NCBI GenBank assembly: GCA_004356825.1
Contig: SMXC01000338.1
Location: 1 to 35,258, forward strand
Origin: Caldithrix sp.
Lineage (GTDB): Bacteria > Zhuqueibacterota > Zhuqueibacteria > Oceanimicrobiales > Oceanimicrobiaceae
DNA length: 35,258 bases
Direction: 5' to 3'
The position numbers were made by a program, and so were the translations under genes. The notes under the pieces are model-generated. The model saw only the letters and a list, made by a program, of their open reading frames with translations. It was not told the DNA's origin and searched no databases. This document shows, in pieces, positions 1 through 35,258 of this stretch (position 1 is the first letter of the stretch; each line of letters begins with the position of its first letter).

Positions 1-423
1 TGCTTAGTTGACAAGAAGAGCAAAGTTCTGCACCCGGCGAGTGTCCGCTCTAAGAAAGTGGTTTTACATCAAGTTAAAAATCGGTGGGTTTTCATATTAA
101 AAAATTATTCATGGAAAACTATATTTCTGAGTTTTCCTGCCCTTGTTTTTTATGAGATTGCCTTTTTCCCTTTTGTTATCATCAAGGGAAACTTGAAAGA
201 ATATTTTATGGCGATAACCACAATGATTCGCGAACTGCCTAAAACATTTGAGAAACGGAAGGAATTTTTTGAAAGAAAAAAACTTCCCGATAAAAGACTT
301 CTTCGATCAGGAAATTTTACAAACTCTCAATCTATCATAACGAACAAATATTTGAAAGTGGGAACCGTTCTTGTCAATAGGATTTTGGATAAATACTGGA
401 ATCTTATAAAGCGATTTATCTAA
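1..423 (+). CDS. C-terminal part of a family 2 glycosyltransferase (5' end outside the window)
   Basis: The reading frame is open from the first base of the window to the TAA at 421-423, so this is the last 140 codons of a longer gene rather than a short gene starting at the GTG at 58. The visible part has the usual C-terminal pattern of membrane-associated GT2 enzymes of the rhamnosyltransferase type: a leader rich in His, Pro and Ser (HPASVRSKK), a segment that in this family reads as R-N-R plus an aromatic stretch (KNRWVFILKNYSWKT), then a hydrophobic segment (IFLSFPALVFYEIAFFPFVI) and a basic cytoplasmic tail. The catalytic domain is not in the window, so donor and acceptor sugars cannot be judged. 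It lies 45 bases before the fused dehydrogenase gene, probably in the same transcript. Confidence 0.6.
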   Translation, partial: CLVDKKSKVLHPASVRSKKVVLHQVKNRWVFILKNYSWKTIFLSFPALVFYEIAFFPFVIIKGNLKEYFMAITTMIRELPKTFEKRKEFFERKKLPDKRLLRSGNFTNSQSIITNKYLKVGTVLVNRILDKYWNLIKRFI

Positions 424-468
424 TTTTAAAGGGATTAGAATTAGAATATAACTTTTGGAGAAAATAGA

Positions 469-2655
469 ATGCGTGTACTCGTAACCGGTGCTTCAGGATT
501 TTTAGGACGACATATTATCAACAAGCTTAAATCGGAAGGCTGCGATGTGGTCGCGATTGTCAGGAATTCGAGTGTTGTCGATCAATTAAAAGATGCAGGT
601 GTAGAATTCATTTCCGGCGATCTCCGCGATGAGGCGTGCATCAAGAGAGCAGTAAAAAACGTAGACGCGATTGTCCATGCCGCTGCCACGATGGGAGGGA
701 GCTGGGATGATTATTATGACATCAACGTCAAGTCAACAGAACTGCTTCTAAAGCACGCGCCCGAAACCAAACGGTTTGTTTTTATCAGCTCGATCATTGT
801 TTATGATCATTCAGGTGCTGATTCCGGGATGACTTTCACCGAAGAGATGCCTTACGAGCAAAACAGCCTGACCAATTATTCACGTTCAAAAATCGAAGCA
901 GAGAAGATTATTGCCAAATATGCAAAGAAAATCCCGACCGTGATTTTGCGGCCCGGCGCTCTCTATGGCGGCAGTGGCCCGATCTACCCTGCCCGTTTAG
1001 GCTTTTCACTTGGTAGTAGCAAGTATCTGGTTATCGGCGACGGTAATCGAGAGATTCCGCTTTCCCACGTCGACAGTGTTGCAGATGCGGTTTGGGCCAG
1101 TATGAACCGCAAAGAAGCAACAGGTAAAAGTTATAACCTAATCGAGGACGGGGTAAGCACTCAAAACGGTTACTTGAACCGCGTGAAAAGTTTGACGAAT
1201 CCAAAACTTAGAGTTTTGCACCTGTCCTATAAAGTTGCTCGAATTCTGGCAATCATGATTCAAAAGAGTCTCGGATTAGCGGGAATGTCTTCACCCATCC
1301 GTCTGCCCTACTTACGTTTATGCTCGACCCAGTTTTTTTATCCAAACGACCGTGCTAAAAAAGAATTGGGCTGGCAGCCGCAAAGCAGTCTCCAATCCAG
1401 TATCGACGATATGTTGAACAAGTTTGTGGATACAAGAAAACCGAGCCGGAAAGTACCGCATCACAAAGGTAAAATTTTGCTCCCCACCAACGAAAAACTC
1501 AATGTCGGAATGGTTGGCTGCGGTATGTTCGCTGAAACGCATTTGAAAATTTTGCAGAAGTTTAAAAATACAAACATCGTTGCTATTTGTGACCCGAATC
1601 AAGAAGTTCGAGAAAAATTAGCCAAGAAATTTAAAGTTTCAAAGACCTACGAGAATATTCAAGAGATGTTAAGCAGTGAAAAGATCGATGCGGTTCATAT
1701 CGTAACACCGGCACAGACTCACCTCGAACTTGCGCTGGCTGCCATAAAGAAGAAATGCCACGTTCTTGTTGAAAAACCTGTCGCGATAAATGCGAAAGAA
1801 GCCAGAGAGATGTTTGCAGCCGCCAAAAAACAGAACGTCAAACTCACGGTCGACCACAACCATGTTTTTGATGAAGTCATGATTAAGGCTCGCGAGATAA
1901 TTGGCAAAGGTGCTCTTGGAAAAATTGCTTATGTAGAAAGTTGGTACGCCACTTCGTACAGCTCAAACTCCAAAAACCGATATTTACGATATGACGCAAA
2001 AGATATGTGGGTCTATAAATTGCCTGGGTCGCTTTATCAAAACATGATTTCGCACCCGATTAGTTTACTTACAGATGTTATGGGTAAGGTTAAAGAGACC
2101 AAGGTCTCCACGCAATATATGCATATTGTGCCGCACATGCAAAACGACGAGCTGCGCGTTCTGGTTGAAGGAGAGCAAATGCTCGGCTCAATTCACATGT
2201 CGCTGGCGATTACACCACGGTACCATTCTGTGAATATCTATGGTACCAAAGGCACGCTCAAAATAGATTTTCTAAACAAGTTCATTTTCCATGATAAAGT
2301 CATTCCGATGCTGCCGAAAGTGATCAGCCGTAACGTGATGATTGTAAAGCATGCAGCCACGTTGCTTTTTTCAACCATACGAAACGCGTTTAATATTTTA
2401 CGCCGGAAACACAGCCTGTTTGAAGGGAACGAGAGATTGATTCATCTTTTTTACCGCAGCATTTTACTGGATGAGCCGGTGCCGATTTCTCAGGAAGAGG
2501 CTCTGCAATCTATGGAAATCATGGATGAGATCTGGAAACAGATTGATAAAAAGAAAACCAGTAAAACAGACCTGACTCGGTTAAATGGCAACGGTAGAAG
2601 TAAACCAAAACCTATGCGGCAAAGAAAGCGAAAACCTGTTGCAGCAAAAGCTTAG
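469..2655 (+). CDS. Fused NAD-dependent epimerase/dehydratase and Gfo/Idh/MocA oxidoreductase
   Basis: This 728-residue protein carries two complete nucleotide-sugar enzyme domains. Residues 1-320 are an extended short-chain dehydrogenase: the N-terminal Rossmann motif TGASGFLG (6-13), an HAAA segment (70-73), and the catalytic pair Y137-x3-K141 in YSRSK. After a linker of about 20 residues, a second Rossmann fold starts near residue 344 with GMVGCGMFAETH, and EKP (435-437) is the Lys-Pro motif typical of Gfo/Idh/MocA proteins. The C-terminal tail (about 703-728) is strongly basic. The start ATG has a good ribosome site, GGAG at 457-460. The likely role is two steps on one nucleotide sugar in the cytoplasm, such as oxidation and epimerisation or reduction. 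The substrate is not readable from sequence. The stop lies 3 bases before the next start. The two domains are in one uninterrupted frame, so this is a real fusion and not a missed stop. Confidence 0.85.
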   Translation: MRVLVTGASGFLGRHIINKLKSEGCDVVAIVRNSSVVDQLKDAGVEFISGDLRDEACIKRAVKNVDAIVHAAATMGGSWDDYYDINVKSTELLLKHAPETKRFVFISSIIVYDHSGADSGMTFTEEMPYEQNSLTNYSRSKIEAEKIIAKYAKKIPTVILRPGALYGGSGPIYPARLGFSLGSSKYLVIGDGNREIPLSHVDSVADAVWASMNRKEATGKSYNLIEDGVSTQNGYLNRVKSLTNPKLRVLHLSYKVARILAIMIQKSLGLAGMSSPIRLPYLRLCSTQFFYPNDRAKKELGWQPQSSLQSSIDDMLNKFVDTRKPSRKVPHHKGKILLPTNEKLNVGMVGCGMFAETHLKILQKFKNTNIVAICDPNQEVREKLAKKFKVSKTYENIQEMLSSEKIDAVHIVTPAQTHLELALAAIKKKCHVLVEKPVAINAKEAREMFAAAKKQNVKLTVDHNHVFDEVMIKAREIIGKGALGKIAYVESWYATSYSSNSKNRYLRYDAKDMWVYKLPGSLYQNMISHPISLLTDVMGKVKETKVSTQYMHIVPHMQNDELRVLVEGEQMLGSIHMSLAITPRYHSVNIYGTKGTLKIDFLNKFIFHDKVIPMLPKVISRNVMIVKHAATLLFSTIRNAFNILRRKHSLFEGNERLIHLFYRSILLDEPVPISQEEALQSMEIMDEIWKQIDKKKTSKTDLTRLNGNGRSKPKPMRQRKRKPVAAKA

Positions 2656-2658
2656 CAA

Positions 2659-3639
2659 ATGAAGTTTTTTCTGAAAATTCTCCGGGTCGTAATTTGTCTC
2701 GGGCTGATTTACTTTGTGGTTAGTAAGGTTGATTATGAGCCTCTAAGGGCGATTCTTAGAGATCTTCGTATCGAATTTTGTATTGCCATAATCGGCGTGC
2801 TGTATGTTCAGAATTTTATTAAAGCATTAAAGTGGCATACGTTGCTGCAGGCTAAAAATATTAATTTGTCTCTCCTAAGAATCCTCCAGGTTGATTTTTC
2901 CAGCACCTTCCTGAGTTTGTTTGTGCCCTCGACAATCAGCCTTGATCTGTTTCGAGCTTACGGGCTGTCAAAAGAAGTCGCTTCAAAAAAGCAGACCGCC
3001 TCCTCGATTATTGTTGATCGCTTACTCAGCTTATTTGCTTTAATCGTGGTTGCAAACATAAGTGTACTCCTTTTTTACAAAACGATTGCCGTGCCGGAAG
3101 TGGCTTACACCAGTATTTCGACCCTAATTGTTTTTACGGCCGTAGTTTTAATAATCAACAGCCGGTTTGTGGTTCGTTTCTTGAGCCGTTATAAGGCCAC
3201 AATAAGGAAATATAACATTCTACACAAATTAGAGGAATTACGTGGTTCAGTTAATGAGTACAAGCTTCATAGGTCTAAATTAATAAAGGTTTTCTTCTTA
3301 TCCGTTGCGATGCAGACCTTGAGAATTGTAGTTTATTATTTAGCATCGCTGGCGGTAAACGCGAATATTCCGTTTCAATATTTTATGATTTTTACACCCA
3401 TCGTTATGTTTTTAGTCATGCTGCCGATTTCGCTGGCGGGAATTGGCCTTCGTGAAAGCAGCTTTGTTTATTTTTTTTCAAAAGTGGGTGTTCTGGGAAC
3501 GATTGCTTTTGCTATTCCTGCTTTGGTTTCTCTAATGGTTGTGATCTCCGTTTTACCCGGAGGCTTGATCCTCGCCGTCAAAGGTCTCGCCCTTAAAAAG
3601 CAGCCGGTTCCGGCAGAAGAATCCTCGGTGACTACCTGA
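2659..3639 (+). CDS. Flippase-like integral membrane protein (LPG_synthase_TM / UPF0104 family)
   Basis: This 326-residue polytopic protein has about eight hydrophobic segments. It matches the family of the MprF membrane domain and archaeal AglD: a D-R-(L/V) motif in a hydrophobic setting (IIVDRLLSLFALIV) and the C-terminal signature PISLAGIGLRESSFVYFF followed by two more membrane segments. Members often occur in glycan loci and are proposed to move lipid-linked sugars or to serve glycosyl transfer across the membrane; the exact reaction of this one is unknown. The start is ATG three bases after the stop of the fused dehydrogenase, so the two are probably translationally coupled. A second, divergent member is at 17330-18274. 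A 401-base gap follows. Confidence 0.8.
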   Translation: MKFFLKILRVVICLGLIYFVVSKVDYEPLRAILRDLRIEFCIAIIGVLYVQNFIKALKWHTLLQAKNINLSLLRILQVDFSSTFLSLFVPSTISLDLFRAYGLSKEVASKKQTASSIIVDRLLSLFALIVVANISVLLFYKTIAVPEVAYTSISTLIVFTAVVLIINSRFVVRFLSRYKATIRKYNILHKLEELRGSVNEYKLHRSKLIKVFFLSVAMQTLRIVVYYLASLAVNANIPFQYFMIFTPIVMFLVMLPISLAGIGLRESSFVYFFSKVGVLGTIAFAIPALVSLMVVISVLPGGLILAVKGLALKKQPVPAEESSVTT

Positions 3640-3851
3640 CGTGTTCTTCTTGCCATTTTGTTTGGACGCTTTGTTACTTACAAGAGCAAGTCCATTATGT
3701 ATAATCTTCCTAGTTGTCCATATATATTACCAAGTAGTAATCATAATTTCTTAATTGAAATTACCAACGGAGTTAAGCTTGTTTTTAGTGAAAACGAATT
3801 TTATTTTTTTTTAGAGTTATATTGATAATTTTAAATTTAGATTGATTTTTT

Positions 3852-3888
3852 TTGAAAAAGGCCAATTACAAGATTTTTCAAAATTGGC
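3852..3888. repeat. Interleaved inverted repeats (A-B-A'-B')
   Basis: TTGAAAAA at 3852-3859 is the reverse complement of TTTTTCAA at 3874-3881. GCCAATT at 3861-3867 is the reverse complement of AATTGGC at 3882-3888. The two pairs interlock instead of nesting, so only one hairpin can form at a time, or each pair may be a separate binding palindrome. The second arm of the latter pair overlaps the -35-like TTGGCA of the candidate promoter. Local AT-richness raises the chance of coincidence. Confidence 0.4.
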
Positions 3889-3913
3889 ATAATATATGCA
3901 AGAACGAAATAAT
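3884..3913 (+). promoter_or_regulatory. Candidate sigma-70-type promoter for the secreted hydrolase block
   Basis: TTGGCA at 3884-3889 differs from TTGACA at one base. AATAAT at 3908-3913 differs from TATAAT at one base. The spacer is 18 bases. Transcription would begin near 3920, giving a leader of about 120 bases before the ATG at 4041. In so AT-rich a region a match of this quality can arise by chance. Confidence 0.3.
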
Positions 3914-4040
3914 TGCAAAAGTAGCACTTATTTTAGATGGGGAGAAAAATTTATCATTGGCAAACTTAGTGGAGTCACCGATTTTTACAAAAGAATACCT
4001 AAGCCTACAACTTTAGTTGAGCAACCGAGGGGTGATTGAT

Positions 4041-5444
4041 ATGAGAGCATTTCGAAACTCCTGCCTGGAGTTAATATTTTTTTCTAGAGATAAACTAGTT
4101 TCGCTTTTATTATTGCTCGCCATCCCATTTTGCCTCCAAGGTCAGGAGTTGGATGGGTTGGTGGTTCACCCCGAGAATCGTCACCTGCTTTTTTATAAAA
4201 AACGTTTTCTTGTTACCTGGGCAAACAACAATCATGGCGCACCTCAACAAACCATGGCAAGCCATAAACTCAACCATTACGAGAAGGTACATAAATGGTA
4301 CGACGGCCAGGCGCCCATGCTTTCAGGTGGCCGTCTTCCAAATGATGGCAATATAAATTTTGACGAGTCTTATTTTTCACAACTCAGGTCCGAGCTCATC
4401 AGCGCTCAGAACAAAGGAATCGCCGTTACAATTGTTCTGTTCTCAGGAACCGCATTTGAGGGCGATCGTACAGCCGGTTCGCGATTTGGGCAAAATGCGT
4501 GGAATGCATGTTTAGGAGGCCCAATCGATATTGGAAGTTGTCCTTTTCAACAAAGTGGCGGAAAATCCAGTGGAGGACTTAAGCAGTTTCTGAGCTTAGA
4601 GAACTATGATTATTCTAACCGGCTCACCTCACAATTTTCAACGTATGATAAAAATTGGCCATTGGAGAGAAAGATTCAATATCGCCAGGAGGAAATCCTG
4701 AACAAGTTCATGACTGAGATTGGCGATTTGGATAACTGGATGTTTAATGTCATGTGGGAAATCAACGATCAGTGGCAAGGTGATTTCGACAAAGCCAGAA
4801 AATGGGCGAACTGGTTCGCAGGTTATATACATCAACATTTTGATCGTAATCGAATCGTTATGACGGGCGAAGTAGGACCCAGTTCACAACTTCAGTCACG
4901 GTACGGTGTGGATTTTTTTGCGGATATTATCGGCACTATTAATGGCTCTCAACATGAAGGTCTTGTTAGCTGGGGCCTCGGCGCCTATCCTAATCTGAGA
5001 GCAATCGGAAGTAATAATAACGGTAAACCCAAGGTAATCATTGGATACGATCCCTGGGATTGTAACGGCAATATTGCTGACAAGGAGTGTCTCAACGGTT
5101 CCGGATGTATCGATGCGAGAAAGGTGATTAATTTTATTCGCGAAGCTTTGCTCACTCAAAATGGCGTCCATCCTTCGACACCGTTTCACTTTACCAAATG
5201 CGGTGACGGCAAAACAGAGATTCTGGATTATATAAAAGTACTTCAGGATTTTCTTGAAACTGTCGATTCCTGGCATAACGAGCCTGGGGATGAGATCAAG
5301 GATTCGACCTTGCCGCGAAGTGATAATTTTAGCTTTATCGATTTGCCGGATGGCGATGGCCGCCATGGCTGGCCACGGAATAGTTTTGAAAGGGACCCGC
5401 GAGCGCCTGCAGTTCCGGTAAATGTTAAAGTCGATGCGAACTAA
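4041..5444 (+). CDS. Secreted glycoside-hydrolase-like TIM-barrel protein with conserved C-terminal tail
   Basis: I start this 467-residue protein at ATG 4041 because GAGGGG at 4027-4032 lies 8 bases upstream; a TTG at 4017 is in frame but has no such site. A hydrophobic stretch near residues 19-32 (LVSLLLLLAIPFCL) looks like a signal peptide, with mature protein from about QELDG. The body resembles cellulase-like (clan A) barrels: FNVMWEIND (about residues 235-243) places a Glu (240) where these enzymes carry the acid/base, and GEVGP offers a second Glu near 277. I could not identify the exact family or substrate, and the catalytic assignment is an inference. The last 16 residues (DPRAPAVPVNVKVDAN) match the tails of the proteins ending at 6561 and 29967. 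A role in trimming or releasing the glycan made by this locus is plausible. It is followed after 19 bases by a second hydrolase-like gene. Confidence 0.65.
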   Translation: MRAFRNSCLELIFFSRDKLVSLLLLLAIPFCLQGQELDGLVVHPENRHLLFYKKRFLVTWANNNHGAPQQTMASHKLNHYEKVHKWYDGQAPMLSGGRLPNDGNINFDESYFSQLRSELISAQNKGIAVTIVLFSGTAFEGDRTAGSRFGQNAWNACLGGPIDIGSCPFQQSGGKSSGGLKQFLSLENYDYSNRLTSQFSTYDKNWPLERKIQYRQEEILNKFMTEIGDLDNWMFNVMWEINDQWQGDFDKARKWANWFAGYIHQHFDRNRIVMTGEVGPSSQLQSRYGVDFFADIIGTINGSQHEGLVSWGLGAYPNLRAIGSNNNGKPKVIIGYDPWDCNGNIADKECLNGSGCIDARKVINFIREALLTQNGVHPSTPFHFTKCGDGKTEILDYIKVLQDFLETVDSWHNEPGDEIKDSTLPRSDNFSFIDLPDGDGRHGWPRNSFERDPRAPAVPVNVKVDAN

Positions 5445-5463
5445 ATTCTTACCCGGAGAAAGA

Positions 5464-6561
5464 ATGAGATATTTCCAGAAGCAAAAATTTATGGAATTAG
5501 ATTCTATACTTAGATATTTCATTCTCCTACTCTTTCTGAAAATGGGTTTCTTAGCTGGGGGTTGTGATTTCAATATGAATCAACCCTTGATGGCTCAGTC
5601 GAATGTAGTCCTGGGAACGTCAGGCGAGCGGTTCACTATTAACGGCACGCCAACTTTTCTCCTCGGCGTAAGTTACTTTGACGGCAGAAACTACCGAGAA
5701 TCGGACCTGGTTACTCTTTCCGCCAAGGGTTTTAATTTGATCCGGGTCTGGTTAGATTGGCGGGAAGACTCTTATCTTGATGAAAACGGAAATTGGCGTT
5801 CCGGGGCCGAGCAAGATTTACTCCGTCTGGTTGACTTTGCCCACAACCAGGGGCTGATAGTAGATATTGCCATTTTGGATAAGGACGCTGCCTTTGGAAA
5901 TAATAAGTCAGATCGAGATCTGGCCGTTCGAAATGTTGCCAGTCTTCTTAAGAATAAGAGAAATGTTTTATTTGATCTCGCTAATGAGCATGATACCTCC
6001 GGTTTTCTATTGCAGTTTACGCACAGTGACGCTGCTGACTTGAACGCCCTGGTAAAACGAATCGACCCCGATAGACTGGTCACCATCTCAAGTACCGGCT
6101 GCCATCTAATTTGTACTGATGTTAATAACGTTGAGACCGGCAACATCAAAGCTGAAATCGATGAAGTGAATGTTGACGTGCTTACGCCACATTTTCTCCG
6201 CGGAAGCGATTGGGCCGCGAAAACGGGGCCACGCCTTGCAGCTATCAAAAATTATCTGCAGTCTACTAATAGAAATATTCCCATTTATCTTCAGGAGGAA
6301 AATCGGCGTAACGACAATACGGGACCAACTAAAGATGAGTTTTTCGAAGCTGCTGAGAACGCGGTAAATTTAGGCGCCGCTGCCTGGATTTTTCATACAG
6401 CCGCTGGTTTCACACTAAAAGGCAGCACTTTTTTTGATAACCTCGATCCTACTGAGCGTCTTGTCGTTGATGAGCTTGGTAGCCGAATACTTGGCTCAAG
6501 TGCAGATAGAATGCCGCCGACCTCACCGCGAAACGTCAAAATTGTTATCGGCAGAAATTGA
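5464..6561 (+). CDS. Exported cellulase-like (GH5-type) glycoside hydrolase, possible lipoprotein
   Basis: The preferred start is ATG 5464, with GGAG at 5455-5458 five bases upstream, giving 365 residues; an in-frame ATG at 5422 would overlap the previous gene. The N-terminus has a long hydrophobic stretch ending in FLAGGC (Cys34), a weak lipobox, so it is either a lipoprotein or cut after the MAQS segment near residue 46. The rest follows the GH5-like plan: FTINGTPTFLLGVSYFD, then NLIRVWLDWR, then FDLANEHD with Glu175 as likely acid/base, and IYLQEENRR with Glu278 or Glu279 as likely nucleophile near the end of the barrel. Substrate is unknown; a beta-linked glycan is likely. The protein ends in DRMPPTSPRNVKIVIGRN, the tail motif shared with two other exported proteins here. 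The next gene starts 13 bases after the stop. Confidence 0.75.
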   Translation: MRYFQKQKFMELDSILRYFILLLFLKMGFLAGGCDFNMNQPLMAQSNVVLGTSGERFTINGTPTFLLGVSYFDGRNYRESDLVTLSAKGFNLIRVWLDWREDSYLDENGNWRSGAEQDLLRLVDFAHNQGLIVDIAILDKDAAFGNNKSDRDLAVRNVASLLKNKRNVLFDLANEHDTSGFLLQFTHSDAADLNALVKRIDPDRLVTISSTGCHLICTDVNNVETGNIKAEIDEVNVDVLTPHFLRGSDWAAKTGPRLAAIKNYLQSTNRNIPIYLQEENRRNDNTGPTKDEFFEAAENAVNLGAAAWIFHTAAGFTLKGSTFFDNLDPTERLVVDELGSRILGSSADRMPPTSPRNVKIVIGRN

Positions 6562-6574
6562 AAAACACGTTCTA

Positions 6575-7552
6575 ATGAAGCGCGGCTCTTACATCTTCTT
6601 TTTACTCTCACTTTTTGTTCTTCTTAGTTTGTTTGGGGTAAGCCAAACGAGCCGAGTGAAGCAACTCTTGCACTACCACTGGGGGCTTGCCAGTGCAGCG
6701 GAAATACACAAACTGCGCTTCGCAGGTACTCCAAAGGGTAAAGAGGTTTTTTTTGAGGGGGATGGTGTAAGAATAGCAGGTACGATTTTTAGCGTTAGCA
6801 AAAAAAATGCGCCTGGTATTATTTTTTTACACGGTTCCTCTGTTCAAGGCCGGAAATTGGCCTTTTGTTTGCTTTTGAGCAAAGAGCTTGCCGAGCGAGG
6901 ATTCCATGTCTTAAGTATGGACATGCGTGGTTTCGGCGAATCCGAAGATCCGCACCTGATCGACGAAGTGGATTCATGGCAAAGCAAAGGAGATGTGAGC
7001 AAAGCCATCGATTTTCTGATTAAGAATGCAACGGTAGATACGAGCGCTCTTTTTATTGTTGGCCATTCTGCAGGAGCAAACCAGGCAATTATTGCCGGTA
7101 TTTACGATCATCGACTCAAAAAGATAGTGGCCATCGGTCCATCACGGCGAGTTAAAGAACGAATTCTGTCTGATCAGGCGAAAAATCGCGAATATTTTAT
7201 CGAACGATTTGCGCGGGACAGAAAATTAACCGCACTGCCATCATGGGAAACGTATCGTCAGATTTCAATCAACGCGATGCTCGACACATATATTCCTTAC
7301 TTTCAGACTGAGGATCATAAACCACTTTTTCTCATCGATGGCAGTCTTGAAGGGCCGGAAGATTTAGAGTTTTTGAGAAATATTTATCAAGAATTGATTC
7401 CGCCTAAAAAATATTTCACTATCGAAGGCAGTAATCATTACAGCAATACTAAGGCTTTAGGCCCCCTCATTTTTTATCATAAGCAGGTTTTTGACGAGCT
7501 CGTTGATAAAATTGCCTCGTGGCTAAAAGAATCATTACCAGATATCGGGTAG
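6575..7552 (+). CDS. Membrane-anchored alpha/beta hydrolase
   Basis: From ATG 6575 the protein has 325 residues. An in-frame ATG at 6434 exists but lies inside the upstream gene and adds a stretch with no family resemblance. Residues 7-21 form one hydrophobic segment, so the enzyme is probably anchored in the membrane or exported. The hydrolase fold is clear: an oxyanion-type FLHGSS (84-89), the nucleophile elbow GHSAG with Ser165, a candidate acid Asp255 in FLIDGS, and His288 in GSNHYSN. The short MDMRGFGES segment is typical of esterases and peptidases of this fold. It may remove acyl groups from the glycan or act as a general esterase; the substrate is not deducible. It closes the three-gene block of exported hydrolases that begins at 4041. 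Confidence 0.8.
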   Translation: MKRGSYIFFLLSLFVLLSLFGVSQTSRVKQLLHYHWGLASAAEIHKLRFAGTPKGKEVFFEGDGVRIAGTIFSVSKKNAPGIIFLHGSSVQGRKLAFCLLLSKELAERGFHVLSMDMRGFGESEDPHLIDEVDSWQSKGDVSKAIDFLIKNATVDTSALFIVGHSAGANQAIIAGIYDHRLKKIVAIGPSRRVKERILSDQAKNREYFIERFARDRKLTALPSWETYRQISINAMLDTYIPYFQTEDHKPLFLIDGSLEGPEDLEFLRNIYQELIPPKKYFTIEGSNHYSNTKALGPLIFYHKQVFDELVDKIASWLKESLPDIG

Positions 7553-7873
7553 AGGCTCCAATATCCATGGTTTTACTCCCCTCAAATAAAACGGAGCGAG
7601 AAAACTTCTTATCTTAAGCACTTCACTTTGCAAATACTTAACACTCGTTCTGTGCCAAAAGAGGACAACGTTTCAAACTGGCACACGATGGGCACTCAAT
7701 TTAACTAAAAAACAAAAGCTTATGCCATCTTAATTTTATTAAAATGTAGGCAGTTAATCCGCAGGTGAATTGGTAGCTGTTCATGGCATTGATCTTGCTA
7801 AAGTAAATGAGTTTTGAAACCGATGTAAAATTAAGCTCGGTAACTATTTATTAATAGGTTGATTATTATAAAG
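7553..7873. other. Intergenic region, no gene seen
   Basis: This gap of about 320 bases carries no convincing coding sequence. The one structure I can point to is a 7-base inverted repeat, TGTGCCA at 7651-7657 and TGGCACA at 7679-7685, with a 21-base loop and no T-run, so it is not a typical terminator. I found no promoter with both boxes well placed, although the following gene probably starts a new transcript. Confidence 0.5.
7651..7685. repeat. 7-base inverted repeat in the intergenic gap
   Basis: TGTGCCA (7651-7657) pairs perfectly with TGGCACA (7679-7685) around a 21-base spacer. There is no U-tract downstream. It could be an operator-like site or chance. Confidence 0.25.
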
Positions 7874-8431
7874 ATGCCGACATCCATTGGCCATACACTA
7901 GCAGGGGTTTTTCTTAAAGAAACAAGGATATTTACCCCTGCTGAGACGGCTTTTAAATCGCTTCTAGTCTCGGTCATTTTAGCAAATCTGGCAGATATCG
8001 ATTTCTTGCCAGGACTCATCCTGGGGAATCCGAATCGTTTTCATCACGGGATTACTCACAGTCTCGGGGCAACTTTAGTGGTGGGTCTGGTATTCGGGTT
8101 TTATTTTTATGCGAAGAAAAATCAATTCTGGGCGCCTTTTGCTTTTTCGGGATTATTGTATTTATCTCATGTGGCTTTAGATTTTTTGACGGTAGACACA
8201 TCGCCGCCGCAAGGGGTGCCGATTTTCTGGCCTCTAAGCGGTGAATACTACCTGTCTCCAATTTCTGTGTTTTCAAGTGTGCACAAGGATTCTTTCAGCG
8301 CGACTTTTTTTCAGAGCTTGTTTGTCTCCGAAAATATCTGGACTGTTTTCCGCGAGATATTTATTTTGGGGCCGTTTGTTTTGCTGGTTTACCTGGTTAA
8401 GTTAATAAAAAATAAAATTCAGCCCGCTTAA
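7874..8431 (+). CDS. YdjM/DUF457-type membrane-bound metal-dependent hydrolase
   Basis: This 185-residue integral membrane protein starts at ATG 7874; the TTG at 7859 is in frame, but the family normally begins with the M-P-x-x-x-G-H pattern seen at 7874. Likely metal ligands are visible in the expected order: His7 in IGHTLAG, Asp41 and Asp43 in ADIDFLPG, the RFHHGITHS cluster (His57, His58, His62), and His99 with Asp103 in SHVALDFLT. The segment GVPIFWPLSGEYYLSPIS is also typical of the family. About four membrane helices are present. Family members are annotated as inner-membrane metal-dependent hydrolases, but their physiological substrate is largely unknown. It heads the gene run that continues with the DPM1-like glycosyltransferase nine bases downstream. 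Confidence 0.8.
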   Translation: MPTSIGHTLAGVFLKETRIFTPAETAFKSLLVSVILANLADIDFLPGLILGNPNRFHHGITHSLGATLVVGLVFGFYFYAKKNQFWAPFAFSGLLYLSHVALDFLTVDTSPPQGVPIFWPLSGEYYLSPISVFSSVHKDSFSATFFQSLFVSENIWTVFREIFILGPFVLLVYLVKLIKNKIQPA

Positions 8432-8440
8432 TTTTTTAGA

Positions 8441-9403
8441 ATGAAGAACAAAAAAACACTTGCGTATTCTGTTACAGTCCCGCTTATGAACGAAGAGGAG
8501 AATGTTGAGCTCCTTTATGACGGAATTGTTGAGGTTATGGACTTAATGGACGAGGCGTACGAAATCGTTTTCATTGATGACGGAAGTACAGACAAGACTT
8601 TCGAAATTATGCAAAGATTGCAGCGGAGGGATGAGAATATGAAAGTCATCAAGTTTAGAAGAAACTTCGGACAATCAGCTGCGATGGGTGCCGGTTTTGA
8701 GTATGCTTCGGGTAACATAGTTATAGCCATGGACGGGGATTTGCAAAACGATCCAAAAGATATTCCAAAACTGGTTTCGAAGCTGAAAGAAGGGTATGAC
8801 ATTGTCAGCGGCTGGCGCCAGAATCGCCAGGATAAGGTTATCATAAGAAAAATTCCTTCCAAAATCGCCAACGGCTTGATTAGACATTTTACTCAGGTGC
8901 CGATTCAGGATACTGGCTGTTCTTTAAAGGCTTATACAAAAGAAATCGTGAAGAAAATTCGGCTTTATGGCGAGTTGCACCGATTTATTCCTGCTCTGGC
9001 AAGAATTGAAGGGGCAAGGATCGGTGAGGTTCCCGTCAACCATCATGCCCGTCAATTCGGAAGTTCTAAGTATAATATCACCCGAACCTTAAAAGTCATA
9101 ATGGACTTAACGACCCTGAATTTGTTCCTGAAATATTTAAGAAATCCGATGCATTTTTTTGGAACAATCGGGATTGTATTCAATCTGTTCGGAGTGATTA
9201 CGCTGCTGTACATGTTTTTTTCTATTCTGGTGTTGCGTAACACTCTGGAAGAAGTCAACGTTCTGCTGTCGACAGCTTTTATATTTATTGCAGGTGGTTT
9301 TCAGTCGTTGTTTTTTGGTTTGTTGGCTAATCTGGTAGTTAAAACCGGCGACCGGAAAAGTATTGGGACGGTTGAAAATGGGTCTGGGGAAAAATTGAAC
9401 TAA
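8441..9403 (+). CDS. Polyprenyl-phosphate glycosyltransferase (DPM1/GtrB-like GT2)
   Basis: This 320-residue protein has an N-terminal GT2 domain and two C-terminal membrane helices. Visible motifs are VPLMNEEEN at the first strand, FIDDGSTDKT with Asp46 and Asp47, the metal-binding DGD (98-100) in AMDGDLQNDP, and HHARQFGSSKYN near 201-212, which corresponds to the acceptor-loop motif of this family. The two hydrophobic segments (about 238-262 and 275-300) place the active site at the inner membrane face. Known relatives transfer a sugar from a nucleotide donor to polyprenyl phosphate, and such lipid-linked sugars are the donors for GT39-type enzymes, two of which are in this window (12661-14220, 19283-20575). 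The gene directly downstream is a paralog that lacks the DGD motif. Confidence 0.88.
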   Translation: MKNKKTLAYSVTVPLMNEEENVELLYDGIVEVMDLMDEAYEIVFIDDGSTDKTFEIMQRLQRRDENMKVIKFRRNFGQSAAMGAGFEYASGNIVIAMDGDLQNDPKDIPKLVSKLKEGYDIVSGWRQNRQDKVIIRKIPSKIANGLIRHFTQVPIQDTGCSLKAYTKEIVKKIRLYGELHRFIPALARIEGARIGEVPVNHHARQFGSSKYNITRTLKVIMDLTTLNLFLKYLRNPMHFFGTIGIVFNLFGVITLLYMFFSILVLRNTLEEVNVLLSTAFIFIAGGFQSLFFGLLANLVVKTGDRKSIGTVENGSGEKLN

Positions 9404-9417
9404 ACAAGGTTGCTCTG

Positions 9418-10416
9418 ATGGAAACACCAATTGTAAGTGAAGCAGAAACACTCGTGACCAACTTGGTCGAGGAAACAAAATTAATTAAGAAAAAAATGAC
9501 TGTTATCGTCGCGGTTCAAAATTTTGAGGAATCACTCGACGAAACGTATTTGTCTTTGAAGCAGAATCTGGAACCGCTTGACCACTCTTTGGAAATTGTA
9601 TTCGTCGATGATGGCAGCTCCGATAAAACCTGGGATCATTTGCGGGCGATTTCGGAGAAGGACGCGGCCGTCAAAGCCATTCGTCTCCGGGCCGACAGTG
9701 GAGAGGCCGCAGCATTTGACGCCGGGTTGAAAAATTCCGACGGTGATAAGATTATTTTCATGAGCAGCCGCAAGCGAATCGACCCCGCGGGACTCCCCAA
9801 CCTTCTAAATAAGTTAGATCAGGGATTCCATCTGGTTATTGGGTGGCGCCACCATCGCGCGGACTCAAAACTGAATCAAGTTATTTCCAAAGGCTTTAAC
9901 TGGCTGGTAAAGAAACTCTACCGGGTGAAGCTAAATGACGTCAACAGCGGAGTTTTTGTCGCCAAACGTGAAATTTTTGAAGAGGTGCCCATTTACGGCG
10001 ATATGAATATCTTTGTGCCGGTGTTGGCGGCGCGAAAGGGCTTTAAGGTCGGCGAAGAAAAAATCGGCCAACTCACCGGTTCCTTTCGACAATCGAAATT
10101 TATTTCTGAGTATATCCAACGTATCCTGGATGTCATAACAGTTATTTTTTTAATGAATTACTCGAAGAGACCTCTGCATTTTCTCGGTTTTCTCGGCTTC
10201 ATTTTTACCTTTGCAGGTGTATTTATAAATCTGTATCTTTTTATTGATCGAATGACTGGAGTGGAGGGCATCGCGGGCCGGCCTATGTTGTTGCTCGGAG
10301 CTTTGCTGCTGGTCATCGGAATTCAAATGATATCTATCGGTTTGATTGGGGAAATTATTATTTTCACGCACGCGCACGATTTAAAAGAATATTCGATAGA
10401 GGAGATTTTGGAGTAG
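9418..10416 (+). CDS. GT2 paralog without the DxD motif (probable pseudo-glycosyltransferase)
   Basis: This 332-residue protein aligns throughout with the product of 8441-9403: a GT2 fold with VFVDDGSSDKTW (61-72), an IGWRHHRAD segment matching SGWRQNRQD, and two C-terminal membrane helices (about 255-276 and 288-316). Where the neighbour has MDGDLQNDP, this one reads MSSRKRIDP (115-123), so both Asp residues of the metal-binding DxD are replaced, and the acceptor-loop motif is altered to TGSFRQSKF (220-228). It also has an N-terminal extension of about 27 residues. The frame is intact and 332 codons long, so it is maintained, not decaying. It probably lost catalysis and may be a partner or regulator of the active enzyme; an active enzyme with unusual metal use is the alternative. 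The start ATG is 14 bases after the upstream stop. Confidence 0.8.
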   Translation: METPIVSEAETLVTNLVEETKLIKKKMTVIVAVQNFEESLDETYLSLKQNLEPLDHSLEIVFVDDGSSDKTWDHLRAISEKDAAVKAIRLRADSGEAAAFDAGLKNSDGDKIIFMSSRKRIDPAGLPNLLNKLDQGFHLVIGWRHHRADSKLNQVISKGFNWLVKKLYRVKLNDVNSGVFVAKREIFEEVPIYGDMNIFVPVLAARKGFKVGEEKIGQLTGSFRQSKFISEYIQRILDVITVIFLMNYSKRPLHFLGFLGFIFTFAGVFINLYLFIDRMTGVEGIAGRPMLLLGALLLVIGIQMISIGLIGEIIIFTHAHDLKEYSIEEILE

Positions 10417-10468
10417 ACTGATTAATTCTTAAACTTGGCTGAAGGGTCACTTAAACTTAAAAAGGCTT

Positions 10469-11617
10469 ATGAAAATAGCGATTATGGGAATCCGGGGTAT
10501 CCCGGCGAATTATGGTGGATTCGAAACTTTTGCAGAGCATTTGGCACCGCTTCTAGTTGAAAAAGGACACGATGTAACTGTTTACGGCCGCTCCAAAAAC
10601 ATTACTTACAAAGACGAGTACTATAAAGGGGTCAGACTTGTCATTCTGCCTACCATTACACATAAATACCTCGACACTGTGGTGCATACTTTTCTATGTG
10701 GTTTGCACTCACTGAAAGAGAAATTTGACGTTATTTTAATGTGCAACAGTGCAAACAGCATCTTCGCATTTATCCCAAGGTTAACCGGTCAAAAGATTGC
10801 GTTAAACGTGGACGGTCTCGAGTGGCAGCGTGCAAAATGGAACAAGTTGGGGCAGTGGTATTATAAACTAGCAGAATTTATTGCAACCTTCTCGCCCAAT
10901 GTCGTCGTCACGGACGCCAAAATCATACAGAATTATTATCTACAGAAGTATAATAAGAAATCTACTTACATTCCTTATGGTTCCCCGGTTGAAAAGGTAG
11001 ACACCAAAGACGCGCTTGAGCAGTTTGGTGTCAAACCGGGTGAATATATCCTCTATGTGAGCCGCCTCGAACCTGAGAACAACGCCCATTTGGTGACTAA
11101 AGCTTTTGAGAGTGTTAAAACAGATTTGAAATTGGTAGTTGTCGGGGATGCCCCTTATAGTACTGAATATATTCAGGAATTAAAAAGTACAAAAGACCCG
11201 AGAATTATCTTTACCGGGTACGTCTTCGGGAGCGGTTATCGGGAGTTTCAGTCAAATGCGTATTTTTATGTTCAGGCAACGGAGGTAGGCGGGACACACC
11301 CGGCCTTGCTGGAAGCTATGGGACACGGCAATTGTGTTCTCGGCAATGATGTTCCTGAACACCACGAAGTCTTAGCAAATGCAGGTGTTTATTTTAATAC
11401 CGAGGAGCCGGACAATTTAAAAAACCAGATGCAGTACCTTTTAGATAATCCGGACATCGTTGAAGAGAAAAAAAAGTTAGCGCTCGAAAGAGTTCAGCAA
11501 AATTACACTTGGGGAAAAGTTGCTGCTGATTATGAGACGTTGTTTTACAAAATGGTTGGTGGAAAAGTGAGGGTAGCTCAGGAAAAAAGTGTGGAGCAGG
11601 TTTTTGAGCAAGTCTAA
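10469..11617 (+). CDS. GT4 glycosyltransferase with DUF1972 N-domain (rhamnosyltransferase WchF-like)
   Basis: The 382-residue cytosolic protein begins with IMGIRGIPANYGGFETFAEH, the hallmark of the DUF1972 acceptor domain found in capsule rhamnosyltransferases such as WchF. The C-terminal half is a GT-B donor domain: YILYVSRLEPENN at its first strand, FTGYVFGSG, and TEVGGTHPALLEAMGHG carrying the Glu of the retaining GT4 E-x7-E region. Known members add rhamnose or another deoxyhexose to a lipid-linked primer sugar; here the sugar is not certain. There is an AAAGG at 10461-10465 just before the start. The 3' end overlaps the GTG start proposed for the next gene. Confidence 0.82.
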   Translation: MKIAIMGIRGIPANYGGFETFAEHLAPLLVEKGHDVTVYGRSKNITYKDEYYKGVRLVILPTITHKYLDTVVHTFLCGLHSLKEKFDVILMCNSANSIFAFIPRLTGQKIALNVDGLEWQRAKWNKLGQWYYKLAEFIATFSPNVVVTDAKIIQNYYLQKYNKKSTYIPYGSPVEKVDTKDALEQFGVKPGEYILYVSRLEPENNAHLVTKAFESVKTDLKLVVVGDAPYSTEYIQELKSTKDPRIIFTGYVFGSGYREFQSNAYFYVQATEVGGTHPALLEAMGHGNCVLGNDVPEHHEVLANAGVYFNTEEPDNLKNQMQYLLDNPDIVEEKKKLALERVQQNYTWGKVAADYETLFYKMVGGKVRVAQEKSVEQVFEQV

Positions 11618-12314
11618 AGGCCTTATCATTATACCGGCATTTAACGAAGAAAACAACATTGGCACTATAATAAAGGAAATTCAGAATTGCCGCATCAATT
11701 TTGATGTCTTAATTATTGACGATGGTTCAACAGATGCAACTGCTGAAGTTGCTCGCTCACATGATGTTCCAGTGGTCTCCCTCCCTTTTAACTTAGGAAT
11801 TGGAGGCGCGGTTCAGACAGGGTTCAAGTTTGCATTGAGAAACGGGTATAATTATGCGATTCAAGTCGACGCTGATGGGCAGCATAATCCTTCTGAAATC
11901 GAGAAATTGTTTGAGCCGCTAAAGGAGGGAGAATTCGACGTTGTTATTGGCTCCAGGTATCTTGATAAAAATGACTATCAAACAACATTTTTTAGACGCG
12001 TCGGCGCGGTCATTTTTATGGGATTGAATTTCTTAACAACCGGTCAAAAAATCAAAGATAACACATCCGGTTTTCGGTGCTACAATCGCAGGACAATCGA
12101 ATTCCTTTCGAAAACTTATCCTGATGATTATCCGGAAGTTGAAGCTATAGCGGTTCTTGGAAAGAATGGTTTTAGAATTAAGGAAATCCCGGTTAGGATG
12201 AGATCAAGGCATTCGGGAAGTTCTTCAATAACCAATTTGAAATCAATTTACTATATGATTAAAGTATCTTTGGCGATTTTAATTAATGTGTTTCGAAGTA
12301 AGGAAATGAAATAA
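11589..12314 (+). CDS. GT2 glycosyltransferase (polyprenyl-phosphate sugar synthase-like)
   Basis: The catalytic domain starts with GLIIIPAFNEENNIG, then LIIDDGSTDAT, the metal motif in QVDADGQHNP, and the family's C-terminal pattern in RMRSRHSGSSSI. There is one C-terminal hydrophobic segment. Two starts are plausible: GTG 11589 with AGGA at 11580-11583, giving 241 residues, or TTG 11604 behind GGAG at 11593-11596, giving 236; both overlap the end of the DUF1972 gene. It is followed after 9 bases by a DUF2304 protein. That pairing is common for GT2 genes of this kind, and the DUF2304 protein may supply extra membrane helices to the enzyme. Confidence 0.82.
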   Translation: MWSRFLSKSKGLIIIPAFNEENNIGTIIKEIQNCRINFDVLIIDDGSTDATAEVARSHDVPVVSLPFNLGIGGAVQTGFKFALRNGYNYAIQVDADGQHNPSEIEKLFEPLKEGEFDVVIGSRYLDKNDYQTTFFRRVGAVIFMGLNFLTTGQKIKDNTSGFRCYNRRTIEFLSKTYPDDYPEVEAIAVLGKNGFRIKEIPVRMRSRHSGSSSITNLKSIYYMIKVSLAILINVFRSKEMK

Positions 12315-12323
12315 GAGGGAGAA

Positions 12324-12725
12324 ATGGAGCGCATTCAGGTATTTGCAATTTTAGCAAGTGCAGCTGTTTGTATCGTCATTGTTGAACTGGTAAGAAAAAA
12401 GAAGTTAATGGAAAAATATTCGTTAATTTGGATATTTTCCACCGTGATCTTAATTACGCTTTCACTTTGGCGCAACTTTTTAGAACGGCTTGCTGATTTT
12501 CTCGGCATTTATTACGCGCCTACGGCTCTTTTTATCGTTTTATCTTTTTGCGGTTTGGGTCTTTTGATTCATTTTTCGATTGCAATCTCCACGCTAACGG
12601 AGCAAAATAAAATACTGGCTCAGGAAGTTGCTCTTTTAAAAAATGAAGTCCAGACCATAAATGAAAGCGAGGCTCCTGAATCAAAAAATGTTAGATACAA
12701 AAGAACATCCAACGAGCAGGAATGA
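12324..12725 (+). CDS. DUF2304 membrane protein
   Basis: The 133-residue product has three hydrophobic segments (about residues 3-21, 34-50 and 62-90), with the charged loop RKKKLMEKYSLIW between the first two that is characteristic of DUF2304. A C-terminal stretch, TLTEQNKILAQEVALLKNEV, has leucines and isoleucines spaced as in a short coiled coil. A good ribosome site (GGGAG) precedes ATG 12324. The family is often encoded directly after a DPM1-like GT2 gene, as here, and is presumed to assist it in the membrane; no activity is known. Its last 65 bases overlap the longest form of the next open frame. Confidence 0.8.
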   Translation: MERIQVFAILASAAVCIVIVELVRKKKLMEKYSLIWIFSTVILITLSLWRNFLERLADFLGIYYAPTALFIVLSFCGLGLLIHFSIAISTLTEQNKILAQEVALLKNEVQTINESEAPESKNVRYKRTSNEQE

Positions 12726-14220
12726 GAAGAACTGGCAAAATAGCCAAGGGATGGAATATTGCATTCTAGCAGTAATTACCATCGCGGCTGCGCTGCTTAG
12801 ATTCTATAAGCTTGGCGCGTGGAGCTATTGGATAGATGAATATTATTCGCTGGAATCATCTCTCAGACCCTATTTGCAGAATTTGAGTAAGCCGTTCTGG
12901 CTCATCACCAAGACGTCCATAGATATTTTTGGCGTCAGCGCAATTTCTTTAAGATTGCCGCCATTTGTTTTCGGAGTTTTGGCAATTGTCGCGTTGTACT
13001 TTCCGTTCAAAGCTGTTTTTGGCCGGCGGGTCGCGTTACTGAGCGCCTTCTTTATGGCGATTTCCCCTTGGCATATTTATCTTTCACAACTCGCGCGGTG
13101 GTATACGTTGCTATTACTTGTTAGCACTGCCGCTTTGCTCTCTTTTTATTTTTTTATTGAACGCAATTCATTTAAATATCTCATTCTGTCAATCGTAATG
13201 TTTTTGTTTGCTTTCATGCTTCATTTGACTGCAGGATTTATCGTTTTAATTGGAGTCACCTACTTGTTTTTCCTGTCTCGAATAAAAAAAATGCAGCCGG
13301 AGAAATTTGATACCAAGAAAATAAATATCCTTTTTATCGTTTTGATTCTAGGTGCCATCGTATTAATGCCCAAGTTCCTTGAGTTTGTGAAAGTTTGGAA
13401 TGAGATTCAGTTAAGGGATGGCTATTGGGGAACCACGCCGGTAAACTTTGCCTCAAAAGTTCTATATCACCTGACCCCAACGATGGGCTTTGCGGCAGTG
13501 CTTGGGCTAATCCTTTTACTGTTTTCAGGGGGCAGAAAGGGATTGTTTATTTCGATTTTCGGTGTGCTCCCCGGCGCTCTGCTGATTTTAGCAGCACTGT
13601 TAAAAACCAACATCAGCACTAAATATATATTCTTTACACTACCTGCCTTATTATTGGGAGCTAGCTTTTTGTGCGTCTACGTGATTGATCAAACTGAAAA
13701 GTATAAGGGTATTATTGCAGTCGCCGTTATTGGGTTAGTAGCGATTCCTTCACTAAAAACAGACTTTTTATATTTCTCCAGCGGTTACGGCAACCGCGAT
13801 CGATTAACGGAGGCTGTTCAACATATTCAGCAAAAATGGCATCCGAATGATCAGATTTTCCCGCTTTATTTTTTCCCTAACTCTGAGAGGGCTCAAGATT
13901 ATTTAAAAACGACCGCTGAATTAATTGATTTTCAAATAACAGATGAACAAATTCTGTTTCCTGAAACGCCTGCAGAGCTTGACCAGGAAAGAAGAATTTG
14001 GGTGGTCACCATAGGTAAACCTTTGCCGCCTAATTCAACCGGATTTTATGAGTGGGTCTCACTGAGGACAAATATGGTAGCAGAGTTTAAGGCAAATAAA
14101 GGACCGAAGGATAATACGGTACGAATCTATTTGCAGCGTCCTTTAAAGAACGATCGGGGAATTAATAAAACGGCTTTTGATTCTTCAAGACATAAAACAT
14201 TGGATATAAGGGAGTATTGA
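12661..14220 (+). CDS. GT39/ArnT-like integral membrane glycosyltransferase
   Basis: The protein has about ten membrane helices and ends in a soluble extracytoplasmic domain. The first loop after helix 1 holds WIDEYYSLESS (57-67), where Asp59 and Glu60 match the acidic pair of protein-O-mannosyltransferase and ArnT-type enzymes, which take sugar from a polyprenyl-phosphate donor at the outer membrane face. SPWHIYLSQLARWYTLLLL is also typical of the family. The start is unclear: ATG 12661 overlaps the DUF2304 gene by 65 bases, and ATG 12688 or 12751 would also keep the first helix intact; none has a strong ribosome site. The donor may be made by the neighbouring GT2 enzymes. Acceptor unknown. 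Confidence 0.8.
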   Translation: MKARLLNQKMLDTKEHPTSRNEKNWQNSQGMEYCILAVITIAAALLRFYKLGAWSYWIDEYYSLESSLRPYLQNLSKPFWLITKTSIDIFGVSAISLRLPPFVFGVLAIVALYFPFKAVFGRRVALLSAFFMAISPWHIYLSQLARWYTLLLLVSTAALLSFYFFIERNSFKYLILSIVMFLFAFMLHLTAGFIVLIGVTYLFFLSRIKKMQPEKFDTKKINILFIVLILGAIVLMPKFLEFVKVWNEIQLRDGYWGTTPVNFASKVLYHLTPTMGFAAVLGLILLLFSGGRKGLFISIFGVLPGALLILAALLKTNISTKYIFFTLPALLLGASFLCVYVIDQTEKYKGIIAVAVIGLVAIPSLKTDFLYFSSGYGNRDRLTEAVQHIQQKWHPNDQIFPLYFFPNSERAQDYLKTTAELIDFQITDEQILFPETPAELDQERRIWVVTIGKPLPPNSTGFYEWVSLRTNMVAEFKANKGPKDNTVRIYLQRPLKNDRGINKTAFDSSRHKTLDIREY

Positions 14221-14222
14221 CG

Positions 14223-15095
14223 ATGCAAAATTTAACAGTGGTCATTCCAGCGTACAACGAAGAGCACGGGTTGACCAAAGTCCTGCCTGAGTTGAGCAAA
14301 AACCTTGAAAACGGCTGGGAAGTTATTGTCGTCGATGACGGCTCTACTGATAGAACCGCCGAGATTGTTAAAGGATTCAAGAAAATCCGGCTCGTAAAGC
14401 ACCCTTATAATAAAGGATACGGCGCCGCCTTAAAAACCGGAATAAGGGCGGCAAAGAATGAAACTATTCTTTTAATGGACAGCGATGGACAGCATTCTAT
14501 AAAAGATTTTCATCGGATCATCAAAAAATTTGGGGAAGAAGATTATGATCTGGTGATCGGCGCACGTTCCTCTGAAGCCTATCAAGTCAAAAGCAGAGTT
14601 CCAGGCAAGTTTTTGTTAACCAAAACAGCCGAATACCTGATGGGGACAAAGATAAAAGATTTGAACTCGGGTTTACGGATATTCAAAAAAAGCAAAGTGG
14701 TGCCGTTTTTTAATATTCTGCCAAACAGCTTTTCGTTTTCGACAACTTCAACGCTTGCCTTTTTAAAGGAAGCGTACAATGTCGTATATATTGACATCGA
14801 GACCGAGAAAAGAGAAGGCAGAAAAAGCTCTGTTAAATTTGCCAGAGATGGTTCCCGGACTTTACTGCTGATTACACGCGTTGTTATGTTGTTTAATCCT
14901 CTGAAGATTTTTTTTCCGGTTTCAGTTTTAACTTTTGCGCTTGGGGTGCTTTGGGGATTATACGGCGTTGTCATTTTCCAACGTATACCAAACAGTTCAG
15001 TGATTTTGATGGTCTTTGGTATGTTCCTTTTCTTTTTTGGCATGCTGGCTGATCAAACCTCCTCGATTCGGAGACAGATTCATGTATCAGAATAA
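14223..15095 (+). CDS. GT2 glycosyltransferase with two C-terminal helices (DPM1-like)
   Basis: I place the start at ATG 14223, 8 bases after AAGGGAG (14208-14214) and 2 bases after the preceding stop; an in-frame TTG at 14217 is less likely. The 290-residue product shows VVIPAYNEEHGL, VVDDGSTDRT, LLMDSDGQH as the DxD, and KREGRKSSVKF as the acceptor-loop region. It ends in two hydrophobic segments near residues 225-246 and 258-278. This is another cytoplasm-facing enzyme that probably charges polyprenyl phosphate with a sugar. Its last 14 bases overlap the methyltransferase gene. Confidence 0.85.
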   Translation: MQNLTVVIPAYNEEHGLTKVLPELSKNLENGWEVIVVDDGSTDRTAEIVKGFKKIRLVKHPYNKGYGAALKTGIRAAKNETILLMDSDGQHSIKDFHRIIKKFGEEDYDLVIGARSSEAYQVKSRVPGKFLLTKTAEYLMGTKIKDLNSGLRIFKKSKVVPFFNILPNSFSFSTTSTLAFLKEAYNVVYIDIETEKREGRKSSVKFARDGSRTLLLITRVVMLFNPLKIFFPVSVLTFALGVLWGLYGVVIFQRIPNSSVILMVFGMFLFFFGMLADQTSSIRRQIHVSE

Positions 15096-15798
15096 GTTCT
15101 CTGAAATCGAAGTTCGGCAATTCTGGGATAAAGTGAGCGAGATCTACGATGTCGCCAATGACGACATTGGCGATGCTCATTATCAGCGATTTAAATTCGC
15201 TATAAACTATATCCCGAAAAAAGGTCCTTTAAATTTACTTAATGTTTGGAGCCGAACCGGAAATGCGAACACTTTTCTTTTAAAGCATAATCCAGAGATC
15301 AAAGTTTTTAATGCTGAGGTTTCTCATAAGTTAATGCAGATTGGCTTGAGGAAGCAGAAATACAAAACAAAAAAAATATCACAGGTCAGGCTGGACATTC
15401 TGCCTTATAAAGAGGACAGTTTTGATGCTGTATTGTCATTGGAAACCCTCGAGCATTGTTCGCAGCCTCTGTTGTTCTTGCAGGAATTAAGAAGAGTGTT
15501 GAAAAAGGATGGTGTGTTGGTCATGAGTCTGCCGCCGGCGACGGCAGAGTTTGCCCTGCGCCTCTATGATCTTTTTTGTCTCAATCATGGCGAAGGACCG
15601 CATCGATTCCTTCCTTCCCGGAAAGTAAAGAAGCTCTTGAGGGCGGCTGGATTTGATTTGTTGAAACACAAGGGAACACTCCTGATACCGGTAGGACCTG
15701 AGAAGTTGAAAGCGCTTGGTGAAAAGGCGATAGATAAATTTCAAAACACGTTTCTTTCCGAATTCGGAATCCGACAATTTTATATTTCGAGGGCGTAG
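15082..15798 (+). CDS. Class I SAM-dependent methyltransferase with an altered motif I
   Basis: The start at ATG 15082 is supported by GGAG at 15070-15073. The 238-residue protein has the Methyltransf_11 layout: a first strand at 52-60, a strand and acidic turn at VRLDILPYKEDSFDAVLSL (102-120), and LETLEHCSQPLLFLQELRRVLKKDG (120-144). The glycine-rich SAM loop, normally D-x-G-x-G-x-G, reads LNVWSRTG (53-60): Asp is Asn, and only the last Gly is kept. Such a loop may still bind SAM in this subfamily or may mean loss of activity; I cannot tell. The likely substrate is a sugar or lipid-linked sugar of this locus. It overlaps the GT2 gene upstream by 14 bases and is 2 bases from the FrhB-like gene. 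Confidence 0.75.
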   Translation: MYQNKFSEIEVRQFWDKVSEIYDVANDDIGDAHYQRFKFAINYIPKKGPLNLLNVWSRTGNANTFLLKHNPEIKVFNAEVSHKLMQIGLRKQKYKTKKISQVRLDILPYKEDSFDAVLSLETLEHCSQPLLFLQELRRVLKKDGVLVMSLPPATAEFALRLYDLFCLNHGEGPHRFLPSRKVKKLLRAAGFDLLKHKGTLLIPVGPEKLKALGEKAIDKFQNTFLSEFGIRQFYISRA

Positions 15799-15800
15799 CG

Positions 15801-17165
15801 ATGTCATCCAATTCAAAAATTGAAAATATTCAGGATATTGTTAATAAGAATCTCTGCCATAGGTGCGGAACTTGCGTCGGCCTTTATCCCGACAAATTGG
15901 AGTTTGTTGACGTGCTTGACAGCTACAAAGTTAATGTAAAGTCTCCTTTAACCGCTGAAGAGAATCAGAATGTAATGAAATATTGCAGCGGTCATGAAGT
16001 TGATTTCCCGGAGTTGAACAAAACTTTGTTTGGCGCTGATTATAGTGCTAATAATTTCATAGGCCATCACGAGAAACTTTATATTGCGTTTGCCAAAGAT
16101 CAGGAAATACGATACAACTCGGCAAGCGGAGGGATACTATCCCTTCTTCTGATCTATTTGCTCGAGTCAAAGCAAGTTGACGGCGCGGTTGTTTTGGGGA
16201 TGGATCCTGACCAGCCCTGGCGGGTTAAGCCTTTTATCGCGAAAACCCGAAAAGAAGTGATGCAGTCTGCACAAAGCAAATATGTGATCAGCAGTGTCAA
16301 CGAAATACTACCTGAAATCCTGGATTTCGATGGTACTCTTGCCTATGTTGGCTTGCCGTGTCAGGTGCATTCATTAAGAAAAATGATGCTCGACAACCAA
16401 TTTGATCTTTCAAAAATAAAATACATATTTGGGCCCTATTGCGGCAACACCCTTCACTATTCTTCTTTAAAAAGTTTTTTAAAGAAAATGAATGTCCATG
16501 ATGTTTCAGAAATTAAAGAGCTGAATTTCAGGTATGGCGAATGGCCTGGGAATATGCGCGTCCTGACAAAATCTGGTGATGAATTTCTCATGCCGAAATT
16601 TCATGCCAACTATTTGATCCCTTTTCATATTGAATCCAGATGCTTGACTTGTACGGATCTGTCAAATGAATTCACGGACATTTCGAGTGGGGATGCATGG
16701 GCGCCCAAGTATGAGGAAAGAGGCAAAGGATTTTCCATCATGGTGGTTCGCAGCCAAAAAGGCAAACAACTGGTCGACGAACTCGTGGAGAAATCCCTGG
16801 TAGACGTCGTGGAAATTGAGCGCAATAAAGCAGTTGAGATGCATTCTCACGGCTATGATCTTAAGAAGAGGGGTGCTTTCTTACGAATTTCCTTTCTAAA
16901 GAAACTGCACAGAGCTGTCCCCCAATATGGGTATGAAGTCAAAACCTCCAATTCGACCAGAGTTGTATTTGAACTTGTTTTAGATTCTTTATTCTGGATC
17001 TGCAAACTGAAAATATCCAGATATATAATTGATCTGATTCCTCATAAAGTTGTCGGTAAAATATTTGAAAAGACCAGAAAAGTTTGGAAACGTATAACCA
17101 AGGAGATTAAGAAAAAAGATTTAGTTGAAGAACCTGAAAATTCTCAGGAAGCCGCAAACAGTTAA
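15801..17165 (+). CDS. FrhB/FdhB-family iron-sulfur flavoprotein (F420 hydrogenase/dehydrogenase beta subunit-like)
   Basis: The 454-residue protein begins with a ferredoxin-like segment, CHRCGTCVGLYP (19-30), then the family core: YNSASGGILS, AQSKYVIS, YVGLPCQVHSLRKM, IFGPYCGNT, and CLTCTDLSNEFTDISSGDAW in the C-terminal half. The first cluster motif has Cys19, Cys22 and Cys25, but the expected fourth Cys before Pro is Tyr29. A basic C-terminal tail is present. Known members of this superfamily move electrons between F420 or FAD and iron-sulfur centres, or reduce plant and bacterial chlorophyll intermediates; many homologs of unknown role lie in polysaccharide loci, often beside pyruvyl or methyltransferases. 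Redox modification of a sugar or its lipid carrier is an inference. ATG 15801 follows the methyltransferase stop by 2 bases. Confidence 0.85.
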   Translation: MSSNSKIENIQDIVNKNLCHRCGTCVGLYPDKLEFVDVLDSYKVNVKSPLTAEENQNVMKYCSGHEVDFPELNKTLFGADYSANNFIGHHEKLYIAFAKDQEIRYNSASGGILSLLLIYLLESKQVDGAVVLGMDPDQPWRVKPFIAKTRKEVMQSAQSKYVISSVNEILPEILDFDGTLAYVGLPCQVHSLRKMMLDNQFDLSKIKYIFGPYCGNTLHYSSLKSFLKKMNVHDVSEIKELNFRYGEWPGNMRVLTKSGDEFLMPKFHANYLIPFHIESRCLTCTDLSNEFTDISSGDAWAPKYEERGKGFSIMVVRSQKGKQLVDELVEKSLVDVVEIERNKAVEMHSHGYDLKKRGAFLRISFLKKLHRAVPQYGYEVKTSNSTRVVFELVLDSLFWICKLKISRYIIDLIPHKVVGKIFEKTRKVWKRITKEIKKKDLVEEPENSQEAANS

Positions 17166-17186
17166 GGCAAAACAATTACTAAAAAA

Positions 17187-17316
17187 GAACACAGAGTTCA
17201 GACATCGAAAAAGAAATTTAGAAGACAAAATCATCGGAACATCGTAAAAATAAAATTAATTCTCTGTGATTTCTATGCTACTCGTGTCCATCTTATCTTT
17301 TGTCTTTTTAATTAAT
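17187..17316. repeat. Degenerate imperfect palindromic intergenic element
   Basis: The gap between 17165 and 17330 holds CACAGAG at 17190-17196 with CTCTGTG at 17262-17268, and AGACAAAA at 17223-17230 with TTTTGTCT at 17298-17305. The text resembles the 'ACACAGAG ... CTCTGTG' intergenic elements seen in many environmental genomes, here worn down. I cannot verify copy number from one window. It may also contain the promoter of the 17330 gene, but no clear boxes are present. Confidence 0.35.
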
Positions 17317-17329
17317 TTTAGTTGAAATT

Positions 17330-18274
17330 GTGAACAAACACCTAAAAAAACTAAAGAACCTGATCGGGCCGGTCATTCTCGTCTATTTTCTGGTGAAGAT
17401 TGATTTTGGCGCATTGAAAGAAGTTTTGACTGGAATCGATCCTATCTTCTTTGCCGCTCTGACGATCTTCTTTCCCATGATGATGATAAAAACTTACCGG
17501 TGGCTTGTGCTACTGAGAAATTTCGGAATCAATATAGATTTTTCGAATTTGTTTAACCTGAATTTGAAAGGCGTCTTGTACGGTTCAATCACTCCGGGCC
17601 GATTAGGAGAAATTTCCAAAGGCTATATGCTTGGGAAAATGAAATACCCTTTGTCCTCGTCAATTGTCTCCGCCGTTCTCGACCGGGTTGTGGATATATT
17701 TTTCTTGCTGGGTTTTGGGCTATTTGGCTTTTTATTTTTTTATAAAGAACTTCAAATAGACGTTGTTCTCCTGCTCGTTCTTATAGGGGGAATTGCTGCT
17801 ATCTCAACGTTTTTAATAAAGTCGCAACTCCGCTCAAAAATTGCAACGTTTATTAGAAAGAAATTTAAAGATGATGATGGAGACGTTATCGAATCTCTAA
17901 AAAAAATCAAGAAAAGTAAAATGTTGGTTCTAGCCGCTTTATCAATACTGGCCTGGGTATTGTATTTCTATGAAATATTTTTATTCAGCGAGTCCCTTTC
18001 TATCGAAGTGGATGCAATCTTTCTGGTTTCTGCGATTAGCGCTTCCACGATAATTTCTATATTACCCATCTCAATTCTTGGAATAGGAACGCGTGACGCG
18101 ACTTTGATTTTTCTTTTTTCAATGAAAGGGATTGCAACGGAAAAAACTTTAGCGTTGTCATTTCTTATTTTATTGATGTTCGGTTTTAATATTTTGGGCT
18201 GTTATCTTTACTCGTTAGTTTATGAGTTAAGAAATTACAAAAACTATAATATGATATCAAAAGGAGAGTGTTAA
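17330..18274 (+). CDS. Second flippase-like LPG_synthase_TM protein
   Basis: The 314-residue polytopic protein starts at GTG 17330. It carries the family signatures YGSITPGRLGEISKGYML, a D-R-V motif in VSAVLDRVVDIFFLLG, and LPISILGIGTRDATLIFLF near the C-terminus, with about eight membrane helices. It is the same family as the product of 2659-3639, but the two are clearly diverged (for instance ITPGRLGE here is STISLDLF there), so they are not a recent duplication. The role in moving or using lipid-linked substrates is proposed for the family. The next gene begins 2 bases after the stop. Confidence 0.82.
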   Translation: MNKHLKKLKNLIGPVILVYFLVKIDFGALKEVLTGIDPIFFAALTIFFPMMMIKTYRWLVLLRNFGINIDFSNLFNLNLKGVLYGSITPGRLGEISKGYMLGKMKYPLSSSIVSAVLDRVVDIFFLLGFGLFGFLFFYKELQIDVVLLLVLIGGIAAISTFLIKSQLRSKIATFIRKKFKDDDGDVIESLKKIKKSKMLVLAALSILAWVLYFYEIFLFSESLSIEVDAIFLVSAISASTIISILPISILGIGTRDATLIFLFSMKGIATEKTLALSFLILLMFGFNILGCYLYSLVYELRNYKNYNMISKGEC

Positions 18275-18276
18275 AT

Positions 18277-19299
18277 ATGGCAACTTATTTAGTTACCGGC
18301 GGCGCAGGTTTCATTGGCTCAAACATCGTTGAAGAATTATTACGAAGAAAACAAAAAGTACGAATTTTGGATAATTTTTCAACTGGTAAAAGAGAAACTG
18401 TAGAGTTTCTGATGGAGAAAGCTTCAAAGCTTCAAAGTTCTAATGGTAAAAAAAGCAATAGAAACGGAAATGCAAATTTAGAAATGTTTGAGGGCGATCT
18501 CCGTTCTTATCATATCGTAAGAGAAGTTGTAGAAGGTGTTGATTATATCCTGCATCAAGGTGCGCTTCCATCCGTTCCACGGTCGATTGGCGATCCAATA
18601 ACTTCAAATGAAGTCAACGTGGTTGGAACTTTGAATATCCTAAATGCTGCCAAGGATGCCAAAGTTCGCAGGATTGTTTATGCTTCCTCTTCTTCTTGTT
18701 ATGGTGATTTGGCGCAACTGCCAAAAACCGAGGATATGCTTCCGAATCCCCTTTCTCCGTATGCCGTTTCTAAACTTGCGGCTGAGAAATATTGTCAGGT
18801 CTTCTACAAATTGTATAACCTGGAAACCGTCTCGGTCAGGTATTTTAATGTTTTTGGACCGCGTCAGGATCCCACCTCGCAATACTCAGCAGTGATTCCA
18901 AAGTTTATCAGCATTATGATGCGTGGCAAAGCCCCGGTCATTTACGGAGATGGTGAGCAGTCGCGTGATTTTACGTACGTTCAAAATGTCGTTGAGGCCA
19001 ACTTGCTGGCCTGCGAAACAGAACAGGAAGATGTCACCGGTGAAGTTTTTAATATTGCTTACGGAAAAAGAATTACCCTTAATGATCTGGTTGCAAAAAT
19101 TAATGGGGTCTTAGAAACGACGATAAAGCCAATTTATGCTGAGCCCAGAGCCGGTGATGTAAAGCATTCTCTGGCAAATATTGGCAAAGCCAGACAATTC
19201 TTAGACTATGATCCCAAGTTCGATTTTGATCAAGGCCTTAAGATGACCATTGACACCATGAGAAAACCTGAAGTTGAAGAATATGCTAAAGAGAGTTAG
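18277..19299 (+). CDS. NAD-dependent nucleotide-sugar 4-epimerase (WbpP/GalE-like SDR)
   Basis: The start is ATG 18277 with GGAG at 18263-18266; an in-frame GTG at 18268 is too close to that site. The 340-residue enzyme has TGGAGFIGSN (6-15), the acidic NFSTGKRE segment, a catalytic triad typical of extended SDR epimerases with SSSSCYG and PYAVSKLAAEK (Tyr-x3-Lys), and GPRQDPTSQYSAVIPKFI with SRDFTYVQNVV, both typical of UDP-hexose and UDP-N-acetylhexosamine 4-epimerases such as WbpP. An asparagine- and lysine-rich insertion lies near residues 50-66. It should act in the cytoplasm on a UDP-sugar; the exact sugar is uncertain. It overlaps the next gene at its end. Confidence 0.87.
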   Translation: MATYLVTGGAGFIGSNIVEELLRRKQKVRILDNFSTGKRETVEFLMEKASKLQSSNGKKSNRNGNANLEMFEGDLRSYHIVREVVEGVDYILHQGALPSVPRSIGDPITSNEVNVVGTLNILNAAKDAKVRRIVYASSSSCYGDLAQLPKTEDMLPNPLSPYAVSKLAAEKYCQVFYKLYNLETVSVRYFNVFGPRQDPTSQYSAVIPKFISIMMRGKAPVIYGDGEQSRDFTYVQNVVEANLLACETEQEDVTGEVFNIAYGKRITLNDLVAKINGVLETTIKPIYAEPRAGDVKHSLANIGKARQFLDYDPKFDFDQGLKMTIDTMRKPEVEEYAKES

Positions 19300-20575
19300 C
19301 CTGTTTTTTAAAAGTATACCACTGTTCACGAAGAAAAGACTTTTTCTTCTGATCTTTATCTCAGCGTTTGTCATTCGGTTTGCTTACATAATGACGTTGG
19401 AGAATAAGTGGTACTACTACGATACCGTTCACTGGGATAAGGCGGCAACTTCAATTCTAAATGGAGAAGGTTTTGGTAGCGGATACTCCTTTTCCAATCT
19501 TGGTTTTGATGAAGAATATGGCCTGGAACCCGCATACCCGGTTTTCCTTGCCGGAATTTATGGTCTCTTTGGTCGAAATTTCGTGATTGTTCGAATTTTT
19601 CAATGTCTAATGGGCGCTGGGGTTTGTTATTTAGTGTTCCTGATCGGCGCCAAAGTGTTTAACCGAAACGCCGGAACCATCGGGTCAGCCATCGCTGTTT
19701 TTTTCCCCTTGCATATTTTCATTTCAGGAATGCTGTATCCGACGTTGCTTTTTACGTTTTTGACGGCCTTGACGGTTTTTTTCCTGATAAAAATAACTGA
19801 AAGCGATGGCCATCTCTATCCGATTCTTGCAGGTCTGTTTTTGGCGCTTGCAACTCAAACGATACCAATCATTTTTGCATTCTATCCACTTGCAGCGATT
19901 TGGCTTTTGCTGTTTGAAAAAAAAACAAAAGTGCAAAAATGGCAGCATTTGCTGGTGACGTTTTCAATTGCATTCTTGACGTTACTGCCCTGGACGATTA
20001 GGAACTACCTGGTGTTTGAAAAAATCGTGCCGGTTCGGGCAGCCTTTGCGGACGATTTATTAAAAGTAAAAGTAACCGTTGATTCCGATAGCGTCGATCT
20101 CTATAAAGACGAAGTTGAAAACTCCGGAATCGACCCGGCTGAATTGGAGCGCCAAATTGCATCCATGCAAAACAAAGGTTTCTTGGGTAAGGTTCAAAGC
20201 ATTATTTTCGATAATCCTGGAAAGTTTCTAAAAAGGTATTCCCGTGAGTTGGTCCACTTTTGGATTCCATACCCTGATCCGGATAGAGTCAAAACGAAGA
20301 ATAAATTTCTGAGTACATTTACAAAATGGATGAGTATTGTTTCCTTCGGACCGGTTCTTATTTTCGGTATAATTGGAGTATGGGCATCGAGGCAGCGCTT
20401 CCGAATCAGCTTACTTCTTGTTTTTATGATAATGTCTTTTGCCTTTGCTTATTCTTTTTTTATGACACAGATTCGATATCGTATTCCAATTGAGCCCTAC
20501 ATTATTATTTTTGCAGGATCCGGTTTGTTGGTTTCTGTAGAAAAACTAAAAAAAGTTTTTTCCGTAAACGCCTGA
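19283..20575 (+). CDS. Second GT39-like integral membrane glycosyltransferase
   Basis: From ATG 19283 (TTG 19274 is the alternative) the protein has 430 residues and overlaps the epimerase gene by 17 bases. It has about ten membrane helices. The large first loop contains YDTVHWDKAATSILNG and, further on, LEPAYPVFLAGIYGLFG, a pattern typical of the PMT_2/GT39 group of dolichyl- or polyprenyl-phosphate-sugar-dependent transferases. The acidic Asp in DTVHWD is in the expected place. FISGMLYPTLLFTFLTAL and LLPWTIRNYLVF also match the family. It probably transfers a sugar to the growing glycan, or to a protein or lipid, outside the cytoplasmic membrane. Acceptor unknown. Confidence 0.8.
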   Translation: MLKRVSLFFKSIPLFTKKRLFLLIFISAFVIRFAYIMTLENKWYYYDTVHWDKAATSILNGEGFGSGYSFSNLGFDEEYGLEPAYPVFLAGIYGLFGRNFVIVRIFQCLMGAGVCYLVFLIGAKVFNRNAGTIGSAIAVFFPLHIFISGMLYPTLLFTFLTALTVFFLIKITESDGHLYPILAGLFLALATQTIPIIFAFYPLAAIWLLLFEKKTKVQKWQHLLVTFSIAFLTLLPWTIRNYLVFEKIVPVRAAFADDLLKVKVTVDSDSVDLYKDEVENSGIDPAELERQIASMQNKGFLGKVQSIIFDNPGKFLKRYSRELVHFWIPYPDPDRVKTKNKFLSTFTKWMSIVSFGPVLIFGIIGVWASRQRFRISLLLVFMIMSFAFAYSFFMTQIRYRIPIEPYIIIFAGSGLLVSVEKLKKVFSVNA

Positions 20576-20582
20576 ATTTGAT

Positions 20583-21938
20583 ATGCCAAGCAGTGGAGTT
20601 AAAAATATTCAACGGGCATTATTATTCCTTTTAGTGTTTTTAGCCCCGTTAAAAATCGGCTGGATTTTTCGACATCACAATGGAATTTTTATAGCGGATG
20701 CGCCATTGTTTTTCCTGTTGCTGCTGGCATTCTCACCAAGTATCAAATTCAAGTTTCATTGGAAACTTCCCATGCTCGGTTTTATTGTGTGGTGTACCTT
20801 GACCGGGGTGTTTGCTGAAAGATTTGATATTGTCTTTAGTGAAGTAACGAGATTTGCACGTGCTTACCTGGCTTTTTTGTGTGTGATAAATTTCACTCGC
20901 GCAAAAAAGGATATCGACATTGTTTTTTACGCTATTCTTTCCGCATTTACTCTCGAAAGCCTCATTGGTTTTCTGGAATGGCGAAGAGGATTTTTGGGCT
21001 TAACTTTTCTCGGAGAAGATAGTTTTTACTTCCGAGTCGGAGGCTTTTTTGTCCATCCTAATATCTTCGCTGATTACCTGATCTTTTTTCTGCCGGTTCT
21101 TTTACGTCTTTTTATATTTCACAAGCACAGGAAGATTACCCGAAATATTCTTTACGGCATCTTGTTTCTAATTGCTTCAGGCGCTCTATTCGCGACACTT
21201 TCAAGAGGTGCCTGGCTGAGCTTCGCCGGAGCAATCGTTCTTATGATGCTCTTCACTCTTTTTAAGATTAAGTTCTATCCGAAAATTGTGAGCGGATTTG
21301 CGGTTATGGCGCTTTTGGCTACCGTCGCTGCGATTCATTACACACCAACAATTCTAAATCAATTTCAAGCCGACCATCGCGAGAGTGCAGCTTCAGTTAG
21401 AATGCCCTTGAATAAGATCGCCCTGCAAATGATCAAAGACCACGGTGTTTTCGGCGTGGGGCTAGGCAATTATACGGAACATACCCATAAATATGCGGAG
21501 GCGGCAGTAAGCGATGACCATCACTATTGGGAATTACTGCAGGTCGTTCATAACACATTTTTACTTAATCTTGCCGAAGCAGGAGTCCCTGGATTTTTGC
21601 TTTATTTGTGGATGTTGGTGCTTATTTTTAAACACGGTAAAAAGGCCACAGATAACAGCGACCCCTTTATTTCAAACGTTGCACTTGGGTTTTTGACGGG
21701 TTTTCTTGCCATGTTGGTCGCATTTATTGCCGGACCGGATGGCCGCAACCATCAAATCCAGATGGTTTTTTGGATTTACGCCGGGGTCCTATTCAATTTT
21801 AGTAGAATGAAGGATCCCCGAAAAATTTCAAAGAAAAAAGTGAGACGACCTGTGATTCAAGATCCGCGGCAAGTTCGAACTGTAAATGTAAACAATCAAT
21901 CTCAAACCGGAGAAAGTTTATGGCAGCCAAACCGATAA
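20583..21938 (+). CDS. O-antigen ligase / Wzy-type polymerase-like membrane protein
   Basis: The 451-residue protein has about eleven membrane helices and the marks of the Wzy_C/WaaL family: FFVHPNIFADYLIFFLPVLL, the LATLSRGAWLSFAGA segment just inside a helix, and the large extracytoplasmic loop containing GVGLGNYTEHT and VVHNTFLLNLAEAGVPGF, with the H-N-x-x-x-x-x-L-x-E-x-G pattern typical of these enzymes. The tail after the last helix is hydrophilic and basic. It would join or polymerise repeat units carried on undecaprenyl diphosphate at the outer face of the membrane. Whether it is polymerase or ligase cannot be decided from sequence. Its 3' end overlaps the next GT2 gene by 19 bases. 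Confidence 0.82.
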   Translation: MPSSGVKNIQRALLFLLVFLAPLKIGWIFRHHNGIFIADAPLFFLLLLAFSPSIKFKFHWKLPMLGFIVWCTLTGVFAERFDIVFSEVTRFARAYLAFLCVINFTRAKKDIDIVFYAILSAFTLESLIGFLEWRRGFLGLTFLGEDSFYFRVGGFFVHPNIFADYLIFFLPVLLRLFIFHKHRKITRNILYGILFLIASGALFATLSRGAWLSFAGAIVLMMLFTLFKIKFYPKIVSGFAVMALLATVAAIHYTPTILNQFQADHRESAASVRMPLNKIALQMIKDHGVFGVGLGNYTEHTHKYAEAAVSDDHHYWELLQVVHNTFLLNLAEAGVPGFLLYLWMLVLIFKHGKKATDNSDPFISNVALGFLTGFLAMLVAFIAGPDGRNHQIQMVFWIYAGVLFNFSRMKDPRKISKKKVRRPVIQDPRQVRTVNVNNQSQTGESLWQPNR

Positions 21939-22972
21939 TTTCTGTAATTATTGTAACCTATAACCGACTGGGCGCTCTCAAAAGATGCTTGGATGCACTG
22001 AAAGATCAAACCCTCGCTCAAACAAAATACGAAGTCGTTATTGTTGACGATGGCAGTAGTGACGGCACAATCGAATATTTAAAGAAACTCAAATGGCACG
22101 GAAAACCTGGGGTGAAATGTTTTTTTAACGAGCACAAGGGTTATGTAGATGCCAGGAATTTCGGCGTCACCAAAGCTAGCGGTAAATACGTTTCTTTTAC
22201 CGATGACGACTGTGTCCCCGAAGGGCAGTGGCTTGAGAAGGTCATTGAGACTTTTGATACGAATGAAGAAATCGGCGTAGTTGGGTCGGTGACCAAAGTT
22301 GCATTTCATAATAAATTATTTGCGCCGCTTAACCAGGCTCTTAGAAAAAAACAGCCTGAGCAGGAAACAATGGATATAAATATAATCGAAGGCGAAACCG
22401 GTTTCGTTGGTTTGAAACCGTTCAGCGGCTGTAACATACATATTAAAAAAGAGATATTCGATGAATTGGGTGGTTTCGATTTGAGCATCGGCCCGGCTGA
22501 AGATTTGGATTTTCTCTACCGCTACCTGAAAGCCGGCGGCAAAGCAGCGCACCGCAAAGATTTGTTTGTAGACCATTTTGAACGCGACGACCTGAAATCG
22601 ATGTTTAAACGCTGGTTCACTTTTGGCAAATGCGACTCTGAAATGGTATCCCGGCATTTACGCTCAAAATTTTCTCTGGAGATTAATTTATTGCACGGAA
22701 TCGTGAATTATCGTTTTATCAAATTTCCGTTCCCAATCGGCGTTTATTTCCAGTTTAATCTTTTTAAGCTTGTCCTTGGATTGGTTATTCTATCGCTTTT
22801 CGTACCTAAGCTTGGTTTGGCTTTTCTACTGTTGCTGATTACCGGACTGTTCATAAAGCAGGGCGATCCGAAAGTCACCGCGAGTTTTTTACTTTATTCT
22901 CTTTACCTGGAAGCCAGCTATACCATTGGCGCTTTCTGGGGTTCGATTCGAAGAGGAGTCATTTGTTTGTAA
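21920..22972 (+). CDS. Family 2 glycosyltransferase
   Basis: The 350-residue protein has a typical inverting GT2 domain: SVIIVTYNRLGALKRCLDAL, VVIVDDGSSDGT, FTDDDCVPEGQW as the DxD region, and GPAEDLDFLYRYLKAGG, which holds the E-D motif of the catalytic base. Two hydrophobic segments follow near residues 277-313, so the enzyme is held at the inner membrane. ATG 21920 has GGAGAAAG upstream. The product probably adds one sugar of the repeat unit; donor unknown. The stop codon TAA is followed at once by the ATG of the flippase gene. Confidence 0.87.
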   Translation: MAAKPIISVIIVTYNRLGALKRCLDALKDQTLAQTKYEVVIVDDGSSDGTIEYLKKLKWHGKPGVKCFFNEHKGYVDARNFGVTKASGKYVSFTDDDCVPEGQWLEKVIETFDTNEEIGVVGSVTKVAFHNKLFAPLNQALRKKQPEQETMDINIIEGETGFVGLKPFSGCNIHIKKEIFDELGGFDLSIGPAEDLDFLYRYLKAGGKAAHRKDLFVDHFERDDLKSMFKRWFTFGKCDSEMVSRHLRSKFSLEINLLHGIVNYRFIKFPFPIGVYFQFNLFKLVLGLVILSLFVPKLGLAFLLLLITGLFIKQGDPKVTASFLLYSLYLEASYTIGAFWGSIRRGVICL

Positions 22973-24469
22973 ATGCAAGAGGACTCCCAAAAACTAGCTA
23001 AGAATTTTAAACAAGCGCCGATCTGGCAGATTCTTGATCAAGGCGCCGGGCGCTTTGTCCGAATCGCCGCATCCGTTGCTTTAGCGAGAATTCTTTTTCC
23101 GGACGACTTCGGCATTTATGCGCTTTCGTTAAGCATCCTGGAATTGGCACGTTTGTCGGTCAATTTCGGAGTCGGGTCAGCGATTGTGCAAACCTCCGAT
23201 TCTCCGGACTCGTTCGTCAATTCCGCTTTCTGGACCAACCTCGGCGCTTCGGCGCTGATGTTTATCAATGTGCTCATCTTTGCTTTCCTCGCTGCAAGAA
23301 TATTCGGGCAACCGGTCTTGATGTACACTGCGCCCGTACTCGGAATTACATTGTTGACCGGCGGCTTCGCTCATATTAATCAAAGTTTGCTGATCCGAAC
23401 CCTCGAATTTAAAACATTGGCCAAAGCCTCGGTTTCAAAGCTGGCAGTAGAGAGCGTTGCGTCAATTGGTTTTGCTGTGGCCGGCTTTGGGGTTTGGTCT
23501 TTTATTCTGGGCTACGTTTTAGGGGATGTGGTTCAGTCCATGTTAATTTGGTTCTCAACCGAGTGGCGGCCCGATTGGAAGCCGAATTTTCAGTATCCGC
23601 GAAAATTTTGGAAATTCGGGGCCAATATTTTTTTATTTTGTTTGTCAACGTATTTGTTGGAGTTTATGCCGACTTTTATCGTGGGTCGGATTACCGACGT
23701 TTTTGTCCTCGGCTTGTTTTCATTTGCCTGGCGGCAGAGCCGCTGGATCGGTGATATCCCGAAACTGATCGGTAAGAATATGCTCTTTCCGGCTTTCTCA
23801 AGACTGCAGTCGAATTTCGAGGAATTCGAGAAACTCTATGATCGCTGGCTGCGGTTTATGCTCGTTTGGGGCGCGCCGATTTTTATTGCTCAGTTTGTGT
23901 TCTCGCCTTTGTATGTGCCGGCCATTTTTGGAGCGAAATGGGCGCCAGCTATAACCGGATTACAACTCCTGGTTGTGATGGCATTTATCGAAATCACATT
24001 TTACGTACCGCATTCAGAGGCAGTGACGGCCCGAGGAAGAGTTGAAAAAAATGTTTATTGGCGAATGATTGAAGCACTAGCGCTTGGCATCACGCTGATT
24101 TTTGTTTCAAGTAAAGGACCGACTGCGATTGCCGCGGGTATTTTGGTTGTTCGAGCCGGAGTTATGCCTTTCTATTTATTTCAGACACGCGCTTTTGTTG
24201 GAATAAAATTCAAGCCGCTTCTGAAAAGCGTTCGCCCGGCTTTGGTTTTATGCTGTGCGGGGTGGGTGGGCGGTTTAACAGTTTACAAGTTTAGCTCTGA
24301 GATTCATTTTCTAGTTTTGATTGGCCTCGGTGTTGTTAGTGCAGTCCTCTGGGTTTTCTTGAGTTTGCGATTTGCACCTGAAATCAAAAAACTTTTTTCG
24401 GAAGCCTCAAAGATGCTTTCCGCGCGTTTTAACACCTCAAAACAAATAGTGGCATTAACTTCGGAGTAA
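22973..24469 (+). CDS. Wzx-like lipopolysaccharide/polysaccharide flippase
   Basis: The 498-residue protein has twelve or more hydrophobic segments and belongs to the MOP superfamily branch that includes WzxC and TuaB (Polysacc_synt_3 type). Recognisable pieces are GAGRFVRIAASVALARILFPDDFGIYALSLSI at the N-terminus and a middle part with SFAWRQSRWIGDIP and FPAFSRLQSNFEEF. It should flip the lipid-linked oligosaccharide to the outer face of the cytoplasmic membrane for the polymerase/ligase encoded two genes upstream. It starts at the base immediately after the preceding stop codon. Confidence 0.87.
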   Translation: MQEDSQKLAKNFKQAPIWQILDQGAGRFVRIAASVALARILFPDDFGIYALSLSILELARLSVNFGVGSAIVQTSDSPDSFVNSAFWTNLGASALMFINVLIFAFLAARIFGQPVLMYTAPVLGITLLTGGFAHINQSLLIRTLEFKTLAKASVSKLAVESVASIGFAVAGFGVWSFILGYVLGDVVQSMLIWFSTEWRPDWKPNFQYPRKFWKFGANIFLFCLSTYLLEFMPTFIVGRITDVFVLGLFSFAWRQSRWIGDIPKLIGKNMLFPAFSRLQSNFEEFEKLYDRWLRFMLVWGAPIFIAQFVFSPLYVPAIFGAKWAPAITGLQLLVVMAFIEITFYVPHSEAVTARGRVEKNVYWRMIEALALGITLIFVSSKGPTAIAAGILVVRAGVMPFYLFQTRAFVGIKFKPLLKSVRPALVLCCAGWVGGLTVYKFSSEIHFLVLIGLGVVSAVLWVFLSLRFAPEIKKLFSEASKMLSARFNTSKQIVALTSE

Positions 24470-24478
24470 TTTGATTAA

Positions 24479-25783
24479 ATGAAAGCGCGGCTTAAAATCT
24501 TAATGGTCAATAAATATTATTTTCTCAAAGGCGGATCCGAACGTTGCCTATTTGATCTGAAAGCCCTGCTGGAATCAAATGACCACAAAGTGATTCCATT
24601 TGCAATGGCCGATAGGCAGAACGTTGAGTCCGAGTACGATTCCTATTTTGTTGATTCGATTAATTATGATTTTGACTCAAAACTCGAGAAGCTGTTGAAT
24701 GCTCCTAAAATTTTCGGGCGCATGACTTATTCTTTACACGCGAAGCGAAAAATCGAAGCGCTGCTTTCTAAGGAAAAATTCGACGTCGCGCATCTGCACA
24801 TGATCGATCACCAGATTTCCCCTTCAATTTTGCACTCGCTGAAGAAATTTAATGTACCCGTGGTGCAAACGGTTCATCAGTATAAAGCCGTTTGTCCAAA
24901 TTACCGCATGTACATTCCGCAAAAGGGCGAAATCTGCGAAAGATGTTTGTCCGGCAACTATTTTAACGCAGTTAAACAAAGATGCCATAAAGAGTCTTTA
25001 ATTGCCAGCGCCATGATTGCAGCGGAAACGACCATCCATAAGTGGATGAAAATATACAAAAATTATATCGACACATTTATTGTACCCAGCAAGTTTATGG
25101 GATTAAAGCTTGCTCAGGGCGGGATTCCGGAAGAGAAAATCAAACTTATTTACCATTTTATCGAAACTAAAAACTATCCTTTCTCGCTGGAGCATGAAGA
25201 TTACTTTGTTTATCTCGGACGGCTCTCGGAGGAAAAAGGCTTGTTTACTTTGTTAAAAGCGGTGGAGAAGCTGCCGGAAGCGAAGTTGAAAATAATTGGC
25301 GACGGGCCTCTTAGAGGTAGTTTAGAAAAATTCTCCGACGAACGTGATTTGAAAAATGTTGAGTTTCTGGGGAAAATGTTAGGAGATGACTTGAAGAAGG
25401 CTGTTTCAAAAGCCATGTTCGTCGTTATCCCATCTGAGTGGTACGAGAATTCGCCGATGGTCATTTACGAATCATTTGCCATGGGCAAACCCCTTATTGG
25501 AGCGAAGACCGGCGGCATCACCGAACTCATTCGCCATAAAGTTGACGGCCTGCTTTATGAAATGGGGAATGTTGAAGAATTGCGTGACTGCATCGACTAT
25601 ATGATAACTCATAAAGAGCAAATTCCTAAATTCGGAGAAGCGGGCCGGGCGCGGGTTGTGAGTGAGTTTAATCCGGAATCGCATTATCAACAAATCATGA
25701 ATATTTATGATTTGCTGATTCCCGGTTCAGATACTAATGGGAGTGTAAAAATCAGTGAGCGAAGCGAACCTGTTTTTACTTAA
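24479..25783 (+). CDS. GT4 glycosyltransferase with a cysteine cluster
   Basis: The 434-residue protein has a GT-B fold. The N-domain starts ILMVNKYYFLKGGSERCLF, the usual G-G-x-E acceptor-side motif, and includes a cysteine cluster (CPNYRMYIPQKGEICERC followed by a further Cys in RCHKES) found in a subset of GT4 enzymes. The donor domain shows YLGRLSEEKGLFTLLKAV and PSEWYENSPMVIYESFAMGKP with the E-x7-E region. It is cytosolic and retaining by family. The specific sugar is unknown. A GGAG within the end of the flippase gene serves as ribosome site. A spacer of 35 bases follows. Confidence 0.87.
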   Translation: MKARLKILMVNKYYFLKGGSERCLFDLKALLESNDHKVIPFAMADRQNVESEYDSYFVDSINYDFDSKLEKLLNAPKIFGRMTYSLHAKRKIEALLSKEKFDVAHLHMIDHQISPSILHSLKKFNVPVVQTVHQYKAVCPNYRMYIPQKGEICERCLSGNYFNAVKQRCHKESLIASAMIAAETTIHKWMKIYKNYIDTFIVPSKFMGLKLAQGGIPEEKIKLIYHFIETKNYPFSLEHEDYFVYLGRLSEEKGLFTLLKAVEKLPEAKLKIIGDGPLRGSLEKFSDERDLKNVEFLGKMLGDDLKKAVSKAMFVVIPSEWYENSPMVIYESFAMGKPLIGAKTGGITELIRHKVDGLLYEMGNVEELRDCIDYMITHKEQIPKFGEAGRARVVSEFNPESHYQQIMNIYDLLIPGSDTNGSVKISERSEPVFT

Positions 25784-25818
25784 GTTTGCTTGTTATGAGA
25801 GGATTTTGAAGCTAAACC

Positions 25819-26973
25819 GTGAAAGAAAACAAAAGAAAAATTAACTTACTTCATATAGTAAACGGCTTTGCAATCGGTGGCGGCGAGTTAAAACTGCTTG
25901 AATTGGTGAAGAACTTAGTTGAAAAACGGGCTGACAAATACACTGTCACAGTTTGTAGCGTCGGGCAGGGAGGAACGCTCCAGCCGGAATTTGAACGGCT
26001 TGGCATCAAAGTATTTGTAATTGAGAAAAAACACAAGTTCGATATCAGCCAGGTATTTAAAGTTTGCAGGATAATTAAACAGGAGCAGATCGATTTAGTG
26101 CAGACCACTTTATTTTACGCTGATGTCATCGGCGCGCTCGCTGCCAAGTTGACCGGGGTCGACGCGGTGATTTCGTGGGATACTGTTTCACATCCACCGG
26201 ATAGCCATGAGACTCGACTCCGGCACAAATTGTCCTATCAATTGTGTATGCGTTTTGTTAAAAGGATTGTGGCAGTTTCCGAAGGCGTTAAGAAATACCT
26301 TATCGAAGACAGAAAAATTGCTTCCAAAAAAATTGTCATAATTCATTATGGGATCGATTTGTCTTTATTCAAGAGTAGAAATGGATTTCTTGATAAAAGG
26401 AAGAGAAGCGAATTAGGGCTGCCCGATCACAAAATCGTAATCGGCACGGTCGCAAGGTTGGAAATTCAAAAAGGGCATCGATACTTAATTGCGGCTGCGC
26501 CGGAAATTATTAATAAATTTTCCAATGTTGTTTTTGTGTTTGCCGGAGATGGAACTTTGCGCCAGGAACTCGAAACACAGGTCAACGAATTGGGTTTGCA
26601 GGAGAATTTTCGATTCCTGGGTTTTCGGAAAGATGTAAAAGAACTCTTGTTTGCCTTCGATGTTTTTGTTCTGCCGTCTTTGTTCGAAGGACTGCCAAAT
26701 GTAATTTTGGAAGCGATGGCGAGCGGCAGGCCCATCGTTGCCACTGCTGTTGACGGGACGCCGGAGCTAATTGAACACAATGAAACCGGGTTACTGGTTC
26801 CGCCTAAATCCCCTCACGCGCTGCAGGAACAGATTTTGAATCTACTGGAAAATGAAGAAAAGGGCAGCAAGTTAGGCCGGCAAGCTAAAGAAATGGCGAA
26901 ACAAAAGTTCTCATTCGATCAGCAATTTCGAAAATTTGAAGAAGTTTATGATGCGACGTTAGCTTCTACTTAA
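25819..26973 (+). CDS. GT4 glycosyltransferase
   Basis: The 384-residue product starts at GTG 25819, there being no better in-frame start upstream. It reads LLHIVNGFAIGGGELKLLEL at the N-terminus, then HYGIDLSLF at the domain hinge, IGTVARLEIQKGHRYLI, and LPSLFEGLPNVILEAMASGRP, which carries the Glu pair of retaining GT4 enzymes. A cytosolic sugar transferase in repeat-unit assembly is the likely role. The next start follows after 25 bases. Confidence 0.87.
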   Translation: MKENKRKINLLHIVNGFAIGGGELKLLELVKNLVEKRADKYTVTVCSVGQGGTLQPEFERLGIKVFVIEKKHKFDISQVFKVCRIIKQEQIDLVQTTLFYADVIGALAAKLTGVDAVISWDTVSHPPDSHETRLRHKLSYQLCMRFVKRIVAVSEGVKKYLIEDRKIASKKIVIIHYGIDLSLFKSRNGFLDKRKRSELGLPDHKIVIGTVARLEIQKGHRYLIAAAPEIINKFSNVVFVFAGDGTLRQELETQVNELGLQENFRFLGFRKDVKELLFAFDVFVLPSLFEGLPNVILEAMASGRPIVATAVDGTPELIEHNETGLLVPPKSPHALQEQILNLLENEEKGSKLGRQAKEMAKQKFSFDQQFRKFEEVYDATLAST

Positions 26974-26998
26974 ATGGATTAACAGAAACGGACAACCC

Positions 26999-28243
26999 TT
27001 GAAAATCGTCTACTTTAGTTATTTGTATGATATTGACGGCATCTCCCTTGGTGCAAAAATAAAAGCCGTAGAATTGCTGTCCGAGCTTGAAAATCTTGGG
27101 CACGAGGTCAAAATATACTGGATGAACCGCCAGCCCGCGGAAACCGCCTCGCTTGGAACGCAAACACGGCAGGCATTCAAAGCTCGATTTGCCAAAGTCC
27201 TTCACGAGCCAAACCAAATTTTGATGAGTCTCAAGTATCTTATCAAGGAATGGAAAATCGTAAAAAAAGAAGATCCGGATATCATTATCTCTCGGTTGGA
27301 TGTTTATAAATTTTCTTCTGTAATAATTTCCAAGCTCAAGAAAATACCGCTGATCATCGAATTAGATAACCCAGTGGTTTATGAATTCCGAACATTTCAA
27401 CCCAATTATAGATCTAGTCTCACCTTATTAAGGTTTCTCGAAAAGTTGAACCTGCGTCATTCAAAAATCTCTTTCACTGTTAGCAACGAAATTAGAAACC
27501 ACTACCTTGAGCAAGGGATTGCGCCTGAGAAAATTCAAGTGATTTCAAATGGCGTTAATCTGAATAAATTTCACCCTTCTATCGATGCGACTGAGGTCAT
27601 TCAAAAATATAAATTAGAGGATACGATCGTCATCGGCTTTGTGGGTACTTTTCACTATTGGCACGGCGTCGATAACCTGGTCACTCTTTTCAAAAAGATT
27701 ACTTCTTTGAATAGTAAGGTACGATTTTTGATGGTAGGTTCAGGCGGCCCCATGAAAGAACGGTTACAAGAGGTTATCGAGTTGGAGAAATTACAAAAGC
27801 GTGCTATTTTAACCGGATTCGTAAGCCACGACAAAATTCCTCAGCATATCGCAGCCATGGACATCGTTTTAGCTCCTTACCCTGAGCTCGACTTTTTTTA
27901 TTATTCACCGCTGAAGGTCTTTGAGTACATGGCTTGCGGTAAGCCGGTGATTACGACCAGAATCGGACAAAACCAGGAGCTTATCGCAAACGGTGAAAGC
28001 GGATATTTATGCGATCCCGGAAATCTGGATGAGATGATTGAAAAAATATTGAACCTTATTTCCAATCCTGAACTCAGGGCTCGAATGGGTCAGGAGGCAA
28101 GAAGGTCGATCGAAGAAAATCATTCCTGGAGAGTGAAGGCCCAAAATCTCTGCACCCTCTTTTCTGACACGCCAAAAATAACTGAACAAAATGGGGCGAA
28201 AGAATTCGAAGTCGTCGATCCAAATTACCAGGAGTTTTCATAA
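26999..28243 (+). CDS. GT4 glycosyltransferase (TTG start)
   Basis: A TTG at 26999 gives a natural N-terminus, MKIVYFSYLYDIDGIS; the nearest in-frame upstream codons give no ATG or GTG, so TTG is the likely start, with only a weak ribosome site. The 414-residue enzyme has ISNGVNLNKFHPS at the hinge, IGFVGTFHYWHGVDNLV in the donor domain, and APYPELDFFYYSPLKVFEYMACGKP as the E-x7-E region. It resembles fucosyl- and mannosyltransferase-like GT4 proteins, but the sugar cannot be named. The last base of its stop codon is the first base of the next start (TAATG). Confidence 0.85.
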   Translation: MKIVYFSYLYDIDGISLGAKIKAVELLSELENLGHEVKIYWMNRQPAETASLGTQTRQAFKARFAKVLHEPNQILMSLKYLIKEWKIVKKEDPDIIISRLDVYKFSSVIISKLKKIPLIIELDNPVVYEFRTFQPNYRSSLTLLRFLEKLNLRHSKISFTVSNEIRNHYLEQGIAPEKIQVISNGVNLNKFHPSIDATEVIQKYKLEDTIVIGFVGTFHYWHGVDNLVTLFKKITSLNSKVRFLMVGSGGPMKERLQEVIELEKLQKRAILTGFVSHDKIPQHIAAMDIVLAPYPELDFFYYSPLKVFEYMACGKPVITTRIGQNQELIANGESGYLCDPGNLDEMIEKILNLISNPELRARMGQEARRSIEENHSWRVKAQNLCTLFSDTPKITEQNGAKEFEVVDPNYQEFS

Positions 28244-29967
28244 TGAGTATAAAGATGTTTAACGCCAAGTGCGTAATAAATTACCTCTTGATTTTTTTCT
28301 CTCTAATTGTAGTTAATACGGCTGTTTCACAAAACTTTGATCCCCCCTACCCGCGAGTGGGCCAGGTTTATTTCTATAATCCAGGCCAAGGTGCTGAAAT
28401 CTGGAAAGATCACGATCTGATCATCATCCGCCATAAATATAATGACGAGGCCAGGAAGATTAAAGCTAAGAATCCAGACGTTATTTTGCTGGCTACAAAC
28501 GACTACATCGTTAGTAAAAAAGACATGTGGCCAGACGCCTGGTATGTCAAAGACAGCAACGGCAAAATGACTTCCTATCATGAAGACTACGGACTCATGA
28601 ATATTACGAATCAATGTCCAAGGGTCAATCATACTTACGGCTCGCAAAGATTCAATGAATTTTTGCCGCGCCATTTAATGGAAAAAACCGACTATAATTA
28701 TTTTGACGGCACCTTTTTTGACTATTGGGCAAAACAGCTTTGGGGGAGTAAACCAGATAGGGCAGACATCACAAATGACAACAAGCCGGATGGCGCTCAG
28801 TATGTTAATCAAGAGTGGGAAAAAGGCAATCAGATGCTCATCTCAAATTTAAGGGCTTTATTGAACAAACCGGTTGCGGCTCATGAAGCCGGGCAGACCT
28901 ACCTAAATGGTAATGGCTTCGAGTTCTGGCCAAATTTGAGTAGAAAAAATACTTTAGAAGATTTGTTTGAACTCGAAGATCAAGCTGTCAAACCGGTCAT
29001 AAATTTTGCCGAGGGCTATGGTTACGAAAAAGGCCCCGACTTTGGCTCAAAGTGGCGAGCGGATTTTATGACTTCCCAAATTGGCGGCGCGTATTTTGGT
29101 CATGATGAAGGCACTACCGCGCACAGGTTTACTTTTCTGCATGACGAGTTTGAAGCTGACTTAGGGCATCCTTTACCCGGCTCTGCAGGTGATCCCCTGG
29201 AAATAATGTCCGGTGTTTATGCGCGTTATTTTGACAAAGGAGCCATAATCGCAAATGTATCCGGCAACTCAAAAACTGTTCAGTCGAGCCATTTGGACGG
29301 GCGCGGCTACTGGCGCTTTCGAGGCGCGCAAGACCCGGGCTTTAATAATGGCCAACAATTCACCAGCGTGAGTTTTTCCGGTAATGATGGAATCATGCTT
29401 TTTACCGAACCGACCACACTTGTCACACCCATCATCATCGATAATGTGAAGGTCAACATGACATCACTTGATCAGTCACCGGCGCAATACACAGGTAACT
29501 GGACTCAAGTGAGGTGGTATGGGGAGGCCGACAAAAGTAAGACAGGTTACGCCTTAGGGCTTTCCTGGGGCAGTGAGCAATACACTTATGTTTTTTCTAC
29601 CGGTGCCGGGGAAGCGAGATATCAGCCCAAAATAAATGTGTCCGGCAAATATGAAATTTTTGAGTGGCACCCGGACGTTTCTCGGGATGATAACGGCTCG
29701 CCGTGCAGCAATGTTAAGTTAAGTGTGGTGTCGGCTGACGGCACCACTGAAAAAACAATCGACCAAAGTGTCAATTACGGAAAGTGGAATTCTCTTGGGG
29801 TTTATAACTTTAACACCGGTACCTCCGGTCATGTGGTCTTAAAAGCGCCCGGTGGCTGCACCGCCTCATCCGATGCAATTCAGTTTGTTTCTTATGATCC
29901 AAATTCTCAGGTCGTTGACACGCATCCGCCAGATCGGCCAAGAGGAATAAAAGTAGAATCTAATTAA
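28243..29967 (+). CDS. Secreted putative glycoside hydrolase with C-terminal golvesin-type domain
   Basis: The 574-residue protein has a signal peptide (hydrophobic 12-28, likely cut near AVSQ). Residues 35-400 resemble the hypothetical glycosyl hydrolase family 15 type (GHL15): a strand with HDLIIIRHKYNDE, NPDVILLATNDY, and the acidic motif YNYFDGTFFDYW (151-162). Residues about 450-551 match the golvesin C-terminal/Xly-type beta-sandwich seen next to carbohydrate-active domains (GKYEIFEWHPDV, KWNSLGVYNF, SSDAIQFVSY). The last 16 residues, DTHPPDRPRGIKVESN, are the tail shared with the two secreted proteins at 4041-6561. AGGAG at 28229-28233 precedes the start. It may cleave or bind the glycan made by this locus; catalysis is unproven. 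Confidence 0.72.
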   Translation: MSIKMFNAKCVINYLLIFFSLIVVNTAVSQNFDPPYPRVGQVYFYNPGQGAEIWKDHDLIIIRHKYNDEARKIKAKNPDVILLATNDYIVSKKDMWPDAWYVKDSNGKMTSYHEDYGLMNITNQCPRVNHTYGSQRFNEFLPRHLMEKTDYNYFDGTFFDYWAKQLWGSKPDRADITNDNKPDGAQYVNQEWEKGNQMLISNLRALLNKPVAAHEAGQTYLNGNGFEFWPNLSRKNTLEDLFELEDQAVKPVINFAEGYGYEKGPDFGSKWRADFMTSQIGGAYFGHDEGTTAHRFTFLHDEFEADLGHPLPGSAGDPLEIMSGVYARYFDKGAIIANVSGNSKTVQSSHLDGRGYWRFRGAQDPGFNNGQQFTSVSFSGNDGIMLFTEPTTLVTPIIIDNVKVNMTSLDQSPAQYTGNWTQVRWYGEADKSKTGYALGLSWGSEQYTYVFSTGAGEARYQPKINVSGKYEIFEWHPDVSRDDNGSPCSNVKLSVVSADGTTEKTIDQSVNYGKWNSLGVYNFNTGTSGHVVLKAPGGCTASSDAIQFVSYDPNSQVVDTHPPDRPRGIKVESN

Positions 29968-30007
29968 AACAATAGGTCAGAATTCTTCAATGACAGGGAA
30001 GACAAAT

Positions 30008-30436
30008 ATGAATCAGGATGCTTACGAAAAATTATTTCAAATAGAAAAAAAGCAAATTAAACGTAGAAGTCTATTGACGGGCATTGCCTTAGGTATGTTA
30101 ATATTTCTGCTACTTTTAAGTGGTCTAGCTTTAACTGCTTGGACGAACCAGGATAAAATTGCCGAAGCGGCGCTAGAGTATCTGGCCGATAATTACCTGC
30201 AAGATTTATTTGCAACATTTCCCGATGGTTATATGTCACATAACCAGCATAAAGTCTTACCTATTCTGGATAAGTTTACCAATGCTGCTGCCGCAAAAAA
30301 AGTAACCGGGGCTGAATTTAAATATATTGGGAAAAATATAATTGCTGCACTCAAAGATAAAGAGTTGACTTATCATGAAATCACAGATATTTTAACGAAC
30401 ATGCAAACCGCGTCAAAAAGCGGATATAATTTTTAA
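30008..30436 (+). CDS. Small single-span membrane protein, unknown function
   Basis: I start at ATG 30008 because GGGAAG lies just upstream; ATG 29990 would add six residues. The 142-residue protein has a short charged N-terminus (EKKQIKRRS), one membrane helix (about 22-44), and about 98 residues outside that appear mostly helical, with no cysteine and no recognisable motif. The positive residues before the helix predict the C-terminal part is outside the cytoplasm. I do not recognise it. It is 40 bases downstream of the secreted hydrolase gene and may be co-transcribed with it. Confidence 0.6.
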   Translation: MNQDAYEKLFQIEKKQIKRRSLLTGIALGMLIFLLLLSGLALTAWTNQDKIAEAALEYLADNYLQDLFATFPDGYMSHNQHKVLPILDKFTNAAAAKKVTGAEFKYIGKNIIAALKDKELTYHEITDILTNMQTASKSGYNF

Positions 30437-30455
30437 ATCAATTAATGGACGTTAG

Positions 30456-30773
30456 ATGAATAATAAAAGTATTTTTACTTCGGTTGTGATATTCTTTTTT
30501 GGCACTGTTTTCGGGTCGTTTTTCGCGACGATTGTGATACGTGAGGCAGTACCCCTGCGAGATCATTACGTAATGATAGTCATCAGTTTTGTCAGTTCGG
30601 CAATTTTGATGTCGGGGTTACTCTTTTGGTATTTCAAAGTGGTTAATTCCTGCAAAAAAGTTTTTGGTGAGAAGGGTGGTGGGATGATTAACATTATCAT
30701 GAGTTTCCTTCTGATTAGCATCGGGCTGTTTTATATTTTGGTAGTGAGTATTTTTTATATGGCCATTGCCTGA
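30456..30773 (+). CDS. Small three-helix membrane protein, unknown function
   Basis: The 105-residue product is very hydrophobic, with likely membrane helices near 7-28, 38-60 and 77-103, and a short charged loop (CKKVFGEKGGG). There is no family signature I recognise. The start is ATG 30456, 19 bases after the previous stop, with only a weak ribosome site. Gene order suggests it pairs with the preceding small membrane protein at the right-hand end of the glycan locus, before the terminator at about 30880. Confidence 0.55.
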   Translation: MNNKSIFTSVVIFFFGTVFGSFFATIVIREAVPLRDHYVMIVISFVSSAILMSGLLFWYFKVVNSCKKVFGEKGGGMINIIMSFLLISIGLFYILVVSIFYMAIA

Positions 30774-30879
30774 ATTTTTATGTGACTTAAAATGTTCCGT
30801 TCCTCCGCAAGCTAAGTTGACTATTCCAACATTGATTTATCTAAGTATTCTCCTTTCCAAACCAAGATTTGTACCCCAT

Positions 30880-30911
30880 TCATCGGATGCCCCCTAACAT
30901 CCGATGATTTT
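30880..30911 (+). terminator. Intrinsic terminator at the end of the glycan locus
   Basis: A perfect stem of ten base pairs is formed by TCATCGGATG (30880-30889) and CATCCGATGA (30898-30907) around an eight-base loop, followed by TTTT (30908-30911). The stem is only half G+C and the T-run is short, so it may be a moderate terminator. Its position, 107 bases after the last gene of the locus and just before the carA promoter, fits termination. Confidence 0.6.
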
Positions 30912-30934
30912 CAATAATTTGATTGATATTTTTA

Positions 30935-30963
30935 TGGAAACTTAAAAATTTAAATGCTATATT
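30935..30963 (+). promoter_or_regulatory. Extended -10 promoter for carA-carB
   Basis: TGGAAA (30935-30940) is a four-of-six -35 box. After 17 bases comes TATATT (30958-30963), five of six with the -10 consensus, and TG sits one base upstream of it (30955-30956), the extended -10 arrangement. Transcription would start near 30970, giving a leader of about 24 bases to the carA ATG. No PyrR-type attenuator is seen in that short leader. Confidence 0.5.
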
Positions 30964-30993
30964 CCACGTAATTATTCCCCAAGATTACAGAGT

Positions 30994-32052
30994 ATGACCA
31001 CAAAATTAATTCTCGAGGACGGATCGGTATTCACCGGAAAGACCTTTGGTGGTTCAAAGTCCACTTCTGGGGAGGTTGTCTTTAATACCGGAATGGTAGG
31101 CTACCCGGAAAGTTTTACCGACCCCTCTTACAAAGGCCAAATTCTCATTTTAACCTACCCGTTAATTGGTAACTATGGTGTTCCTTCTCTTGCGTCCAAA
31201 GATGGACCACTGGGTATGAATTTTGAGTCTGACCGTATTCAAATTTCCGGACTGGTTATTTCAGAATATTCTGTAAATTTCAGCCACTGGGAAGGCGAGT
31301 TAAGTCTTGATGATTGGCTGAAAAAAGCCGATATTCCGGCGGTTTCCGGAATCGATACCCGACTCCTGACTCAGAAACTCAGAGAACAAGGTTCAATGTT
31401 GGGTAAGTTGGTCGTTCAGCAGAACGATGTTGAGATGGTCGATCCAAATGCCAGGAATCTCGTTGCCCAGGTTTCTGCCAGCCAACCGGTGTGCTACGGT
31501 GAGGGGAAGAAGCGGCTTCTACTCATCGATTGTGGTTGTAAATTTAATATCATCCGCTCACTAGTCCAAAGGGGGTTTTCGGTTAAAACTGTACCCTGGG
31601 ACTGGGATATTTCCAAGGAACAGTTCGATGGTCTGGTGATCTCGAATGGCCCAGGCTCTCCCAAAATGGTTTCTACCACAATTGAGAATGTTCGCAAACT
31701 CTTAAAACAGGATGTTCCCATATTTGGGATTTGTCTTGGCAATCAAATACTGGCTCTTGCAGCTGGCGCTGACACCTATAAGATGAAATACGGCCATCGC
31801 AGTCAAAACCAACCGTGCCTGCTGGTTGGCAGCAAACGTTGTTTTATCACTTCACAAAATCACGGCTACGCGGTGGATGAAAAGACTTTGCCTGAAAACT
31901 GGGAGCCCTGGTTTTTCAACGGCAACGACGGCACGAATGAGGGCATTCGCCATCGTACCAAGCCCTTTATCAGCGTGCAGTTTCACCCGGAGGCAAACCC
32001 GGGTCCAGTCGATACTGGCTTTCTTTTCGATGAATTCATTTCGACTCTATGA
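30994..32052 (+). CDS. carA: Carbamoyl-phosphate synthase small (glutaminase) subunit
   Basis: This 352-residue protein hydrolyses glutamine and passes ammonia to CarB for carbamoyl phosphate synthesis, the first step of pyrimidine and arginine synthesis. The N-domain reads LILEDGSVFTGKTFGG and VVFNTGMVGYPESFTDPSY. The C-terminal class I amidotransferase has its catalytic Cys247 in FGICLGNQ, and His331 with Glu333 in FHPEA; NGPGSP and TSQNHGYAV complete the fold. It is slightly shorter than E. coli CarA (about 382). Phrases such as QNQPCLLVGSKRCFITSQNH and NDGTNEG are closer to the small-subunit region of animal CAD as I remember it than to E. coli CarA. It overlaps carB by four bases (ATGA), which indicates coupled translation. 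Confidence 0.96.
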   Translation: MTTKLILEDGSVFTGKTFGGSKSTSGEVVFNTGMVGYPESFTDPSYKGQILILTYPLIGNYGVPSLASKDGPLGMNFESDRIQISGLVISEYSVNFSHWEGELSLDDWLKKADIPAVSGIDTRLLTQKLREQGSMLGKLVVQQNDVEMVDPNARNLVAQVSASQPVCYGEGKKRLLLIDCGCKFNIIRSLVQRGFSVKTVPWDWDISKEQFDGLVISNGPGSPKMVSTTIENVRKLLKQDVPIFGICLGNQILALAAGADTYKMKYGHRSQNQPCLLVGSKRCFITSQNHGYAVDEKTLPENWEPWFFNGNDGTNEGIRHRTKPFISVQFHPEANPGPVDTGFLFDEFISTL

Positions 32053-35000
32053 GTATGATTACTGACATTAAAAAAATCATCATTCTTGGCAGTTCGGCGC
32101 TGAAAATCGGCGAAGCCGGTGAGTTTGATTATTCCGGCAGCCAGGCCATTAAAGCTCTGAAAGAAGAAGGCATTCAAACTGTTTTGGTAAACCCAAACAT
32201 TGCCACGATTCAGACCTCCGAACATCTCGCGGACAACATTTACCTCCTTCCGGTCAATGCAGATTTTGTAGAAAAAATTATTGAAAAAGAAAGACCTGGC
32301 GGCGTCCTCCTTTCTTTCGGCGGGCAAACCGCACTCAATTGTGGCCTTGAATTAGCTAAAAATGGAGTATTTGAAAAGTATAAAGTCAAAGTACTGGGGA
32401 CGCCTCTTGAAGCCATTAAAAACACCGAAGACCGGGGACTATTTATCGATCGGCTTAACGAGATCAACATAAAAACTCCCCGTAGCGTCGCTGTTAATTC
32501 CAAAGAAGAGGCTTTGGAAAGCGCCAAAGAAATCGGCTATCCAGTGATGATTCGGATTGCATTTGCTCTGGGCGGCCTGGGTTCCGGTGTTTGCACTTCG
32601 GAGGATGAAGTGCGGGAACTAGCGGACAAAGCGTTTTCTTATACCAATCAAATTCTGGTTGAAGAGTATCTTGAAGGGTGGAAAGAAATCGAATACGAAG
32701 TCGTGCGCGATCTCCACGACAATTGCATCACGATTTGCAACATGGAGAATTTCGATCCTCTGGGAATTCATACTGGCGAGAGCATCGTGGTGGCGCCAAG
32801 TCAGACGTTAAATAACCATGAATACCATTGGCTGCGCGAGATTTCAATTAAGGTCATTCGTCATATCGGCATAATTGGTGAGTGTAATATTCAGTATGCT
32901 TTGGATCCTAAATCGGGAGACTACCGAGTTATCGAAGTCAATGCAAGGTTGTCACGGAGTTCGGCCCTGGCTTCCAAAGCAACCGGATATCCTCTGGCAT
33001 TTATTGCGGCTAAATTAGCACTTGGGCATAGTTTGGTCGAATTGAAAAATGCCATCACGCAGACCACAATGGCCTGCTTCGAGCCGGCACTTGACTATAT
33101 CGTCGTTAAAATTCCCCGGTGGGATCTTAAAAAATTTCGTCATGTCTCTCTCCAAATTGGCTCCTCAATGAAATCGGTTGGCGAAGTGATGGCAATCGGC
33201 CGTTCGTTTGAAGAGGCTTTACAGAAAGCTTTGCGCATGTTGGAGATTGGCGTGCATGGGCTGACCGGCAACGCTCATTTGAAATTTGATGATTTCAAAG
33301 AGGCGTTAAAAAACCCCACCGAAGAGCGTGTTTTTGCAGTGGTTCAGGCGCTGCAATCCGGTCATTCCATTGAAGATGTACATAAATTAACCCACATCGA
33401 TAAGTGGTTTCTTTACAAAATTCAGCATATTATTGACATTGAAAATTCCATTAGGGTTTATGAAAACGGTGTTTGTCCAAAAGGAACTTTGCTTGAAGCG
33501 AAGCAAACAGGGTTCTCCGATCAACAAATTGCTTCGATCTTAAATTGTGAAGAAGATGAAGTTCGCGGAATGCGTAAAAATTACGGGCTTGAGCCTTGCG
33601 TAAAACAAATCGATACGCTGGCCGCTGAATATCCTGCGAAAACAAATTACTTATATCTTACTTACAATGGCACTTCGAATGATGTTGAATTCAGGAATCA
33701 AAATACAGTTATCGTCCTGGGTTCCGGCGTTTACAGGATAGGCAGTTCTGTGGAGTTTGACTGGTGCTGTGTGAATGCGGTTTCGACACTTAGAAAAATG
33801 AAGTACCACACAATTGTGATTAATTGCAACCCCGAGACCGTTAGCACCGATTTTGATGAATGTGATCGCCTCTATTTCGATGAACTGAGCTTTGAAATCA
33901 TTCTTGATATTTATGAAAAAGAACAGCCGCTGGGAATCGTGATTGCAATGGGCGGTCAGGTTCCCAACAATTTGGCGGTCAAGTTTCAGCGGCACGGCTT
34001 GAAGATTTTAGGAACATCGGCTGAGAATATTGATCGAGCGGAAGATCGACATAAATTCTCATCTCTCCTCGATGTTCTCGAGATTGATCAACCGGAGTGG
34101 AAAGAACTGCTTACGCTCAAGGAAGCAAAGAAATTTGCCAACGAAGTCCAATACCCGATTCTTGTGCGTCCTTCTTATGTGTTAAGTGGTGCCGCAATGG
34201 GCGTCGCTTCTACAGATGAGGAATTGACAACGTTTTTAGAGAAAGCAGTGGAAATATCGATCGACAGCCCGGTGGTGATCAGCAAGTTTCTGGAAAATGC
34301 CAAGGAGATAGAGTTCGATGCTGTTGCCATGAATGGCGAAGTCATCGTAAGTGCGATTTCGGAGCACGTTGAAAACGCCGGCGTCCATTCCGGAGACGCC
34401 ACGCTGGTTTTGCCGCCACAGAGAACTTATCTTGAAACGATTCGCAAAATACGAAATATTTCAAGTGAAATAGCGCAGGCTTTGCAAATCACCGGACCGT
34501 TCAATATTCAATTCATTGCCAAAGCCAATTATGTTAAAGTTATCGAGTGTAATTTACGCGCCTCCAGAAGTTTTCCTTTTGTCTCCAAAGTGTGCAAAAT
34601 TAATTTTATCGAAATTGCCACAAAGGCATTGATGGGAAAAACCGCTGAGGTGCCCCCTAATTCTTTTATGGACCTCAATTACGTTGGCGTCAAAGCGCCG
34701 CAATTTTCTTTTACACGCCTGCTTGGCGCCGATCCGACTTTGGGCGTCGAAATGGCCTCGACCGGTGAAGTCGGATGTCTAGGCGATGATTTCGAGGAGG
34801 CGTTTCTGAAGGCGCTCATTTCGGTTGGCTTTAAATTTCCTTTGAAGAATATCTTGATCTCAACCGGCCCCCTGGAAAACAAAGCTGAATTTATTTCGAG
34901 CGCTAAACTTCTAAAAGAAGCGGGGGTGCAAATTTTCGCAACACGAGGCACATCCCGGTTTATGAAACAATACGATATTGAGACTAAAGTTCTGAATTGG

Positions 35001-35243
35001 CCACTGGAGAAGAAAAGCCCAAACGTTCTGGAATTTCTGAGCAACGGTGCGGTCGATCTGGTAATTAATATCCCCAAGAATTTTCAGGAAGAGGAATTGA
35101 CTAATGACTACATAATTCGCAGAAAAGCGGTCGATTTGGGTATTCCATTAATTACCAATCTTCAACTCGCAAAGAGATTTGTCGAAGCAATCTCAAGAAA
35201 ACAGTTTTCCGAGTTGCGAATTACCAGTTGGAATGAATACTAA
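32049..35243 (+). CDS. carB: Carbamoyl-phosphate synthase large subunit
   Basis: The 1064-residue cytosolic synthetase makes carbamoyl phosphate from bicarbonate, ammonia and two ATP. Two homologous ATP-grasp halves are present: the first begins IIILGSSALKIGEAGEFDYSG and the second (about residue 554 on) VIVLGSGVYRIGSSVEFDW. FGGQTALNCG, ALGGLGSG and IEVNARLSRSSALASKATG mark the first ATP-grasp, and RPSYVLSGAAMGV, GVHSGDATLVLPPQ and RASRSFPFVSKV the second. The last 130 or so residues form the MGS-like allosteric domain (ILISTGPLENKAEF, FATRGTS). Length is normal and the gene is complete, its stop at 35241-35243. The wording follows the Bacteroidota and eukaryotic CAD type more than the E. coli type. 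It starts in a four-base overlap with carA; ATG 32055 is a second possible start. Confidence 0.97.
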   Translation: MSMITDIKKIIILGSSALKIGEAGEFDYSGSQAIKALKEEGIQTVLVNPNIATIQTSEHLADNIYLLPVNADFVEKIIEKERPGGVLLSFGGQTALNCGLELAKNGVFEKYKVKVLGTPLEAIKNTEDRGLFIDRLNEINIKTPRSVAVNSKEEALESAKEIGYPVMIRIAFALGGLGSGVCTSEDEVRELADKAFSYTNQILVEEYLEGWKEIEYEVVRDLHDNCITICNMENFDPLGIHTGESIVVAPSQTLNNHEYHWLREISIKVIRHIGIIGECNIQYALDPKSGDYRVIEVNARLSRSSALASKATGYPLAFIAAKLALGHSLVELKNAITQTTMACFEPALDYIVVKIPRWDLKKFRHVSLQIGSSMKSVGEVMAIGRSFEEALQKALRMLEIGVHGLTGNAHLKFDDFKEALKNPTEERVFAVVQALQSGHSIEDVHKLTHIDKWFLYKIQHIIDIENSIRVYENGVCPKGTLLEAKQTGFSDQQIASILNCEEDEVRGMRKNYGLEPCVKQIDTLAAEYPAKTNYLYLTYNGTSNDVEFRNQNTVIVLGSGVYRIGSSVEFDWCCVNAVSTLRKMKYHTIVINCNPETVSTDFDECDRLYFDELSFEIILDIYEKEQPLGIVIAMGGQVPNNLAVKFQRHGLKILGTSAENIDRAEDRHKFSSLLDVLEIDQPEWKELLTLKEAKKFANEVQYPILVRPSYVLSGAAMGVASTDEELTTFLEKAVEISIDSPVVISKFLENAKEIEFDAVAMNGEVIVSAISEHVENAGVHSGDATLVLPPQRTYLETIRKIRNISSEIAQALQITGPFNIQFIAKANYVKVIECNLRASRSFPFVSKVCKINFIEIATKALMGKTAEVPPNSFMDLNYVGVKAPQFSFTRLLGADPTLGVEMASTGEVGCLGDDFEEAFLKALISVGFKFPLKNILISTGPLENKAEFISSAKLLKEAGVQIFATRGTSRFMKQYDIETKVLNWPLEKKSPNVLEFLSNGAVDLVINIPKNFQEEELTNDYIIRRKAVDLGIPLITNLQLAKRFVEAISRKQFSELRITSWNEY

Positions 35244-35258
35244 AAGTCATCTCCCTAA

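Follow-up and report, generated by a model that had tools for sequence, protein, structure and literature searches.

Results

Three exported enzymes of one gene cluster share their last residues

The window, by which we mean the whole analysed stretch of 35,258 nucleotides, is contig C119 of a 4.36 Mb assembly. Three enzymes of its polysaccharide cluster share a C-terminal tail of 16–18 residues. The first, protein A (4017–5444, forward strand; its true start may be the ATG at 4041, MRAFRNSC...), is exported and matched no Pfam family in our Pfam scan. The neighbouring protein B (5422–6561, forward strand; likely true start ATG 5464) is a GH5-like exported hydrolase, whose body matches Pfam Cellulase with an E-value of 2.8e-10 and GH5 mannanases in Foldseek. 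The third carrier (28243–29967, forward strand) resembles a glycoside hydrolase joined to a golvesin/CBM35-like domain: Pfam reports Golvesin_C (E 2.7e-14), and Foldseek reports weak matches to the hydrolase domains of PelA, Ega3 and GH191 as well as a CBM35.

Protein A ends in SFERDPRAPAVPVNVKVDAN (stop at 5442–5444) and protein B in SADRMPPTSPRNVKIVIGRN (stop at 6559–6561), and both close with the pattern D-x-x-[PA]-P-x-x-P-x-N-V-K-[VI]. The tails themselves, all on the forward strand, are DPRAPAVPVNVKVDAN in A (5394–5441, profile E 0.034), DRMPPTSPRNVKIVIGRN in B (6505–6558, E 5.3e-4) and DTHPPDRPRGIKVESN in the third carrier (29917–29964, E 6.5e-4), which the first-pass annotation had overlooked. 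What that annotation claimed for A and B is borne out: the tail is shared, it sits on bodies that are otherwise unlike, and the likeness is one of protein rather than of a recent DNA copy, as the codons of the two tails differ. Simple copying of one gene can be ruled out as the source of the tail, because both bodies and codons differ. The annotation's 13–19 bases between stop and next start are also correct, with 19 bases from the stop of A to the next plausible ATG (5464) and 13 from the stop of B to the ATG at 6575; no fibronectin type III (FN3) domain follows either tail.

The pattern D..?[PA]P..P.[NG][VLI][KR] occurs within the last 20 residues of 3 of the 30 window ORFs of at least 100 aa, and in none of 20,000 shuffles of the C-termini of these ORFs. 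In the whole genome the tail's DNA pattern has six matches. Five of them have a stop 16–18 codons after the D; the sixth belongs to an ordinary FN3 domain, whose protein closes with a T9SS-type domain. A profile built from 42 tails ranks the same way: its top five matches, all terminal, comprise the three tails of the window and two from contig C85 (E 8e-5 to 0.03); a genuine FN3 domain (E 0.12) comes next, then one weak match. The two tails on C85 adjoin Wzx-like, glycosyltransferase and sugar-nucleotide genes (named from sequence by eye), and hence all five tails of this genome lie in polysaccharide loci. Five tails are few for a dedicated system.

Homologues keep the tail

A second genome of the same family (G006) has a matching locus. 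Its homologue of A (L008 2961–4358, 32% identity) ends in DPPPAAPGGVKVSTN and its homologue of B (L008 6869–7969, 48% identity) in DNTAPAPPENLRTILD, each directly before the stop. The tail is also kept in the A homologues L005 538–2148 and L106 797–2674 (24%). In G038 and G061, which belong to other families, the A homologues have extra domains after the body and the tail is still last (DLSPPAPPQGIYLRTLFE and DTTPPDSPTGLKIEKIY, each followed by the stop). The same family of proteins therefore carries the tail directly after the body in the window and in G006, and after inserted domains in G038 and G061, which supports the view that the tail acts as a movable terminal module. A Chloroflexi homologue of B ends in a different domain and lacks the tail. 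That relatives might lack the tail had been named as grounds for discarding the motif; homologues within the class retain it.

The surroundings of A and B are partly shared between the two genomes. The alpha/beta-hydrolase and YdjM-like genes that adjoin A and B (window 6575–7552 and 7859–8431) are kept in the G006 locus (L008 4392–5387 and 8195–8728) and are untailed. An ORF of 728 aa at 469–2655 of the window fuses an NAD-dependent epimerase with a GFO/IDH/MocA oxidoreductase, and a similar ORF is present in the G006 locus (L008 103–1530). Finally, carA-carB lies next to polysaccharide genes and to an exported protein with the tail both in the window (28243–35243) and in G006 (contig C216, L068).

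The tail is widespread in the class

We sampled 63 class genomes, together with some from elsewhere in the phylum, using a strict DNA pattern and requiring an open frame of at least 100 aa upstream. The class contains at least 82 distinct C-terminal tails, with 14–21 residues from the D to the stop, and the rest of the phylum three. Matches inside longer frames (at least 31 in the class and nine elsewhere in the phylum) are mostly, and in the class almost always, the starts of complete FN3 domains. Distances to the stop in class and phylum are two-peaked, with at least 85 tails, at least 40 internal matches and only two intermediates, at 25 and 27. From other phyla we sampled 80 genomes, of whose matches 50 were read, some chosen by eye, with two further matches besides; they yielded no tails and 27 internal matches. 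Among the matches listed, the excess of tails in class and phylum over other phyla gives a Fisher p of 6e-12, which is indicative because the class counts are lower bounds, some outside matches were hand-picked and related genomes are not independent.

The consensus of the tails is D-[TRS]-T-P-P-[AS]-P-P-x-[NG]-V-[RK]-[VI]-x(1-8)-stop, usually with x(2-5). Position 13 was not constrained by the search, and 67 of the 85 tails among the matches listed have V or I there. The bodies in front of the tail are diverse: GH5, golvesin with GHL15, phytase, purple acid phosphatase with Big_1, alginate lyase with CarboxypepD_reg, polysaccharide lyase 8 with PKD, beta-helix and FN3.

Three genomes (G003, G004 and G005) have three or four carriers in one cluster. 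This cluster of tailed phytase, alginate-lyase-like protein and purple acid phosphatase is conserved between G003:C11 (L065), G004:C133 (L063) and G005:C176 (L064), and appears to be an extracellular unit for scavenging phosphate. Between its carriers sits a repeat protein that is untailed and probably exported. A link of the tail to glycan loci thus holds for the window's genome, where it covers five of five tails, and fails as a general limit, since the phytase, purple acid phosphatase and alginate-lyase-like cluster is tailed too.

Carriers are exported, and the tail is conserved

An N-terminal hydrophobic segment is present in 62 of 69 full-length carriers, compared with 135 of the 268 remaining ORFs in these loci; in several of the carriers without one, the start of the ORF was called far upstream. 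That the carriers are exported, as had been proposed, is thereby upheld. The opposite expectation, that the motif occurs at random C-termini at the same rate, is contradicted by this export signal and by the lack of tails among the 27 matches in other phyla. The N-terminus of B contains a possible lipobox cysteine, both in the window (5422–6561, LAGGC) and in L008 (6869–7969, FFSC). B may therefore be a lipoprotein; most carriers look like signal peptidase I substrates instead.

In 24 related pairs, dN/dS is 0.24 for the tail core, 0.20 for the linker and 0.17 for the body; the value for the core is biased downward because both partners had to match the pattern, and apparent conservation is inflated, and dN/dS lowered, because retrieval by pattern fixes several positions of the tail. 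At positions that the pattern leaves free, 14 pairs differ by 28 synonymous and 24 nonsynonymous codon changes.

The tail matches the first strand of an FN3 domain

The tail consists of an FN3 linker and strand A only. A full FN3 domain has seven strands and about 85–90 residues; here the remaining strands are missing and the chain stops after strand A. The resemblance to a first FN3 strand with no domain behind it had been pointed out before, and it holds, as the tail aligns with the opening positions of the fn3 model.

Some tailed proteins are themselves small FN3 proteins. Three of them, exported and 114–120 aa long, lie at L074 7417–7779 (reverse strand), L075 7073–7429 (forward) and L218 4782–5126 (forward). 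In these small secreted proteins the FN3 domain starts at strand B (fn3 profile positions 12–16). When the tail is moved in front of the body, the match starts at position 2 and gains 8.6, 6.0 and 5.3 bits, compared with about 3.6 bits when a reversed tail is placed before one of the bodies. By their sequence, the tailed small proteins appear as if they were circularly permuted.

One could argue that the tail is a neutral relic, the linker and strand A left over from a lost FN3 domain and spread without function by domain shuffling. The gain in bits would be expected under this explanation, and the same words do begin real FN3 domains in these genomes. Yet a relic should not be retained on many unrelated bodies at a narrow distance from the stop, and FN3-bearing genomes sampled from other phyla have no C-terminal tails. 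Low dN/dS and conservation outside the retrieval pattern speak against it as well. We consider a functionless relic unlikely.

The likeness to strand A suggests strand addition, and the permuted fn3 match would fit a tag that donates a strand. A small FN3 protein without strand A could have been a universal acceptor. This candidate is not supported: the tailed form was seen only in G001, G003 and G006, homologues elsewhere have T9SS-type or further domains, and the genes that flank it in G001 and G003 are unrelated.

The tail takes the position of T9SS sorting domains

Golvesin proteins were retrieved by Pfam, independently of the tail. By manual count, about 16 of those in class and phylum are tailed, eight have a T9SS-type domain and few have neither, while the tail is present in none of five legible golvesin proteins from other phyla. 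Similarly, among small proteins consisting of a signal peptide and FN3, those of G001, G003 and G006 are tailed and those of G000, G037 and G042 have a T9SS-type domain. Both endings co-occur in one genome, and in L063 even in neighbouring genes. We read the tail and the T9SS-type domain as two probable alternatives for one C-terminal slot, where "replacement" on golvesin proteins means domain homology rather than proven orthology, because tailed and T9SS-ended forms may be different subfamilies; the swap on the small FN3 proteins is to be read in the same way.

T9SS sorting domains (Por_Secre_tail PF18962/TIGR04183 for type A; CHU_C) share with the tail a C-terminal place after unrelated exported bodies and the equivalent position on homologous golvesin and small FN3 proteins. 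The T9SS C-terminal domain (CTD) is described in PMC11285876 as an Ig-like beta-sandwich domain. Cargo of types A and B ends in such a CTD of roughly 70–100 residues; our carriers end in a tail of 14–21 residues without the sequence features of a CTD. A truncated T9SS domain as the origin of the tail was rejected, since the linkers ahead of CTDs have no tail.

Nevertheless, the tail might stand in for the Ig-like CTD and be recognised by the T9SS translocon itself. Its position on homologous bodies and its presence beside CTD-type endings in one genome, and in adjacent genes of L063, are what such a signal would predict. However, so short a peptide lacks the YPNPFNP...G-Y...K features, the linkers before CTDs are free of it, and Pfam scans of tailed proteins gave no match to Por_Secre_tail or CHU_C. 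We regard a T9SS signal as decidedly unlikely.

The tail is predicted to be detached from the body

AlphaFold2 models the bodies of B and the golvesin protein with confidence and their tails as unstructured, with a pLDDT of about 30–38 in the tails; values fall below 50 at residues 360–379 of B and 556–574 of the third carrier. Low pLDDT may merely mirror thin alignments. A structural cap, with the tail binding and stabilising its own body, would draw on the facts that the tail is a possible beta strand and that many carriers close with beta-sandwich domains, but one and the same tail is found on TIM barrel, phytase, beta-helix and sandwich bodies, it is modelled as detached in two proteins, and homologous bodies elsewhere (B in Chloroflexi, golvesin proteins of other phyla) are untailed, so that we think a cap very improbable. 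A frameshift or assembly error that cuts the ORFs ahead of a true FN3 domain, as the opening words of FN3 domains elsewhere could suggest, has next to no probability and is already contradicted, because the next start in the window is only 13–19 bases away and homologues from separate assemblies and many genera end alike.

Discussion

We favour the reading that exported proteins of this class carry the tail as a compact C-terminal tag for sorting or docking, and that this extends to the phylum for golvesin-type proteins at least. We give it a probability of roughly 0.58. Unrelated secreted proteins throughout the class share the ending, which is why we read it as an address label, and its best reading is a tag that would derive from FN3 strand A. 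A sorting, anchoring or docking signal had been suggested from the window alone. It stands as the best explanation for a movable terminal module on exported carriers, with a hypothetical receptor and a putative effect.

In the broad sense of a C-terminal tag, the tail qualifies as a terminal module that unrelated exported proteins share and that stays last despite inserted domains. PEP-CTERM, MYXO-CTERM, GlyGly-CTERM and LPXTG tags require a motif, a transmembrane helix and a basic cluster, and PEP-CTERM has been linked to exopolysaccharide (PMC11980579). Like these tags, with their exosortase, myxosortase, rhombosortase and sortase, the tail is short and recurs within one lineage on exported proteins that are unrelated to each other. 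Unlike them, it has no transmembrane helix and no basic cluster: neither is present in any of the 85 tails, which are proline-rich and then end in x(1-8) mostly polar residues. No NCBIfam tag model matched any of ten carriers, and the model nearest to the tailed phytase (NF045638, "myxosortase-dependent phytase-like phosphatase") matches the body only and below cut-off. Exosortase (PF09721) is absent from G000 and from 56 of the 63 class genomes, and pairing of exosortase with the tail is ruled out by this lack of co-occurrence. In the literature we found such a tag nowhere described, and the string DTTPP had no matches. The tail would resemble known C-terminal tags in its working, yet it falls outside their definitions.

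How could such a tag work? After Sec export, the flexible proline-rich stretch would present a short strand, made of FN3 linker and strand A. A dedicated acceptor would bind this strand, and capture would either retain the enzyme, on the cell surface or within the exopolysaccharide, or carry it across the outer membrane. The mechanism we favour, at low confidence, has the tail add its strand to an FN3- or Ig-like acceptor without a strand A of its own. Donor-strand complementation in fimbriae would be alike in action if a strand-lacking acceptor exists, and small FN3 proteins do start at strand B. The donor strands of fimbriae are extensions of subunits and not tags of enzymes. The tail, by contrast, sits on enzymes, and the acceptor here is hypothetical. 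More doubtful is the specific picture of a lineage-specific display system, in which a 16-residue FN3 strand-A peptide would fix hydrolases and phosphatases to the surface or exopolysaccharide by adding its strand to an incomplete FN3-type acceptor.

C-terminal tags show where unstudied bacteria send their exported enzymes. Those of Gram-negative bacteria that we compared depend on either a membrane helix or an Ig-like domain. If our reading of the tail as a sorting or docking tag is true, surface enzymes could be predicted by a new and simple rule across a class known here only from assemblies. The FN3-derived peptide of 16 residues, free of any helix, could then serve as a minimal display tag and point the way to a new receptor.
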